This document shows positions 1 to 64,000 of a stretch of 64,000 nt of DNA, one piece after another (positions within the stretch are counted from its first letter, which is position 1; each line of letters starts with the position of its first letter). Made by a program: the position numbers and the translations under genes. The notes under the pieces were generated by a model that was not told where the DNA came from, did no database searches, and saw nothing but the letters and a program-made list of their open reading frames with translations. Origin of the DNA: Tautonia plasticadhaerens (GTDB lineage Bacteria > Planctomycetota > Planctomycetia > Isosphaerales > Isosphaeraceae); the NCBI RefSeq assembly GCF_007752535.1, contig NZ_CP036426.1, positions 5,208,001 to 5,272,000 on the forward strand. Direction: 5' to 3'.

Positions 1-1
1 G

Positions 2-451
2 GCGTTCGGCAAGACGGTCACGATCCGCGATCGGGATACCGATCGCTACGGGCGCACCGTCGCCGAGGTGATCCTGTCCGACGGAACCAGCCTGAACCGG
101 ACGCTGGTTGCTCAGGGCTACACCTGGTGGTACAGGACCTATACCCCGACGGATACCGAGCTGGAGCGGCTCGAAGCGGGGGCGAAAGCCGCGAAACGCG
201 GCCTCTGGGCCAGGCCGGACCCGGTCGCGCCGTGGGATTGGCGAAGAGGTGAGAGGGGCCCGGCGGTCGGCGGGTCCCAGCCCGCCATCCCGGCCTTGTC
301 AGGCGGGGTCATCAGCAACCGCAACAGCCGCGTCTACCATGCTTCTCATTGCCGGAGCATCGGCAAGATGAAGGAGGGCAACAAGGTGCCGTTTAGCACG
401 GCGGCGGAGGCGCAGGCCGCCGGGTACCGCAAGGCGGGCGATTGCGATTAG
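2..451 (+). CDS. Thermonuclease (SNase) family protein, C-terminal part, start outside window
   Basis: The reading frame is open from base 2, so the gene begins to the left of the window. Visible residues include the SNase motif DTDRYGRTVAEV followed by LVAQGYTWWYRTYTP and AKAAKRGLW, which match the second half of staphylococcal-nuclease-like domains that cut DNA or RNA using Ca2+. A tail follows with the pattern NRNSRVYHASHCRSIGKM and a final GDCD. It resembles the Ada-like or YhcR-like metal-binding extension found after SNase domains in several bacteria. The catalytic N-terminal residues are off the window. The family call is firm. The function of the tail is inferred. Confidence 0.85.
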   Translation, partial: AFGKTVTIRDRDTDRYGRTVAEVILSDGTSLNRTLVAQGYTWWYRTYTPTDTELERLEAGAKAAKRGLWARPDPVAPWDWRRGERGPAVGGSQPAIPALSGGVISNRNSRVYHASHCRSIGKMKEGNKVPFSTAAEAQAAGYRKAGDCD

Positions 452-472
452 GACGAAATACCCGGAGGCCCC

Positions 473-691
473 ATGCGTGCCCCGACCTACCCGAAGTGCT
501 CGCAAGCAATGAAGGAGGGCTTCATTCTCGACCACACGCGCAACGGCCGCTTGCCATCGGAATGGGTCGAGGGGCCGCCACAGCACTCGTTCTGGACCGG
601 CCTGAGGCTCCGGGGCAAGGAGCGGCACAAGGTCGCCACCTTCCGCTGCCCCAAGTGCGGCTACCTCGAGTCCTACGCCATGGAGGCGTAA
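473..691 (+). CDS. Small zinc-ribbon-like protein
   Basis: A 72-residue protein begins 21 bases after the thermonuclease stop, with GGAGG just upstream of its ATG. The C-terminus carries CPKCGYLESYA, a CxxC half of a zinc ribbon, and a YPKC at the N-terminus could supply another ligand. It looks like the small DUF6487-type zinc-ribbon proteins. No enzymatic role can be inferred. The close spacing suggests co-transcription with the upstream nuclease. Confidence 0.6.
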   Translation: MRAPTYPKCSQAMKEGFILDHTRNGRLPSEWVEGPPQHSFWTGLRLRGKERHKVATFRCPKCGYLESYAMEA

Positions 692-713
692 CCGTTCAGA
701 ATTCCGGCTTGTC

Positions 714-1217
714 CTAGGCCTTCGGCTCCTCAAGGCCGAGCAGCCTGGTCCGCAGCGAGGCCTGCTCCCCTTCGGTGAGCGCCCCGGCATCGACGAGCTT
801 CCGGACCATCTCCAGGTCGGTCCGCAGGTCTTCGGGGTTGAGCTGCCTGGAGAGCACCTGCTCCTTCTTCGCCTGCCATTCCGCCTCGGAAATGACGCCC
901 TCGCCCTGGAGCTGCTTCAGCGTGGCGAGCTCGCGGTAATGCACCGTCATCGAGTCGGAGCGCGCCATGCCGCTCATCATGCTGGCCACGCCCATATCCG
1001 ACGCCATCTCCGTCGTGATCCACTCCGCCGGTTGCGTGGACGGCGGCAGCGGGGCGGCGATAACCGTCGACCTCATCGAGGGCTCCACGCGGCCGAAGCG
1101 GGGAAAGCCGATCAGCAGCGCCAGCACGGCCGCCTGGACGACCAGCAGCAGGGCCAGCACGAGTCCGTGACGCCGCTCCAGCCGGGTCATGCGCGCGTCG
1201 AGTTCGAGCTTGTCCAT
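714..1217 (-). CDS. Membrane-anchored protein with SHOCT-like repeats
   Basis: This is a 167-residue protein. Residues about 18-38 form one transmembrane helix (VLALLLVVQAAVLALLIGF) after a charged N-terminus. The second half contains two short helical motifs of SHOCT type: LATLKQLQGEGVISEAEWQ and a related MVRKLVDAGALTEGEQASL. SHOCT segments are short oligomerisation helices often attached to membrane anchors. The gene is convergent with the upstream zinc-ribbon gene, with about 20 bases between the ends. No catalytic residues are seen. Confidence 0.6.
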   Translation of the reverse strand: MDKLELDARMTRLERRHGLVLALLLVVQAAVLALLIGFPRFGRVEPSMRSTVIAAPLPPSTQPAEWITTEMASDMGVASMMSGMARSDSMTVHYRELATLKQLQGEGVISEAEWQAKKEQVLSRQLNPEDLRTDLEMVRKLVDAGALTEGEQASLRTRLLGLEEPKA

Positions 1218-1392
1218 CGGTGCCTCGCGGTGGGGAAAGTCCGGGCTCCATCCAGGATTCGGACGCCGGGCCCGGATATTCTGGGCGATATCCCCCGCCA
1301 GCCGTATCTAAACGCCTGGCCAGATCGAACCTTGCGGCGATCTCCCGTACAATCCCGCCTGAGAACCTTCATCCCCGGCGCGGATCGCACCC

Positions 1393-1617
1393 ATGATCGA
1401 CCACGACGACGCGATCGAGGCGGCGGCAGGCGACCTGGACGAGGCCCGCCTGCGGATCGAGGACGCCCGCGACGCCTTGCGGCGGGCGATCGACAATGGC
1501 GGGGAGTCGGAAGCGACGCGCAGGCTCGCCGCCCGGCTGGACCGGATGGCGGCGGAAGTCGGTAGGATCGAACGGGTTTGCGCCGAACGATCCCCGGCGG
1601 TCAGCGAGGTGGGCTGA
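1393..1617 (+). CDS. Small helical hypothetical protein
   Basis: A 74-residue, strongly charged protein (MIDHDDAIEAAAGDLDEARL...) predicted to be all alpha-helical or coiled coil. The heptad-like pattern runs through DARDALRRAIDN and LAARLDRMAAEVGRIERV. No known domain is recognised. The composition fits a real coding sequence better than the overlapping antisense frames, which are rich in Arg and Ser. The function is unknown. Confidence 0.45.
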   Translation: MIDHDDAIEAAAGDLDEARLRIEDARDALRRAIDNGGESEATRRLAARLDRMAAEVGRIERVCAERSPAVSEVG

Positions 1618-1707
1618 ATCGGTGTTCGCCCCAACTCGCGCCGATCGCACGCCGAACGGCCTTCCTCCCAGTGTTCGGGTAGCAACCCGAACCTGGGGGG
1701 CACAGCC

Positions 1708-1998
1708 ATGTCCAACCGACACATCGGCAAGCTGCTGGTGTCGACCCTCGGCCGCTCGCTCTTGGTCGCCCTCATCACGCTCCTTGTCGCGGCCTGCGGG
1801 CTGGCCGTCGGCTACTTCCGGGGCATGGAGGAGGCCAACCCCGACGCGCAGATGACGACGCTCGGGGGCGAGACGGCGGGGATCGCCTCCATGATCGTCG
1901 TCGCCTTCAACCTCGCCCTCGGCACCGCCGGAGGGGCGATCGCGGGGCTGGTGATCGGCGTGGTGATGGCGATCCTCTGGCCGCGTCGCGCCGCCTGA
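1708..1998 (+). CDS. Small two-helix membrane protein
   Basis: A 96-residue protein with two clear hydrophobic segments, about residues 18-34 (LLVALITLLVAACGLAVGYF) and about 58-90 (MIVVAFNLALGTAGGAI then GLVIGVVMAILW). It ends in a WPRR stop-transfer. A lipobox-like AACG lies in the first helix but is not followed by a typical mature lipoprotein. Its stop lies one base before the convergent end of the split SRAP gene. The family is unknown. Confidence 0.5.
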   Translation: MSNRHIGKLLVSTLGRSLLVALITLLVAACGLAVGYFRGMEEANPDAQMTTLGGETAGIASMIVVAFNLALGTAGGAIAGLVIGVVMAILWPRRAA

Positions 1999-2295
1999 CT
2001 CACGCCCGCTCGACGCATTCCGGCCCGTCGACCGACGGCCTGTTGACCGCCAGCCCGACCGGATAGCCCTCCATCAGCCCCGGCTCCAGCGGATCGAGCA
2101 GCGCAAGAAGCTCTTCCTGCGTCGCCTCCGGGTCGAGCCACGCCTGATGGTCATCGGGCTTCAGGATCACCGGCATCCGCCCATGCACCGGGGCGACGAC
2201 GGCGTTCGCCTCGGTCGTGACCAGGGCGAAGGTCTCCCGCTCCTGCCCGTCCCGCTCCCAGCGGTCCCAGAGGCCCGCGAACGCGAACGGGGCGC

Positions 2296-2303
2296 CGGAT
2301 TTC
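2296..2303. repeat. Left target-site duplication of the ISL3-like element
   Basis: CGGATTTC, identical to 3842-3849 on the other side of the element. One copy belongs to the original SRAP coding sequence. Confidence 0.95.
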
Positions 2304-3841
2304 GAGACTCCTCGCCGATCCCCACCACGCGGACGACAGGCAGTAAGCCGTTTTGCCCTTGAAGGATAGGGCCTGCGTCCCGGTGAATGAGGTTGAACAC
2401 GAGCCTCACCACCGGGGACGCAAGCCATGGGCACCGAAGCACCCACTTCGATCGTTATACCCGTCCGCTGCGCACCCAAGAAGGCCCCCTGCCCGAACTG
2501 CGGCAAGCGGGGCCGACGCAAGCGGGCCCTGACCCGCACCGTGCGCACCGTCGCCTACAAGGCCGTCGCCGTCCTGGAAGTCACCTATGGCGAGTACACC
2601 GCTCGGTGCCGGTGCCGCACGACCTTCCGCAACACCCCCGAGGGGGTGCTCCCCAAGGCCAGGTACGACAACAAGGTCCGCGACCTGGTGCTCGACCGCC
2701 TGATCAAGGACGGCATGAGCATCGAGCGGACCCTGGCGTCGATCCGCCGCGAGTTCCTGCTGGACCTCTCCACGGGATTCGTCTACGACGTGCTCCGCGA
2801 CCACGCCGCTTCGCTCGACATGGCGGCGCACCGACGGGCGGTCCTGGAACGCTTCAGCGGCACGCTCTGCGTCGATGAGCTGCACCTGGGCCGCTTCACC
2901 TTGCTGCTGGCCACCGACCCGCTGGCCGACCTGCCCGTGGCCTTCGCCCTGGTCGACAAGAACGACGCCGACCACATGCGTCGGTTCTTCAAGAACCTCA
3001 AGACCCGGGGGCTCTCCCCGCGGGTGGTGGTCACCGACGGATCGAACCTCTACCCCGAGCTGCTGGCCGAGCTGTGGCCCGAGGCCGACCACCAGCTGTG
3101 CGCCTTCCACGTCATCAAGTCGATCAACGGGCTGATCCTGGACGCGGTGCGCCGGCTGAGAGGGGCGATGGCCCGTCGGGGCAAGGCCGGGCGCAAGAAG
3201 AAGCGGGGACGCAAGGGCCGGAGGTCCAGGGCCACCGCCGGGCGTCGCGGGCCGACGCTCAGGGAGAAGGCCCACTTCGTGTTCAAGCATCGTCACCTGA
3301 TCGTCAAGCGTCGGGAGAAGCTCACCGAGGCCGAGCGAGCCGACCTGACCCGAATGCTGGGGTGCCTGCCGGAGCTGGCGACGCTGCGGCGGTTCGCCGA
3401 CCGGGTCTACTGGCTGTTCGACACGCCCAAGGACCTCCACCAGGCGAGCTGCCGTCGGTCGGCGATCGTGCGCGACCCGGCATTCTACGCGGTGCCCGAG
3501 CTGGTCAAGGCGATGGACCAGCTCGACGAGGAGAAGTTCCCGAAGCTTATAGCGTACTTGAACGGCCCGGCGGGCCGCCGGGTGCGGACGAACAACCACG
3601 TGGAGCGGAGCAACCGGCTGTTCCGGTTCCTGGAGAAGGTGCGGTACAAGTGGCGTCGTCGCCGGACGCTGGTCCGGTTCGTGGTCCTGAAACTGGACGA
3701 GGTCTGGAGCCATCAGTCATCGCCCAAGGCTGCGAAGTTCAAGGCCGAGCCATCGAGTGGGGGCCGCGAGGCACAAGCTGATGCAGGCCAACGATCACGG
3801 CGAGCCGCATGAGGATCAAGTGGGGATCAGCGAGGAGTCTC
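2304..3841 (+). mobile_element. ISL3-like insertion sequence, complete
   Basis: The element is 1538 bp. The terminal inverted repeats are 21 bp with 20 matches, starting GAGACTCCTCG on the left (2304-2324) and mirrored at 3821-3841. It is flanked by the identical 8 bp target duplication CGGATTTC at 2296-2303 and 3842-3849. An 8 bp duplication is typical of ISL3. It carries one full-length transposase and sits inside an SRAP gene. The intact ends, duplication and transposase point to a recent insertion. Confidence 0.95.
2427..3812 (+). CDS. ISL3-like DDE transposase
   Basis: This 461-residue transposase begins with a zinc-binding region (CPNCGKRGRRKR, then CRCRTTF), as expected for ISL3. The catalytic core follows: CVDELHLG with the first Asp, VVTDGSNLYPELL with the second Asp, DHQLCAFHVIKS, and NNHVERSNRLFRF with the Glu. 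A basic insert (about residues 250-275) separates the core halves. The C-terminus is low complexity. The length fits the family. The ORF is uninterrupted, so the enzyme may be active. Confidence 0.92.
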   Translation: MGTEAPTSIVIPVRCAPKKAPCPNCGKRGRRKRALTRTVRTVAYKAVAVLEVTYGEYTARCRCRTTFRNTPEGVLPKARYDNKVRDLVLDRLIKDGMSIERTLASIRREFLLDLSTGFVYDVLRDHAASLDMAAHRRAVLERFSGTLCVDELHLGRFTLLLATDPLADLPVAFALVDKNDADHMRRFFKNLKTRGLSPRVVVTDGSNLYPELLAELWPEADHQLCAFHVIKSINGLILDAVRRLRGAMARRGKAGRKKKRGRKGRRSRATAGRRGPTLREKAHFVFKHRHLIVKRREKLTEAERADLTRMLGCLPELATLRRFADRVYWLFDTPKDLHQASCRRSAIVRDPAFYAVPELVKAMDQLDEEKFPKLIAYLNGPAGRRVRTNNHVERSNRLFRFLEKVRYKWRRRRTLVRFVVLKLDEVWSHQSSPKAAKFKAEPSSGGREAQADAGQRSRRAA

Positions 3842-3849
3842 CGGATTTC
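3842..3849. repeat. Right target-site duplication of the ISL3-like element
   Basis: CGGATTTC, identical to 2296-2303. Together they give an 8 bp staggered cut. Confidence 0.95.
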
Positions 3850-4367
3850 AGCCGGAAATGGTGCGGCCGCTTCGGAGTGCCGGGCGCCCATTCATAAAAA
3901 CCATCCGATGGGACGAGGCACCGCTTCTTGCGGAACGAGCCGCGGTAGGCATTGCTGGTCGCCACCGTCTCGCGCCGGGCGTTGATGTTGGAGAAGCTGA
4001 CTTTCGGCTCCTTGGACCAGCAGGGCAGGAAGCCCCACTTCAGCAGCTTCACCGCGTCCGAGGTGATCGCCGGCAGCCACTGCGACGGCGCGATGTTGTA
4101 GCGCACGACCTCCGGCACGTCGACGCCGAAGTGCTCCGCCAGCTCGGCCTTCGACTTCCTCAGCGTATACCTGCCGCACATCGGGGGGCCTCCGTGGACG
4201 CGATGACGGGCATCTCCGGCCCTTGATCGGCGAACTCGCCGCCAGGAGGCCAACGTCAGCACCGGATACGATGCCGGCCGTAGCGATTGCGCAGCGCGCC
4301 CCCTTGGTTAATACGACCGCGTGGTAAGCTAGGTTCATCACGACCGCCCCAGCACGGAGCCGCAGCC

Positions 4368-4859
4368 ATGGCGCGCAAATCCGCAAAGCCGCTGCCCATC
4401 GAAGACGAGGAAATCTCCCAGGAAATCCCGGAGGAGCAGGAGGAACCCGAGGCCACCGAGCCGGTCGACGACGAGGACGACGAGCTGGGAACCGGCGGCG
4501 ACGCCCCGAACAAGTCGCAGGCCGCCCGCGCCGCCCTCGACGCGGGCTACGAGAAGCCCGGCGAGGCGGTGGACTACATCAAGCGGTCGTTCGGGATCGA
4601 CATGAACCCGCAGCACTTCAGCGCGGTGAAGAGCCAGATGAAGAAGAAGGAAGGCGAGGGGAGGGCCGCGAAGCAGGCGGCACCGGCCCGACGCGGCCGG
4701 AAGCCGAAGATCGAGCCGGAGAATGGCGATCCGGCCCCGCCGCCCCGGAACGAGGCGACGGGCGAGGGTGATTTGCTCGACACGCTGGAGGCGCTCAAGC
4801 CCCTGATCGCCCAATACGGCGCAGACAAGCTGAAGCGCATGGTCGATTTGCTCGGCTGA
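4368..4859 (+). CDS. Acidic protein with a small helical, possibly DNA-binding, domain
   Basis: A 163-residue protein. The chosen ATG begins MARKSAKPLPIEDEE. The upstream in-frame extension is compositionally unlike the rest and overlaps the promoter region of the SRAP gene. Residues about 15-45 are almost entirely Glu and Asp. A helical domain follows (SQAARAALDAGYEKPGEAVDYI ... MNPQHFSAVKSQMKKKE), whose last segment resembles a recognition helix, and then a basic AT-hook-like RRGRKPK. A related layout is seen in the 46.3 kb protein, with GSISGTLIYNVKGRLSG at the same position. The pair may be planctomycete DNA-binding paralogues. The function is inferred only. Confidence 0.6.
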   Translation: MARKSAKPLPIEDEEISQEIPEEQEEPEATEPVDDEDDELGTGGDAPNKSQAARAALDAGYEKPGEAVDYIKRSFGIDMNPQHFSAVKSQMKKKEGEGRAAKQAAPARRGRKPKIEPENGDPAPPPRNEATGEGDLLDTLEALKPLIAQYGADKLKRMVDLLG

Positions 4860-4878
4860 CGGCCGCGCCGTCGGCGGC

Positions 4879-5808
4879 TCAACGCCGATTGACTTCCAGC
4901 GCCTCGATCCGCCTGGAGGCCTCCTCGGCCTCCGGTGTGCCGGGATAGTCGGAGACGATGGCCCGATAGCGCTCCAGCGCCGCCTTGGAATTGCGCGGCT
5001 CCAGCGCCTTGGCGATGGCAAAGACCGTGCGTGCCTTGGCTTCGGCTGCATCGTCGTCGGCCGTTCCCATGCCCGGCCTGCTCGCGGGCTTCGACTTCCC
5101 GAATGCCCCCCGCGTCTCGTTCAGCCGCTTGTACGCCTCCCGGAAATCATCGGAAGGCCCGAGCCGGTATCGCTTCCCCTCGGCCGCGTTGATCGCCTCG
5201 ATCGCGTCACTGACCTCCCCGTCGGCGGCCAACTCCCGGTACTCGCGGGCGACGGGGTCCATGACGCCGGAGAGATTCTCGACGGCGATGCTGAAGAAGC
5301 CATGCTGGCGCTCGAACTCCCGATCGATCTCGGCGCGGCCCTCCCGGCCCGGCCGCTGGCCTCCGAGCTGCTTGAGATACTTCTGGAGCTGGAGCACCGT
5401 GCCCCGGTTCGCGTTCATCTCGTTCTTCGCCGCGTTGTGGGCCGTCTTGTGCCCCGTGTTCCAGTTGCGCAGCGGGCGGTACTCGTTGATCTGATTGAGC
5501 TGGTCGATCACCAGGCCCAGGTCCGCGTTCCGCGTCCTCAGGGCATCGATCCGGGCGACGGCCCCGGCGATCTCGCCGTCGTTGTAGAGCATCGCCGCAC
5601 GCCGGGCGGACGCCGCCTGGAAGGCGGTCACCGTCCGGTCGCCGTCGCGGAATCCCGCCAACGCCTCATCCTCGTCGAGGACGAAGAAAAGCCCGTCCGG
5701 CCGGAGTCCCCTGGCACGCAGGACGTCCGCCGGGGCAGCCCCGTCGTCGGCCTGGCCGGGGAGGGTCGCCATGCAAAGCCCGAACGCTGCCGCCGCGATC
5801 CTGACCAT
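4879..5808 (-). CDS. Secreted protein with TPR-like C-terminus, unknown function
   Basis: The start was placed at 5808 (MVRIAAAAFGLCMATLPG), which gives a clean signal peptide and has GGGAG nine bases upstream. A longer frame exists, but its first 100 residues look non-coding. The mature 290-residue protein is charged and helical. The C-terminal 40 residues (FAIAKALEPRNSKAALERYR, then YPGTPEAEEASRRIEAL) match a single tetratricopeptide-like repeat of the kind used for assembly in the planctomycete periplasm. No enzyme motif is visible. Confidence 0.6.
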   Translation of the reverse strand: MVRIAAAAFGLCMATLPGQADDGAAPADVLRARGLRPDGLFFVLDEDEALAGFRDGDRTVTAFQAASARRAAMLYNDGEIAGAVARIDALRTRNADLGLVIDQLNQINEYRPLRNWNTGHKTAHNAAKNEMNANRGTVLQLQKYLKQLGGQRPGREGRAEIDREFERQHGFFSIAVENLSGVMDPVAREYRELAADGEVSDAIEAINAAEGKRYRLGPSDDFREAYKRLNETRGAFGKSKPASRPGMGTADDDAAEAKARTVFAIAKALEPRNSKAALERYRAIVSDYPGTPEAEEASRRIEALEVNRR

Positions 5809-5989
5809 GACACTATCTCCCGGCAGGGAAGTAGTCGGATCTCGGTACGACATCGGTAGCAGCGATACTTTTCCCGGAAGCGGCCCCGGAAAGCAAGCGA
5901 AATCCGCGCGTTGAGGGATCGCATGGCCGGGATCGCGGGGGAACCGGCAATAACCAGACAAATTGGCGTGCCCGGCCCCTCCCTGTGCC

Positions 5990-7213
5990 TCAGAAGCACG
6001 TCTTCCCGCGCACGTCGCAGATGTCATACCCGTTGGCCCGGTCCGCATAGACCTGGCCAAGCGGCAGCGTCGCCACGCTTCGGAGCGCGAAGCGGCCGTG
6101 CCGATCATTGACTGCCTGCTTCACGGCAGTTGCCGCATCCTCGGCATCCAGCCCGTCGAACAGCCCGAGCTGGCGTGGGGTGTGGGGCCGCAGATCCTCG
6201 GCGAACAAATGCATACGCGACGCCAGAGCCCGTGGCACCCATGCCCGCCGCAGGCAGGGACGGAAGGTGTCGAGCAGCACGTCGAAGCGATCGGTCGGCA
6301 CTTCGAGCGTCGCGCGTCCCTCCCCGGCATGCCCGTCGCGGTAGCCGACCCAGACCGCCACGCGCCCGGCCAGCACCCGGTGGTAGAGCAGCTCCTCGAC
6401 CATCCGCTCCAGGTTCCGCACCAGCCAGGCCCAGAGCACGTCCGGCTTGTCGGTCGGATCGCCGAAGCTGCCGCCGCGCGAGATCACCTTGTGCGGCGTC
6501 CGTTCTGCATTGATCGGGATCACGGGGTCGCCGTTCAATTCCCACCACAACGCCTCGCCGCTGGCGGTCAGCAGGCCGCGGATCAGCCGCCGGTCGGATT
6601 TCGCCAGGTCGAGGCAGGTGCGGATACCCCAGGGCAGCAGCCGCTTCTCCCTCCTGCCCGCGATGCCCGTCACATCGGTGACCGGGCGTGCCGCGAGCAG
6701 CGACTCCTCCGCCGCCTTGTCGAGGATGGCCAGCGCCCCGAAAGGCTTGGCGGTGTCGCTGATCAGCTTGGCGAGCGTGCGGGTCCGGGCGATGCCCACG
6801 GTCACGGGGACCCGGATGCGATCCATGAGCCGGTCCCGGACCAGGACGGCGTAATCCTGATAGTCGCCCGCCGGGGGCTTCGCCGCCTCGAAGAAGAACT
6901 CGTCGATGGAGTAATACTCGACGCGGGGCGACAGCTCCCGCATCGTCTCCAGCATCAGCCGCGAGAGCACCTCGTACCAGCGGAAGTCGCGCTTGACGTA
7001 GATCCCCTCGGGGCAGAGCTTCATCGCGTCCCAGATCGGCATCCCAGTGCCGACGCCGGTCGCCTTCATCTCGTAGCTCTTGGCGATGACGCACGCGCCC
7101 TGATTCCCCAGGACGCCGACCGGCATCCCGGCCAGGTGGGCGTACCGCACCCGCTCCGCCGCGACGTAAAACGCGTCGGCGTCGACATGTCCGACCGGGC
7201 CTTGGCGCCGCAT
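5990..7213 (-). CDS. Y-family DNA polymerase (DinB/UmuC superfamily)
   Basis: A 407-residue translesion polymerase. The metal-binding motifs are visible: GHVDADAFYVAAERV at the N-terminus and VEYYSIDEFFFEA with the conserved Asp-Glu pair. VTVGIARTRTLAKLISDTAK and the thumb-type helix-hairpin-helix region (DVTGIAGRREKRLLPWGI) follow, then a little-finger domain. The ATG at 7213 places the first Asp at residue 11, as in the family. A longer frame adds 33 unlikely residues. The sequence differs from classical DinB and is nearer to the UmuC/ImuB-like or Gram-positive UvrX-like branches. It is divergently transcribed from the SRAP-like gene, which suggests joint DNA-damage control. Confidence 0.88.
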   Translation of the reverse strand: MRRQGPVGHVDADAFYVAAERVRYAHLAGMPVGVLGNQGACVIAKSYEMKATGVGTGMPIWDAMKLCPEGIYVKRDFRWYEVLSRLMLETMRELSPRVEYYSIDEFFFEAAKPPAGDYQDYAVLVRDRLMDRIRVPVTVGIARTRTLAKLISDTAKPFGALAILDKAAEESLLAARPVTDVTGIAGRREKRLLPWGIRTCLDLAKSDRRLIRGLLTASGEALWWELNGDPVIPINAERTPHKVISRGGSFGDPTDKPDVLWAWLVRNLERMVEELLYHRVLAGRVAVWVGYRDGHAGEGRATLEVPTDRFDVLLDTFRPCLRRAWVPRALASRMHLFAEDLRPHTPRQLGLFDGLDAEDAATAVKQAVNDRHGRFALRSVATLPLGQVYADRANGYDICDVRGKTCF

Positions 7214-7271
7214 GGACAGAAGCGTACTATGCACGCACGAACAGTCAAGGCAGAGGGCAGGAAGACCCGAC
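7214..7271. promoter_or_regulatory. Shared divergent control region with imperfect palindrome
   Basis: Only 58 bases separate the start codons of the Y-family polymerase and the SRAP-like gene, so both promoters must overlap. A 15 bp imperfect palindrome GCGTACTATGCACGC lies at about 7222-7236. It is a plausible operator for a damage-response repressor, but it does not match a LexA box that I can name with certainty. Confidence 0.35.
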
Positions 7272-7742
7272 GTGTGCCTCGGAATCGCCGTGACGGAGAG
7301 CAACCTGCCCACGGAGTTAATCGGGCGATTCGGGATGGCGCACCGCCGCTACACGCGCGGCGGGCAGGCCGAGTACCGCTTCCTGTTCCGCGACCGCAGG
7401 CCGTGCCTGCCGATCTGGCGCGACGGGAGGCTCCAGGTCGCGCGCTGGGGCAACAGCCGGGGCCAGAGCCGCCGCCTGCCGCGCACCGGCTGGACGTGGC
7501 AGCAGACGGTGAAGGACGGCGGGTGGCGGGACAGCGGGGCCATCCCGGTCGAGATCCCGGCGTCCTACGGCCTGGAGCGCCGGGGCGTGTGGTACCTGAT
7601 CGAGACGGGCATCCGGGGCTTGCTGGTGCCGGATGAGCGCGGCTGGGCGGTGGCGTACATGCTCTGCGAGCCGGCCAGCCACTATTACCGGATCATGACC
7701 GGGGCGGAGCGGATGCCGGTGCTGATCGATCAGCGCATCTAA
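7272..7742 (+). CDS. Divergent SRAP-like protein with N-terminal cysteine
   Basis: A GTG start at 7272 gives a 156-residue protein beginning (M)CLGIAVTESNLP, with Cys at position 2 after Met removal, as in SRAP proteins. Other echoes of the SRAP fold are LQVARWGN (compare KWGL), IPASYGLERRGVWY (compare the GFYEW region) and ERMPVLI at the C-terminus (compare the catalytic-His motif HDRMPVIL, whose His is not evident here). I infer an SRAP relative that may react with abasic or single-stranded DNA lesions. It pairs divergently with a translesion polymerase, consistent with DNA-damage tolerance. The assignment rests on motif spacing, not on overall identity. Confidence 0.6.
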   Translation: MCLGIAVTESNLPTELIGRFGMAHRRYTRGGQAEYRFLFRDRRPCLPIWRDGRLQVARWGNSRGQSRRLPRTGWTWQQTVKDGGWRDSGAIPVEIPASYGLERRGVWYLIETGIRGLLVPDERGWAVAYMLCEPASHYYRIMTGAERMPVLIDQRI

Positions 7743-7748
7743 ATCGCA

Positions 7749-8825
7749 TCAGCGTGGGGCGGGCGACGCCGCGGCCCCGGCCGCATGAACGTCCGCAGCG
7801 GACGTGCCACGCCCCATCTGCCCGTCGGCCAGCTCGGCGCACACCCGGGCGACGATCTCGAACGACCGCAGCCGCGCCGCGTGGTCGAAGATCTGGCCCG
7901 TGAGCATCAGCTCGTCGGCCTTCGTGGCCTCGACGATCACACCCAGGCTGCGGCGGATCGAATCCGGCGAGCCGACGACGGAGATCCGGGTCATCCGCTC
8001 GACCTGCATCCGCTCCGCCGGGGTCCACAGGCCGTCCATGGACTCGACCGGCGGCTGGAGCAGCCCGCGTCGACCCCGGACCAGCCCGACGAACGCCTGC
8101 TGGAGCGAGGTGAAGAGGCGGGCCCCCTCCGCGTCGGTCTCGGCCGCGAACGCGTTGACCCCGATCATCACCCGGGGCTCGGCCAGCGACTCCGAGGGGC
8201 GGAAGTTGTCCCGATAGAGCGACAGGGCCTGGAGCAGATAGTCGGGCGCGAAGTGCGAGGCGAAGGCGAACGGCAGGCCCAGCTCGGCGGCCAGCCGCGC
8301 CCCGAAGTCGCTCGACCCCAGGATCCAGATCGGCACGTCCAGCCCCTCGCCCGGGATCGCCCGGACCGCCTGCCCCGGGGCCGCCGGCCGGAAATACGAC
8401 CGCAGTTCCGCCACGTCGCGGGGGAAGTCACCTTCAGTGCTCTCGAGGCTGCGGCGGAGTGCGTAGGTGGTCTGCCGGTCGCCTCCCGGGGCGCGGCCCA
8501 GGCCCAAGTCGATCCGCCCGGGGTAGAGCGAGGCGAGGGTGCCGAATTGCTCGGCGATCACCAGCGGCGCGTGATTCGGCAGCATGACGCCGCCGGCCCC
8601 GACGCGGATGCGCGAGGTCCCCCCGGCGACGTGGCCGATGACGACGGCCGTCGCGGCGCTGGCGATGCCCGGGATGTTGTGGTGCTCGGCCAGCCAGAAC
8701 CGCTTGTAGCCCCAGCGCTCCGCTTGGCGCGCCAGGTCGAGCGAATTGCGGAGGGCGTCTGCGGGCGTGTCCCCCTCGCGGATCGGGGCGAGGTCGAGCA
8801 CGGAATATTCGGGGGGTCGCGTCAC
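7749..8825 (-). CDS. LLM-class flavin-dependent monooxygenase (luciferase-like, MsnO8 type)
   Basis: A 358-residue TIM-barrel oxidoreductase of the bacterial luciferase superfamily. Recognisable segments are [19 protein letters not shown], the [16 protein letters not shown] strand-loop, [34 protein letters not shown] and [20 protein letters not shown]. These are typical of the LLM family that uses FMNH2 and oxygen. The substrate cannot be predicted. The gene is complete and convergent with the SRAP-like gene, with 6 bases between them. Confidence 0.9.
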
Positions 8826-8888
8826 GGGACCGGGGCCTCCTGGGGGCGGAGGTCACCCGCCCGCGCATTCTACGAGCGTAAGGTAGGT

Positions 8889-8963
8889 TAGTGAAGTCCT
8901 GACAAAACCTCTGGCGAAGCTGGGTAAGCTGCGAGGCCATCCAGGTTTTGTCAGGGCTTCTTA
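8889..8963. repeat. Short TA-flanked inverted-repeat element (MITE-like)
   Basis: About 75 bp. The left arm GAAGTCCTGACAAAACCT begins at 8893, and the right arm reads AGGTTTTGTCAGGGCTTC, ending at 8960. That is 17 of 18 complementary bases with a 30-base spacer. TA lies outside each arm, the pattern of Tc1/IS630-type insertions. It has no coding capacity. It could also be a transcription hairpin, but no gene reads into it. It abuts a degenerate small gene. Confidence 0.55.
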
Positions 8964-8964
8964 T

Positions 8965-9261
8965 CGCCGCTCCCCCCTCGATCCGCCTCGCGTCCCCCCT
9001 GACCCCCCGACCCCGTCGACGCATCGCCCGGCCGAGCTCGACCCCGCCGCGGGGATCGACCCGATCGAGCTGGCCGTCGGCTCCATGCGGCGCGAGGCCG
9101 AGCTCACCGGCCTGCTGCTGCGTGCCTAGCGGCTTCTCGCCGACCAGGCCGAGCTGATCCGTCGCCTCGCCCCCGGGGGCGACCTCCACCCCGCCGCCCG
9201 GCCTCCGTCCCCGCACTCGCCTCGGTCGGACGGCTCGCGGCTCGACGAGGACGATCGGTAG
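8965..9261 (+). pseudogene. Remnant of a small hypothetical gene with an internal TAG
   Basis: One frame reads AELDPAAGIDPIELAVGSMRREAELTGLLL... then a stop at 9127-9129, and resumes RLLADQAELIRRLAPGGDL to a second stop at 9259-9261. The amphipathic helical character is continuous across the stop, so this looks like a single small protein interrupted by a nonsense mutation. Its 5' end runs without a start codon into the short inverted-repeat element. The remaining bases to 9383 show nothing else. Function unknown. Confidence 0.4.
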
Positions 9262-9383
9262 CCCCGCAGCCCCCCCGTCCCGAGAAGCCCGGGGCCCGGC
9301 CGGACCATCTCGGCCGGGCCCGTCTCTTCCCGGCAACCGCGAACACGACGCCCCGACCCCGTCGCCATGCCGATCAGGAATCG

Positions 9384-9848
9384 CTACGGAGAGGGCCATC
9401 CTGTTCCCAGTGGACGTTCGCCCACGTCTTCCCGCCCGTCCCGCTCGAGGCCATCGCCTCGGGCCGACCGGTTTGCCCTGAGGGCGCCGCGGCGGGCCCG
9501 CGCGGCCTGACGGGCGCTGCGGGAGATCAGCTTGAGGACCAGCGCCTCGGACCGGAACCGGGCGAGGAGCTCCCGTGCGCGGCGCAGCATCTCCCTGTCC
9601 TCCTCCCGGCCGATGAAGAGCATGCCCTGACGCCGCCGCCCCTCGTGATCGAACCGGAACCGGACGACCCAGTAGCGCCGGCCCTCGAAGGGCTTGAGGA
9701 CGATGGACCCTTGCCTCCCGAGCCAGAATTCCGCCCGCTCCATCTCCGCCCTGACCCGATCCCAGCGTTCCTCCAGACCGGGCTGCGTCGGCCGGCCCCC
9801 ATCGCCGGGTCCCGACGGCCGATCATGCCTCCTGGGGTCATCACTCAT
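9384..9848 (-). CDS. Hypothetical protein of a two-gene unit
   Basis: A 154-residue basic protein. The ATG at 9848 overlaps the stop of the upstream gene in an ATGA arrangement, so the pair is likely translationally coupled. The central part (GSIVLKPFEGRRYWVVRFRF ... LFIGREEDREMLRRARELL) has a beta-rich then helical pattern reminiscent of Arm or AP2-like DNA-binding modules that recognise repeats, but no family can be assigned. The tail is Arg-rich. It may belong to the integrative element. This is inferred from position only. Confidence 0.5.
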   Translation of the reverse strand: MSDDPRRHDRPSGPGDGGRPTQPGLEERWDRVRAEMERAEFWLGRQGSIVLKPFEGRRYWVVRFRFDHEGRRRQGMLFIGREEDREMLRRARELLARFRSEALVLKLISRSARQAARARRGALRANRSARGDGLERDGREDVGERPLGTGWPSP

Positions 9849-10324
9849 CGTTCGTCCCTCCCTCCGACGATGCCCCGGCCACGATGGGTCTCGTCGCCGT
9901 CGCGGACCCGACCCTGTCCGGGGGTGCCGTGCCGGGCGGCCAGCCCCCACTTCCGCGCCGCGGCGGCCCGGGCGTCGACCAGCCCGGCGAGGTGGCGCTG
10001 CAGCTCGAGCAGGCGAGTCAAATCGCGGTCGTCAAGCACCGGCTCGGGGCCGTTGGCGCCGCGGTCGCGTCGGGCGCGGTCCCAGGCCTTCAACCTGGTC
10101 GCCGTCGCGTATCGGGCACGCAGCTCGAGCAGCCCGGCGAAGGCGAGCGCCTCGTCCAGTAGTCGGAGGCCTGAGCCGGCCGGGTCGTCGCGACTGCGGG
10201 CGCGGAGGATGCGATGGATGCCCGACCAGACCTTCTCGAAGTCGGGCGGCATGACGCCGTAACGCTCGAGCGACGCGAGCAGCGCGTCGATCTCGCCGTC
10301 GACCGGATCGGGCTCGTGGGCCAT
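9845..10324 (-). CDS. Hypothetical helical protein of a two-gene unit
   Basis: A 159-residue protein beginning MAHEPDPVDGEIDALLASLE. The start at 10324 was preferred because the 30 upstream in-frame residues are Pro/Arg-rich and not protein-like. It is mostly helical (FEKVWSGIHRILRARSRDD, LLELRARYATATRLKAWDR, LTRLLELQRHLAGLVDAR). No domain is recognised. It overlaps the next gene by four bases. Confidence 0.5.
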   Translation of the reverse strand: MAHEPDPVDGEIDALLASLERYGVMPPDFEKVWSGIHRILRARSRDDPAGSGLRLLDEALAFAGLLELRARYATATRLKAWDRARRDRGANGPEPVLDDRDLTRLLELQRHLAGLVDARAAAARKWGLAARHGTPGQGRVRDGDETHRGRGIVGGRDER

Positions 10325-11029
10325 GGTGCCGGGCCGGGGGGCCGGCACGACGCCGGGCGGCCGGGTGTCGATGTCTTTCAAGCGGAGACTCCGGGGACTG
10401 GAGACGGGGCACATATTGCCTTTTTCTTGCCGGTGCGATCATCGCCCGTGACCCCGAGGCAGCGTGGCAGAGCCCGGGCGAGGGACCCTATGGGCCGGAA
10501 GGGACGCCTCCGGGTCAGACGAGGCCCCGGCCGGGAATCGGCCTCGACGCCAGCGATTGGCTGCCCGGAGGACTGGAGCCCGGTCTGCCAACCCGAGCAT
10601 TCCCTTGTCTATTCGACCACGGTCAGCAGTACCGGGCCCGATGCCGGGGCCGCCCGGCGCGGCGGGCCGGTCTTCTGAAGCCCCGGGGGGATTGCCGGTC
10701 CGCGCCGCGCGGCCGGCCCTGGGTCGGCTGCGGACCGACCGGCGAGCCGAGGTGCCGCAAGTCTCGGGACGGCCGGCTGATCATCACCATGACGTAACGC
10801 CTGACAACGACTCGAGGATCGATGCGTCAGGTCGACCAAGAGCGGCGGCTGCCCACTCAGGACCCCCTGGGATCGGGGTGGCCGGTCGCGCATGAGCGAC
10901 CCGCCAGACGGGGGCGGGATCGATGCTCGTCTCGGCGGCCGAGGTGGTCGCCGCCTCCGGCACCCGTCGATGCGGGGAACGCCGGGATGGCAACGGGAGG
11001 ATCGTCCCCCTCGAACAAGGGCCGTCTCG
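10325..11029. other. Intergenic region without a supported gene
   Basis: About 700 bases between divergent units. Reading frames here are Arg/Pro/Gly-rich and resemble no protein. A short AT-rich stretch near 10407-10430 (CACATATTGCC then a T-run) may hold the promoter of the leftward two-gene unit. Nothing else is recognised. Confidence 0.4.
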
Positions 11030-11806
11030 ATGCCCAACCGACCGACCGAGGCCCCTCCGCTCCCCGCAGTTGCCTTCGTCTACCAGGGCGTCCGCGTCTC
11101 GATCGACGAGAATCGGCTCATCAACCTCACCGAGATGTGGGAGGCCGCCGGCCGGCCGCCCAATCGCGACCCGAGCCAATGGCGACGCAAGGAGGGGGCC
11201 CGATTCGTCCACGATCTGGCCTCCTCGCTAAATATGCCCGTGGGGCATATTTTCTCGACCCGGCGCGGCCGGGGCGGCGCGACCTGGGGGCACTGGCAGG
11301 TCTCGCTGGCCTACGCGGCGTACCTCTCGCCGGCTTTCCACCGCTTCGTCAACGAGGCGTTCCGGGAGTGGGCCGAGGAGGTGTCCGACCCGGGGCTGAA
11401 GGTCGCCAGGGCCGTCGAGGCCTATCGGCGACGGGGACGCGACGATGGCTGGATCGCCGACCGCATCGAGGGCATCGGCCAGCGCAAGGCCCTCGTCGCC
11501 GCGATGGCCGACCACAACTGCCGCAAGGTCGACGCGGTGAACCCGTTCGCCGAGGCGACCCGGGCGATCTCCCTGCTCGTGCTCGGCGCCACGCCGTCCG
11601 AGTTGAGGGAGTCCCGGGGCCTCCCCCGGTCCGCCCGTACGAGGGACCACCTCGACCGCCACGAGCTGGCCAGGCTCCGATTCGCCGAGAGCGAGGCCGA
11701 GCGATTGATCAAACTGACTCGGGCGATCGGCAACGACGAATGCGTCGCCTGCTGCCGGCGCGCGGGCACGGCGGTCAGGCAGGCGATCGACTCGCTGGAT
11801 CCCTGA
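11030..11806 (+). CDS. KilA-N domain protein (phage antirepressor type)
   Basis: A 258-residue protein starting MPNRPTEAPPLPAVAF. The first 125 residues form a KilA-N domain: VRVSIDENRLINLTEMWEAA, then SQWRRKEGARFVHDLASSL, WGHWQVSLAYAAYLSP and FHRFVNEAFREWAEE. KilA-N domains occur in phage regulators and in proteins of prophages and defence elements, and bind DNA. The C-terminal half is helical and unassigned. The coding sequence contains a perfect 23 bp palindrome at 11230-11252. The gene lies next to the primase-bearing element and probably belongs to phage-derived DNA. Confidence 0.85.
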   Translation: MPNRPTEAPPLPAVAFVYQGVRVSIDENRLINLTEMWEAAGRPPNRDPSQWRRKEGARFVHDLASSLNMPVGHIFSTRRGRGGATWGHWQVSLAYAAYLSPAFHRFVNEAFREWAEEVSDPGLKVARAVEAYRRRGRDDGWIADRIEGIGQRKALVAAMADHNCRKVDAVNPFAEATRAISLLVLGATPSELRESRGLPRSARTRDHLDRHELARLRFAESEAERLIKLTRAIGNDECVACCRRAGTAVRQAIDSLDP

Positions 11807-11914
11807 TCTCCCCATGCTTCGGAGAGGGAGGCGAGAGAGGGTCCACCTCGCCTGCCCCTACCTCGCCCCCGCCCCTCGTTCGCTCAAGATCCCCCTGATG
11901 TTGGAGGCCTGTTT

Positions 11915-12091
11915 ATGTCCAGCTCGAGCAGACCCCGCCACCGATCACGGGCACGACGTGCCCTTGCGCGGTTGGTGAACGACCCCGACGAACGCCCCTG
12001 GTTCCTCCTCAACACCGGCCTCCTCATGGTCGGCCTGATCGGCCTGATCGCCGAAATCCTCTTATGGCAAGTCGCGATCCGTCTCCAGTAG
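11915..12091 (+). CDS. 58-residue single-pass membrane protein
   Basis: A small gene with GGAGG eight bases before the ATG. The N-terminus is basic (MSSSSRPRHRSRARRALARL). One hydrophobic helix follows (WFLLNTGLLMVGLIGLIAEI), then LLWQVAIRLQ to the stop. The positive-inside topology and good ribosome-binding site support it. The function is unknown. Confidence 0.55.
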   Translation: MSSSSRPRHRSRARRALARLVNDPDERPWFLLNTGLLMVGLIGLIAEILLWQVAIRLQ

Positions 12092-12246
12092 CGCCCTGCC
12101 CCCGACTCTCTATGCCCGGGAGAGTGCGTCCTGCCGGATCGGGCAACCTCCGGCAGACTGACGACCGGGACGAGGCCGTCGATGAACCCGGTCGAGCCAG
12201 GTCGCCGGCGGTATTGCAAGCTCCCCGGAGCCTCGTACGTCGCGAC

Positions 12247-12704
12247 TTACGGTTGCTTCCGGAGGTGCACGGTGCCCCTGGCGGGGGCACAGGTGGTCGA
12301 GATGCCGGAGACGGTCAGTAGCATCTTGCCGTTGACGATGTAGCCGCCGAAGCGGAGCGAGCGGGCCCGGCCGCGGATGATCTCCGTCGTCTCGAAGTCA
12401 ATCCGCCAGCCGTCCAGCACGCCGGTGACCTTCATGCGGGCGTCGCCCTCGTCGAACCGGATCGTGCCGCGGAAGGTGTCGCCGTCGCATGGGGCGAGCC
12501 TGAGGTCGAAGTCAATGCTGCTGGCGGCCCCGTGCCGGGCGCCTTTCCAGGGCGTCTTCGGGTCGAAGGTGGCCCCCCGCCAGCGACCCAGGCGTCGATC
12601 GCCTTCAGTTCGGCGGCAATCAGGCGGACCCGCTCGTCCTCGCTCCGCTCGACGAGGGGGTCCATCGCTGGAAATGATCGCGTAAGAGACTTCTGGACGG
12701 TCAT
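12247..12704 (-). pseudogene. Hypothetical gene with a one-base deletion
   Basis: The 5' frame encodes MDPLVERSEDERVRLIAAEL KAIDAWVAGG (start at 12704 or 12665), and then coding potential passes to the next frame: ATFDPKTPWKGARH ... DGDTFRGTIRFDEGDARMKV, GWRIDFETTEII, SGISTTCAPARGTV. The switch falls near 12570-12585 and corresponds to one missing base (458 bases in total, two more than a multiple of three). The C-terminal part looks like a small beta-sandwich of the kind attached to planctomycete TIGR03067-like proteins. That resemblance is tentative. Confidence 0.55.
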
Positions 12705-12732
12705 TTCCAGCAGTTGATCCGCTCGATATCAC

Positions 12733-13227
12733 CGACGCCGGGCCGACGACGCGCGTCTAGTCGTTCCGGGTATGCCGCCACGTAGTGGCCGGGATTCAGG
12801 GAACGCCGGGCGTGTCATCATCCGATTGGCTCTCGAACATCGGAGGGTCGACCAATACCCTGACCGAAGCAAGGCCGCGGAAGTCGAGTGCAGCGGCCAT
12901 CACCCAAACCGTTGTAAGGGTTAGGGATGTGGTCCTGTCTTTTGTCGTCATGGCCGCAGTGGCCGCAGTGTGACAGAAACCACTTCAAGCTCACCGCGCT
13001 CGTATCCTGCCGGCGTCGTCGGGCGCGGGGGGTGATTATCCTCTTTGGGAAGGATTCCCATGGTTGCCGAATCCCTGCGGCCACTGCGGCCATCCTCATC
13101 CCGACGACGCCGGAATGCCTGGGATGCAACGGGTTACGGCTGGCCGCAGTGGGGCTGATTCTCCGGCCACACTGCAGCCAGACCGCGGCCACGCGGAGCT
13201 CATTGGCGATCGTGCCAACACCAGGAA
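12733..13227. other. Non-coding region with GGCCGCAGT iteron-like repeats
   Basis: About 500 bases with no convincing protein. The 9-mer GGCCGCAGT occurs at 12952, 12961 and 13142 on the plus strand and inverted at 13083. A 17-base segment at 12952-12968 is exactly repeated in inverted form at 13075-13091. A slightly AT-rich stretch lies between. The position directly downstream of a primase-helicase gene makes a replication-origin role conceivable. Confidence 0.4.
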
Positions 13228-16191
13228 TCAGAGAGCCCTGCGAACATAGGACGCCTCTTCCAGGAACTGCCCTCTAGGGTGCTGGGCCAATCGGATGCCC
13301 TTGACCTGCCTGAGGCGTTTTTGGACAACCGGGTCCAGGACCTTCTCCCGGTCGCCACACCCCACGATCGTCGGGCAGATCGAGCCAAGTTGCCGGACGA
13401 GGTTGTTGATCGTCAGCCGCGTCGAGATCCCCGACTCGTCACGCCACTGAAGGTAGGCGGCATAGAGCAGGGGTGTAGGAACCTTGTGCTCCGGGGCCGA
13501 GCGATCGAGCCAGTCGTCGACGAACGACCGCAGTGGGACGCTCGCCTCGAGGAGCGAATCGAGCAGCGGCCGGGCGGTCTCGGGCACCTGGAAACGCCCA
13601 TCGGCCCGGAGCAGGCCGATCCCGCCGAGGGCCCAGTTGGCGATGCCGGCCAGCGCCCGGGGATTGTCGAGCTGACCGACATTCTTCCCCTCGCCGGTGA
13701 GGGTCCGATCCTCCCGCCCCGCAAAGGTGACGCCGAACTTCAAGGGCCGGGCCCGGTTGACGAAGGCCTGGGAATTGTCCCGGAAACTGGGCACCTCGTT
13801 GGAGAGGATGATGATCCGACCCGGCAGCGTGGTCGTGTAGGGGATCCCGAATTTGGGGTTGATCCGGACGGGATCCTCGCCGCTGATCTTCAGCAGCCTT
13901 TCCTGGGCAAGTGCGAGCTTCGCACCATCGCCGGCCAGCCGGGCGTCGGAAAAGAGGATTATGCTCTTGCCGATCAGGTCTTGCAACCCATGGTCGCCGG
14001 CCAGCTCGGACATCGCCGGGGAGGCGACGTTCTGCTCGCCGATCAGTTTCCTGAGCACGCGGGCGATGGTGCCCTTGCCCGACCGGCTGGCGCCGACGAG
14101 CATCAGGATCGCCTGCCGGCTCGTGTCGGGGAGCATCAAGTAGCCGAACCACTTCCTCAGCTCGCGCAGGGACTGCTCGTCCCCGGGGAAGATCTCGTCC
14201 AGGAACGAGAACCAGCGGCCCGGCGGCATGGCCTCCGGATCGTAGTCGTAGGGCACGTTGTAGAGACTGAAGAAGTCGGACGTCGGGGCCATCGTACGGA
14301 TGGATGCGTGGTCAACCGTCCCGTCGTCGTCGACCCTCAACCCGGAGAGATCCAGCAACGTTCCTCGCATCGGCAGGACCAGGTGGGGATCCGACCTCAA
14401 CTGGCAGTCACCGATCCAGGTCGGCGGGTCCCGATCTCCCGGCAGCAGGACCTCACTCCGAATTGCGTCGAGCGCCGAGTTCAGCAGTTGCGGGGTCACC
14501 TTGCGGACCATCGGCGGCGACAGACCCCTCCGGCGAGACTTCCGGATCGCGTCCCGTTGCAGGCGATCGAAATCGTTGAGGATCGACTTGCGAACCGTCG
14601 CGCGGATCTCTTCCTCGGGCCGCAGGACATAGGCCGGCCTGTCGGGGTGCCAGGTGTAGAACTGCTGGTTCCATCGCACCAATCCCATCTCAGCGGCGCG
14701 AATCGCGACGAGGGAGATCCGGGCCAGCCGGTCCGGGTCGTCGGGCGCCTCGTGCCGACGGCGGTGGCCAGCCAGGCCGTCCGAGGAGGTCCCGGCCAGC
14801 CCCTCCCCGTCGATGGGATCTGTGGCGGACCCACCCTCGTCATCAGCGATCGTTGCGCGGTCGTCATCTGCCAGGGACAGCGGCCGGTTCGCCCCGTCTC
14901 GTAGCCCTTCCTCGATCGTCCGCCGGGTCCGATCCGGCTCCTCGCGTGCCATGCCGTTCACCCGCGCTGCCGCCCAGAGCCGCCGGGAGGCCTGCTCGAA
15001 CGTCATCAGGTCACAGTGATGGATGTAGCCGCCGAACTCGAAGGCGACGCGGTTCAGAACCTGCCGACGCTCCCCATGGCCAGCCCTCGTGGAGGCTACC
15101 TCTCGAGCACTCCTTCGGAGCCTGTGCCTCAGCCGGGTTCGGTCCAGAGGGCCGACCGAGGTGTTCAAGGCGAGATCGGCGTCAACGGTCCTCGAGGGGC
15201 GTTCCTCTCCCGGCCGCGGTCTCGTCTCCGACTCCCGGTACCATTCCATCGCCGGGAGCGTCTCCAGTGCCCGCTCGATCGCATCAAGGGCGATCCCCGG
15301 GCGCTCGAGCCAGGAGATCATGCGGTCGATCGTCTCGACCCCGTCGGTGAACCGCCGGAGCTCGGGCGCCCAGATCCTGCTCCAGCACCCCCGCTCGGGA
15401 TGCCGTCCGGGCAGCCGCAGCGCCGTACCAAGCCAGTCGGATCGCGGCCGATTGGCCCGCCCCGGGAAGAGCTCGACGCCGTCGACCCGGTCCGACCGGA
15501 CGCCTCGGAGCAGCCGGAACGCTTGCCCCTGAGGAATCGGCTCCTGGAACCTGCTCCAGAGGTGGAAACCGCCTCCGGAGTACTCCAGCAACGCCTCGAT
15601 ACCCAGCTCGACCAACCGGCCCAGCAGGGTCGACGCCCGATCCCAGGCCATCCGCCAGGCCTCATCGTCGCCGGCGTGGGCGTCGATGTCCCAGCCGACC
15701 CAGCGACAGGTGCCGTCCTCGGCCACCGGGAACAACGCGATCGCGTTGAGACCGTTGATGTCCCCGAAGTGTCGCCGAAGCTCGAGCTGGCCGACAATGG
15801 GCTCGCTGCACCTCGACCTTCGCGTGATCTTCCCGATCGCAGAGGGCCTGGTCTGATCGGGCCGGTAACCGACAACGGCGTCCCGACGGGCGACCATCGT
15901 CCGGTCGACCAGCACGGCCAAGCGGCACGCCCCCTGCGTCCAGGCCTGCTCGTCGTGGGCATGTCCGGGCCCGGAGATCGACAGGGCCACCGGCGCCGTG
16001 CCGGGGTCGACTTCAAGTCCGGCGTTGGCGGGGCGGGGGATATTGCGCGTGCAAAGGCCATCGAGTACTCTGGTAGTGGTCGTCTCGACGAATCCCTCAT
16101 TCGCTGCGGTGTTCGTTGCGGTGGACACGATCGTCTCCTCTGCTTCGCTCTCTCGCTCCCGGGAGAGTTCCAGAGCCCGGTTGGGGGCCAT
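13228..16191 (-). CDS. Primase-helicase (AEP-type primase plus D5/P4-like helicase)
   Basis: A 987-residue replication protein. The N-terminal half holds an archaeo-eukaryotic-type primase core: WVGWDIDAHAGDDEAW gives the Asp-x-Asp metal pair, and LLEYSGGGFHLWSRF the conserved Gly-rich His motif. The C-terminal half is a superfamily 3-type helicase of D5/P4 phages, with Walker A VGASRSGKGTIARVL, a Walker B-like SIILFSDARL and RIIILSNEVPSF as sensor. A GTG at 16128 preceded by GAGGAG is a likely alternative start. Such enzymes drive autonomous replication of satellites, plasmids and integrative elements. It lies between an integrase and iteron-like repeats. Confidence 0.88.
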   Translation of the reverse strand: MAPNRALELSRERESEAEETIVSTATNTAANEGFVETTTTRVLDGLCTRNIPRPANAGLEVDPGTAPVALSISGPGHAHDEQAWTQGACRLAVLVDRTMVARRDAVVGYRPDQTRPSAIGKITRRSRCSEPIVGQLELRRHFGDINGLNAIALFPVAEDGTCRWVGWDIDAHAGDDEAWRMAWDRASTLLGRLVELGIEALLEYSGGGFHLWSRFQEPIPQGQAFRLLRGVRSDRVDGVELFPGRANRPRSDWLGTALRLPGRHPERGCWSRIWAPELRRFTDGVETIDRMISWLERPGIALDAIERALETLPAMEWYRESETRPRPGEERPSRTVDADLALNTSVGPLDRTRLRHRLRRSAREVASTRAGHGERRQVLNRVAFEFGGYIHHCDLMTFEQASRRLWAAARVNGMAREEPDRTRRTIEEGLRDGANRPLSLADDDRATIADDEGGSATDPIDGEGLAGTSSDGLAGHRRRHEAPDDPDRLARISLVAIRAAEMGLVRWNQQFYTWHPDRPAYVLRPEEEIRATVRKSILNDFDRLQRDAIRKSRRRGLSPPMVRKVTPQLLNSALDAIRSEVLLPGDRDPPTWIGDCQLRSDPHLVLPMRGTLLDLSGLRVDDDGTVDHASIRTMAPTSDFFSLYNVPYDYDPEAMPPGRWFSFLDEIFPGDEQSLRELRKWFGYLMLPDTSRQAILMLVGASRSGKGTIARVLRKLIGEQNVASPAMSELAGDHGLQDLIGKSIILFSDARLAGDGAKLALAQERLLKISGEDPVRINPKFGIPYTTTLPGRIIILSNEVPSFRDNSQAFVNRARPLKFGVTFAGREDRTLTGEGKNVGQLDNPRALAGIANWALGGIGLLRADGRFQVPETARPLLDSLLEASVPLRSFVDDWLDRSAPEHKVPTPLLYAAYLQWRDESGISTRLTINNLVRQLGSICPTIVGCGDREKVLDPVVQKRLRQVKGIRLAQHPRGQFLEEASYVRRAL

Positions 16192-16281
16192 CCAGCCGGG
16201 CTCTTCTCCTCGCCATGTGGCTGCTGCCCCGAAGGGAGCCCTGGCGGCGGGGGTTAGCCGCCAGGAGGGTAACGGGGTCGG

Positions 16282-16959
16282 TCAGACTTCCTTGCCCAGA
16301 TCAGGGAGCTGCCGGACACGCTCGACGTCCTCCGCATCAAGGGCCGCCTCCCTCGCACGCTCTCGTTCCTCCCTGGCCTCGGCGGCCTCGTAGAGCTGCT
16401 CCTCCGAGGCGTTGACCCGGCGCAACTCCCTCAGCCAGCGCGGGCACCGGGGGGGGTTAGGGGAGTACTCAAGGCTCTCGTTCTCACCGAACGGCTCCTT
16501 GTCCCGAATCCGCCCGGCGAGCAGGCGGGCCAGGTGGAGCGGGACACGCCTGACGACGACCTCGTCGGAGTGGACCTCGAACTGGTCCGGCTGGAACTGG
16601 TTTTCCAGGAGCCACTCCGTGCAGCGGACCATCGAATCCTGGACAAGGTGCTCTCTCGACGGGGTCATGTCGAGGGTCACCGTCACCTCGGCCCCCCGAC
16701 GCCGGACCTCGATGCAAGGCCTGGCTCGGCTGACGCACCAGGATCGATACGCCGCGCAGAGACCGGCGTGGAACGGGTCCTCGCGGTCAATCATGAGGTA
16801 TCCCCGATCCGAGGCCTTCTCGAGTTCTGCCATCTCTGACTCGGGAAAACCGATGATCTCTGGATGCCCCGGCTGGGCGTAGAAATCGCAGGGCCTGTCA
16901 GGTCTGGTCGTGGGGATGGGGGAGATTGTCGAGTGCCGGTTCATCTGTCTGGTCTCCAT
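16282..16959 (-). CDS. Hypothetical protein of the integrative element
   Basis: The start at 16959 (METRQMNRHS) was chosen because the 48 upstream codons are Pro/Ser-rich. The 225-residue product has a mixed alpha/beta core (GHPEIIGFPESEMAELE, VTVTLDMTPSREHLVQDSMV, VVVRRVPLHLARLLAGRI) and a C-terminal Glu/Arg-rich coiled coil. No family is recognised. It lies upstream of the primase-helicase on the same strand with about 90 bases between, so the two may be co-transcribed. Confidence 0.5.
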   Translation of the reverse strand: METRQMNRHSTISPIPTTRPDRPCDFYAQPGHPEIIGFPESEMAELEKASDRGYLMIDREDPFHAGLCAAYRSWCVSRARPCIEVRRRGAEVTVTLDMTPSREHLVQDSMVRCTEWLLENQFQPDQFEVHSDEVVVRRVPLHLARLLAGRIRDKEPFGENESLEYSPNPPRCPRWLRELRRVNASEEQLYEAAEAREERERAREAALDAEDVERVRQLPDLGKEV

Positions 16960-17573
16960 CGTTCGTGGGGAAGGGATCGGGCCAGCACCGGGGCCGACTG
17001 GATCCGGATCGTCGATCAGGTTGGGCCCCCGGCTCGATGCGATCGGTGGCCCCGGCCGAATGTTGCTCGTGAATGGCTCCTTGTGGTGAGTAGAAAGGTG
17101 CAAGAACGGTACGATGACGAGGAAACCAGGCTGGCGAAGAAGGAGTAGCCTGTGGTCGCCCCCGCCGGGGCGACCGGACGGGTCTTCTTGGCGGTCGGCT
17201 CACCTCGGTCATGGTCGGCTTCGCAGCGACGGAGACCCCCGGGGACCGCCCCGTCCGACCCCGCACGAGTGTTCCCGCCGGTCGTCCCCATCAGTCGCAT
17301 CGATCGAGGTCGTTCAATGAGAGGTCGCTCGGGGCGAGTGGGAAAAGGCTCCGGTATCAGGACAATCGGGCCAGATGGGTCAGTTCGTCCCGGACGACCC
17401 ATCCTCGGATCGGGTCAGGCCCTGGACGGAGCAGTCCGAGCTTCCGGGGAGGTTCGTCTTAGAGGTGTGACTGCCTCCGCCGGTGCGCGTCGAACGATCA
17501 GTCAGGATTACCACATGGCAATTCCGTCCCGCCTCGCTCGACGCGAGCGTCATCTGGGGCCGCCAGGGCGGGT
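16960..17573. other. Intergenic region, no supported gene
   Basis: About 600 bases with only low-quality frames. It lies upstream of the leftward hypothetical-primase unit, so its promoter should be near 16960-17150. A less GC-rich stretch at about 17060-17130 is the best candidate. Nothing else is recognised. Confidence 0.35.
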
Positions 17574-17921
17574 TCAGAACTCCATCGCCGCGCGGGCGGC
17601 GGCGCGGGCCTTCTCCCGGGCCCGGCGATCGGGAGGAGGCGGCGATGGGGGGGGAGCACCCTTCGGCCCGCCACTTTCGCTGAGCCGGGCGAGGAACTCC
17701 TCGACCAGGGCGGGGGTCGTGTAGCGGCGTCCCCCGATGGCCACCGTCCCCAGCCGGACGCCCCGGATGCCGCGGTGGCACCAGCGCCAGACCGTCGACA
17801 CGTGAGGCCGGTTCGGCAGCCGCCGGGCCAGCTCGGCCGGGCTGATCAGCCCGCCTCTGCCCCCCTTGGCGAGGGCGTCGTCGAGCCAGGTGGCGATTTC
17901 ATTGCGGACTCGTTCAGCCAT
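17574..17921 (-). CDS. DUF1580-type helix-turn-helix protein (excisionase-like)
   Basis: A 115-residue protein from the ATG at 17921. The core reads ISPAELARRLPNRPHVSTVW RWCHRGIRGVRLGTVAIGGRRYTT followed by ALVEEFLARLS. This is the winged-helix pattern of DUF1580 proteins, common in planctomycete mobile elements and similar to phage excisionases and MerR-type winged helices. The C-terminal third is Pro/Ala/Arg-rich and probably disordered. In an integrase-bearing element it is a good candidate for the recombination directionality factor or repressor. That role is inferred. Confidence 0.75.
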   Translation of the reverse strand: MAERVRNEIATWLDDALAKGGRGGLISPAELARRLPNRPHVSTVWRWCHRGIRGVRLGTVAIGGRRYTTPALVEEFLARLSESGGPKGAPPPSPPPPDRRAREKARAAARAAMEF

Positions 17922-18680
17922 GGGCAACTCTCCGTCGGTATTGCGGACGGGAGAAAGTCTCTCAAATCGGCCCGGTCAGATTCGCGGGGAGTAGGACTGG
18001 AAGTTGGGGGACTTCGAGGGGAGTTCCCGGATCGCAGGCCGTCAAGGCGACCTCGAGCCGGCGTGCTCCCGGCGAGAGGCGGAGGGGGCCACGGCATCCC
18101 CACCCGGGCTCTCACCGTCCCGGGGCCCGACGCAATCGGAACGATCCAGGCAGGGCCGCCCCCCCATGACTGCGTCGGCCGTGAAGACGCGAGGACCCGG
18201 TCGACCTCGATCTGACAGGGCCAGTCCCCGGAGTTGGACTCCCGGATGACCCCGGCGAGCCACTCGCCCCCCTCCCGGCATCCCGGCTTTCAGGGTCGCA
18301 GCCGACCTCGGCAGCCGCATCGCCGGAGAGAGTGGACCGTCTTCGGTCGCTCCGGCGATCGAGGCCGGCTGCCCACGACAGCTCCTCGAAACAACGCCGG
18401 TCGAGGAACCGGCGAGAAGGAAGCTGGCGAGAACCGCAATCCCGGCGATCGAGACCGCCGCGGTCCGCCGTCGCCTACATGCATGTATGGCCCATCCCGG
18501 CCAGTCTCCGGCGGGAGGGGTTCGGGGGCCGCCGTCGAGGGTGTCCCGTTGCTCTCCGTCATCCTCGGCGGAGGTTCACGACCGACAGTCGGCCATTCCG
18601 GCGCCCGGATCATTCCGGCTGCCATCACCCGAGGCCTTCACGGGCCTGTCGAGCAACCGGTCATGCCGATCCCGGCCAGA
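17922..18680. other. Long non-coding region of the integrative element
   Basis: About 760 bases. Frames here lack start signals and protein-like composition. It contains a perfect 12 bp palindrome TACATGCATGTA at 18476-18487, AT-rich against the GC-rich background, and several imperfect copies of CCGGCGATCGA (near 18354 and 18442). It is a plausible regulatory region for the leftward genes of the element, with no direct proof. Confidence 0.35.
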
Positions 18681-19808
18681 TCATTGTCGGTTCCATTCGA
18701 CAGCGTCTCCCCCGCGCCGGGCACTGAACCTGATGAACCGGAGCCCCTTGTTGAGCGATTTCACCTGATCAGAGACCTGCTCTCGGTAGATCTCCGGTCC
18801 TTCGATCTCGTTGATCTCAGCCAGCCCCAGCCTCGTGGGCCATGAAGCCTTCTGGAATGCGGCGACAATCTTGACTATCTTCACATTCGAGGCATTCCTG
18901 ATCTCCCTGGCCTCCTCGCCCTCGTAATACAACTTGCCTCCCCTGGAACACCACCTCGGCAGGATGTCGCCGGGTCCGGCGGACGGCGAGCGCAGGGCCA
19001 TGAAGATGTCCTCGCAAAGACGATCGACCATCTCCTCGACAGTGATGGAGGCGAACGAGTCGCGGCAGCCAAGCTGCTCGACCGCGGCGTCGAGGATGGC
19101 CCCCAGGTCACCGAGCCGGTCCCACTCACGCCCGTCTCCCCCCGCACGATCGGCAATCGTCCCCAGCAGCGGCACGGCTTCCCGGAGCCAGGCCGGCGTC
19201 CGGGCCGCCGCCGAGGCGACAGGGTAGAAGTCGGGGAGGTCCTCCAGGTCCAGTGGGAAGCGAGGCAACCCCGCGACGGTCTGCGGGGGCATCTCTTCCT
19301 GCAGCGCCACAACGAACCCGCCCAGGGCCGCCCCCAGCGCATAGAGCGGGTGCAGCGGATCAGCCGGGGGGATACCCGCGTCGGCGAGGATGCAGAGACG
19401 GCGATGGGAATTCCCCCACGGGATCTTCCATCGATCCACCCGGATCCCGTGATAACGCCATGGCTCCCGGCACGCCTCGACGAGAATCAGCAACTGCTTC
19501 TTCGTCTTTTCGAGCTCCGTGGGGAGTCTATCGAAGACATTCCAGTGCAACCGGCCTGAAAGGACCAGCAGGAAATCATCAATCCGATCGACCAGTTTCG
19601 AAATATCGTATTCCGGGTCGTACAGGGGGATCCCGAGGTTCCAGCAGAGCCTGACCGGCATCCGGATCCATCGGCAGGCGAAGCCGAGATTGAATGCGGC
19701 CTGCTCGAGGCTGAGATGGGGGAGCGGCGGCTCGTACAGGTGCTCGATCAAAGACTCCCGGAAACGGGAGCCATCCTCTTGCCGGTCGGATTCGTCACTC
19801 GCACCCAT
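18681..19808 (-). CDS. Hypothetical protein, 375 residues
   Basis: A long, well-formed protein (MGASDESDRQEDGSRFRESL) with a Trp-rich central region (CREPWRYHGIRVDRWKIPWG) and a hydrophobic middle (YALGAALGGFVVALQEE). The C-terminal 70 residues (NASNVKIVKIVAAFQKASWP, then INEIEGPEIYREQVSDQVKS) resemble a winged helix. That suggests a DNA-binding output. No family name can be given. It lies 119 bases upstream of the integrase stop on the same strand and is probably cargo or a regulator of the element. Confidence 0.55.
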   Translation of the reverse strand: MGASDESDRQEDGSRFRESLIEHLYEPPLPHLSLEQAAFNLGFACRWIRMPVRLCWNLGIPLYDPEYDISKLVDRIDDFLLVLSGRLHWNVFDRLPTELEKTKKQLLILVEACREPWRYHGIRVDRWKIPWGNSHRRLCILADAGIPPADPLHPLYALGAALGGFVVALQEEMPPQTVAGLPRFPLDLEDLPDFYPVASAAARTPAWLREAVPLLGTIADRAGGDGREWDRLGDLGAILDAAVEQLGCRDSFASITVEEMVDRLCEDIFMALRSPSAGPGDILPRWCSRGGKLYYEGEEAREIRNASNVKIVKIVAAFQKASWPTRLGLAEINEIEGPEIYREQVSDQVKSLNKGLRFIRFSARRGGDAVEWNRQ

Positions 19809-19927
19809 GGATCACCCTGTCATTCGGGGACTTTCTCCGGCGCCTTTGATCCTCCCGGGTGGCACGGCGGGCCAACGGGATCGTCGCCACCGCGGTTTCC
19901 AGGCCGGCGGCAGCTGGCGGTTGCCGA

Positions 19928-21106
19928 TCAGCCGGCCTCGATCATGACCTGTCGGGCCCGCGACCGGTCCACCTCGGCGTAGATCTGCGTCGTGCCCAGC
20001 TCGACGTGCCCCAGCACCGCCTGGCTCGCCTCCAGGCCGTACCGGCGGCGGATCTCGCTGGCCGCCGCGTGGCGAAGCTGGTGCGGGAACCAGACCGTGA
20101 GCCCCAGCCGCCCGCACGCCCGCCGGATCGCCCGCCGATAGCTGGCCACCTGGTAATGGTCACCGGCCTCCCGGGCCGGGTCGGCCTTCGGGGCCCGGGC
20201 CCGCTGGGATGGCGTGAGCGGCGATCGGCGGCGGGCCCGCAGGCCTTCCCGACGACGGGCCTCGGCCCGCCTCGGGCTGAACAGGTAGCCGACCGGCTCC
20301 TCGTCCAGGAAGGGGCGGAGCAGTTCGCGGGCCCGGGGGCCGAGGTAGACGACCCGATCTCGCCCGTGGTGCTGGCCCTTGTGCCGACCCGGGAGGTACA
20401 CCCAGCAATCCGGGTCGGACGTGTCGACCTCCGCTCCTCGCATCATGACGATCTCCTGGGGGCGCATCCCGGTCAGCCGCTGCAGCCGGGCCATCGCCGC
20501 CACCGTCGGCGGGAGCAGGGACAGGGTCCGCTCGAAGTCCGCGTCGGAGACCGGCCCGATCGGCGGCCGCTCGCGGGCCCCCGAGCGGCCCTCCCTCAGC
20601 CCGGACACGCTGCAGAGGGCCTGGTGCGAGGAGACGGGCAGCAGTTCGTTCTCGGCCGCCCAGGTGAAGGCCCGGCGGATGCGATTGACCTGCTTGTTGA
20701 TGTAGCCCCGGCACCAGCCGCGATCGATCATCGCCTGGCGGACCGCCTTGAGGGCCAGGGGGCCGAAGTCGACGGCCGGCGTCTCGCCGTATAGCTCGCG
20801 GACCGGCCGCAGGGCCTGGCGGATGGTCGCGACCTCGGAGGTCGGCCGACCCTCCTTGACGTAGTAGGACCGGGCATGGTCCCAGTAGGCGAGCAGCAGC
20901 TCGTTAATCGTCAGGTCGGGCCTGCCGGCCGGTCCCGGGGGAGGGCCGGGTGCCGGCCGGGCGAGCCACTCGGAGACCAGGCGCCTGTACTCCTGGCGGC
21001 TCTCGGTCGAGCCGTGCTTGCCGAGGTAGTGGTCCTTGCCGGCCAGGGTGACGACGGCCTGGCCGGAGGGCCTGTGGAGGCGGTAGGAGGGGATTCGGAC
21101 TGGCAT
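19928..21106 (-). CDS. Tyrosine-type site-specific integrase
   Basis: A 392-residue recombinase. All core catalytic residues are visible: Arg215 in LTGMRPQEIV, Lys243 in GRHKGQHHGRD, His342-x-x-Arg345 in PHQLRHAAAS, His367 in VLGHVELG and the nucleophile Tyr376 in TTQIYAEVD. The N-terminus starts with a short Arm-type segment (IPSYRLHRPSGQAVVTLAGK) and a SAM-like core-binding domain. The gene lies about 120 bases from the 3' end of a tRNA-Pro gene, the classical place for integration. It is therefore the likely integrase of the element extending to lower coordinates. Confidence 0.95.
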   Translation of the reverse strand: MPVRIPSYRLHRPSGQAVVTLAGKDHYLGKHGSTESRQEYRRLVSEWLARPAPGPPPGPAGRPDLTINELLLAYWDHARSYYVKEGRPTSEVATIRQALRPVRELYGETPAVDFGPLALKAVRQAMIDRGWCRGYINKQVNRIRRAFTWAAENELLPVSSHQALCSVSGLREGRSGARERPPIGPVSDADFERTLSLLPPTVAAMARLQRLTGMRPQEIVMMRGAEVDTSDPDCWVYLPGRHKGQHHGRDRVVYLGPRARELLRPFLDEEPVGYLFSPRRAEARRREGLRARRRSPLTPSQRARAPKADPAREAGDHYQVASYRRAIRRACGRLGLTVWFPHQLRHAAASEIRRRYGLEASQAVLGHVELGTTQIYAEVDRSRARQVMIEAG

Positions 21107-21219
21107 GCAGCGTTCCCTTCGGACCTCAACCCGGTAGACTACCGGATTTGCGAGGGCTTCCGGGCCGCGCTGCCCGCCGCGGGCAGGTATCCTAAGTCAA
21201 GGATTCGGCGAATGTTAGG

Positions 21220-21299
<80 letters not shown>

Positions 21300-21513
21300 A
21301 TCATCAATTATGATTGAGGCATCATACCGTCTCGTTCACTTCTGTCAACGGCAGATCATGCCGAGTCATCCCCACTGGGTGATCGTCTCGAAATCTCGGT
21401 GTAAATCGCGCTTAATGGTGCATCATTTGCTCAGTACATTCGGCTCGGGTTGAAGCGGTGGGCCGCCGCCGGCTCCCTTGGAAGGTGCCAACCGGACCAA
21501 GCAGACCCCGATA

Positions 21514-21797
21514 ATGACCCGCCCGATGCAGACTGCTCTCCTGGACCAGATCGCGGAACTGCTGGCCGAGCGGCTTCGACGGGCTCGCCTCCGCCGTGAC
21601 CGTCTTGATCAGCGAGGTCATGTAGATCGAGCGGGCCCACGCCCTCGGGGCTGCCTCCAATCAGCGGTCCGGGCAGCGCACGGGCCACCCCAATGGGTTC
21701 AAGCCCGAGACGCTGCACACCCGGCTCGGCCCGCTGAGGGTCGAAGGCCCCCAGACCCGGGGCGTCGCCTTCTACCTGAACTTTGCCAGAAGTGATA
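21514..21797 (+). pseudogene. N-terminal fragment of an IS256-family (mutator-type) transposase
   Basis: MTRPMQTALLDQIAELLAE begins the fragment. After a frame change near 21563 it continues GFDGLASAVTVLISEVM, a stop at 21624, then IERAHALGAASNQRS, HPNGFKPETLHTRLGPLRV and GVAFYLNFARS. This is the N-terminal signature of IS256-type transposases (ERxxxLGAxxYxR, NGYKPKTVxTRLG). It ends at the border of the IS630-like element. It is non-functional. Confidence 0.75.
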
Positions 21798-22939
21798 CGG
21801 GATTGCCTGGATAACTAACCATTGAGGGCGACCGCCCAGTGGAAGCCGACCGCCCCGCGGACGACCTCGGGGTGGTCGATCAGCCAGCGGCATCGACCGA
21901 TCAAGGGGCGCTCCAACGCTTCCAGGTCGTCGAAGCCCTCGTTGGCCACCACCGCGCGCAGCGGCGGCCAGAGCGGCTCGGCCGGCTGCAAGTCCGGCGT
22001 GCGGGGCGGCAGCCGGTGCCGCACCACGTCCGGCGGCACCGCCAGGCGCCTGGCCACGTGCCAGCCGGCGTTGTCGACCGGCACCACCAGCAGCCTCTCG
22101 CCCGCGGGGCCCGCCCACCGGGCGAACTCGCCGAGCGCTGCGGCCATCCGGTCGGTATCCGCCGCCGGCAGGATCGGCTCCAGGTCGCGGCCGCTGGCCG
22201 GGTGGACGAAGCCGTAGACGTAGAGCCACTGACACCCGGTGCGGCCGTTGGCCGTCGGTCGTCGCCCCTTGACGGCCCAGACCCGCCGGGCGACGGGCTT
22301 GAGCCCCGGCCGGGCCTCGTCCTCGGCCCACAGCTCGGCGGCCTTGCCCGGGTGCTCGGCCCTCAGCCCGGCCAGCCGGTCGGCCAGGTCGCCTTTGCCA
22401 CCTCCGCTGCTCGTCGGCCGTCGCCGCCCCCGGGTCGCGGGGCCGGGGGACCTGGAGGCTCAGGCCCAGGCGCCGCAGCCGGCGCCAGCCGGCCTCGACG
22501 CGGACGGCCACGCCCCACCGGTCGCGGACGTAGGCGGCCACCTTCGGCCCGGCCCACAGCCCGCCGTCGTCGGGGCGGCCCTGCAACGCCTCGAACAGGA
22601 CGGCCTGCTGCTCGTCCGGGGGCTTATGCCGGCCGCCGTCGCGGGCGGCCCGGCGGTCGGCCCGGCCGGCGGGCCCCTGGGCGTCCCACCGCTTCAGGAT
22701 GGCCCGGACCCAGGCGGGGGTGAGGCCGACCTCGGCGGGGGCGGGCGGGTCGGTGGAGCGGGTCAGCAGCCGGAGGACCTGCCCGTGGGTCTTCTCGACG
22801 CCGGAACGGCAGGCGCGGTAGCGGCGGGCGATCTCGCCGGGGTCCAGGAGCGGGGCGATCGGCAGTCGGTCGCGGGCCATGGTGCTGCCCTCCATGCGGG
22901 CAATCCTCCGCTGAAAAGATAGCGATCCATGCAATCCCG
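21798..22939 (-). mobile_element. IS630-like element inserted among other IS fragments
   Basis: The element is 1142 bp. The ends CGGGATTGCCTGGAT (left) and, inverted on the right, CGGGATTGCATGGAT differ at one position. TA dinucleotides lie directly outside at 21796-21797 and 22940-22941, as expected for IS630. The left flank is an IS256 fragment and the right flank a different DDE-transposase fragment, so the surroundings were already scrambled or a deletion accompanied the insertion. Confidence 0.88.
21815..22880 (-). pseudogene. IS630-family transposase, frameshifted
   Basis: The 5' part (MARDRLPIAPLLDPGEIARR YRACRS..., then VGLTPAWVRAILKRWDAQG) is the helix-turn-helix region. Near 22397 the frame changes by one extra base (TGGCAAAGGCGACC). 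The DDE part follows: AELWAEDEARPGLKPVARRV (first Asp), LLVVPVDNAGWHVARRL (second Asp) and LQPAEPLWPPLRAVV (Glu). Total length is one base more than a multiple of three. Programmed frameshifting is known in some IS families, but no clear slippery heptamer is present. Inactivation is the simpler reading. Confidence 0.82.
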
Positions 22940-22941
22940 TA

Positions 22942-23344
22942 TTAGGCCGTAGAGGGACTTCGCCCCGGCCGTCCCCGGCGTGGGGTTGCGGTGGATGCCG
23001 GCCCCCCGGACTCCGGGGCCGTACCGCTTCGACGGCGTATCGTCGGAGACCGGCGGCCACCGCCCCCCCGGGTCGAGGTGGCGGGCCGTCAGACCGGCCG
23101 GGACCGTGGCGATCCGGGTCGTCTTGCGACCGATGCCGTCGAGGAAGTGATCGTAGGCCCGGGAGGCCGTGCCGATGCCGGCGGCCCGCCACCGACTGAA
23201 GGCGGTGCGGCGGCCCGGGGCGGTCAGGATGTCGGCGATGACGTGGGCCAGCCGCCAGGCCCAGCGGCGGTGCAGCGGTGCGGCCAGGGCGGCGACCCGG
23301 GCGGCCCAATCGGCGGTCAGCGTGATGGCGGACAGCCTCGTCCC
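22942..23344 (-). pseudogene. N-terminal fragment of a DDE transposase (IS701/IS4-like)
   Basis: The frame encodes ITLTADWAARVAALAAPLHR, TAFSRWRAAGIGTASRAYDH, then VSDDTPSKRYGPGVRGAGIH and NPTPGTAGAKSLYG, where the IS630-like element interrupts it. The DDTPxKRYGPxVxGAGIHxNPTPG motif is characteristic of a DDE-endonuclease transposase group found in planctomycetes. Everything after the first catalytic Asp region is missing. Confidence 0.75.
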
Positions 23345-23670
23345 TCCCTGATGCGATTGCGTGGCGCGGCAACCGCCATCGTGTTGGGAGGGCGAGGGCT
23401 CCTTGCAAGAGGCGAAGCGTCGGACAGCCGTCAGACAGAAGGGGTAAATTGCATTTATTGATCATAGAGCAAGGGTTTGCGAGATATCCGGAATCCCAGG
23501 CCACTTGATCCTGAACTCCGAGCTCGACCTCGACGACCTCATCCTCCTTCGGGAGAGTCACGCCGACCCCGCCCCGGAATCAAGAATTGCACCTTGACCC
23601 TTCCCCCGAGCTCGAATAAGATGAGCATTCTCGATCAGCTCAATGTTGCTTCATTGACTGGACGTGAACG
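23345..23670. other. Region upstream of ssrA
   Basis: About 325 bases between a transposase fragment and the tmRNA gene. It holds no convincing protein. The last 60 bases are less GC-rich and should contain the ssrA promoter. I could not identify hexamers with confidence. Confidence 0.4.
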
Positions 23671-24039
23671 GGGGGCGATTCAGGTTCGACCGGATTTCTG
23701 AGATGTCTGGCTGCATGCCGAGGTTGGTCGGCTGGCCTCGTAAAAAGCCGATCAAAACATTAGCTGCCAACAACCACGTTGGTTCCTACAGCCTCGCCGC
23801 CTGACCGCGGTTAAGCTGCGTCGTGTCATGACTTCGCCTGCGGGTCATGGCCGACGACGACACAGTGGGCTCGCCCGATCTTAACCGCCTGTTGCGGATC
23901 GGGTTAAACTCATAATAGGCTAAGCCGATGGAAACCTCGTCGTTTGGGGTTCCCAGGCCGACAATAAATAGAACGACTACGCATGTAGACGCCTTCATCA
24001 ATGGATCTCGGGACGCGGGTGCAATTCCCGCCGCCTCCA
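23671..24039 (+). ncRNA. ssrA: Transfer-messenger RNA (tmRNA)
   Basis: A complete 369-base gene. The 5' end GGGGGCGATTCAGGTTCGAC and the 3' end with GGGTGCAATTCCCGCCGCCTCCA form the tRNA-like part, with a 7 bp acceptor stem (GGGGGCG with CGCCTCC, one G-T) and discriminator A. CCA is not encoded. The tag reading frame at 23763-23804 reads AANNHVGSYSLAA then TGA, ending in the LAA proteolysis signal expected for ssrA tags. tmRNA with SmpB rescues stalled ribosomes. The 3' end of ssrA is also a frequent attachment site, and a recombinase gene follows. Confidence 0.95.
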
Positions 24040-24042
24040 CTG

Positions 24043-24080
24043 AAAGGCCCGTTGCGAGAAATCGCAACGGGCCTTTCTTA
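24043..24080 (+). terminator. Rho-independent terminator of ssrA
   Basis: A perfect 15 bp stem (AAAGGCCCGTTGCGA with its complement) closed by a GAAA tetraloop and followed by TTCTTATT. It starts three bases after the mature tmRNA end. Confidence 0.93.
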
Positions 24081-24191
24081 TTGCGCTTGCGTCGATCGCC
24101 CCCGCCCGATTACCCTCTCGGAATGGGCCTTCAACGGTCTGATTGATCTGATTGTGATCTGATAAGGACCGGCAGCGACCTCATAACAGGG

Positions 24192-25862
24192 GTGCCTCGG
24201 CCCTCATCGGTTCGCCCTTCCCGAGATGCGGGCATGCGGTCTACCAACCTGAAGCGGACGAAGCGGGGGTATGTGCGCAATCTGGGTCGATTGCCACAGG
24301 GCGGTCAGCCCAAGTTCTACCTGGGCCATGATCGGGTGGAGGCGGCCCGACGACTAGAACTGCTCGTGGCGCTCTGGCAGGTCGTCGAGGACCTCCACGC
24401 CTCGGGTCGGCGACCCGGCCCGCCCGCCTGGGACCCTTCCCATCTGGAGGTGGCCAAAGCCGTGGCCAGGGGAGAGCCGCTAAAAGTCCCCAGGGATGGC
24501 GACTACGAATGGCCCGAGACCTACTACCGGCGGGTCAACGAGCTTGCCCTCCGGTTAGGTACCCCGGTTGAGCCTGCTAACCGGCGAACCTACGAGGTTG
24601 GCAAGGAGGATAATCTCGACGGCATCGGTGACTACAGGGCCAAGCTCGGGACCGGGATCGGCACCGATCGCCCCGTGTTGACCGGCCAAACCCTCCACCA
24701 GGCCCTCCGGGCGTACCAGCATTCAATCGAGCGGGAGTACCGGGACGCCGACGGTACGATTAGCGACAACGGCAAGACCAAGGTCACGCAGATCAGGACG
24801 ATCCTCGGCTACGTCCCCGACATCGACCTCGCCGAACTCGACTACCAGGGCACGGATGAACTCTTCGGAATCTTCCGGCGACGGCCACCCTCGAAGCGGT
24901 ACGGCCGACCGATGGCCCGGAAGAGTTGCACCAACTACATCGGGGAGCTAGGCCGGTTCCTCCGCTGGCTGCACCTCTCCGGCGAGTTCCAATGGCGCAA
25001 GCCCGAGGACTTCGAGCACATCCGCCGCAACCCCCGGGAACTGGACGAGGACACCGAGAAGGAGGCCGCCGACGTGCCGATCTGGACCGTGGCCCAATTG
25101 CGGATATTGAACGAGTACGCCACGCCGATCGAGCGAGTTTTTCTCCTTCTGGGCCTCAACTGTGCCTACGGGGCCGACCAAGCGGGCCGGCTCCGGATCG
25201 GTCACCTGCACCTCAAGGATGAGGGCCTGAGCTACATCCGACGGGTCAGGAGGAAGAAGAAGACCCGGTCAATCCATCTGCTCTGGCGGCAGACGGCCGA
25301 TGGCCTCCGCTGGGCGCTCGAACGTCGCAAGTCCCAGCCGTCGGACTCGGACATCCTCCTGCTCACCGAGAAGAACTTGCCGTACTGGAGGAAGACCAAG
25401 GGCGGGAACCGATCCAATGCAATCCCAAGGCTCTGGGACGATCTACTGAAGCGGGTGCTCAGGGATCATCCCAACTTCCCCAGATTGCCGTTCAACTCAT
25501 TGAGAGACACATCGGCCGACATGATTCGCCGCCTGGCGGGCGAGGAGGTCGCCTCCTTGCATTTGGCGCACAAACACCAAAGCAAAGACGAGAATTTGGG
25601 CCGGTACACCAACCCGGTCCGGAAGCGGCACTTCCGGGCGCTCCGTCGCTTGGAGCGGAAGCTCGAATCGGTCTTCCTGGCCGCTGGGGAAGCGCCATGG
25701 TCGCAACGTCCGAAAACCTACATGGGGATTATCAAGACGAAACGCCTCCTCGAACTCCGGGAGCAAGGAGTACCCCCGAGGCAGATCGCCGAGGAATTGG
25801 GGATATCTGTGGCATCGGTCCACCGGATCGCTCCAACTCGACAGCGTAAACCTCGGGCCTGA
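24192..25862 (+). CDS. Atypical tyrosine recombinase with C-terminal helix-turn-helix
   Basis: A 556-residue protein. It starts at a GTG at 24192, and an ATG at 24234 is a good alternative. Residues about 170-290 form the core-binding domain (LTGQTLHQALRAYQHSIERE ... SCTNYIGELGRFLRWLHLSG). The catalytic domain shows LLGLNCAYGADQAGRLRIGH in place of the usual Arg box, NSLRDTSADMIRRL where His-x-x-Arg is expected (Asn instead of His), HLAHKHQSKDENLGRYTNP with the likely nucleophile Tyr, and a final helix-turn-helix (RQIAEELGISVASVHRI). It lies 150 bases downstream of ssrA. It is the probable integrase of the defence-rich segment to the right. Confidence 0.8.
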   Translation: MPRPSSVRPSRDAGMRSTNLKRTKRGYVRNLGRLPQGGQPKFYLGHDRVEAARRLELLVALWQVVEDLHASGRRPGPPAWDPSHLEVAKAVARGEPLKVPRDGDYEWPETYYRRVNELALRLGTPVEPANRRTYEVGKEDNLDGIGDYRAKLGTGIGTDRPVLTGQTLHQALRAYQHSIEREYRDADGTISDNGKTKVTQIRTILGYVPDIDLAELDYQGTDELFGIFRRRPPSKRYGRPMARKSCTNYIGELGRFLRWLHLSGEFQWRKPEDFEHIRRNPRELDEDTEKEAADVPIWTVAQLRILNEYATPIERVFLLLGLNCAYGADQAGRLRIGHLHLKDEGLSYIRRVRRKKKTRSIHLLWRQTADGLRWALERRKSQPSDSDILLLTEKNLPYWRKTKGGNRSNAIPRLWDDLLKRVLRDHPNFPRLPFNSLRDTSADMIRRLAGEEVASLHLAHKHQSKDENLGRYTNPVRKRHFRALRRLERKLESVFLAAGEAPWSQRPKTYMGIIKTKRLLELREQGVPPRQIAEELGISVASVHRIAPTRQRKPRA

Positions 25863-25892
25863 TAGCCGCCAAAGTGCCACCGCCCCAGGGAC

Positions 25893-26050
25893 AAGGAGCA
25901 TGCCTCCTTGCTGGATATCCTGCGACCACATCACGCCGCCGTAGTGCCCTACGCCTTCGACCGGCTTTACGGGTTCATGTTCGACCTTGCGATCCCCGAG
26001 GGGGCCAGGGAGGCGGTGCGGCGCTCGGCGGATCGCTACCTACGGATGAT
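25893..26050 (+). pseudogene. C-terminal remnant of an MBL-fold hydrolase-like protein
   Basis: Without a start codon the frame reads KEHASLLDILRPHHAAVVPY, AFDRLYGFMFDLAIPEGARE and SADRYLRMIG. This matches the C-terminal tail of metallo-beta-lactamase-fold proteins (PYxFDRIYGxxFDxxI...AxxxSAxRY). No metal-binding His remains. It ends near 26045, where a different coding frame takes over. Confidence 0.5.
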
Positions 26051-26350
26051 CGGGACGGGAAGGTCCGGGAGCACCTCGCCAAGCACTCCCGGCCATGGTA
26101 CAGGAGGCGCTTCACGGCGATCCGGGAGTCGGGTGTCCTCGATGTCCACTCTGCGATCGTCATCTCGAACCGGGCAGAGAAGTTCGGCTTAAAGGTCCAG
26201 GTCGAGAAGGGCAAGCTCGTCTTCCCGAGCGACACGAAGACGACGAGGGCGCTCGTGAAGCTCCTGGCCGAGGAGTTCTTCGAGGGCGTCTTCACGGGCA
26301 AGCGGTACCAGACGAATTCGGTCAGGGCGATCTCCGGAGGCGAGGAATAG
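26051..26350 (+). pseudogene. C-terminal remnant of a DUF4868 (KwaB-like) protein
   Basis: The frame reads GKVREHLAKHSRPWYRRRFT AIRESGVLDV, VISNRAEKFGLKVQVEKGKL and LVKLLAEEFFEGVFTGKRYQ TNSVRAI. This fits the C-terminal end of DUF4868 proteins, the family of KwaB in the Kiwa anti-phage system. The N-terminal two thirds are absent and no KwaA membrane partner is near. It is a defence-gene remnant. The family call is from remembered motif style and should be tested. Confidence 0.45.
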
Positions 26351-26379
26351 GGGGGCTGCGGCCCCCCGGCTGATCCATC

Positions 26380-28451
26380 ATGCTCGACGAACGCATCAAG
26401 AGCCGCATCCTGGACGACCACAAGCGTCTGACCGCCGAGGGCAGGCTCCCGTCGAGGGCACAGTTGGAGGCTGCAATCCGCACCTTCCGCAGCCGGTTCG
26501 GCCCGGACGTGCTCGCCCGGCTGGACGGCGAGGAACTCCTGGAGGTGATGCACGCCCGAGGGAACCGGGACAGCCTCGTCTACTGGTTGGAGTTCAAGAG
26601 CGACGAGGAGTTTCCCTCCCGCCACTTCGGCAGCATCTCCGGCGGTAGCTCCTTCAACTACGGCATCTTCCGGAGCAGGGACCTCGACTGCTGGGTCACC
26701 GGGAGGCCGCAGAACGTCCGGGAACTGACGGTCCCCGAGGCGGTCGAGATCGCCCGCAGGCAGCGGGACGAACTGGTCCGGAGTGCCGAGCGCATTGGCA
26801 GGCTGCCGGGCGGGGCGGATGACGCCGAGTACCGAACGCTCCAGGAAGACCTGGGGCGCATCGCCCCGTCGGTCTGCGACTCGGCGTGGGGGCACAAGTA
26901 TTCACCCTGATGTCCCCCGAGAAGCTCGACGACTACCACAACCCCGATTACCAGCGGTTCCACCTGGTCAAGATGCTCCAGGTGCCGCCCGAGGGCGAGG
27001 GACGTTACCTCTGCGCCAGCCGGTTCGTCGCCGCCGCCGCCGAACTGGACATCCCGATCAACCACCTGGTGACGGTCCTCAACGAATATCACTCCGCCCA
27101 CCACGGCTACTGGCGTGTCGGCACCTCCGACGGCGGAAGCTCACGGGACTGTTGGCCGGAGATGCGGGACGGCGGGTTCGTGGCCGTCGGCTGGCCCGCC
27201 CTCGGCGACCTTTCCGGCTTCGAGAAGGACTCCACCTCGAAGCAGCGGCTGATCGGGCTGCTCGGGGACCGCTATCCGGGCAGCCCCCAGCAACTCGGTC
27301 GTACGGCGACCCAGGTCCTCAACCTCGTCGCCGGGATCGCCGAGGGGGACATGGTCCTGGCCTGCAACGGGGCCAGGGTACTCGGCGTCGGCAGGGTCGT
27401 CGGGGCCTATGTCTACGAGTCGGGTCAGGACGCCCCGCATCGTAGTCCCGTCGAGTGGCGCTCGCTGGACGAGTGGAAGATGCCCGTTCCCGAAGGACTC
27501 CGATCGACGGTGCACCGGCTGAGGAAGCACTCGGAGACCCTCGTCGAGGCGGAGCGACGTGCCCTGGGCGGCACGATCGGCGTCCGGACATCCCGCCCGG
27601 CGACCCCCACCCCGAAGGCTGGGGCGGTCCCCCGGCTCGACGGCGTGCCGGGCCGCATCCAGTCGGTGCTGGAGCGTCGGGGGCAGGCCATCCTCTACGG
27701 GCCGCCCGGCACCGGCAAGACCTACTGGGCCGAGCGCACCGCCCTGGACCTCGCCTCGTACTCCCACCACGGCAGGCCCTTCGGCGAGCTATCTGACGCC
27801 GAGCGGGGCACGATCCTCGGCGAGCCGGATCGCCCCGGTGCCGTCCGGCTCTGCTGCTTCCACCCGTCCTACGGCTACGAGGACTTCATCGAGGGCTACC
27901 GCCCCGAGTTGCACGACGGCGTCGTGGGCTACGCCCTGCGGGACGGTATCTTCAAGCGGCTCTGCCTGGACGCCGATCGCCAGCCCGACCGCAGCTTCGT
28001 GCTGATCGTCGACGAGATCAATCGGGGCGACTTCCCCCGCATTTTCGGCGAGTTGCTGACGGTCGTCGAGAAGGACAAGCGGGGCAAGCCGGTCCTCCTG
28101 CCGCTGGGCTGCTCGGCGTTCCAAGTACCGCCGAACGTCTCGATCATCGGGACGATGAACACGGCGGATCGGTCGATCGCCCTGCTCGACGCCGCCCTTC
28201 GCCGTCGGTTCGGCTTCGTCGAACTGATGCCCGACGTGGCCCCGCTGGGCGAGTCCGTGGTCGCCGACATCCCGCTGGGGCCCTGGCTGGAGGCGCTGAA
28301 TCGCCGCATCTGCGAGCACGTCGGACGGGACGCCCGCAACCTCCAGGTCGGGCACGCCTACCTGATGGAGGGCGGCCGGCCCGTCCGGGATGTCGCCCGG
28401 TTCGCACGCATCGTCCGGGACGAGATCGTGCCGCTGCTGGAGGAATATTGC
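26380..28451 (+). pseudogene. McrB-like AAA+ ATPase with EVE-like domain, frameshifted and 3'-truncated
   Basis: The first frame (26380 to about 26901) encodes MLDERIKSRILDDHKRLTAE ... SAWGHKY. One base is missing at about 26901 (TATTC for TATTTC), and the second frame continues FTLMSPEKLDDYHNPDYQRF. An EVE/PUA-like module follows (GGFVAVGWPALGDLSGFEKD, GDMVLACNGARVLGVGRVVG), as in modified-base readers. The McrB motor is last: GPPGTGKTYWAE, VLIVDEINRGDFPRIFGELL and GTMNTADRS...LRRRF. Coding ends at LLEEYC where an IS begins, so the last part and any mcrC are gone. McrBC systems restrict modified DNA. Confidence 0.88.
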
Positions 28452-29828
28452 CTGCTTATCACGGATTTGGGGGATGGAAGCGGATGTCCATGTCAGCCCG
28501 TCCGACAGCGGCTATGCTGAGGGTCACGGATCTCCGCCTCGTGAGCCATCAGCAGGGACGACGCCATGCCGGCAGCCGACCCCACGTCCCCGCCCCTCCG
28601 GGGACAGAAGGCCATCTGTATCCCCCGCGCCCCGCAGAAGTATGAGCAGATCGCAGGCGATGCCGAGCGGTTCCGGGAGTATCTGGGCCAGCAGATCGAA
28701 GCCCATCCGGAACTGTTCCCATCCGAGATCCGGCGGGGCTACCGCATGAAGGACACCTACACCTCCCGCAAGGCCGGCTGGAGGCTCCGGCGGATCGACC
28801 TCCGCGACGGCCAGAGCTCCCTGGTCCGACCGTCGTTCTTGATGCCGTAGCTGACCGCCCACACCGAGGACGTGCAGGCCCCCCTTTTCTCCGCAAGTTC
28901 GCCGTCCCTGACTGGGCCCTGACCGAGGTCTTCGGGCGGGGCCCGATGTACTGGCATCGCCTGGGACGCACGCTTGGCCGATCCGGCCTGGTGGGGGCCA
29001 CGGTCAAGGGACCGGAGCGGTTGCCCGGTCATCTGGTCGCCGACGAGAAGCACACGACCTTGGCCGGCGAGGAGGTCTACCTGGCGGCCACCGCCGGCGG
29101 CGGGTGCTGCCTGGGCCTGGCGTTGGCCGAGAAGGCGGATCAGGACGAGTTGACGAGGGCCTACGGCGTGTCCCGGGATGGGGTCCGGGACCTGGACCCG
29201 GAGTACCGGCCCCGGACGGTCAACACCGACGGCTGGGCCGCCACGCAGGCGGCCTGGCGGGCGTTGTTCCAGGGGGCGACGATCATCCTCTGCTTCCTCC
29301 ATGCGTCCCTGGAGATCCGGGAGCGGGCCAAGCACCTGAAGGAGACCTTCGATGCCCTCCGGGGGCGGGTCTGGGGTGCGTATCACGCCCCGGATGCCCG
29401 CACCTTCTCGCAACGGCTTCGCCGGCTGCGGGAGGGGGCCCCGAAGCACATCGACAAGCCGATCGTGCGGGAGAAGGTGCTGTCACTGTGCGAGGAGCGC
29501 GAGGCGTTCGCCCTGGCCTACGCCCATCCCGGCTGCCCTCGGACGAGCAACCCGGTGGACCGGCTGTTGCGACGGCTCGACTGCCACCTGTCCTGCACGC
29601 AGCAACTGCACGGCAAATCGGCAGCGGCTGAGCAGGGGTTGCGAGGTTGGGCGTTGATCCACAACTTCGCCCCGATGTGCCCTTGGACGGTCCGAGAGAC
29701 CCCCGAGTTGAGGAGCCCGGCGGAACGGCTCAACGGGAAGCGGTATCACCCCGACTGGCTCCAGAACCTGCTGATCTCGGCCTCACTCGGAGGGGATCGC
29801 AGGGCTCCCCGAAATCCGTGATAAGCAG
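28452..29828 (+). mobile_element. Degenerate insertion sequence replacing the 3' ends of two defence genes
   Basis: The element is 1377 bp. The terminal inverted repeats begin CTGCTTATCACGGATTT on both ends and match at 22 of 23 positions. The left flank is the mcrB-like gene and the right flank the 3' end of the SNF2 helicase gene on the opposite strand. No target duplication is seen. Both genes stop exactly at the element, which points to an IS-mediated deletion or recombination and not to simple insertion. Confidence 0.85.
28566..29821 (+). pseudogene. DDE-type transposase with a stop and a frameshift
   Basis: The first part (MPAADPTSPPLRGQKAICIP ... SSLVRPSFLMP) ends in TAG at 28848. After the stop, coding potential resumes, and near 28885 one base is missing in a T-run (CCCCCCTTTTCTCC), after which LRKFAVPDWALTEVFGRGPM is restored. 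The catalytic region has HLVADEKHTTLAGEEVYLAA, VNTDGWAATQAAWRALFQGA and SNPVDRLLRRLD. The IS family is not one I can name. Total length is two more than a multiple of three, confirming one lost base. Confidence 0.8.
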
Positions 29829-31405
29829 CAGAATTGCAGGTTGACGCCCTCGGCGGCCGACTCGGTGGCGATCATGATGGTCGCCTCGTCCCGGAAGCGG
29901 TCGACGAGCGCCGACCTCATGTCGGCGGACGCCGACCCGGTGACGCAGTCCTCGCCCCGGTGCCGCTCCAGCCAGTCGGCGTAGATCCGCTTCGACTCCG
30001 GGTCGGTGTTCGTGCCGTTGAAGGTCACGATCCGCCCGGCGTAGCCGCTGCGCTCCAGCAGGTCCTTGAGGTAGTCCTGCGTGCGGCGTGACTCGGTGAA
30101 GATCAGCGCCTTCCTCGGTGCCCCGTTCTTCCCGGCCTGCTCGAACCCCCGCTCCAGGGCGAACAGCAGGGCGTCCCCCTTTGCGTTCCGGCTGATCGAC
30201 TGCGCCAGCGCCCGGTAGCTGCGGAGTTCCTCGATCTCCTCCCTGATGGCCTCCCGGCGGTCCTCGGGGTCGTCCTCGTCCGGATCGCCCTCGTCGTCGC
30301 CGTCGTCGAGGGCCTCGTGCCATTCCTCCTCAAGCTCGTCGGCGTGCTCCACGTCGTCGACCACGGAGCCGACGCCGTCCTCCCCGGCCTCCGCCTGGAG
30401 GGTCTCCAGCCGGTCGATCAGCTTTCCCAGCGTGGCGGTGATCGCAAATGACGACGAGGCCAGGATTTTCCGCAGGATCAGGGTGATGAGTTGCCGCTGC
30501 CCGGACGGCAGGGCCATCAACTCGGGCTTCTGGAGGTAGGTCGAGACCTGTTCGTAGAGGCGGACCTCCTCGTCGGTCTGGGTGAAGTCCTGCGTGATCG
30601 AGATGCGGTTGGTGTACGGGACGTACTCCGAGACCTGTCGCCGCAAGGTGCGCTGGCAGACCGGCCGGAGGCGGGTCCGGAGTTCCTCGATCTGGTCTGG
30701 CGTGACCTTCTCGGCCTTGGTGGCGAACCGGCTCTTGAAGGACTTCTCGTCGCCGAAGAGGTGGGGGTCTACGAAGCTGATGAGCCCGTAAAGCTCCATC
30801 AGCGAGTTCTGGAGCGGGGTCGCCGTCAGCAGGACCTTGGGGCGGGACAGGACGGCGTCCCGGATGGTGCGGGCGATCCGGTTGCTTTTCTTGTAGACGT
30901 TCCGGAGCCGGTGCGCCTCGTCGAGCGTGATAAGGTCCCACGGCACCTGCTTCAGGTCATTCACCTTGGACCGGGCGAACTCGTAGGAGCAGACGACGAC
31001 CCGGTCGGGCTGGTCGAACGGGTTGCCGCCCTGGTGCTTGCGGTGGGCGTTGAAGCTGCGGGTCTCCAGGATGACGGAGTCGATGAAGAACTTCTCCAGC
31101 AGTTCCCGGTTCCACTTCTTGCGGAGCGAGGCAGGGACGATGCAGGCGATGCGGCGGCGGCGTTCCGCCCAGAGTTGGCTGATGATGAGCCCCGCCTCGA
31201 TCGTCTTCCCCAATCCCACCTCGTCGGCGAGGACGGCCCCGTTGGAGAAGGGCGAGCGGAAGGCGAACAGGGCCGCATCTACCTGGTGGGGGTTCAGGTC
31301 GACCGTGGCGTTCAGCAGCGACTGCGACAGCTTCTCGGCGTTGTCGGAGGCCAGCCGCTTCGTCAGTTGGTGAGCAAAGTATTGGGACTGGTATTCGGTC
31401 GGCAC
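29829..31405 (-). pseudogene. SNF2-family helicase, C-terminus lost at the IS border
   Basis: About 525 residues remain. Helicase motifs visible: motif I GAVLADEVGLGKTIEAGLII, motif II LITLDEAHRLRN, motif III LLTATPLQNSLMELYGL, then after an acidic linker (EALDDGDDEGDPDEDD) motif IV ALIFTESRRTQDYL and part of motif V MIATESAAEGVNLQFC. It breaks there. Motif VI with the arginine finger and the C-terminal domain are missing, so ATPase-driven translocation should be lost. RapA/DrmD-like SNF2 helicases of this type occur in several anti-phage systems. It lies downstream of the HerA-type ATPase on the same strand, 126 bases apart. Confidence 0.88.
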
Positions 31406-31531
31406 AATTCTCGTCCGCCAGACGACAGGTCCTCGTCGACCCCGATCGACTCCCCGACGAAGCCCTCCGAACCGGCTATCTTAGGTAGATTTCAGCAGTC
31501 AAGCAAGCAGACACCCTGGAGATTCGCCCGC

Positions 31532-34500
31532 TCAGCCCCCGGTGCCGCCGACGTTCCTGATCGTCTCGCCGCCGTGCTGGCTGCACCGGGGCCGGATGGC
31601 CAGCAGTTGCGGCACCTTGAGAAGCGGGTCGGTGCAGTCGTCGTCGGTCTGGACGAAGCAGACGCCCTGCTCCAGGTCCAGGTTGCTGACCCGCTGGGCC
31701 GAGAGCGCCTCCAGGTTCGGGGCCGCCTTGCGGATGGCGTCGATCGCCTTGCGGTCGGAGGTCTTGAAGATCAGCCGGGTCAGCAGGTACTTGAAGATCC
31801 GGGCCGGGATGCGGTCGGGGAACTGCGAGGCGAGGACGAACGACATCCCGTCGTGGCGGATCTGCGTGATGGCGTTCTCTAGCTCGGCCACGAGGTCCTT
31901 CGAGTCCACGTACTCGTGGGCCTCGTCGAAGACGACCATCTTGTTGACGCCGTTCTTCGCCCGCCGCACGAGGTCGGTCAGGACCAGGCAGAGCTTCAGG
32001 GCGTCGTCGCTGCTGAGCGCCTGCATCCTCAGGTCGAAGACGTTCAGGCTGCCGCCGGTCAGCACGTCGGCCCACTCGTAGGCCCGGTCGTCGGTCAGCC
32101 ACTTGCTGGCGAAGCTCAGGCGGTTCTCGGCCCGCCGCCGCTGCATCGTGCTGAGCCGCTCGTCGGTCAGGATGTGATGCTCCAGGTTCTTGTAGGTCAG
32201 CCGCTCCTGGTAATAGAGCTTCTGGATGATGTCCCGGATCACGTCCATGTACTCGGACTGGGCGCTGGGCGGCTTCATCAGGATCTCCCAGTGCTCCGCC
32301 CCGAGTTCGTCGGGTCGGAACTGGATCGGGAACGTCGGGATGCCCCGGTACTCGTCCCGCCTCCGGTCGAGTTCCGGCCCGTAGCTGAAGACGTTGACCC
32401 GATCGACCCCGGCCGGCTCGGCCCCGTACTCCTGGCGGAGCCGCTCGACCTCGGACGGCTTGGCGTTCGGCCGCATGAACCCCCAGTGCTCGAACCGGGC
32501 GTCGGGGTTGCGCCGGTAGTTGAACGCCACGACTCACATGGGCTTGCGGTGGCGGCTCAGGTTCGGCAGCGCCGCCAGGGCGCTCTCGATCAGCACGCCC
32601 AGGGCGTAGGACTTGCCCGAGCCCATCTAGCCCAGCACGACCATGCACTGCGGCTTCGTGAACGAGACGGCCAGGCCCCGCTTGCCGTCCTTGAGCCGCC
32701 CGATCAGGCCGAGGCTGGGGCTGTCCAGTTCGGTGTCGCCTACCACCACCTCGATCGGGACGGGAGGTGCCGGCTCGACGGCGACCGGCTTGCCGGCAGG
32801 AATCGTGCCCGATCTCCTCGGCGAGGGCTTCGAGGCGGCACTCGGCGTCCCCGAAGGCACGGGGGCGGCGACGTTCCCTGGCGAGGGGGCGGCCTGCGTC
32901 GAGGGATGCGTGGCGGCGGCCGGGGCCGGCTGCGTGCCGTTGTGCCCCGACACAGGTTGCTCCATGCCGATCGCCCGTGCGAAGGATTCGGAGAGGTTGG
33001 CGGCGTTCCTGAGCAACTGCGTCCGGCGTCCCACGCCCTCGCCCTTGACGAACTCGACGAACTGCTGCTTGTCGACCTCGTGGGTGCCGATCGAGAGGTC
33101 GTGCTCCTCGATGGCGACCAGGGCGTCGTAGATGGCATTGAGGAGCGAGATCTCGCCCCCACCGGCCGGGAGGTAGACCCCGCCCATCTCCTGGACCGAC
33201 TCGACCAGCTCCTGGCCCCTTGCCCCGGCGGCCTTGCAGCGCCTGTCACGAAGGAGGACGACCTTCTTCGGGCCCCGGGCGGCCCTCATGACCTCGACCA
33301 GGTTCTTCATCCTCGCCGTGAAGGAGTTCCCCTCGGCGTTGTTGATGCACAGGCAGAGGTCCTCGGCCGTGCCCGGCAGCCGGACGAGCAGGTTCGGCGG
33401 CATGACCTTCGCCCCGCACGTCGCCCGGTCGTAGGCGGCCCGCTCGCCGGAGTGGGCCAGCAGCGTCTCGACGACGTTCCGCATGCGGCCGAAGAGGTCC
33501 TGCTCGATCGGGATCTCCCGGCCGTAAGAGTCGAGGTGCCGCTGCTCGGCCTGCTCCATCGTCGAGCGGATCAGCCCGTCCACCGCCGCTCGGGTCACGA
33601 CGGCCGGGCCGCCCGCCGGCTGGGGGGCGAGGCACTCCTCGTCGCCGTCGAGCCACGCCTCGAACATCGAGCGTGCTTCCTGGATGAAGGAGCGGGGCGA
33701 TCTGGCCTTGCCGCAGAGGGCGGACACGTCGTCCTCCGTGAAGGGATAGATGCTCGTCGACAGCCGGTGCTTCGAGAAGGACGGCTCCAGGTGGGCCGCC
33801 AGCATCTTCAGGCCGTACTGAGGTCCGAAGGTTTCCAGCGTCACGGACTGCTGGGCGATCCGCTCGGTGACACTGGAGTCGAGGGCGTGGCTGAACCAGG
33901 ACTCCCAGAGGCTCGGGAAGATGCAGGTGACGACCAGCAGGTTGGGCGTCATGGTGAAGATCTCCCGCACGGTGTCGCCCCACCGCTGCGAGAGCCGCTG
34001 CTGGTCCCGGAGCCCCTCAAGCTGGTCGAAGGCCAGGATGAGCGGCTGGTAGTAGGTCGAGAGGATGCCGATGGTCTGGATCGCCCGCAGCGCCTGCTCC
34101 TCCCGCTGCTGCTGCGTGGACACGTCGGCTGAGGTCTCGTCGATCTTCACCCAGGTGGGGTCGAGTCCGAGGTCCTTCGCCTCGGCCTCGTCGATGTCCT
34201 GGCCCGACAGCCACTTCAGGAGGACCCGCTTGCGATCCTCCCTGGAGACGAAGCAGTAGGTGATCAGGACGTGGGCGATCCGCTGGTCCACGTCCGGGTT
34301 GTGCGTCTGGAGGTAACGGAGGGTGCGATTGCGGATCGTCCGCATGTTGCTCTGGCGTTGCTCGCCCTCGCCGAGCATGCGGAAGAGGTTGTAGGGGTCG
34401 TCCCGGAGGTTCTTCGCCCAGCGCCGCCTCTGGTCCGCATCCCTGCCGGCTTCGATGTCCTGCTCGAAGCCGGGGATCAGCACGGCCGAGAAGACGTGGG

Positions 34501-34909
34501 CCAGTAGGTCGTCCAGTTGGGTCTGCTGGGGGGTGTCCGGCGAGAGGGACTGGGACAGGCTGCGGATCATCTCGGCCCAGATGTGCTGGGCGACGGCGTC
34601 CTCGTTGTTCGGCTTGCGGACGAAGAGGATGTGGTTGGTCCGGGACAGGTTGCGGGCGACCCGCATGAGCAGGTGGGTCTTGCCCGTCCCCGCCTCACCC
34701 AGGACCAGGATGCCCTGGGTGATCGACTCGCCCCCCGGCGTCCCGGAGGTCGACAGCCGCTTCAGCGCACGCACGATCCGCTTGTAGGCGTGCTGGTTGT
34801 ACTCTTCGAGGTCGGGTGCCCGGTCCCAGGGCGTGTTGACCCGATCGAGGAACGCCGGGGGATCGACTTCCAGCAGGGGGCGGTAGGTCTCATCCTGGTC
34901 GGCGTGCAT
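31532..34909 (-). pseudogene. Two-domain ATPase (AAA plus HerA/FtsK-like) with two in-frame stops
   Basis: The ATG at 34909 gives 1126 codons in one frame to the final stop. The N-terminal AAA module has Walker A LVLGEAGTGKTHLLMRV (residues about 69-83) and LILAFDQLEGLRDQQ. A Pro/Ala-rich linker leads to a HerA-like module: PQCMVVLG, then TAG at 32627-32629, then MGSGKSYALGVLIES (Walker A). A TGA follows at 32534-32536 after HRKPM, then VVAFNYRRN and Walker B NKMVVFDEAHEYVDSKDL. Both stops lie in the open frame. Without readthrough only the AAA half (760 residues) is made. Together with the SNF2 helicase this looks like a two-gene defence unit of uncertain type. Confidence 0.85.
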
Positions 34910-35205
34910 GGTCTGCCCCGGTCGGCTAGTCCGATCGTCTACACCAGGCGCTCCACTTTCGCAGGGCTGAAAGCGCCCGACGAGGAGCAAATCCGATGAT
35001 CCCACCAATCCGAAGATGCTTGGCTGGTTGGGTTTAGCTCTTATACTGTCTCGACGCCTGTTGCACAACCATGCAGTATCCTAGGCCATGCGAGGGTGCC
35101 CGGGGCCAAGGGCCTCTCGAACCGGTTCTCCGTTGCCGCAGATTCCCGGACGCCCGTAACATCGGTCGAGCGACCGCCCCCCGCCGTCCCCTCCGGAGGG
35201 CCGCC

Positions 35206-35823
35206 ATGGGACGCTTCCGGTTCTCGATCGCCGCCATGCTGGGCGTCGTCCTCTTCGCCGCCGTCGCCGTCGCCGCACTCCGGCAGGCGGATCGGCCCTG
35301 GGACGGCGTCCTGTTCAGCACGACCCTCGGCCTGCTGCTCCTCTCGATCCTGCTGACGATCCACTGCACCGGCCGGTGGCGGGCCTACTGGCTCGGGTTC
35401 ACCCTGTTCGGCGGGGTCTACCTCGGGCTCAGCCTGATCCCCCCGGTCGAGGAACGGCTGCTGACGACCGAGGCGCTGGCCTTCCTCGACTCGAAGATGC
35501 CGGGGCGGGAGGCCAGCATGTCCTTCTCGGTCGCCTTCTCGCCCCAGGGTCGGACGCTGGCGACGAGCGGACAGGGAGGGGTCGTCCGCCTCTGGGATGC
35601 GAAGACGGGCCGGCCGATCGGCGTTACCGGGGGTGACTCCCAGCACTTCGTCCGGATCGGGCACTCGCTCGTGGCGCTGATCCTGGGTTTCGCCGGGGGG
35701 CACCTATCACGGGCGCTCCATCTCTCGGGTCAGGGACGGCCGGAGGAGAGGACCGGCCACCAGCAAACCCCATCCCCTGACCGCCCCTCCTATCCGACGA
35801 TCCCCGTGCACCGCCACCAGTAG
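35206..35823 (+). CDS. Membrane protein with an embedded single WD40-like blade
   Basis: The start at 35206 is preceded by CGGAGGG. The 205-residue protein has an N-terminal helix (FSIAAMLGVVLFAAVAVAAL), two more hydrophobic segments (FSTTLGLLLLSILLTI and YWLGFTLFGGVYLGLSL), then one WD40-type blade (SVAFSPQGRTLATSGQGGVV RLWDAKTGRP) and a final hydrophobic stretch (HSLVALILGFAGGHLSRAL). A single blade cannot form a propeller. It may be a gene-conversion insert. The 3' end overlaps the convergent membrane gene by 34 bases. Confidence 0.6.
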   Translation: MGRFRFSIAAMLGVVLFAAVAVAALRQADRPWDGVLFSTTLGLLLLSILLTIHCTGRWRAYWLGFTLFGGVYLGLSLIPPVEERLLTTEALAFLDSKMPGREASMSFSVAFSPQGRTLATSGQGGVVRLWDAKTGRPIGVTGGDSQHFVRIGHSLVALILGFAGGHLSRALHLSGQGRPEERTGHQQTPSPDRPSYPTIPVHRHQ

Positions 35824-36173
35824 TACCCGTCGAAGAGCAGCAAGAAGGCACCCTGGATGACGACGGCGAGGCCGAACCCCTTCAGCGGCGGCTTCTTGCG
35901 GCTCAGAAGGGCCACCCCCACGACGACATAGAGCACGTCGAGGCCGGTGTTGAGCCGGAGGATCGGCAGCAGTTCGGAGGCCGGACGGGACTCGCCGATG
36001 GAGGCGAACCAGCCGATCACGCCGTCGATCAGCCCCCAGACGCCCGACATGAACCAGAACGAGCGCCAGAACTCGTTCGGGCGGGCGTAGAGCCCGATCG
36101 TCGCAGAGCCGAGCGAGGCCAGCGACCACAGGAGCAGTCCGGCGACCAGTTGGTCCTGGATGGCGTTCGGCAT
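35790..36173 (-). CDS. Four-helix membrane protein (DUF6992-like)
   Basis: A 127-residue protein starting MPNAIQDQLVAGLLLWSLAS. Hydrophobic segments: residues about 8-27, 35-53 (FWFMSGVWGLIDGVIGWFA), 70-87 (LDVLYVVVGVALLS) and 95-112 (GFGLAVVIQGAFLLLFDGYYW). The Gly-Leu-Ile-Asp pattern in helix 2 resembles DUF6992 membrane proteins. The upstream in-frame extension is rejected because it is Arg/Pro-rich. Confidence 0.6.
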   Translation of the reverse strand: MPNAIQDQLVAGLLLWSLASLGSATIGLYARPNEFWRSFWFMSGVWGLIDGVIGWFASIGESRPASELLPILRLNTGLDVLYVVVGVALLSRKKPPLKGFGLAVVIQGAFLLLFDGYYWWRCTGIVG

Positions 36174-36444
36174 GGTTCGTCCATCGTCTGGGGTTGGTGT
36201 GCGACGGCAACGTTGCGGCTCGGGACCGTCCCGCTCGATTACTTGGACGGCTGTCGGGGGGCGCTCCCGCTGGCGAGTCGGGCTCGACTCCAAGGCAAGG
36301 CGATCGAGAGTCTCGTAAGCGGGCGGCTGCATTCAGTCTAGGCATCGCATCACGGGCGGCACTCGTGGCCGACGCAAGGCCCTGCCATGTCCTATCTTTC
36401 CGTCGGCGTCAGCCCCTCGATCCACCCCCGAGATTCAGCCGACG

Positions 36445-37770
36445 ATGTCTATCGCACCGAGCCGTCCACGCAAGCCGACCGCCAAGCCCGTCCGACTCGC
36501 AGAGCCCCCGAATGGCCCTCCCGAATTGCCGGAGATCAACGCCGACCTGCGGGAGCAACTCCGGCGGGACATCGACGAGCGAGGCATCCTCGTGCCGATC
36601 CTCGTGACCCAGGACGGTGAGGTGCTCGACGGCAAGCTGCGGTTGGCGATTGCCCAGGAACTGGGGATCAAGAACATCCCCAAGATCATCGTGGGCAAGC
36701 TCTCCCCCGGCGAGCGACAGGACCTGCGATTGGCGGTCAACCTGTATCGACGGCATCTTACCCGAGAGCAGGTCCGCCATCTCGTGGAATGGGCACTGCG
36801 CCAGCAGCCGGAGGCCAGCGATCGCAGCATCGCCACAAGATGCGGGGTCAGTCCGACGACGGTCGGGACCGTCCGACGAGGTGTCCAAGTTGGACACCTG
36901 CCGACGAGGAACGGCCAGGATGGCAAGCGATATCCTTCCACCCGCAAGCCGGTCGTCATCACCAGCAGCGAGTCCCAGGCCAGGGAGGCGGCTCAACTCC
37001 TCAGCGAACTCGGCGATGATGCCCCTGACCGAGCGATCAACATCAAGAAACTCCGCCGGGTCAGGAGCGCAAAGGGACGGGCGGATCTATTGGCGAGAGT
37101 TTCGGAGATGAAGCCGGGGGTTGATCCCGACTACGTGGTTCACCACTGCGACTTCCGCTCGCTCACCGGCCTTTTCGAACCCGGCTCGGTGGACCTGGTG
37201 CTGGCCGACCCGCCCTGGGGAGGGCAATTTTCCCCACATCGACGGGCCTTTGCGGAGACAATCGAGCGGCTGCTCAAGCCCGACGGGATCGCAGCCATCT
37301 ACACCGGTGTTGCACATATGCCCGAGTTCCTCGACGAACTCAGGGCGGTGGGGCTGAAGTACCTCTGGACGATCGTGGCGGCCAGGAAGGCGAGCACCGT
37401 CAACCAGAGACACAGACTGATAAATAGATTGGTTCCGATCGTACTCGTCGGAAAGGGTGGGCTTCGGACGAGCACAGTCCTCAACGATTTGCTCGATCCC
37501 ATGGGTCGTGAAAAGCAGCACCATCCCTGGCAGCAGCCCATCGAGGAGGCCGTCGAGATCATCCGGGCGCTCTGCCCGCCGGGCGGCCTGGTGGCCGATG
37601 TTTGCACCGGCTCTGGCTCGACGGCGGTGGCGACGATCCGGGTCGGCGAGGGGAGGCGATTTGCAGGCTGCGAGGTCGGCAGGGGGACGGTGGAGATCGC
37701 CAGGGCGAGGATCGTCGAGGCTCTGGAGGGGAGGGATGTCGGGGCGGATCTTGAGACGGCGATGAACTGA
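36445..37770 (+). CDS. ParB-like domain fused to a DNA methyltransferase (beta-type order)
   Basis: A 441-residue protein. Residues about 25-110 form a ParB-N-like domain (IDERGILVPILVTQDGEVLDGKLRLAIAQEL). A helix-turn-helix follows (SDRSIATRCGVSPTTVGTVR). The C-terminal half is a DNA amino-methyltransferase: motif IV DPPWGG with Asp at residue 255 and motif I GLVADVCTGSGSTAVAT, the IV-before-I order of beta-class N4/N6 enzymes. ParB-methyltransferase fusions are typical of phages and mobile elements, where they act as solitary methylases or protect element DNA. The gene is intact, unlike its tandem neighbour. Confidence 0.88.
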   Translation: MSIAPSRPRKPTAKPVRLAEPPNGPPELPEINADLREQLRRDIDERGILVPILVTQDGEVLDGKLRLAIAQELGIKNIPKIIVGKLSPGERQDLRLAVNLYRRHLTREQVRHLVEWALRQQPEASDRSIATRCGVSPTTVGTVRRGVQVGHLPTRNGQDGKRYPSTRKPVVITSSESQAREAAQLLSELGDDAPDRAINIKKLRRVRSAKGRADLLARVSEMKPGVDPDYVVHHCDFRSLTGLFEPGSVDLVLADPPWGGQFSPHRRAFAETIERLLKPDGIAAIYTGVAHMPEFLDELRAVGLKYLWTIVAARKASTVNQRHRLINRLVPIVLVGKGGLRTSTVLNDLLDPMGREKQHHPWQQPIEEAVEIIRALCPPGGLVADVCTGSGSTAVATIRVGEGRRFAGCEVGRGTVEIARARIVEALEGRDVGADLETAMN

Positions 37771-38823
37771 GTCATCGACAGTCTGCTCACGTCCCGAGGT
37801 TTCTCCCGAATCCAGCGATCAACTTCAGAGTAAACGCCGATGTCCACCGCCCCGAGCCGACGCAAGGCCGCCTCTAAGAACGCCTGGATCGCAAAGCCCC
37901 GGTACGAGTCCGTTCTCGACCTGCCGCCGCTTGCCCCGGATCAGTATGAGGGGCTGCGGGACAGTATCGCCGCCCAGGGCGTCCTCGTCCCGATCATCGT
38001 CGACTCGGACAGGCCGCTCCGCAGGATCATCGACGGCAACCACCGACGGAAGATCGCCGATGAACTCGATGTCGACTGCCCCGAGGTCGTGAAAGAGGGG
38101 CTGAGCGAGCAAGAGTTGCGGTCGCTTGCGAGAGCGCTCAACCTGGCACGGCGGCAGTTGAGCCAAGAACAGAAGCGGCAGATCATCGCCGATCAGTTGA
38201 GGGAGACCCCTCGAAGGTCAGACAGGTGGGTCGCCAGGCAGCTTGACGTCCACCATGCCACGGTCGCATCGGTACGCTCCACTATGGAGGGCACTGGTCA
38301 GATTATCCAGTGCGCCTCCAGGCTTGGGGCCGACAACAGGGTCCAGCCGGCGCATCGGCTCACGTCGACCAACGGCAAGCCCGCTCCGGAGGTCGACACG
38401 GTCCCGATCCGCCCTCTCCCAGCCTCGTCGGGCGACCTCGACGAGGCTCTGGAGCGTGACGATCCACTCGCCGACGTTGACGAGCAGGCGATCCTCCGTC
38501 GAGCAAAGGAGATACGCCAGCGGAGGATCGTCGAGTGGCGAGAGCGTCAGCAGGAGCGAGAGGAACAAGCTCGGCGGAAGTTGAGCAGCAAACTCACTTG
38601 GAAAATCACAGCAGATCAGCGGGTCGTCAGGTGCCATCTGCTCATCGCCGACCCGCCATACGGCATCAGTCGAGAGCCGTGGGAGCCCGCCACGAAGGAG
38701 TGGTGCTGCCGCTGGACGACGTGCGGGGCGGACTTCCTCGCAATCTTCTGGTCCCAACAGAGGCTCTTTGAGGGGCGAAAGTGGTTCGACGAGTTGCTGA
38801 AGGGGTACAAATTCCAACAAATG

Positions 38824-39912
38824 CTAGTGTCCCGAGTCGGAGGTCCGTTTACAAACCCGCTTGATGCGGTTGAGGATCAGGCCGGCGTCTGCGGCCCACA
38901 CGAACGGCTTGGGGTCCGCGTTGTGGTGCTCCAGGTACCCTCGGATCGCCGCCTCCAACGCCGCCACGCTGCGGAACACGCCGCGTCGGATCCGCGTCTC
39001 GGTGATCTCCGCGAAGAACCGCCCGACCGGGTTCAGCCAAGAGCTGCGGGTCGGAGTGAAGTGCGGGTGGTACTCAGGGGGCCGCAGGAACCATCGCTCC
39101 ACCGCCGGCGTCTCGTGGGTCGCGTAGTGGTCCAGCACCAGGTGGACCTCCACGCCCGGCTCGCGCGGGACGCGGGCGTGGACCTCGTCCAGGAACCGCA
39201 GGAACCCCTTCGCGCGGTGCCTCCGGTGGCACCGACCGATCACCTCGCCGGTAGCCACGTTCGGGGCCGCGAACAGCGATGTGGTCCCGTTGCGGACGTA
39301 GTCGTGGGTAGGCCGCCCGGCCTGCCCCGGCGTCATCGGCAGCAGCGGCTGGGTCCGGCCCAGGGCCTGGACCTGGCTCTTCTCGTCGACGCACAGGGCG
39401 ATCGCCCGCTCCGGCGGGCTCATGTACAGCCCGACGACGTCGCGGACCTTCGCGACGAAGAACGGGTCGGTCGAGAGCTTGGAGGTCTCGCGGAGGTGCG
39501 GCTTCAGCCCGAACGAGCGCCAGATCCGCCCGACGGCCGTCTGGGACATGCCGGCGGCCTCGGCCATGCCGCGGGTACTCCAGTGCGTGGCCGACTCGGG
39601 CTTGGTCTCCAGCGTCCCGGTGACGACCCGCTCGACGTCGGCGTCGGCGATCGTGCGCGGCGCGCCGGGGCGGGGCTCGTCGGCCAGCCCCTCCAGGCGT
39701 CGCTCGACGAACCGCCGCCGCCGGGTGCCAACGGTGGCCGAGCAGACGCGGGGCCTGGCGGCGACCGCCTCGTTCTCCAGCCCCTCGGCGCAGGCCGGGA
39801 CGATGCGGGCGCGGGTGGCGCGCCGCAGGGTGCTCTTGGGGCGGCTCGCCCAGGTCGTCAACGTCTGCCGCTCGTCGTCGCTCAGGACCAGCTCGGCCAG
39901 CGGTCGCGCCAT
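38824..39912 (-). CDS. IS630-family transposase
   Basis: A 362-residue protein. The N-terminal helix-turn-helix (LVLSDDERQTLTTWASRPKS and ATVGTRRRRFVERRLEGL) precedes the DDE core: ALCVDEKSQVQALGRTQP (first Asp), HLVLDHYATHETPAVERW (second Asp) and SSWLNPVGRFFAEITETRIR (Glu). The stop codon TAG is completed by the duplicated TA and one flanking base outside the element, so termination depends on the target. The start is MARPLAELVLSDDER with a GGAGA just upstream. Confidence 0.95.
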   Translation of the reverse strand: MARPLAELVLSDDERQTLTTWASRPKSTLRRATRARIVPACAEGLENEAVAARPRVCSATVGTRRRRFVERRLEGLADEPRPGAPRTIADADVERVVTGTLETKPESATHWSTRGMAEAAGMSQTAVGRIWRSFGLKPHLRETSKLSTDPFFVAKVRDVVGLYMSPPERAIALCVDEKSQVQALGRTQPLLPMTPGQAGRPTHDYVRNGTTSLFAAPNVATGEVIGRCHRRHRAKGFLRFLDEVHARVPREPGVEVHLVLDHYATHETPAVERWFLRPPEYHPHFTPTRSSWLNPVGRFFAEITETRIRRGVFRSVAALEAAIRGYLEHHNADPKPFVWAADAGLILNRIKRVCKRTSDSGH

Positions 39913-39993
39913 GTTGGGGTCTCCTTTGGGGAGACTCTACCGGGCGAACGGCGAGGGCGCAAGGTTATTCAACGGATTTCCGACTCAGGACAC
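38827..39993 (-). mobile_element. IS630-family insertion sequence, complete
   Basis: The element is 1167 bp. The ends share GTGTCCYGAGTCGGA followed by TCCGTT (20 of 23 matching). The TA duplication is at 38825-38826 and 39994-39995. Precise excision restores the methyltransferase reading frame. The transposase is intact. Confidence 0.95.
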
Positions 39994-40514
39994 TAGTTTG
40001 GCATGCTCCGAACAACAACGCTCACAACAGCCGGCATCGATTCAAGGAGACTTGGGAGCCGATCTTCATCTACCGGCGAATTGGCTCGAAACGCTTGATC
40101 TACTCGCAGGACAAGCCCTGGGGGCACGGTCTGCTTAACCACGATTGCCACGTCGCCCCCGTGCCGGAGGGAAATTACAAGGGTGCAGACATGAAATGTC
40201 ACCCCTGTCAGAAACCTCTCTCCGTCATGTGATGGCTCATCTACGCACTGGCCGAGCCGGGCGAGATGGTCGCCTCGCCCTTCGCCGGGGTCGCACCTTG
40301 CGGTGTCGCAGCGACCCAACTCGGGCGAAATTACCACGGCATCGAGATTGACGACGACTGTCGACGGCTCGCTGAGGGGCGGATAGCAATGTACGGGGCG
40401 GACAAGCGGTAGCCGCCTGGGATTGACCCTCTCGACCTCCTTGCCCCCTCCGCCTCAGTCGACCATCATGCGGGGAGTCCGCTCGACCCGTCCCCAAGCC
40501 CCGGAGCGACCCCG

Positions 40515-40925
40515 ATGAAGTCCGTCCTGATCCGCTGGTCCGTGCCCGCCCTCGTCACGATCTTCGTCCTCGGGGCGAACGCCATGCCCCCCCAGGACGA
40601 CGCCAAGGAACTCGCCCACATGGTCTTCTTCACGCTCAAGGTCCGCTCCGAGGAGTCCCGCCAGCGGTTCGTCGATTCCTGCCACACCTACCTGGCCGAC
40701 ATCGAGGGCACGACCTACTTCTCCGTCGGCACGATCGCCGAGGACGTGGAAGAACCCGTCAGCGTCAAGGACTGGGACGTGGCCCTGCACGTCGTCTTCC
40801 GGGACAAGGCCACCAAGGAGGCGTACCTGGTCCACCCGCAGCACGAGCGGTTCGTCGAGGAGAACCGGCCGCACTTCGCCAAGGTCCGGGTCTTCGACAG
40901 CTATCTGATCGATCCCAGCGAGTGA
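40515..40925 (+). CDS. Secreted Dabb-type (stress-responsive A/B barrel) protein
   Basis: A 136-residue protein with a signal peptide (KSVLIRWSVPALVTIFVLGA). The mature part has the Dabb pattern ELAHMVFFTLKVRSEESRQR FVDSCHTYL, WDVALHVVFRDKATKEAYLV HPQHERFVEE and VRVFDSYL. Dabb domains are small ferredoxin-fold dimers. The substrate is unknown. Export is unusual for this family but common in planctomycete versions. Confidence 0.82.
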   Translation: MKSVLIRWSVPALVTIFVLGANAMPPQDDAKELAHMVFFTLKVRSEESRQRFVDSCHTYLADIEGTTYFSVGTIAEDVEEPVSVKDWDVALHVVFRDKATKEAYLVHPQHERFVEENRPHFAKVRVFDSYLIDPSE

Positions 40926-40966
40926 CGAGTCGCTCCCTTTGCTGAAGGAGCGGCGGACTACCCACG

Positions 40967-41413
40967 ATGGACCACAACTCGTACATGCGCCGCTGCCTCG
41001 ACCTGGCACGTGTGGCCGGCGATCGGGGGGACACGCCGATCGGTGCCATCGTTGTCTTCGACGGCAGGATCGTCGCCGAGGCGAGCGAGGAGCTTCCGAC
41101 CGGGCAGTCGGTCACCGGGCACGCCGAGGTCCTCGCCGTCCAGCGGGCCGTCGACTTGCTCGGGAGCACCGACCTCTCGGGGAGCATGCTCTACACGACC
41201 GCCGAGCCCTGATTCATGTGCTCCTACGTTATCCGCCAGGCCCGCATCGCCGCCGTTGTCCACGGGCGCAACACCCCGCTGATCGGCGGCGTCACCTCGG
41301 CGCACCCGATCCTGACCGCCGCCGACTTCGACCCGTGGCGTCCCGCCCCCGAGGTGATCGGCGGCGTGCTGGAGGAGGAGTGCCTGGCGCTACGCAAACG
41401 ATCGGAACCATGA
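40967..41413 (+). pseudogene. Cytidine/guanine deaminase-like gene with TGA at a zinc-cysteine position
   Basis: The frame encodes DLARVAGDRGDTPIGAIVVF DGRIV, the zinc-site GHAEVLAVQRAVDLLG, then MLYTTAEP followed by TGA (41210-41212) and FMCSYVIRQARIAAVVHGRN. The family motif is T-x-E-P-C-x-M-C, so the TGA stands exactly where the first zinc-binding Cys is expected (TGC to TGA is one change). The remainder runs to LEEECLALRKRSEP. If translated only to the TGA, the product lacks the zinc site. Selenocysteine insertion is possible in theory, but no SECIS-like hairpin is obvious next to the TGA. Confidence 0.8.
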
Positions 41414-41574
41414 TGGGGAAAGGCCACTTGGCGAGTCTCCGAGCACCAGGTACCGATCTGGGAAGACGACCCCCCCGAGAACCATTCCCCCCGGTTGTGG
41501 CGACCGGGTAGGATCGGTGCGCTTCGAGGTCATCTCCCGGAAGCCATTCGTGCCCCGAGCCGAGGAGCCAGCCC

Positions 41575-42474
41575 ATGCGTGCACGTCCCGTCGCCCTCGC
41601 CCTGACCGTCGGACTCTGCCTGCTGTCCCGGAGCGTCATCGCCGGAGACTGCACCGACGACGCCCCCTGCGGAGGGAAGCCCGCCCTCCGCATCGGTGCC
41701 GTCGCCTACTCGCCCGCCGCCGTGACCATCTTCGAGGGCGTCCGGCGTTACTTCGACAGCCACGACATGCCCGTCGACTACGTGCTCTATTCGAACTACG
41801 ACGCCCTGGTCGCTGCCCTGAACGAGGGACAGGTCGACATCGCCTGGAACACCCCGCTGGCCCACGCCCGGTACCACCTGCTCGCAGGCGAGAAGAGCCG
41901 GACGCTGGTCATGCGGGACGTGGACTGCGGCTTCCGCTCGGTCCTCGTCGCCCGGAAGGACGCCGGCATCGACTCGGTCGGGCAGCTTGAGGGCAGGACG
42001 CTGGTCCTGGGCAGCGAGGACGCCGCCGAGGCGACCGTGCTTCCCCGCCACTACCTGGCTGAGGAGGGCGTCGACCTCGACGACATCAAGGTCCTGAGCC
42101 TGGACGGAGAGGTCGACCTGGAAGGCAATCCCTGCTCCAGCGAGCGGTACGTGCTCCAGGCGCTGCTGGAGGGCCGGGGCGATGCGGGGATCATCGGCGA
42201 GCGGCTCTGGAACCACCTGAGGAAGGAGCGCCCCGAAGATGCCGACCGGCTCGTCGCCGTCTGGACGACGCCGCCGTTCAGCCACTGCGTCTTCAGCGCC
42301 AGCGAGGGCCTCGACGAGGACCTTGCGAGGCGGTTCACCGACCTGATGACGAAGATGGACCCGACCGACCCGCAGACCGCCGACGTGATGCGGCTGGAGG
42401 GGACAAGGGTGTGGGTCGTCGGCAGCCCGGACGGCTTCGAGGACCTGCTGGAGGCGCTGCGGGAGGGGCGTTGA
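41575..42474 (+). CDS. PhnD-like phosphate/phosphite/phosphonate-type substrate-binding protein
   Basis: A 299-residue exported protein (signal peptide VALALTVGLCLLSRSVIAGD). The mature sequence has the type II periplasmic-binding fold typical of PhnD: RIGAVAYSPAAVTIFEGVRR, YVLYSNYDALVAALNEGQVDIAWNTP, LVLGSEDAAEATVLPRHYLA and GDAGIIGERLWNHL. Such proteins deliver phosphonate, phosphite or related anions to an ABC transporter. No permease or ATPase gene is adjacent, so it may act alone or in sensing. Confidence 0.82.
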   Translation: MRARPVALALTVGLCLLSRSVIAGDCTDDAPCGGKPALRIGAVAYSPAAVTIFEGVRRYFDSHDMPVDYVLYSNYDALVAALNEGQVDIAWNTPLAHARYHLLAGEKSRTLVMRDVDCGFRSVLVARKDAGIDSVGQLEGRTLVLGSEDAAEATVLPRHYLAEEGVDLDDIKVLSLDGEVDLEGNPCSSERYVLQALLEGRGDAGIIGERLWNHLRKERPEDADRLVAVWTTPPFSHCVFSASEGLDEDLARRFTDLMTKMDPTDPQTADVMRLEGTRVWVVGSPDGFEDLLEALREGR

Positions 42475-42490
42475 GGCGTTGGAGTCCGGA

Positions 42491-43069
42491 ATGAGCCCCA
42501 AAGCCAAGGACCAGGGAGACCGTAAGGCCGCCCTGGTCGAGAAGTTGAGCGCTCTTGCAGAGGGGCTTCGCCGGGGGGAGGACTTGCCGATCTCCCGGGT
42601 GACGCCCCTCAAGTCGCTCTGCCAGGACCGAGAGGCCGCCGCACCGTTCGCCCTGTCCCTCCTCCGGATGGTCGGTCGTGACCTCCGGGCGAAGCGGAGG
42701 CCCCGGCGGTACCGGATGCTCGTCGAGCAGGCGGCAAAGGTGTTGCAGGCTTGCCTGGACAAGCCGTCCGGTGCGCTCGAAGGGAGTCTGCGTTCCCTCC
42801 TCGTGGAGATGGACGGGGAGAGGAGACAGGCCCGACCGACGAATTGGGGCGTGTTCCTGATCGTCGTGAGCAACGGACTGTTGCGGGTGGCGGAGGCGTG
42901 CCTGAAGGCTGTCCTCGACCCAGCCAGGGCATCGTCGCTGCTCTATGGAGCTTCCGTGGTCTACGCCGAGTTGCAGGGGGACGGCCCGGGCACCGGCTTG
43001 AGGCCCTCTGCGGCAACCACGATCGAGGAGATCGCCCGGTTCTGGCGGGACCGGTACGGTATCGAGTGA
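42491..43069 (+). CDS. Hypothetical helical protein
   Basis: The start at 42491 (MSPKAKDQGDRKAALVEKLS) has GGAG six bases upstream and follows the PhnD-like stop by 16 bases. The product is 192 residues, all-helical, with LVEQAAKVLQACLDKPSGAL and GVFLIVVSNGLLRVAEACLK. It has no recognisable domain. The short spacing suggests co-transcription with the binding protein gene. Confidence 0.55.
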   Translation: MSPKAKDQGDRKAALVEKLSALAEGLRRGEDLPISRVTPLKSLCQDREAAAPFALSLLRMVGRDLRAKRRPRRYRMLVEQAAKVLQACLDKPSGALEGSLRSLLVEMDGERRQARPTNWGVFLIVVSNGLLRVAEACLKAVLDPARASSLLYGASVVYAELQGDGPGTGLRPSAATTIEEIARFWRDRYGIE

Positions 43070-43087
43070 TAGGTTGAGGCGGAGACG

Positions 43088-43580
43088 ATGTGCGGACGAT
43101 ACACGCTGCGGGCCAGGCGGGAGACGATCGCCGAGGCGTTCGACGTGCCCGAGGTCCCCGAACTGCCCGCCCGCTACAACATCGCCCCGACGCAGCCGGT
43201 CCCGACGGTGCGGCTCGACCCGGATCGGCGGGTCCGGGAGCTATCCCTCTTCCACTGGGGTCTGGTCCCGTCCTGGGCCGACGACCCGTCGATCGGCAAC
43301 AAGATGATCAACGCCAGGGCCGAGACCGTGGCCGAGAAGCCGGCGTTCCGCCACGCCTTCAAGTCGAAACGCAGCCTGGTGGTCGCAGATGGCTTCTATG
43401 AATGTCGAAAAATTGATGGGAAGAAACAGCCCTACTTCATCCGCATGAAGGATGAGCGCCCCTTCGCCTTCGCCGGGCTGTGGGAGTATTGGGAGCGGGA
43501 CACCGGCGCACTCCAGTCGTGCACGATCATCACGACCGAGCCCAACGACCTGGTGGCACCGATCCACGACCGGGTGCCGG
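43088..43580 (+). pseudogene. Second SRAP (YedK-type) gene, 3' end lost at a transposase fragment
   Basis: It begins MCGRYTLRARRETIAEAFDV with Cys2, followed by YNIAPTQPVPTV, LFHWGLVPSWADD, MINARAETVAEKPAF, VADGFYECRK and ERPFAFAGLWEYWER. The frame runs to IHDRVPA, where the conserved HDRMPVIL His motif should continue, and then reads into unrelated sequence starting about 43581. About 60 C-terminal residues are missing. The product keeps Cys2 and the His of HDR but loses the rest of the fold. Confidence 0.9.
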
Positions 43581-44560
43581 CTTGTCATTCCCCAAATCTT
43601 GGTAGCATGGTCGAAGCTTCTCCTCCGCGCTCTCGTCCCCTTGGTGAGGAGGCCCGGCGATGGAGCGGCCGATTCCCCCCGAACCTGAGCCGACCCGTTG
43701 GGCCTCGGCCCACTTCGCGGGGGCCGACCTCGCCGATGTCCGCCGCGTCCGCAGGGTCGTCCGGATCGCCGGGGCCTGGGCCGACCGGCCCGGTCGCAGC
43801 ATCCCGGCTCCGTTCGAGGACCGCTACGACATCAAGGCGGCCTACCACCTGTTCGACCACGCCGACGCCACCCCCGAGCGCCTCCAGGCCGGGCACCGCG
43901 GGCTCGTGGCCGAGGCCCTTCGACAGCGGGGGACCTCCCTGCTGATCGAGGACACGACCGTCATCTCCTACCCCGGCCGCCGGCCGGTCCCCGGCCTGGG
44001 TACGGTCGGCTACTCCGGGCGGGGCCAGACGGGATTCCACCTGCACACCGTCCTGGCGGCCCGTTGGCCGGGGCAGGTCCGCCCCGACGCGCACGGCCGG
44101 CGGCCCGCCCTGGAGGTCCTCGGCCTGGCCGACCAGCAGTCCGACGTCCGAGCACCCTTGCCGGCCGGCACGACCCGCCGTCGGCCGCCGGCCCGCAAGC
44201 CGACCGACCCGCCTAAGTCCTGGGAGCGGGCCACCGAGCGGGTCGGCCCGGCCCCCGAGGGGGCCGCGGTCCGCTGGGTGCGGGTCTGCGACCGCGAGGC
44301 GGACATCGACGAGTTCCTCCGCAGCTGCCAGCGGGCCCGACACGGCTTCGTCGTGCCCGCGGCGCGCGACCGTATCGTGATGGACCCGGCGACCGGCCGG
44401 CCCGACGGCTCGCTGCGCCGCCAGGTCGCCGCCTCGGCGGCCCTCGGCCAGTTCGTCCTCCAGTTGCGGTCGCGACCGGGCCGGGCCGCGCGGTCGGCGA
44501 CGCTGTCGGTCAGCGTCACCCCGGTGGCGCCGGTCGCCCCGCGGCGGCTGGGCCGGGGTT
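43581..44560 (+). pseudogene. IS4-like transposase fragment
   Basis: From the ATG at 43660: MERPIPPEPEPTRWASAHFA GADLADVRRVRRVV, then YDIKAAYHLFDHADATPERL, LLIEDTTVISYPGRRPVPGL, GFHLHTVLAARW and RWVRVCDREADIDEFLR. This is the N-terminal domain and first two catalytic Asp regions of IS4/Tn5-type transposases. Coding similarity ends about 44560, before the Tyr-Glu region. Both boundaries are estimated. The fragment joins an SRAP gene on the left to the C-terminal end of a different gene on the right, so a deletion or IS-mediated fusion must have occurred. Confidence 0.8.
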
Positions 44561-45020
44561 CCTTCCCGCCCGTCCCGATCGCCGACAGCAGCACGTCTTT
44601 GAGCCGGTCCCCGGCATCGAAGGGAGAGAGTTCTCCCCCGGCCAGCAGGTGCTTCGCATGGACGACCAGTTCGTTCATCGAGCCTGTGACGGCACGCCCC
44701 GACGCCCTGGCGAATTGGACCGTCCCGCCCTCCGGGGCGATGAACCGGTGATAGACGAACGCCTGCCCGTCGTCTTCCAAGGACTCCCTCAGGTTGTCCA
44801 GGGCTCGCCCGATGAAGCGACGATCGTCCGTGATCCCCCTGGCGAAGAAGACGGTCGAGTAGAGCGACCTGGTGTTGCTCACGAGGATGTACTGCGTCCG
44901 GTCGGCGACGAAGAGGTGGGCCGACCAGTCCGAGTACGGGTCATCGGAGGTGGGCAGGGCGGGGAGCGACCCCGCCTTGATCCTGGCGTTCAGCTTCTGG
45001 GACGGGCGGAAGATCAGCAC
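44561..45020 (-). pseudogene. DUF6933-like protein, C-terminus lost at the transposase fragment
   Basis: From the ATG at 45020: MLIFRPSQKLNARIKAGSLP, YSDWSAHLFVADRTQYILVS, RSLYSTVFFARGI, TVQFARASGRAVTGSMNELV and DRLKDVLLSAIGTGGK. After this it reads into the antisense strand of the transposase fragment. The SAHLF-x-xDRTQYIL-x-xN motif is characteristic of DUF6933 proteins of unknown function. Only the last 20 or so residues seem to be missing, so it may still be functional. Confidence 0.6.
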
Positions 45021-45197
45021 CGTTACATCATCCCTCTACCGTCCTGGGACAAGACGCAGCCGAGCCCCGATCTCTCCGGGACCTGGTGGACATCCGGGGC
45101 GATGGCCAGGTTGGGGCGATGGCCAGGTCGAGGCGCTGTTCCGTCTGTGCCTCATCCCCGCCGGACCCCTCGCATCTCGCCCGGATCATCGTCCATC

Positions 45198-46223
45198 TCA
45201 TTCCATCGCATCAAACCGGGTGATGCGGCCATTCTCCCCGACCGCCCATCCGGCATCCTCCCCGGCGAAGTCGACGGCGTGAAAGCCCTCGTCGCCCAGC
45301 CGCTCCCAGGTCTCGCCGCCGTCCCTCGACCAGTCCGTCCCGGTCGGACCCACGGCCACGAGCGTCGGACCCTCCGTGCCCGGTATGAAGGCGACGGCGG
45401 AGCGATACCCGGCCGGTCCCGGACCCTCGGGCGTCTCCCAGGTGCGACCGCCGTCGGACGTGACGGCGACATTCCTCCCCCCGAGGTCCGGTCGCTCGTA
45501 GTCGCCCCCGACGGCGACCCCGTGCTCGGCGTCCCGGAACGCCAGCGAGAAGACGCCCGAGGCGGGTGAGTCGGATCGGATCGGCGTCTCGTGGGCCGCC
45601 CAGGTGCGTCCCCGGTCGTCGGAGCGGAAGACCCGACCGCCGCTGGTGCCGAACCAGGCGTGGCGGTCGCCGTGGACCACGAGGCAGGTGCCGCTGGCGG
45701 CGAAAGCACCCTCGCCGGGCAACGCCTCGGGCATACCCTGCGGATCGATCCGGTCCCAGGTCTCGCCGCCGTCGTCCGTCGTCAGGATGACGAACCGGCC
45801 GCCCACCGGTTCGCCCATGGCGATCCCATGCCGGTCGTCCCAGAACGCCAGGGCGTCGAGGAAGCCGTCGTCGTCCGTGTTGACGTGCCGGAGCGTCCAG
45901 GTCTCCCCGCCGTCGGTCGTCCGGTAGATGCGGGACAGGTCGCCCTCGCCGATGGAGAGCAGGAGAGCAGTCGCATCGTCGAACACCTCGATGTCCCGGA
46001 AGTCCAGGTCGGCGGCGTCCGGGACGATACGGTGCTCCCAGGTCTCGCCACCGTCCACGGTGCGGAGGACCGTGCCGCCCGCCCCGCTGGCCCATGCGAC
46101 CCGGCCATCGACGACGCTCAGCCCACGCAGCCTTGCCGTCGTGCCAGAGTCCTGGGAGACCCACTGGGCTTCGGCTGCGACGGGATAGAGGGCGACGACG
46201 AGCAGGGCGGCCAGAAAACGCAT
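45198..46223 (-). CDS. Exported YCF48/BNR-type beta-propeller protein
   Basis: A 341-residue protein with a signal peptide (RFLAALLVVALYPVAAEAQ). Six propeller-like repeats carry DGGxTW-type turns: TVDGGETWEHR, TTDGGETWTLR, TDDGGETWDRI, SDDRGRTWAAH, TSDGGRTWETP and SRDGGETWERL. The intervening strands read GWAVGE or GVAVGGD. This is the Ycf48-like photosystem-stability-factor fold found widely in non-phototrophs, often as an oxidoreductase-binding or sialidase-like surface protein. The exact role is unknown. Confidence 0.85.
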   Translation of the reverse strand: MRFLAALLVVALYPVAAEAQWVSQDSGTTARLRGLSVVDGRVAWASGAGGTVLRTVDGGETWEHRIVPDAADLDFRDIEVFDDATALLLSIGEGDLSRIYRTTDGGETWTLRHVNTDDDGFLDALAFWDDRHGIAMGEPVGGRFVILTTDDGGETWDRIDPQGMPEALPGEGAFAASGTCLVVHGDRHAWFGTSGGRVFRSDDRGRTWAAHETPIRSDSPASGVFSLAFRDAEHGVAVGGDYERPDLGGRNVAVTSDGGRTWETPEGPGPAGYRSAVAFIPGTEGPTLVAVGPTGTDWSRDGGETWERLGDEGFHAVDFAGEDAGWAVGENGRITRFDAME

Positions 46224-46274
46224 TCGGCAAACTCCGGCTGGTGACGGGGCGATCCTGCGGGACCGTTGCGAGGC

Positions 46275-46679
46275 TCAACCTTGCCCGAGGATCACCATCC
46301 GGCGTGCCTCCCTGACCCGCTCCTCGACCTCGGGCATGCCCCGGTCCATCAGCTTGAACAGGAGGCGATCGAACTCCGCCTCCAGGTCTTCGGTGCCCTT
46401 GAGGGCTCTCCTGCTCGACCTGGCGACCGCCGGCCGGGCCTGCTCGGATCGGGCGGGGGAGGACTTCGCCTTGGGCATGGGGGCGGCCCTCTTCGCCTCG
46501 CCGCCCGCAGACGATTTCCCCGAGAGCCTGCCCTTGACGTTGTAGATCAGGGTGCCGCTGATCGAGCCCTCGTGGCCCGCCTCACGCCACGCCTCGTTGA
46601 CCGCCTTCTCGTTGGCGTCGGGGTTCTTCCGAAGGTAGTCCTCGACGAAGCCGGTCTTGCTCGTGCCGTCGGTCGCCAT
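46275..46679 (-). CDS. Small protein with predicted winged-helix-like domain, paralogue of the 4.4 kb gene
   Basis: A 134-residue protein (MATDGTSKTGFVEDYLRKNP). Residues 8-52 contain a helical segment ending in GSISGTLIYNVKGRLSG, similar in pattern to MNPQHFSAVKSQMKKK in the 4.4 kb protein. A basic Lys/Ala/Ser-rich linker and an acidic helical C-terminus (LEAEFDRLLFKLMDRGMPEV) follow. I infer a planctomycete DNA-binding family of two domains. No target is known. Confidence 0.6.
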   Translation of the reverse strand: MATDGTSKTGFVEDYLRKNPDANEKAVNEAWREAGHEGSISGTLIYNVKGRLSGKSSAGGEAKRAAPMPKAKSSPARSEQARPAVARSSRRALKGTEDLEAEFDRLLFKLMDRGMPEVEERVREARRMVILGQG

Positions 46680-46831
46680 CGTCTGTCGGATCGACTGGTG
46701 TTCGATGAGACATTACACTCGTTCGATCCACTCTATCTCGAAATGAAGGCCAATGGGAGGGATCGGCAGTGGTCGGGCGGGTGGCGTCCACACCATGGTG
46801 GTGAGTCAACAGAGCAGATCACAGGGAGCTC

Positions 46832-47346
46832 ATGCCAGCGAACGTCGAGATCAAGGCGAGGGTCGGGGACCTTTCGTCGCTCCGGGCCAGGGTCGAGTCC
46901 GTTGCAGGTGGACCCGCCGAGGTGATCGACCAGGAGGATACCTTCTTCGCCACGAAAGAAGGACGCCTGAAGCTGCGTGACCTCGGCAATGGTCGGGGAG
47001 AACTATCCGCTACCATCGCCCTGACGACTCCGGTCCCAAGACCTCCGAGTACACGATCGCCCCGACGAGCGACCCGCTGGCGCTCAGGGCGATCCTCTCG
47101 TCGGTCCTCGGCGTCCTCGGCGTCGTCAGGAAGCGGCGGTGGATCTACCTCGTCAGGCAGACCCGCATCCACTTGGACCGGGTCGAGGTGCTCGGCGATT
47201 ACCTCGAACTGGAGGTCGTGCTGCGACCCGAGCAGGACGAGGGCGAGGGGGTCGTCATCGCTCAGGATTTGATGGGACGACTCGGGATCGGCGAGGACGA
47301 CCTCGTCGAGGTCGCCTACGTCGACCTGCTGATGGGCGGGCGATGA
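46832..47346 (+). pseudogene. CYTH-domain protein gene with a one-base deletion
   Basis: The first frame encodes MPANVEIKARVGDLSSLRAR and DQEDTFFATKEGRLKLRDLG, with the CYTH ExExK-type signature EIKA and RLKLR. Near 47008-47013 (GAACTATCC, where GAACTCATCC would be expected) one base is missing, and the second frame continues RYHRPDDSGPKTSEYTIAPT, KRRWIYLVRQTRIHLDRVEV and LGDYLELEVVL to TGA at 47344. CYTH enzymes are triphosphate-tunnel phosphatases or class IV adenylyl cyclases. The total of 515 bases is one short of a multiple of three. Confidence 0.85.
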
Positions 47347-47674
47347 CGGGCGAGGGAGCCGTCCTCGGTCGATGGCTGACGTGTGCGGGGCACGAGCCCG
47401 TTTGCCGACCGTCGTGTCGCCGCCCCAGATGGGCCGAGAGGCATCCCCGGATGCTTCCTGGACGGATCTGGCGTCCGTTTCTCTCTGCGTCTCCTGGGGG
47501 CACCTGGTGGCTTCAATCGACTTCCTGTCGTCCCCTACTTCGTCCTTCTGTTCTTGATCGAGACGTGCCAAGCAGACTGCACCTCAAGCGACCGGTGGTG
47601 CAGCACCCCCGGCGGCGGTTACGATCAGCGCCGCCGCGCTGCTTGAGCTGGCGGCGTGGTGCCGACATCACCTG
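47347..47674. other. Region left of the serine recombinase
   Basis: About 330 bases between a broken CYTH gene and the recombinase unit. Possible frames look like shadows. The left end of the recombinase-bearing element should lie here, but I could not find matching end repeats. Confidence 0.35.
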
Positions 47675-47887
47675 ACCTCGGCATCGGGAGACATCGCATG
47701 TCCGTCGCCCCCCGTCACAACGCTCCCCCCCGCGCCTGACGACGGCGCCCTGCCCACCGCCGACGGTCGCACCGACGATCTGGGCCCGCCTGCCGGCCGA
47801 CCGGCAGCGACAGCTCCGCGACCTGCTCGGCCAACTCCTCGCCAGGCTCCTGGCGGCCACCCGAAGCGAGGAGGCCGGCCATGAGTG
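47675..47887 (+). CDS. Short companion reading frame overlapping the serine recombinase
   Basis: A frame without a clear start codon ends TIWARLPADRQRQLRDLLGQ and LLARLLAATRSEEAGHE, with its TGA overlapping the recombinase ATG in an ATGAGTGA arrangement. Short leader frames of this type are often found immediately upstream of large serine recombinases in planctomycete transposons. It may be a small coupled protein or only a translational leader. The helical C-terminus supports real coding. Confidence 0.35.
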
Positions 47888-49998
47888 ACGCAACCCGCTC
47901 GCCCAAGCTCCGGCCCTGGCATCTCGACCGGGCGGCCTTCGTCTACGTCCGCCAATCCACACCCCAGCAGGTGCTCGACCACCGCGAGTCCACCGACCGG
48001 CAGTACGCCCTGGCCGACCGCGCCGTCGCCCTCGGGTGGCCACGGGACCGCGTCACCACGATCGACGACGACCTGGGCAAGAGCGGCCAGTCGATCGAGG
48101 GCCGGCCCGGGTTCCAGCGGCTGCTGGCCGAGGTGGCGCTCGACAACGTCGGGCTGATCCTCGGCCTGGAGATGAGCCGGCTGGCCCGGTCCAACCGCGA
48201 CTGGCACCAGCTGCTCGAGCTCTGCGCCCGCTTCCGCGTGCTCCTGGCCGACGCCGACGCCGTCTACGACCCGGCCGACCACAACGACAGGCTCCTGCTG
48301 GGCCTGCACGGCATGTTGAACGAGGCAGAACTTCATGTCATCAAGGAGCGGATGTGCCAGGGCCGGCTCAACAAGGCCCGCCGGGGCGAGCCGATGGGCT
48401 CCCCGCCGCTGGGCTACGTACGCCTCGCCTCGGGCGAGTGGGCGATCGACCCCGACGAGCAGGTCCAGGCGACCGTGCGGCTGATCTTCGACCGGTTCGA
48501 CCGCGAGGGTACCCTGCACGGCCTGCTCCGCTACCTGGTCCACCACGGGGTCCGCATCCCGATCCGACCCCGCCACGGCCCCAACCGCGGCGGGTTGGAG
48601 TGGCGGCGGCCGAACCGCCCGACGCTGTCGAACGTCCTGCACCACCCGGCCTACGCCGGTGCCTACCGGTTCGGCCACCGGGAGGTCGACCCGCGGCGCA
48701 AGCGGCCCGGGCGGCCCGACACCGGCAAGCTGGTCCGCCGCCCGGAGGAGTGCCTGGTGCTGATCCGCGACCGGCTGCCGGCCTACATCACCTGGGAGCG
48801 GTTCTGTGACAACCAGGAGCGGCTGGAGGCCAACCGGGCCCGCCGGGACCGCCCCGGCGCGCCGCGGCAGGGGGCCTCGCTGCTGGCCGGACTCCTGCGG
48901 TGCGGGCGGTGCGGCCGGCGGATGCTCGTGCGGTACTCGGGGGCGACGGGCCGGTACAGCTACACCTGTGCCCGCGGGGCGGCCGACCACGCCGAGCCGA
49001 TCTGCCAGAGCCTCTCCGGGCCGGCGCTCGACGGGCTGGTCGCCGGCCGGGTCCTGGCGGCGGTGGAGCCGGCGGCGCTGGAGGCGAGCTTGGCGGCGGT
49101 GGCCGAGGTCGAGCGCGAGCGGTCCGAGCTGGCCCGGCACTGGCGGCTCCGCCTCGAACGCGCCGGCTGCGAGGCCGACCGCGCGGCCCGGCAGTACCAG
49201 GCCTGCGAGCCGGAGAATCGCCTGGTCGGCCGCGAGTTGGAGCGGCGCTGGGAGGAGGCGTTGAGGGCGCAGCGGCGCCTCGAGGACGAGCACGAGCGGT
49301 GGCGGGGGTCGGCCCCCGGTCGGCTCTCACCGGACGACGAGCGGACGATCCGGTCGCTGGCCGGCGACTTGCCGGCGGTGTGGCAGGCGACGACGACGAC
49401 GCCCGCCGAGCGGCAGCGGATCGCCCGACTCCTGATTGACCACGTGTCCGTCACCGTGGACAAGGCGAGCGAGCGGGTCGATGTGACGCTCCACTGGTCC
49501 GGCGGCATGACCGAGTCGCACGCCATGTCCCGGCCGGTGAAGCGGTACGACCTCCTGGCCGACTACCCCCGACTGGTCGAGCGACTGCGGGGATGGCGCG
49601 CCGAGCGGCTCAGCCCGGCGGCGATGGCCGAGCGGCTCAACGTCGAGGGGTTCCGTCCCCCGAAGCGGGCCGAGCGGTTCACGCGGGGGATGGTGCAACG
49701 GCTGCTCTGGCACCTGGGGCTGGCCCGCACGCCCTTCGGCAGCCCGGCCGGCCTCGGCCGCGACGAATACCGGCCGTCGTCGCTGGCGCGTCGGCTGGGG
49801 GTGTCGCGAGACACGGTGCGGCGATGGGTGCGGGTCGGGTGGTTGACGGCGCATCGCGACGCCCAGGGCCACCACGTGATCTGGGCCGACGGGTCCGAGC
49901 TGCGGCGGCTGCGCGAGCTCCGCCGGCTGCCGCGGACGTGGGCGAACAAGGGGCGGCTTGCCGAACTGACCAGACCGAGGCCGCGCCCGGGACGGTAG
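47881..49998 (+). CDS. Large serine recombinase
   Basis: A 705-residue recombinase. The N-terminal catalytic domain contains AFVYVRQSTPQQVLDHREST (Ser nucleophile in VRQST), DDDLGKSGQSIEGRPGFQRL, SRLARSNRDWHQLLE and a long helix (MLNEAELHVIKERMCQGRLN). The recombinase domain follows (GEPMGSPPLGYVRLASGEWA), then a zinc-ribbon (LLRCGRCGRRMLVRYSGATG), a coiled coil, and a C-terminal helix-turn-helix region (SSLARRLGVSRDTVRRWVRV). Such enzymes integrate and excise phages and transposons. No cargo can be defined because neither end was found. Confidence 0.92.
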   Translation: MSDATRSPKLRPWHLDRAAFVYVRQSTPQQVLDHRESTDRQYALADRAVALGWPRDRVTTIDDDLGKSGQSIEGRPGFQRLLAEVALDNVGLILGLEMSRLARSNRDWHQLLELCARFRVLLADADAVYDPADHNDRLLLGLHGMLNEAELHVIKERMCQGRLNKARRGEPMGSPPLGYVRLASGEWAIDPDEQVQATVRLIFDRFDREGTLHGLLRYLVHHGVRIPIRPRHGPNRGGLEWRRPNRPTLSNVLHHPAYAGAYRFGHREVDPRRKRPGRPDTGKLVRRPEECLVLIRDRLPAYITWERFCDNQERLEANRARRDRPGAPRQGASLLAGLLRCGRCGRRMLVRYSGATGRYSYTCARGAADHAEPICQSLSGPALDGLVAGRVLAAVEPAALEASLAAVAEVERERSELARHWRLRLERAGCEADRAARQYQACEPENRLVGRELERRWEEALRAQRRLEDEHERWRGSAPGRLSPDDERTIRSLAGDLPAVWQATTTTPAERQRIARLLIDHVSVTVDKASERVDVTLHWSGGMTESHAMSRPVKRYDLLADYPRLVERLRGWRAERLSPAAMAERLNVEGFRPPKRAERFTRGMVQRLLWHLGLARTPFGSPAGLGRDEYRPSSLARRLGVSRDTVRRWVRVGWLTAHRDAQGHHVIWADGSELRRLRELRRLPRTWANKGRLAELTRPRPRPGR

Positions 49999-50003
49999 AG
50001 TGA

Positions 50004-50036
50004 GGGCGGCCCGGCTCAGGGCGAGCCGGGCCGCCC
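50004..50036 (+). terminator. Hairpin downstream of the serine recombinase
   Basis: A perfect 14 bp stem GGGCGGCCCGGCTC with its complement and loop AGGGC starts six bases after the recombinase stop. There is no U-run, so it may be a Rho-dependent end or a 3' stabilising hairpin. Confidence 0.6.
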
Positions 50037-50868
50037 CATCGCGCTCTTGGAGGGCATTATGGCTGGAACATCGAGGAAAACCTTCTCTGGCTGTTCCCTC
50101 TCCTCATGTTTGCATGGCATTTCGTCTATCTGTCTTCGAAACACAAATTGTCCTTAATCCAATAGGACTTGTCTCGGGAGCAGTACCTCTACGGTCTCTT
50201 GGGGCAATACCGGGGGCTTCCCCTCCTCATCTTCTCTTTGTTGCTCCCAGTGACTGAGAGACGGAAGGAAGATAAGAAGGGAGGGGAAGCCCCGGAAAAC
50301 ACCTTGAACCAGGCAATTTGACCCGAAGAGAGACCCGCTTATACCCAGATTTTGTCCATACGTGAGTATGGGATGAGATTTCGACCGGGACGTAGCCCCC
50401 TAAGAGGACCCGAAGGCCCAATGCAGGATCGAGTACCTGCCCGTTGCCCGGAAACTCGCCGTTGACGAGACCTGGTTTCGCATCGCTCCCACCGTCGGCG
50501 GCTCGACGTGGACATCTCAGTGTCGCTTTTTCGACCGCAACCGGTCGCCCAGTTGCGATCGGGAGAAAGGTCCTGATCCCCTAACCCACCGGGTCGATCG
50601 TCCGACCCGGCCTGCCTGACCTGTTTCCGCAGTGATCGCTGCCATAATATAGCGATGTTATGAAAATTTCCCAAAACAGAACCGGCTTTCCGTCAGAAAC
50701 CGCTTGCTTCCAAGGCCGACCGCCGCACCCTGGACGACCGCCGCTCACCGTCGGCAACGCCATGGACCGGACCCTCGAAGACCGACGCACGGTCCACCGA
50801 CCTTGGAGGTACGCCCCGGTGGCGAGGGCCGGCGCCTCGACCTGCGACGGATGCCATCCCCCGATTCG
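50037..50868. other. Long non-coding region with a hairpin
   Basis: About 830 bases, notably less GC-rich than the rest, without a supported protein. It holds the 81 bp inverted-repeat structure at 50213-50293. Its position after a serine recombinase suggests the right end of that element lies here. Confidence 0.4.
50213..50293. repeat. Inverted repeat with 14 bp perfect arms
   Basis: GGGGCTTCCCCTCC at 50213-50226 pairs with GGAGGGGAAGCCCC at 50280-50293. The 53-base interior is pyrimidine-rich on the left and purine-rich on the right, so the hairpin extends imperfectly inward. It may be an element end, a small RNA or a structured site. No transcription signal identifies which. Confidence 0.5.
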
Positions 50869-51462
50869 TCAGGAGTCTCCTCGGGTCCCGCCCCCGACCG
50901 CCCTCGCCATCGCCGCCGCCGACTCCCGCCCGACCTGGTGCTGGACCCGACGCAGGGACCGATAGCCCAACCGGGACAGGAGCCGCTGCGGGCGGGAGAA
51001 CGCCAGGATGTCGTACCGGACCTCGCCGGACGCCCGGTCCCACTCGACGAGGAACCGCTCCTCGCCCGAGACGGCGTGGTCGGGGAGCGTCCCCCAGGCG
51101 AACCCGCACCGGCAGACCGGCCCTTCCTCGTCGACGACGTAGACGATCCGGCAGGCGTTGAGCCACCAAAGCCCCAGGCGCCGGGCCACGGTCGCCACGA
51201 CCTTGCCGGTGCGGATCGGCGTCACGGGCGGGCTCACCTCCGCCCAGCCGAGGCAGAAGTGCTCCCAGCGCCCCAGCGCAGCCCTGGCCTCCTAGAAGAC
51301 CTCCTCGCCCGCCCCCAGCCCGATGCGGGTGCGGTCCACCACGTAGCCGGCGGGAGGTCGGCTTGCCGTCGCCCCGACCTCCGGGTAGGTGAAGCCGAGC
51401 CTCGCCTGCGATGCCAGAAACCGCCGGATCGCCTCGGCTGAAGGTCGCCGCATCGAGACCAT
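50869..51462 (-). pseudogene. DUF1990 (UPF0548-like) gene with a nonsense codon
   Basis: The frame from ATG 51462 (or 51453) reads MRRPSAEAIRRFLASQARLG FTYPEVGAT and TRIGLGAGEEVF, then TAG at 51292-51294, then EARAALGRWEHFCLGWAEVS, PPVTPIRTGKVVATVARRLG, VCRCGFAWGTLPDHAVSGEE and VRYDILAFSRP to the end. This is the full DUF1990 domain, of unknown function, interrupted once (GAG to TAG likely). It is divergent from the SDR gene, with about 100 bases between them. Confidence 0.75.
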
Positions 51463-51569
51463 CGGCACGCCCACCCCCAATTGTCGCCCGATCCACGCAC
51501 CGCCCTCGATAGTATGGTAGTCGAGAGCCGGTTGGATACCGAACCGTGATCGATCGGGGCCGAGGGACC

Positions 51570-52466
51570 ATGCCGAACGCCGATGGCGATGATCGCCCGA
51601 CCATCCTGCTGACCGGCGGCACCGGCTACGTCGGGGGACGGCTGATCCCGCTGCTCGAACGACGGCCGTCATCTCTCCGCTGCCTTGCCCGTGACCCGGA
51701 GACGTTGCGACCCCGTGTCCGACCCACGACCGAGGTCGTGCCGGGGGACGTGCTCGATCGACCATCGCTGGGCCGGGCGTTGCAGGGCGTCCACACGGCG
51801 TACTACCTCGTCCACCTTATGTCCGGGGCCGGGTCGAAGGACTTCGAGCGGGCAGACCGCCAGGCGGCGAGCAATTTCGCAGAGGCAGCCAGCCAGTCCG
51901 GGGTCAGACGCATCGTCTACCTCGGCGGCCTGGGCGACGACTCCGACCCGGACCTCTCCCCGCACCTCCACAGCCGGCACGAGGTCGGGGCGATCCTGCG
52001 GGACTCCGGCGTCGAGACGATCGAGTTCCGGGCGGCGATGGTCATCGGGGCGGGCAGCCTGTCGTTCGAGTTGATGCGTTCGCTGACCGACCGCCTGCCC
52101 GTGATGCTCTGCCCCCGCTGGCTCACGACGCCGACGCAGCCGATCGCCGTGGATGACGTGCTGAGCTACCTCCTGGCGGCGCTCGACCTGCCGCCGGGCG
52201 GAAGCCGCATCTTCGAGATCGGTGCGCCGGAGGTCGTCTCCTACGGCGACCTGATCCGGGTATACGCCCGGCATCGAGGGCTGCGGCGCTGGCTGATCTC
52301 GGTGCCGATCTTGACGCCCTACCTCTCGGGGCTCTGGCTGGCCCTCGTCACGCCCGCCAGCTTCGAGGTCGGGCGACACCTGATCGAGGGCCTCAAGAAC
52401 CCGATGGTGGTCCGGGATCGGGCGGCGCTGGACGTGTTCCCGATCCGCCCGATGGGTGTCGAGTAG
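51570..52466 (+). CDS. SDR/NmrA-type NAD(P)-binding protein, probably C-terminally truncated
   Basis: A 298-residue Rossmann protein starting MPNADGDDRPTILLTGGTGY, with GGTGYVGGRLIPLLERR as the nucleotide-binding loop, then ARDPETLRPRVRPTTEVVPG, YYLVHLMSGAGSKDFERADR and RIVYLGGLGDDSDPDLSPHL. Many homologues carry an additional C-terminal DUF2867 domain of about 150 residues. Here TAG follows RPMGVE and the next in-frame residues AIRRAIAG are consistent with a lost extension. The substrate is unknown. Confidence 0.75.
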   Translation: MPNADGDDRPTILLTGGTGYVGGRLIPLLERRPSSLRCLARDPETLRPRVRPTTEVVPGDVLDRPSLGRALQGVHTAYYLVHLMSGAGSKDFERADRQAASNFAEAASQSGVRRIVYLGGLGDDSDPDLSPHLHSRHEVGAILRDSGVETIEFRAAMVIGAGSLSFELMRSLTDRLPVMLCPRWLTTPTQPIAVDDVLSYLLAALDLPPGGSRIFEIGAPEVVSYGDLIRVYARHRGLRRWLISVPILTPYLSGLWLALVTPASFEVGRHLIEGLKNPMVVRDRAALDVFPIRPMGVE

Positions 52467-52561
52467 GCGATCCGCAGGGCCATCGCCGGCACGACCGAGT
52501 GATCGGCCGCTCGCCTCGAAGCTGCCGCTCTCGACTCCTGATCCGACCAGGATCATGACCG

Positions 52562-53146
52562 ATGACCCGATCATCGAGGCCATCCCGGCTCGCCCGCAGG
52601 ATCACCCGCCATCGGCCTGGGCTCTCGCTGGTCGGTGCCCTCTCGGCTGCCGTCGGCGTTGGGGCTGCGTTCGTCTTCGGGCGCTCGCCAGGCTGGGCGA
52701 CGGTGAAGCGGCTGATCCGCCTCCAGTTCCCCGACGTGCGTCGGGTGACCACGGAGCAACTGGAGGGGTGGCTGGACGATCCCGAACGGCAATCCCCGCT
52801 GCTGCTGGACGTTCGAGCCGAGGATGAGTATGCCGTCAGCCACCTGCCCGGAGCGATCCACGTCCCCCCGGATGCAGGGATCGAAGAACTCCTGGCTTCC
52901 GTCACGGAGGACCGCCCGATCGTCGCCTACTGCTCGGTCGGCTACCGCTCCTCGGTCATGGCACGTCGGCTCCGGGAGGCCGGGTTCGAGGAGGTTGCCA
53001 ACCTCGAAGGCTCGATCTTCCAGTGGGCGAACGAGGGTCGCCCCGTGGTCCGGGGCGGTGAACAAGTCGAGGAGGTCCACCCCTACGACGACCGCTGGGG
53101 ACGGCTGCTGGACCGCCGCTTGCACCCACGAGGCCGGGAGGAGTAG
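52562..53146 (+). CDS. Membrane-anchored rhodanese-like protein
   Basis: A 194-residue protein. An N-terminal basic segment and one hydrophobic helix (GLSLVGALSAAVGVGAAFVF) anchor it. The rhodanese domain has LLLDVRAEDEYAVSHLPGAI HVPPDA, IVAYCSVGYRSSVMARRLRE with the catalytic Cys (YCSVGYR), and VANLEGSIFQWANEGRPVV. It probably transfers sulfane sulfur or acts in thiol redox at the membrane. It lies 82 bases before the P450 gene, the same direction. Confidence 0.85.
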   Translation: MTRSSRPSRLARRITRHRPGLSLVGALSAAVGVGAAFVFGRSPGWATVKRLIRLQFPDVRRVTTEQLEGWLDDPERQSPLLLDVRAEDEYAVSHLPGAIHVPPDAGIEELLASVTEDRPIVAYCSVGYRSSVMARRLREAGFEEVANLEGSIFQWANEGRPVVRGGEQVEEVHPYDDRWGRLLDRRLHPRGREE

Positions 53147-53228
53147 CCATCCGCCCCCCTCATCGATCATCCTGGACGGTCGAGCCTCCCACGCATCAAC
53201 GCCCCCGGACACCCCGCCGAGTCCCGTG

Positions 53229-54590
53229 ATGGTCCGCCCGAAGAAGACGCCCGGTCCCAGAGGCAGCCCGCTGGTCGGCAACACCCTCCAGTACATGCGA
53301 GACCCGCTGGGCTTCCTCGCCGGGGTCGCCCATGAGCACGGCGACGTGGCCCGGTTACGCCTCGCCGGCCTGGACTGCTGCCTGCTCGGCCACCCCGACG
53401 ACATCGAGGCGGTGCTCCGCAGACGCCACCAGGACTACAAGAAGGACCGCCTCACACAGCGGCTCGTCCCGCTGGTCGGGTACGGGCTGCTGACCAGCGA
53501 AGGCGACTTCTGGAGGCGGCAACGCAAGCTCGTCCAGCCGGCATTCTCGCACCGCCAGGTCGAACGATACGCCGGGGTCATGGTCGGGCACACCGAGCGG
53601 ATGCTGACGGCCTGGGAGGACGGCCGGGGGCGGGACATCCACGCCGAGATGTCGACTTTGGCGCTGGCGATCGTCGCCGAGACCCTCTTCGCCGCCGACG
53701 TGGAGGGCGAGGCAAAGGCGGTCTCCGAGGCGCTCGACGTGCTGACGACCTACTTCATGAGCCCCCTGAGCATCTTCCCGCTGCGGGGCTACCTGCCGCT
53801 GCCCTCGACCGTCCGGTTCCGCCGGGCGGTGCGCCGGGTCGACGAGGTCCTCTACGGCATCATCGAGCGGCGACGGCGCAGCGGGCACGACTCGGGCGAC
53901 CTGCTCGGCAGGCTGCTGGCCGCCCAGGACGACGAGGGCGTCGGCATGACCGACCGGCAGTTGCGGGACGAGGCGGTGACCCTCTTCCTCGCCGGGCACG
54001 AGACGACCGCCCTCGCCCTGACCTACGCCCTGGTCCTGCTCGCCGGTCATCCCGACGCCCAGGAGCGGCTGGCGGCCGAGGTCGACGAGGTGCTCGGCGA
54101 CCGCCCGGCGACGACCGGGGACGTGCCCGAGTTGCGGTACACCGGGTGGGTCGTCCGGGAGGCGATGCGGCTCTACCCGCCCGCCTGGATGATCGGCCGG
54201 GAGGCGCTGGCGGACTGCGAGTTCGGCGGTCATCACGTCGCCGCCGGGACGCAACTGCTCATGGCGCAGTGGGTCGTGCACCGGGACCCGAGGTGGTTCG
54301 ACGAGCCTGAGGATTTCCGGCCGGAGCGGTGGGACGGCGAACTGGAGCGTCGGCTGTCCCGAGGCGCCTACTTCCCGTTCGGCGACGGACCTCGCATCTG
54401 CATCGGGCAGCACTTCGCCATGCTGGAGGCGGTGCTGGTGCTGGCGACGGTCGTCCGGCGGTACCGGCTCTCGCCGGCATCGGACGAGCCGCTGACGCTC
54501 ATCCCCTCGGTGACCCTGCGACCGAGGGGCGGCGTCCGGCTGGTCGCCCACGAGCGCCGGGCTGCCGCACGCCCCGCATCACGTGCCTGA
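53229..54590 (+). CDS. Cytochrome P450
   Basis: A 453-residue P450 from the ATG at 53229 (MVRPKKTPGPRGSPLVGNTL). Motifs: the I-helix oxygen-binding FLAGHETTALALTYALV, the K-helix ExxR in VVREAMRLYPPAWMIGREAL, PEDFRPERW, and the heme loop YFPFGDGPRICIGQHFAMLE with the axial Cys. The substrate is unknown. The Pro-rich start and this heme loop resemble CYP4-like and fatty-acid-type bacterial P450s. No ferredoxin or reductase gene is adjacent. Confidence 0.95.
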   Translation: MVRPKKTPGPRGSPLVGNTLQYMRDPLGFLAGVAHEHGDVARLRLAGLDCCLLGHPDDIEAVLRRRHQDYKKDRLTQRLVPLVGYGLLTSEGDFWRRQRKLVQPAFSHRQVERYAGVMVGHTERMLTAWEDGRGRDIHAEMSTLALAIVAETLFAADVEGEAKAVSEALDVLTTYFMSPLSIFPLRGYLPLPSTVRFRRAVRRVDEVLYGIIERRRRSGHDSGDLLGRLLAAQDDEGVGMTDRQLRDEAVTLFLAGHETTALALTYALVLLAGHPDAQERLAAEVDEVLGDRPATTGDVPELRYTGWVVREAMRLYPPAWMIGREALADCEFGGHHVAAGTQLLMAQWVVHRDPRWFDEPEDFRPERWDGELERRLSRGAYFPFGDGPRICIGQHFAMLEAVLVLATVVRRYRLSPASDEPLTLIPSVTLRPRGGVRLVAHERRAAARPASRA

Positions 54591-54615
54591 GTCGCCCACA
54601 AAAGGGGGAGTGGCC

Positions 54616-55101
54616 ATGCTCCGCAAGCAGATCATCGGCGGGCAGAAGGAACCACCGACGACCACGGGGGGCGAGATCGACATCGCCGCCGTGGCGACCG
54701 TCCTCGTGACCTCCGAGGACCCCGAGCATCCGATCGACCACGCCTTCGACGGCAGTCGGGGACCGGGCGGGAGCCGCTGGATTGCGGGCGAGCCCGGCGA
54801 GCAGGCCGTGATCCTCGCCTTCGACGCCCCGCAGGCGATCCGGCGGGTCGCCCTGGAGGTCGAGGAGACGGAGGTCGCTCGGACGCAGGAACTCCAGCTT
54901 GCCGCCTCCACCGACGGGGGACAGACCTACCGGGAACTCTTCCGGCAGGAGTACAACTTCAGCCCGTCCGGCTCGACCTTCGGGCGGGTGGACTGGGCCG
55001 TCGAGGTCGAGGGCGTCACGCACCTGCGGCTGGCGATCAAGCCGGACAAGGGTGGCAAACATTGCCGGGCGGCGATCACGTCGCTGGTCTTGCGGTCATG
55101 A
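54616..55101 (+). CDS. Discoidin/F5-8 C-like carbohydrate-binding protein
   Basis: A 161-residue protein with AAAGGGGGAG before the ATG. After a Gly/Thr-rich start, the sequence shows a jelly-roll pattern: DHAFDGSRGPGGSRWIAGEP GEQAVILAFDAPQAIRRVAL, LQLAASTDGGQTYRELFRQE and THLRLAIKPDKGG. It resembles F5/8 type C (discoidin) domains, which bind sugars or lipids. No signal peptide is visible, so it may be cytoplasmic. It follows the P450 gene. Confidence 0.65.
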   Translation: MLRKQIIGGQKEPPTTTGGEIDIAAVATVLVTSEDPEHPIDHAFDGSRGPGGSRWIAGEPGEQAVILAFDAPQAIRRVALEVEETEVARTQELQLAASTDGGQTYRELFRQEYNFSPSGSTFGRVDWAVEVEGVTHLRLAIKPDKGGKHCRAAITSLVLRS

Positions 55102-55127
55102 ACCTCGGATCGAGCGGAGGATGATTC

Positions 55128-55523
55128 ATGGCAAAAGCTCGCAAGAAACCCAGTGGCAAGCCCGAGCGGGACGAGGCCCGTGAAGATCGCATCACGATGG
55201 AGGTCGTCGTCGACGCCTACGGCGAGGACGAGCGGGCGATGGGCTGGTACTGCTACCTCGACGAACAGCTTCACACGCCCTTCCGAACCCGTTGCGTCCG
55301 GGAGCGTGCCGTCTCGCCGCTCCGGGTCGGGGACGAGGTCGAGGTCGTGGGCATGTCGCCGGAGGACGAGTGCCGCCGGGAGATGTTCGCCTCGATCCGC
55401 TGGGAGGGGGATCGGACCCTCGCCGTGCCGCTGTCCCAACTGGAGGTCATCGACGGCGACGAGGAGACCCGGCAGTCGGTCGAGGACTGGCACTACTGGA
55501 CGGACATGGGGTACGAGTTCTGA
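55128..55523 (+). CDS. CcbP-type calcium-binding protein
   Basis: A 131-residue protein matching the calcium-binding CcbP family: MEVVVDAYGEDERAMGWYCY LDEQLHTPF, RTRCVRERAVSPLRVGDEVE VVGMSPEDECRREMF and QSVEDWHYWTDMGYEF, the conserved family terminus. CcbP proteins bind Ca2+ through acidic patches. The N-terminus has a Lys-rich extension. It is complete. Confidence 0.85.
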   Translation: MAKARKKPSGKPERDEAREDRITMEVVVDAYGEDERAMGWYCYLDEQLHTPFRTRCVRERAVSPLRVGDEVEVVGMSPEDECRREMFASIRWEGDRTLAVPLSQLEVIDGDEETRQSVEDWHYWTDMGYEF

Positions 55524-55592
55524 CGACCCGATCGCCATCGATTCCGCCGCCTACCGTCACGTCCCTCCCATCCCATCCTCGGGGTACGGATC

Positions 55593-56180
55593 ATGAGGAC
55601 GACTCGCCTCGGACTGATCGGCATCGCCCTGGCGCTGTCTTCTTGCGGCGACGGGGGCGATGCCGGGGTCTCGACGCCCGGAGAGGAGGCTCCCATGACG
55701 ATCCCGTTGACGAGCCCCGCCTTCGAGGAAGGCGCTGACATCCCCCGGAACTACACCTGCGACGGCGAGGACATCTCTCCGCCGCTGTCCTGGTCCGGCG
55801 TCCCGGATCAGGCCCGATCGCTCGTGCTGATCTGCGACGACCCGGATGCGCCCAGGGGGACTTTCACCCACTGGGTCCTGTACGACCTGCCGCCCGAAGT
55901 CACCAGGCTGCCCGAGGGCCTGCCGACCGACCAGACGATCCGGGTGGGTTCGGGCGGGGGCAAGCACGAAGCGAGGCAGGGGAAGAACGACTTCCGCAAG
56001 CCCGGCTACGGCGGACCCTGCCCGCCCTCAGGCACCCATCGCTATCTCTTCCAGCTCTTCGCCCTCGACTCGACGACGGGCCTGGAGCCCGGGGCGACCC
56101 GGCAGCAGGTGGAGCGTGCCATGCTGGGGCACGTCCTGGCGCAGGGGCAGTTGATGGGCCGGTACACGAGGGGCAGGTAG
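55593..56180 (+). CDS. YbhB/YbcL-type PEBP-like lipoprotein
   Basis: A 195-residue protein. The signal peptide ends in a lipobox (IGIALALSSCGDG). The mature PEBP fold shows YTCDGEDISPPLSWSGVP, LVLICDDPDAPRGTFTHWVL YDLP and GYGGPCPPSGTHRYLFQLFA LD. These proteins bind phospholipid-like ligands and are called Raf kinase inhibitor-like, but the bacterial role is unclear. It should be anchored in a membrane. Confidence 0.9.
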   Translation: MRTTRLGLIGIALALSSCGDGGDAGVSTPGEEAPMTIPLTSPAFEEGADIPRNYTCDGEDISPPLSWSGVPDQARSLVLICDDPDAPRGTFTHWVLYDLPPEVTRLPEGLPTDQTIRVGSGGGKHEARQGKNDFRKPGYGGPCPPSGTHRYLFQLFALDSTTGLEPGATRQQVERAMLGHVLAQGQLMGRYTRGR

Positions 56181-56425
56181 GTTCGCCTGCGGGGACGAGC
56201 CGGGAAATCCGCCCTGGGCGATTCTCAACGACTGTCGGGCCTGCCGCCGAAACCGAGTCCGTGGGGCGGGGGTAATCCGGTGCGGACAGGCGGACACGGA
56301 GTCGCCGGGATTTCCGACTTGCCCATCGTCCGGGAACAGCACGGGCGAGACCCCCGACCCGACGCTGGCCCACGAAGTGCCGAGCCCCCAAGGACCGTGG
56401 GTACCGGCTCAACCGAGGAACCGTC

Positions 56426-57406
56426 GTGATGCGAGCCCAGCTACGCCAGGTGGCCGTCGTCCTCGCCCACGGCTCCATCCTCTTCTTCGCCTCCGAGCGG
56501 GTCTTCTGGTCCTTCTGGCGACTGGGCGACGACCTCGGCGGCATGGTCGTCACCTGGCTCGTCTACAGCCTGCTGGCCTACGTCTTCCTGATCCTGGTGC
56601 GGCGTTTCCGGGTCGCCTCCTTCGCCCCGCTGTTCCTCTGCGGGGCGGCGTTCGGCTGGCTGGCCGAGGGGGTGGTCGTCAACACGCTCTACGGCGACCC
56701 GACCAACCCGTTCCCCCTGTCGGTCTCCTGGACGGGGCTGGCCTGGCACGCCCTTCTGGGCGTCGGGGTCGCCTGGCACCTGATCGGTCGGACGCTGGCC
56801 GAGCCGAGACCGACCAGGACCGTGTGGCTGTCGCTCGCCTTCGGAGTCGGCTGGGGACTCTGGGCGGTGTGGTGGCCTGCCGAGTTGGGGGCGGGTGCCG
56901 ATGCGCCGGTCCTCGCCTTCGCCGGTCATGCGGCGGCCTGCTCGGCACCCTACCTGCTGTCGTGGTGGGTCCTGGGGATGGCACGCCCCGACTGGTTCCG
57001 TCCGGGCCGGGTCGCCCCGGCGGTCCTCTCGGCGCTGGTGCTGCTGGTCTTCCTCGGGGTCCAGGTGCCGACCCGACCCGAAGCGGCGCTGATCCTGCCC
57101 CCGCTGCTGCTCGCCTGCCTGGCGGGGCTGAGACGCAACGCCGCCGAGGAGAAGAACCCCGACCTGCTCGACGGGCTCCTTGGCGAGGTCCGACCCAGGA
57201 ACGTGATCGCCCTGTCCCTGATCCCGGCCGCAGCCGTCGCCGTCTATGCGCCGTTCCGGCTGCTGGGCTGGCATCCGCCGACCAACATTGCGCTCTACGT
57301 GGCGACGATGCCGCTGGGCTTCTGGCTGCTCGGCCGGAGCCTCTGGGTCACCATCCGTCGGGGAGCATCGTCACCCGTGCCGATCGAGCACCCGTCGCCG
57401 TCCTGA
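56426..57406 (+). CDS. Multi-pass membrane protein, unknown
   Basis: A 326-residue protein with about eight hydrophobic helices, e.g. QVAVVLAHGSILFFASERVF, VTWLVYSLLAYVFLILV, ALLGVGVAWHLIG, LAFGVGWGLWAVWW, PAVLSALVLLVFLGV, LILPPLLLACLAGL and ALYVATMPLGFWLLG. Start at GTG 56426 or the adjacent ATG 56429. No transporter signature is recognised. The 245 bases upstream hold no gene and presumably the promoter. Confidence 0.65.
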   Translation: MMRAQLRQVAVVLAHGSILFFASERVFWSFWRLGDDLGGMVVTWLVYSLLAYVFLILVRRFRVASFAPLFLCGAAFGWLAEGVVVNTLYGDPTNPFPLSVSWTGLAWHALLGVGVAWHLIGRTLAEPRPTRTVWLSLAFGVGWGLWAVWWPAELGAGADAPVLAFAGHAAACSAPYLLSWWVLGMARPDWFRPGRVAPAVLSALVLLVFLGVQVPTRPEAALILPPLLLACLAGLRRNAAEEKNPDLLDGLLGEVRPRNVIALSLIPAAAVAVYAPFRLLGWHPPTNIALYVATMPLGFWLLGRSLWVTIRRGASSPVPIEHPSPS

Positions 57407-57453
57407 GGCGGGGGCGGGGTGTCAGGCGGACCCTCTCCGATCCGATTCCGGGC

Positions 57454-58074
57454 TCAGACCCGCCTCCGGTTGTCCTCGGGGAACGGGTACTCCATGAACC
57501 GGGCGGTCGCTCGGGCCAACGCCTCGCCGTGGTGCCGGCCGACGACCCGAAGCGCCATGTCGATGCCCGCCGAGATTCCGGCCGAGGTGACCACGCCGCC
57601 GTCCTCGACCACGTGCAGGTCGCCCAGGACGGTGGCCGCCGGGAACGAGGACCGCATCCAGTCCAGGGCCATCCAGTGCGTCGTGGCCCGCCTGCCGTCG
57701 AGAAGCCCCGCCTGGCCGAGCAGCATCGAGCAGGTGCAGACCGAGGCGAGCGTCTCGACGCCCCCGGCCCGCTCGCCGATCCAGGAGAGCAGCCGCTTGT
57801 CGTTCATGAGCGGGCGGACGCCCCAGCCGCCGGGCACGACGAGCACGTCGAGGGCCGGGCAGTCGTCCAGGGCGAAGTCGGGCACGACCTTCAGGCCGCC
57901 CGTGGCGACCACCAGGTCGGTCGACCCGGCGACCAAAGCGACCTCGTAGGGCGAGGGCTCGTCCCGCCTTCGTCCCTCGTCCAGGCGGGTGACGGAGAAG
58001 ACCTCGAACGGGCCGCAGAAGTCGAGGACCTCCACGTCCGGGAACACCAGGATGCCAACCGTTCTGCGGGCCAT
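57454..58074 (-). CDS. DJ-1/PfpI family protein
   Basis: A 206-residue protein. Family features are VGILVFPDVEVLDFCGPFEV FSVTR, LDVLVVPGGWGVRPLMNDKR, and the nucleophile elbow ETLASVCTCSMLLGQAGLLD with the reactive Cys in SVCTCS, then GGVVTSAGISAGIDMALRVV. The sequence is closest to isonitrile hydratase or GATase1-like transcription-cofactor DJ-1 proteins. It probably performs hydrolase or glyoxalase-type chemistry on an unknown substrate. Confidence 0.88.
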   Translation of the reverse strand: MARRTVGILVFPDVEVLDFCGPFEVFSVTRLDEGRRRDEPSPYEVALVAGSTDLVVATGGLKVVPDFALDDCPALDVLVVPGGWGVRPLMNDKRLLSWIGERAGGVETLASVCTCSMLLGQAGLLDGRRATTHWMALDWMRSSFPAATVLGDLHVVEDGGVVTSAGISAGIDMALRVVGRHHGEALARATARFMEYPFPEDNRRRV

Positions 58075-58244
58075 GGCTGCGCTCCTCTCGTCGGCTCGAC
58101 ACCACTCGTTCGATTGCCACCCGACGTGCAGTCTCCGACCCGGACGCCCCGGAGATAACGCCGTCGCCCGATGCGGCCCTCGCTTGCCGCAGTTCCGGGG
58201 CGATCACCGATCGAGTCCGGCATGACCGCCCCGCTCGGCCTGGC

Positions 58245-58790
58245 CTACGAGTGCGACCTGCCCGGCTGCCCCCAGTTGGCCTCGTTGTACTGCGCCGATC
58301 CCCCCCTGGGGATCGTCAGGGTCTCCCACGCCTCCCCGGCGTGGATGCGGGCGACCTGGACGATCTGGCCGACGTGGTAGCACGTGTGGCCCAGGGAGCG
58401 ACTCAGCGCCAGCGGCACTGAATGCGGCTCGCCCCGGATCGTGACGGTCACCTCCAGGTCGTCCGGGCCGAGGCTCCGGAGCGTCTCGAACAGGCAGGCC
58501 CAGCCCCGCTCCCAGGTCTCCAGGAGTTCCGCCCGGCTGGCGGGGGCGTCCTCGAACTCGCCGTCCCGGTTGCGCCAGGGCTTCTCGCCGTCGGTGGCCA
58601 GGAAGTCGGTCCAGCGGGAGGCCAGGTTTCCCGAGACGTGCCGCATGATGACTGCGATCGAGTTGGTGTGCTCGTCCGGCGGGACGTGGAGCATGTCGTC
58701 GGGCACCTGCTCGACGGCCCGATCCGCCAGGCGCTTGTTGGCCTCGAAGGTGTTGATGATGGCGGCGAGGAACTCGGCGGCGATGTCCAT
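58245..58790 (-). CDS. DUF1572/DinB-like four-helix protein
   Basis: The ATG at 58790 was chosen (MDIAAEFLAAIINTFEANKR), because the upstream 26 codons look non-coding. The 181-residue protein has the DinB-like four-helix pattern: NSIAVIMRHVSGNLASRWTD FL with one metal His, LLETWERGWACLFETLRSLG and SLGHTCYHVGQIVQVARI with the second and third His. Members bind a divalent metal, and some act in thiol transfer or DNA-damage-related stress. Confidence 0.85.
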   Translation of the reverse strand: MDIAAEFLAAIINTFEANKRLADRAVEQVPDDMLHVPPDEHTNSIAVIMRHVSGNLASRWTDFLATDGEKPWRNRDGEFEDAPASRAELLETWERGWACLFETLRSLGPDDLEVTVTIRGEPHSVPLALSRSLGHTCYHVGQIVQVARIHAGEAWETLTIPRGGSAQYNEANWGQPGRSHS

Positions 58791-58925
58791 GCGGTGCACC
58801 CGTATCGATGACGCTCGTGCTCTCCCCCGAGCGGCGTCCGACGACGCCGGATGGTCAGCGAGCGGCACCGCCCATCCGGCGTCGTCGGACGCCAGGTCGA
58901 CGATCGTCCGCCGTCCGGCGTCGGC

Positions 58926-59033
58926 TCACTTCTTCGATGGCTTCTCCTGGGCCGGGGCAGCCTTGGAGGCGGTGGACTTCTTGTCGGCGATCTTCTTTTG
59001 CTTCGCCTTGTCTTTGGGTGCCTTGTCGCCCAT
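58926..59033 (-). CDS. 35-residue lysine-rich protein
   Basis: MGDKAPKDKAKQKKIADKKS followed by an Ala/Pro/Lys tail. Very short, strongly basic proteins beginning MGDKxPKxK are widespread in bacteria, usually as small free-standing genes. The function is unknown. Composition suggests nucleic-acid association or disorder. An upstream in-frame extension is rejected as non-protein-like. Confidence 0.65.
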   Translation of the reverse strand: MGDKAPKDKAKQKKIADKKSTASKAAPAQEKPSKK

Positions 59034-59409
59034 GGCATCTGCTCCGTTCGGGTCAGGAGGGAGGCGGGTCCCGGAGGGGCCTCCGGGGTAAGGCCGATCG
59101 CCCCTCGATCTGAGGATCGGCCGGGATCGATCCGAAGGCAAGTGGCCTGCGGCGGCATCGCCGTGCCGGTCCACCGGGGGACGGGCGGCGATCGACGACA
59201 ATCCCACGGATTGCCACTATCTATTTGTTCAATTGTTCGTTATACTTCACCCGGTTTGGTTTGACGATCGAGAAGCGATTGCTGGTTCTCCCCGATCCGG
59301 TCTCCGCCCCCTCCCTCGCCGTCCCGGCCCAAGGGCTCACCCTGAGCCACGTTCCCCCGACCCGGAACGCACCCTGCGGGTCGTCGCATCTCCGGCTCGG
59401 AGCCCGATC
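59034..59409 (+). promoter_or_regulatory. AT-rich leader of the RRM gene
   Basis: About 375 bases without a gene. A clear drop in GC around 59205-59300 holds a -10-like TATACT at 59241-59246 and T-rich stretches. The distance to the GTG start implies a 5' leader of about 150 bases. Long leaders are typical of cold-induced RNA-binding-protein genes. No specific fold was identified. Confidence 0.4.
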
Positions 59410-59745
59410 GTGTCCAAGAAGCTGTATGTCGGCAACCTCACCTACAACGTCAACGAGTCCGACCTGGAGGCGATGTTCTCGCCGTTCGGGTCGGTGCAGA
59501 GCGCCCAGGTCATCGTCGACCGGGACACGAACCGCTCCAAGGGCTTCGGCTTCGTGGAGATGGGCTCGGAGTCCGAGGCCCAGGACGCCATCCAGGCGCT
59601 CAACGGCCGTGAGCACGACGGCCGGAACCTGACCGTCAACGAGGCCAAGCCCCGTGAGGCCCGCTCGGGCGGCGGCGGCTACGGCGGCGGCCGAAGCGGC
59701 GGCGGTGGCGGTTACAGCGGCGGCGGCGGCGGCGGCCGGAATTGA
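59410..59745 (+). CDS. RRM-type RNA-binding protein with Gly-rich tail
   Basis: A 111-residue protein from a GTG start. RNP2 is KLYVGN, RNP1 is KGFGFVEM, and the rest of the RRM follows the expected betaalphabeta order (LTYNVNESDLEAMFSPFGSV, AQDAIQALNGREHDGRNLTV). A C-terminal Gly/Arg/Tyr-rich tail (GGGGYGGGRSGGGGGYSGGG) resembles RGG boxes and cyanobacterial Rbp proteins. It probably binds single-stranded RNA during cold or stress adaptation. Confidence 0.93.
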   Translation: MSKKLYVGNLTYNVNESDLEAMFSPFGSVQSAQVIVDRDTNRSKGFGFVEMGSESEAQDAIQALNGREHDGRNLTVNEAKPREARSGGGGYGGGRSGGGGGYSGGGGGGRN

Positions 59746-59877
59746 TCGCCCGCCCGATCGCTTCACACTGAGGGTCACCCCGGTGGCCCTTCCCTCCCCC
59801 CGGTGGGGGTTGCTCGTCCGGGCAGCCCCGCCGGGACACCGGCATGAGTCCCTCCCGACTCATCCCAGGAGGAGCCG

Positions 59878-60096
59878 ATGACAACGAGATATTATCACTC
59901 CCCGCCCCCTGTGCCCTCGACCAGGGTCCGCTGCCCGGTCTGCAACCAGGCCGTGTACTCTCGGGGGGACATCCACCCCCAGTGCGCCGTCCGGCGGGCC
60001 GACCCGCCCCGGCCAAAGGCTAGGCCGAAGCCGTCCTCAGCCCAGGCCGATCCGGCGACGAAGCCCGCAGGCGAGCCAGCCGATGCCGGGACCTGA
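59878..60096 (+). CDS. Small zinc-ribbon-like protein
   Basis: A 72-residue protein with AGGAG upstream. VRCPVCNQAVYSRGDIHPQC supplies two CxxC-type half-sites spaced as in a minimal zinc ribbon. The Pro/Ala-rich tail is probably disordered. It overlaps the next gene by 14 bases and may be co-translated. Confidence 0.55.
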   Translation: MTTRYYHSPPPVPSTRVRCPVCNQAVYSRGDIHPQCAVRRADPPRPKARPKPSSAQADPATKPAGEPADAGT

Positions 60097-60763
60097 TCCG
60101 GAGGGTGGGGCCGAGACGGGCCTTGCGGCACCCCGCCTATCCCGTGCCGTGTGGGCGGTCCTCGGCGTCACCCTCACGTACTTGGCCGTGGCGCTGGTCG
60201 CCTCGCTGACGGGCGGCAGCGGCGAGTTCCTTTTGTACCTCGCCGTCATGGCCGTGCTCGTCGTCGTTGTGGCACTGGTGCACCTTCGGATCGGCCTCCG
60301 CATCGCTTCCCTGGGGGGATTGTCGCTCTGGGGCCTCGTCCACATGGCGGGCGGGCTGATGCCCGTGCCCGAGTCCTGGCCCGTCAGGGGCGACTCCCAC
60401 GTCCTCTACAACCTCTGGCTCGTGCCGGGGCTGCTGAAGTTCGACCAGGCCGTCCACGCCTACGGCTTCGGGCTGCTGACCTGGGTCTGCTGGCAGGGCT
60501 TGCAGCGGGCGTTCGATCGCCTGGGCGTCACCGCCCGCCCGACGCTCGGGCTGCTGACGCTCTGCGTCGCCGCCGGGACGGGGTTCGGTGCGGCCAACGA
60601 GGTCGTCGAGTTCGACGCCACGAGGGTGCTGGCCGAGACCAACGTCGGCGGCTACGTGAACACGGGCTGGGACCTGGTGTCGAACCTCGTCGGGTGTCTG
60701 GTCGCCGCCGTGCTGATCTACGCCTTGCACGATCGGTCGGCACCGGCATCCTCACCGGAGTGA
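60083..60763 (+). CDS. DUF2238 (YjdF-like) membrane protein
   Basis: A 226-residue protein with six helices (AVWAVLGVTLTYLAVALVAS, LLYLAVMAVLVVVVALVHL, GLSLWGLVHMAGGLM and others). Conserved family motifs: KFDQAVHAYGFGLLTWVCW, GAANEVVEFDATRVLAE and VNTGWDLVSNLVGCLVAA. These match the DUF2238/YjdF family of inner-membrane proteins with unknown function. The gene is intact. Confidence 0.85.
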   Translation: MPGPDPEGGAETGLAAPRLSRAVWAVLGVTLTYLAVALVASLTGGSGEFLLYLAVMAVLVVVVALVHLRIGLRIASLGGLSLWGLVHMAGGLMPVPESWPVRGDSHVLYNLWLVPGLLKFDQAVHAYGFGLLTWVCWQGLQRAFDRLGVTARPTLGLLTLCVAAGTGFGAANEVVEFDATRVLAETNVGGYVNTGWDLVSNLVGCLVAAVLIYALHDRSAPASSPE

Positions 60764-60864
60764 TCGGGTGATGGTGAGAGCCACCGATTGCCGAACCTCC
60801 TGGGGCTCTTCCGTTTCTATTGCTGAGGAGCGTCGGTGATCCTCGGGAGCGGGGGGTTCGAGCC

Positions 60865-61407
60865 ATGGAGAAGCGGTTCGTCCGGGTCAGCAAGTACCTG
60901 GCGAAGTACCTCCGCCACGCACCGGAAGAACTGGGCCTGACGCTCCGGCCGGGCGGCTGGGTGCCGGTGGACGACCTGCTCGACGCCGCCGAACGACAGG
61001 GCTTTCCCTTCAGCTATGACGAACTGGTCGAGTGCGTCGAGACCAACGACAAGCGGCGGTTCTCGTTCGACGAGACGAACGTGTTGATCCGGGCCAACCA
61101 GGGCCACAGCGTCGAGGTCGACCTGCACCTGGAGGGGCGGGAGCCGCCCGAGGTGCTCTATCACGGCACGGTCGAGGGGTTCCTGGCGGCAATCTGGGAG
61201 GAGGGGCTGGTCCGGGGGAGGCGGCACCACGTCCACCTGTCGAGCGACGTGGAGACCGCCCGACGGGTCGGGGCGAGGCGTGGCAAGCCGCTCATCCTTT
61301 CGGTCGATGCCGGACGGATGCGCCGTGAGGGGCATCGGTTCTTCCTCTCGGCCAACGGTGTCTGGCTGACCGATGCCGTCCCGCCGGCTTACCTGTCGTC
61401 GGCGTAG
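60865..61407 (+). CDS. kptA: RNA 2'-phosphotransferase
   Basis: A 180-residue protein from ATG 60865. KptA/Tpt1 motifs: VSKYLAKYLRHAPEELGLTL RPGGWVPVDDLL, KRRFSFDETNVLIRANQGHS VEVD, VLYHGTVEGFL and HHVHLSSDVETARRVGAR. The enzyme removes a 2'-phosphate from RNA with NAD+, making ADP-ribose cyclic phosphate. In bacteria its substrate is unclear. It is sometimes near RNA-repair genes, but none is seen here. Confidence 0.95.
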   Translation: MEKRFVRVSKYLAKYLRHAPEELGLTLRPGGWVPVDDLLDAAERQGFPFSYDELVECVETNDKRRFSFDETNVLIRANQGHSVEVDLHLEGREPPEVLYHGTVEGFLAAIWEEGLVRGRRHHVHLSSDVETARRVGARRGKPLILSVDAGRMRREGHRFFLSANGVWLTDAVPPAYLSSA

Positions 61408-61466
61408 GGCGCTCGTCGAAGGGCCACGATGCGATCTCGACGAGCGGTTCCCAATCCTCCACGAGA

Positions 61467-61994
61467 TTAAGGCAAGTGCGTCCAGGACTGACGCTTGACG
61501 ACCTTTCGGATCGTGCCCGGCCGAACGCCGTATTCCTTCGCCAGCCGGGGGACGGACACGCCCTCCGAATGCAGCCGCCTGATCTCCAACACTTGCCATT
61601 CCTTGAGTTTGGCCGTGCTCATGGCCTCGCCCCGAGGCTGTGTCCCGTGCTTGGCCTTGTCCAGGGTGTTGGACAGGTGCGTATCCCATCGGAGATTTTC
61701 AATGCGATTGTTCGAGGCGTTGCCGTCGTTGTGGCAGCACACCCTGTCGGGCGGCCTGGGACAGACGAACGCCTCCAGTACGAGGTGGTGTACCATGCGG
61801 AACACCCTTCGTTCGCCGTTCGAGATGGAGACGGAAAGATGGCCCCACTGCCTCCGTACCGGCTTCAGCGACCTCCAGCCGTCGGTCAGGAAGGCCGGGC
61901 AGTAACCCCGGCTCTAGCGAGACTGCACCTCTCCGTCCCTTGAGACACCGTAGGCCGGAAACCCCTCGATGAGCCGCCAATGATCCTCGTCCAT
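61467..61994 (-). pseudogene. HNH homing-type endonuclease with NUMOD4 start and a TAG
   Basis: One frame of 176 codons runs from ATG 61994: MDEDHWRLIEGFPAYGVSRD GEVQSR, then TAG at 61914-61916, then SRGYCPAFLTDGWRSLK. The HNH core is MVHHLVLEAFVCPRP with CCHNDGNASNNRIENLRWDT. A helix-turn-helix follows (VSVPRLAKEYGVRPGTIRKV). The WRxIxGFPxYxVSxxGxV start is a NUMOD4 motif of phage homing endonucleases. A shorter product from ATG 61805 could still contain the HNH and HTH parts, so residual activity is possible. Confidence 0.82.
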
Positions 61995-62067
61995 CGCCGT
62001 ATATAGGTGGGATGAACGAAATTCTTATCTCTTTTTCTTTTTGCATCGCCCGTCCCGTTCGTTGTGG

Positions 62068-62325
62068 TCAGCCCAGGGTCTCCGGGAACCCGAACAGCCT
62101 CGCCGCATTCCCGCCCAGCACCTTCGCCTGCTCCTCGGCGGTCAGGTGTCCCAGGTACGACAGCAGCCGCCCCCGGTATGCCCGATACGACTCGCCGGTG
62201 GCCTCGGCCCTGTAGCCGCCGCCGTAGATCAGCCGATCCGGCCCGTAGGCGTCGGTCAGCGTCCGGATGACCGGGGCGATGTCCCGGTGCGGGTACTGTC
62301 GCCGCTCCGGAAGCACCGTCGGGCG
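62068..62325 (-). pseudogene. C-terminal remnant of an amidohydrolase-family gene
   Basis: About 85 codons: YPHRDIAPVIRTLTDAYGPD RLIYGGGYRAEATGESYRAY RGRLLSYL and EEQAKVLGGNAARLFGFPET. This matches the last part of amidohydrolase-2 proteins (GPDRLIxGGxF..., NAARLFGF). The metal-binding N-terminal part is absent, and sequence before about 62325 is unrelated. The adjacent HNH gene may be linked to its loss. Confidence 0.65.
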
Positions 62326-62436
62326 GGACGTGCCCGGCGCTTGCATCGACCCGCAGACCATCCGACAATCGTCGAGGACCGGCCACCACGCCGGACTCCC
62401 CATCGATCGAGACCGACTCGCCCTCCGTCGACGAGC

Positions 62437-63141
62437 ATGGCGATGACGCATCGAGCCCCGAGCCTCCCGATCGCCGCCCTCGTCGTGCTCGCCGGGGCGG
62501 ATCACGCCTGGGCTGGCATGCCCTCGGTCACGCTCACCGACCTGGCGAGGATGCGGGTCCAGACGATCTCGTTCTTCCTGCTCGGCGTCCTCCTCTGCGC
62601 CTGGGTCGTCCAGCGGGTCTGGAACTCCCTGGGGCGGGACTTCCCCCGGCTCCCCCGGCTGACCTTCGGCAAGGCCCTCGGCGTCGTCACGCTCTGGGGG
62701 CTCCTCTTCGTCCTGATCCTGACGATGATCTCCGGTGCCAGGGAACTGATGACCCCAGGAGCTTGGGAGAAGGACGGCTACACCTACACGATCGCCGGTG
62801 ACCAGCCGCCAGCGAGCCCAGACGTAGACCTAGCGGGGCGCCGGCAGGCCCTCGACCGGCTCCGCATCGCCCTCTGGACCTACGCCCGCAGCCACGAGGG
62901 GCGGTTCCCCCCCGAGGACGACCCCGAGGCGATCCCCGAGGAGGCGTGGCGGGTGCCCGACCCCTCGGGCATGAGGTACCTCTACGTGCCGGGGGAGGCC
63001 GCCGACGAGGGCCGCTCGATCGTCGCCTACGAGCCGGGCCTCTTCGACGGCGAGCGGCTCGTGCTGCGGGCCGACGGGCGGATCGTCTCCATGAGCCCCG
63101 AGGAGATCGCCGCCGGCCTCGCCGGGGGGCTGGCCCAATGA
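62437..63141 (+). CDS. Membrane protein with a periplasmic alpha/beta domain
   Basis: A 234-residue protein. A signal-like helix (LPIAALVVLAGADHAWA) and two more hydrophobic segments (ISFFLLGVLLCAWVVQRV, LGVVTLWGLLFVLILTMI) precede a soluble C-terminal domain with RLRIALWTYARSHEGRFPPE DD, a Trp/Arg-rich centre and VLRADGRIVSMSPEEI. Its TGA overlaps the next ATG by ATGA. The two genes form an operon. The soluble part resembles DUF1559-associated domains. Confidence 0.7.
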   Translation: MAMTHRAPSLPIAALVVLAGADHAWAGMPSVTLTDLARMRVQTISFFLLGVLLCAWVVQRVWNSLGRDFPRLPRLTFGKALGVVTLWGLLFVLILTMISGARELMTPGAWEKDGYTYTIAGDQPPASPDVDLAGRRQALDRLRIALWTYARSHEGRFPPEDDPEAIPEEAWRVPDPSGMRYLYVPGEAADEGRSIVAYEPGLFDGERLVLRADGRIVSMSPEEIAAGLAGGLAQ

Positions 63142-64000
63142 GCCGGTACGTCATCGGGACCCTCCTGACGCTCTTCGTGCTGCTCTTCCTCATCTCCGCC
63201 GGGTTCTTCCTGCCGTTCGACTTCGCCGTCGCTCTCGTCCTCGGCTGGGTATTCTACCTGGGACGAGTCCTCCCACAGGTGACGGTCGACTGGGTCGGGG
63301 TCACCACCGGGGTGTTGTGCCTGGCCCTGCTCGTGGTCGGCTCTCACGCCTTCCTCGGATGGCTGTACGGGCAGGTCCGGGCGGAGGGCGACGAGGGCGA
63401 AGCGACGGGCGGACGCTGGAAGCCCCGCTGGACCGCCTCGATGGCGGTCATCGTCGTGCTGATGTTCGTCGCCGGCATCTCGGCGACCGGGGTCGTCCAC
63501 CAGGTCGGCTGGCTGCTGACATCGGGGCGGCCCGTCGTCCAGTTCGGCAGCCCGAGCGCCATGTGGCGGGCGCAGTCGACCAACAACCTCAAGCAGATCG
63601 CCCTCGGCCTGGCCAACTACGAGTCCGCCCACGGCACCTACCCGCCCGGCGGGACGTTCGATGCGATCGGTCGCCCGCACCACGGCTGGATGTCGAGGAT
63701 GCTGCCGTTCGTCCAGCGCCAGGACCTCCACGACCGGATCGACTTCGACCTGCCCTGGGACCACCCACTACACCGGGAAGTCTTCCGGGCCGACGTATCG
63801 GAGTATCAGAACCCCGCCCTCCACGAGCACCGCAAGGATGAGGAGGGCTATGCCCTCGGCCACTACGCCGGCAACGCCCACATGCTCGGCGGGGACGTGC
63901 CCCGGACCAACGCCATCGTGACCGACGGGCTGGCGAACAAGATCATGGCGGGCGAGGTGGGGGACGGCTTCGAGCCGTGGGGCAGCCCAACCAACTGGCG
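63138..64000 (+). CDS. DUF1559-domain membrane protein, 3' end outside window
   Basis: The frame starts at ATG 63138, overlapping the previous stop, and stays open to the window edge (287 codons). Hydrophobic helices VIGTLLTLFVLLFLISAGFF, GVTTGVLCLALLVVGSHAFL and ASMAVIVVLMFVAGISATGV precede the DUF1559 signature NNLKQIALGLANYESAHGTY PPGG, a metal-like HHGWMSRMLPFVQRQDLHD and HYAGNAHMLGG. DUF1559 proteins are the most expanded planctomycete family, usually with a prepilin-type N-terminus. Here several helices take its place. Confidence 0.85.
   Translation, partial: MSRYVIGTLLTLFVLLFLISAGFFLPFDFAVALVLGWVFYLGRVLPQVTVDWVGVTTGVLCLALLVVGSHAFLGWLYGQVRAEGDEGEATGGRWKPRWTASMAVIVVLMFVAGISATGVVHQVGWLLTSGRPVVQFGSPSAMWRAQSTNNLKQIALGLANYESAHGTYPPGGTFDAIGRPHHGWMSRMLPFVQRQDLHDRIDFDLPWDHPLHREVFRADVSEYQNPALHEHRKDEEGYALGHYAGNAHMLGGDVPRTNAIVTDGLANKIMAGEVGDGFEPWGSPTNW

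What the first reader, a model, noticed from the sequence alone, without database searches (positions are those of the whole stretch)
29829..34909. AAA/HerA double ATPase next to an SNF2 helicase: candidate undescribed defence unit
One polypeptide combines an AAA sensor-like module and a HerA/FtsK-like motor, followed by an SNF2 helicase, all on one strand. HerA, SNF2 and AAA proteins recur in anti-phage systems, but this two-gene fusion arrangement is not one I can name. It sits with restriction and methylation genes. In this genome it is inactivated.
Basis: partly seen in the sequence, partly recalled or inferred. Interest (0 to 1): 0.65.

Follow-up and report, generated by a model that had tools for sequence, protein, structure and literature searches.

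The report
Broken AAA-HerA defence ATPase beside DrmD
A planctomycete chromosome carries a damaged gene for a two-engine DNA-handling protein (an AAA switch fused to a HerA DNA pump) in an island of broken anti-virus genes; relatives show that this gene is a mobile unit of its own and not a partner of the helicase beside it.

Summary
Window 34909→31532 (−) is one 1125-codon frame: AAA ATPase, a middle domain that looks like a dead restriction-nuclease fold, then a HerA/FtsK pump. Two in-frame stops break the HerA part. It is followed by an SNF2 helicase of the 'DrmD_b' family, cut at 29829 by a 1377-bp insertion sequence. Intact fusions exist in two relatives (82% and 72% identical over the AAA half). 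In four loci the fusion has four different neighbourhoods (alone; Mrr plus class 1 DISARM; a DUF4011 helicase; DrmD_b here), so no two-gene unit is conserved. DrmD_b relatives on plasmids mostly sit in methyltransferase/ResIII-helicase operons. The fusion best fits the published 'HerA/FtsK capture' defence theme (Orc/CDC6-like AAA + inactive REase + HerA + nuclease); one relative encodes the same parts as separate genes, with a PD-(D/E)XK nuclease fused to HerA. Inactivation is partial: in the window lineage the HerA half has lost purifying selection (19 amino-acid-changing vs 10 silent codon changes, against 9:35 in the relative), while the AAA half is still constrained (13:37). New variant of a known kind, moderate interest.

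The parts
23671..24040 (+). tmRNA gene; the island begins just after it
   Evidence: ARAGORN
24234..25862 (+). integrase-like protein (tyrosine-recombinase-type C-terminal motifs by eye, plus a C-terminal HTH)
   Evidence: sequence read directly; HTH hits in Pfam and PHROGs
26910..28451 (+). McrB-like GTPase/AAA gene, truncated at its 3' end by the IS
   Evidence: NF008457 McrB E 5.8e-42, AAA_5
28452..29828 (+). IS element, about 1377 bp, ends CTGCTTATCACGGATTT; four further full-length near-identical copies plus one partial in the genome; no perfect target duplication here
   Evidence: weak IS256-family transposase hit
29829..31405 (-). DrmD_b-type SNF2 helicase, first ~525 residues only
   Evidence: NF038318, PDLC02619; about 60% identical to plasmid pK2D_1 DrmD_b
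31532..34909 (-). AAA-HerA fusion gene, 1125 codons with two in-frame stops
33650..34822 (-). AAA+ ATPase domain (residues ~30-420), Walker A GEAGTGKTH, Walker B LILAFDQLEGL
33110..33502 (-). middle domain (residues ~470-600), predicted alpha-beta-beta-beta-alpha-beta restriction-endonuclease-like fold without conserved catalytic D/ExK residues
   Evidence: low-confidence model
31553..32731 (-). HerA/FtsK ATPase domain (residues 727-1119) with C-terminal RPRCSQHGG motif
32627..32629 (-). first in-frame stop (TAG), inside the HerA Walker A loop
32534..32536 (-). second in-frame stop (TGA)
36445..37770 (+). ParB-N6/N4 methyltransferase neighbour; G042 also has a ParB-MTase beside the fusion but it is not an orthologue (32% over 114 aa)
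38824..39912 (-). IS630-family transposase inserted next to a second ParB-like gene (37840 onwards)
   Evidence: NF033545 E 1.4e-64

Best explanation
The gene encodes (in its intact orthologues) a single-chain HerA/FtsK 'capture' defence ATPase. An N-terminal AAA+ switch of the AAA_16 (Orc/CDC6-STAND-like) kind is joined to a catalytically dead restriction-nuclease-like domain, probably a DNA reader, and then to a HerA-type hexameric DNA pump. Proposed working: the AAA and dead-nuclease part recognises an invader DNA structure or complex, the HerA ring then grips and pumps that DNA, and a separate nuclease cuts it. In relatives the nuclease is Mrr in the overlapping next gene (G018), a PD-(D/E)XK nuclease fused to HerA (G125), or an RNase T-type exonuclease fused to the AAA part (cyanobacterial plasmids). 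In this genome the gene lies in an island beside tmRNA, and its HerA half is dead. The adjacent DrmD_b helicase is an independent neighbour, the stump of a methyltransferase/ResIII-helicase (Type III RM-like) defence operon; a deletion linked to an IS appears to have joined it to a truncated McrB-like gene. Shown: domain parts, intact orthologues, differing neighbours, IS structure, loss of constraint on HerA. Inferred: DNA sensing, pumping, nuclease hand-off, anti-phage role.
For: Fusion and intact orthologues. HerA half aligns end to end with the C-terminus of ~1850-aa proteins of MADS-type operons (28-31%, E 1e-58 to 1e-50) and with a 389-aa HerA in an archaeal locus resembling the published BREX-Related Capture system (PMC12839542). 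A C-terminal RPRxxxHGG motif is shared by all of these and absent from two canonical HerAs; it resembles the clade-6 signature in PMC10853773. Middle domain: strand/helix order of a PD-(D/E)XK core, best fold match EcoT38I restriction enzyme (Foldseek E 2e-3, prob 0.98; BamHI Z 5.4), no conserved catalytic residues in the ten aligned members. Unfused form: G125 has a 321-aa protein, an AAA-plus-middle-domain protein and a PDDEXK_1-HerA protein in a row on one strand. G018: Mrr gene overlaps the fusion's stop, followed by DISARM DrmD/DrmMI. PMC10853773 describes the same set (Orc/CDC6 AAA, inactive REase between AAA and wHTH, active REase, HerA/FtsK, wHTH) in single or multiple polypeptides. 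Independence from SNF2. Decay.
Against: No functional data. The AAA subfamily and the dead-nuclease fold rest on weak profile hits and low-confidence models (mean pLDDT 51 and 54); no PDB sequence match. The window has no active nuclease next to the fusion, and only one of the intact relatives (G018) has one, itself frameshifted. Only four fusion loci plus one decayed remnant were seen; wide protein searches of the phylum failed, and one sample of 22 genomes of the phylum gave only distant relatives.
Confidence: 0.6

Rival explanations
1. One reading: AAA-HerA and the SNF2 helicase form one undescribed two-gene defence unit.
For: Same strand, 126 bp apart in the window; G018 also has an SNF2 (class 1 DrmD) about 2.5 kb downstream.
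Against: The SNF2 in G018 is a different DrmD family (28% over 214 aa) inside a DISARM-type locus; G042 and Blastopirellula have none in the sequence held. Plasmid DrmD_b relatives sit with methyltransferase and helicase genes in 5 of 6 loci read and none has an AAA-HerA fusion.
Confidence: 0.06
2. AAA-HerA is an accessory gene nested in the DrmD_b operon, as SIR2 + canonical HerA are nested after DrmD_b on plasmid pK2D_1.
For: pK2D_1 carries DrmD_b-SIR2-HerA-Type III MTase-HEC-05-Type III REase, so HerA genes do get recruited there.
Against: In the window the fusion lies upstream, not downstream, of DrmD_b; its HerA is unrelated to the pK2D_1 HerA beyond the superfamily (18% identity); orthologues occur without DrmD_b.
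Confidence: 0.14
3. The fusion serves a mobile element's own DNA transfer, segregation or packaging rather than defence.
For: HerA/FtsK ATPases pump DNA in conjugation and packaging (PHROGs terminase hit E 6e-12); the island is beside tmRNA; G042 has a ParB-MTase and an HTH_36 protein next door.
Against: No relaxase, mating-pair or capsid gene was identified among the neighbours examined; no relative in phage records or viral contigs; neighbours include Mrr, DISARM, DUF4011 helicase and McrB-like defence genes.
Confidence: 0.17
4. The two stops are read through (or are sequencing errors) and the window gene is intact.
For: The frame is otherwise open over 1125 codons.
Against: In the window lineage the HerA half has 19 amino-acid-changing vs 10 silent codon changes against 9:35 in G042 (Fisher p 1.8e-4; dN/dS about 0.64 vs 0.09): it has been out of use for some time.
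Confidence: 0.03

Closest known systems
HerA/FtsK capture systems with Orc/CDC6 AAA+ and inactive REase (PMC10853773)
   Same: Same parts list: AAA+ ATPase, restriction-nuclease-like domain without catalytic residues after it, HerA/FtsK ATPase; mobile/defence neighbourhoods; nuclease nearby in G018 and G125.
   Different: Here AAA, dead nuclease and HerA are one chain with no active nuclease in it, and the HerA has the RPRxxxHGG tail; whether the paper's data include this fusion could not be checked (supplements not available).
MADS (HerA-type C-terminus of its large ATPase)
   Same: HerA domain 28-31% identical over ~390 aa with the same C-terminal motif.
   Different: No MADS kinase, specificity subunit or large N-terminal region beside the window gene; N-terminal halves unrelated.
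BREX-Related Capture systems (PMC12839542), e.g. the Haloplanus locus L031
   Same: HerA with the same C-terminal motif next to an ATPase and a GNAT gene.
   Different: Separate genes, a BrxC-like ATPase instead of the AAA_16 module; no detectable similarity between the AAA parts.
DISARM DrmD (NF038317/NF038318)
   Same: The SNF2 neighbour matches NF038318 strongly over its remaining length.
   Different: No DrmA, DrmB or DrmC hit among the island proteins scanned; closest plasmid relatives belong to methyltransferase/ResIII-helicase operons.
HerA-SIR2 / HerA-DUF4297
   Same: HerA-family pump in a defence setting.
   Different: Canonical HerA there (18% identity); no SIR2 or DUF4297 hit here.

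Membership tests
HerA/FtsK capture (Orc/CDC6-iREase type) | Orc/CDC6-type AAA+ ATPase | tested here: inconclusive
   AAA_16 above cut-off in intact orthologues; fold search gives AAA+ proteins generally, including ORC and BrxC among weak hits; low-confidence model
HerA/FtsK capture (Orc/CDC6-iREase type) | inactive REase domain after the AAA core | tested here: inconclusive
   PD-(D/E)XK-like topology, EcoT38I/BamHI among top matches, no conserved catalytic D/ExK; model pLDDT 54, Z below 8
HerA/FtsK capture (Orc/CDC6-iREase type) | HerA/FtsK ATPase | tested here: met
HerA/FtsK capture (Orc/CDC6-iREase type) | active REase in the same operon (described as usual, not invariable) | tested here: inconclusive
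   no nuclease hit beside the fusion in the window; present in G018 (Mrr, frameshifted) and fused to HerA in G125
HerA/FtsK capture (Orc/CDC6-iREase type) | wHTH | tested here: inconclusive
   two helices after the middle domain in the model (residues 614-646), too low confidence
DISARM | drmA, drmB and drmC core genes | tested here: not met
   none of the seven island proteins from 26.4-40.0 kb scanned against PADLOC is DrmA/B/C apart from the SNF2 gene's own superfamily hit
DISARM DrmD_b (NF038318) | score above curated cut-off | tested here: inconclusive
   471 bits against 950, but only about 485 of 868 positions remain because of the IS
MADS | mad8 HerA gene | tested here: inconclusive
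   PADLOC mad8 model hits but it matches all 14 control genomes, so it is not specific; direct alignment shows homology
MADS | kinase, MTase, S-subunit genes in one operon | tested here: not met
   none found in the proteins scanned around the fusion; compare
HerA-SIR2 / HerA-DUF4297 | canonical HerA plus SIR2 or DUF4297 gene | tested here: not met
ARMADA | YprA-like helicase and PglX-like MTase with the SNF2 helicase | tested here: not met
   no such hit among the island proteins scanned; definition from PMC12458937

The most novel reading that the evidence does not exclude
The AAA-plus-dead-nuclease block is a plug-in invader sensor that recurrently swaps its DNA-processing partner (HerA pump, PD-(D/E)XK-HerA, RNase T exonuclease, an AAA_12 helicase remnant, or none) and can keep working on its own: in this genome it stays under purifying selection although the HerA half behind it has been lost.
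Probability: 0.3. Interest if true: 0.6.

Novelty: new variant of a known kind. Interest (0 to 1): 0.42.

Why it matters
If right, it gives a compact, single-chain test object for the HerA/FtsK capture idea, which the papers read here present as inference from sequence and structure: switch, DNA reader and pump in one polypeptide with intact natural versions. It also warns that neighbouring helicase and ATPase genes in a defence island need not form a system, and that generic models (PADLOC mad8) label any FtsK/HerA protein as MADS.

Tried and rejected
PADLOC mad8 as evidence for MADS: rejected, the model rings in all 14 control genomes. DISARM membership of the window locus: rejected for lack of drmABC; class 1 DISARM DrmD/DrmMI genes exist elsewhere in the genome. 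Shared ParB-MTase neighbour with G042: rejected, not orthologous. BrxC-like identity of the AAA part: no similarity found to the Haloplanus BrxC-like protein. att repeat of the tmRNA end within the window: none longer than 12 nt. Viral contigs and phage records: no relative. Solved structures by sequence: none. Class, order and phylum-wide protein searches failed repeatedly, so phyletic spread is under-sampled. MADS primary paper not found in the library. First flank script was void because the window was not loaded; repeated.
Full report
Setting. The window is chromosomal (G000 contig C1, positions 5208001-5272000), GC about 68%; relatives named in the searches are planctomycetes. A tmRNA gene ends at 24040 and is followed by an integrase-like gene, an McrB-like gene, an IS, the two genes of the finding, membrane and hypothetical ORFs, two ParB-type genes (one a ParB-methyltransferase) and an IS630 transposase. 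This reads as a defence-rich island integrated at the tmRNA gene; no attachment repeat was found inside the window.

The fusion. Reading 34909→31532 on the minus strand gives 1125 codons with two internal stops. Residues ~30-420 are an AAA+ ATPase, ~470-600 a middle domain, ~650-725 a proline-rich linker and 727-1119 a HerA/FtsK ATPase with an intact-looking Walker B (FDEAH) and a C-terminal RPRCSQHGG motif. G042 (same genus) and G018 (same family) carry intact fusions of 1120 and 1123 aa, 82% and 72% identical over the AAA half, and a Blastopirellula MAG has a 55% homologue that runs off its contig. G012 has the AAA half with a different C-terminus (AAA_12 helicase-like) and, elsewhere, decayed pieces of an AAA-HerA fusion.

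The neighbour. The SNF2 gene matches NF038318/PDLC02619 (DrmD_b) at E about 1e-140 but is cut after ~525 residues by the IS. Of its plasmid relatives (52 records at E 1e-30 or better), six loci were read; five are clear operons with methyltransferase and ResIII-type or DEAD-box helicase genes, and for two of these PADLOC types the partners as Type III RM. On planctomycete plasmid pK2D_1 (60% identity) SIR2 + canonical HerA, a HEC-05 protein and Type III genes follow it. None carries an AAA-HerA fusion.

Neighbours of the fusion differ in all loci. G042: between a gene conserved in four genomes and a ParB-MTase; in the other three genomes the conserved gene is not followed by matching sequence. 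G018: overlapping Mrr (frameshifted), then class 1 DISARM DrmD and DrmMI. Blastopirellula: DUF4011/MTES_1575 helicase. Window: DrmD_b. A conserved two-gene unit is therefore not supported.

What it probably is. Separate modules occur elsewhere: the AAA-plus-middle block alone (Thiotrichaceae), fused behind an RNase T exonuclease on cyanobacterial plasmids, and in G125 as a gene lying between a 321-aa protein and a PDDEXK_1-HerA fusion. In other relatives the HerA half forms the C-terminus of the ~1850-aa proteins of MADS-type operons and a separate gene in Haloplanus beside a BrxC-like ATPase and a GNAT gene, which resembles the BREX-Related Capture system of PMC12839542. The middle domain model has the alpha-beta-beta-beta-alpha-beta order of restriction nucleases, its best Foldseek match is EcoT38I (E 2e-3), and no catalytic D/ExK is conserved; the models are low confidence and this is a lead, not proof. 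PMC10853773 describes this combination of parts, in single or multiple polypeptides, and proposes that HerA/FtsK pumps invader DNA toward a nuclease. I therefore commit to the capture-ATPase reading at 0.6, marking sensing, pumping and nuclease hand-off as inferred.

Inactivation. The IS (28452-29828) has four further full-length near-identical copies and one partial copy in the genome; two of the four full-length copies are flanked by 8-bp duplications, the window copy is not, and it joins a truncated McrB-like gene to a truncated DrmD gene, which fits an IS-linked deletion. In the fusion, codon changes private to the window lineage (G018 as outgroup) are 37 silent to 13 amino-acid-changing in residues 1-640 but 10 to 19 in 741-1125; in the G042 lineage they are 43:23 and 35:9. 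Fisher tests: HerA half window vs G042 p 1.8e-4; window AAA vs HerA p 8e-4. The stops are thus probably real and not new, and the 760-residue AAA product may still be in use. Counts are small, and the two stop codons themselves are among the 19.

Limits. Four fusion loci and one decayed remnant; phylum-scale protein searches failed; no functional data; AAA subfamily and middle-domain fold unproven.

Noticed in passing
window 26910-28451: McrB-like gene with a PDC-S02-like N-terminal domain (PADLOC), truncated by the IS; a 48% identical relative lies on an Azospirillum megaplasmid.
   Followed up: partly
L063 5546-14001 and L064 3949-12000 (G000:C1 about 4321546-4330000 and 5941949-5950000): Two class 1 DISARM DrmD+DrmMI loci elsewhere in the same genome; in L064 the DrmD frame is split into two ORFs.
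   Followed up: partly
window 36445-39996: Two neighbouring ParB-type genes; the second (from 37840) appears interrupted by an IS630 element at 38824-39912.
   Followed up: no
L043 (CP036351 20459-33743): SIR2 plus canonical HerA nested between DrmD_b and Type III RM genes with a HEC-05 protein on plasmid pK2D_1: defence genes nested in one operon.
   Followed up: partly
PADLOC model PDLC04140 (mad8), searched in planctomycete and control genomes: The mad8 model matches FtsK/HerA-like proteins in all 14 control genomes, so MADS calls resting on it alone are unsafe.
   Followed up: yes
L030 7497-11463: On a Synechococcus plasmid the exonuclease-AAA protein is followed by a TIR-domain gene and a macro-domain gene, a possible NAD-based effector pair.
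   Followed up: no
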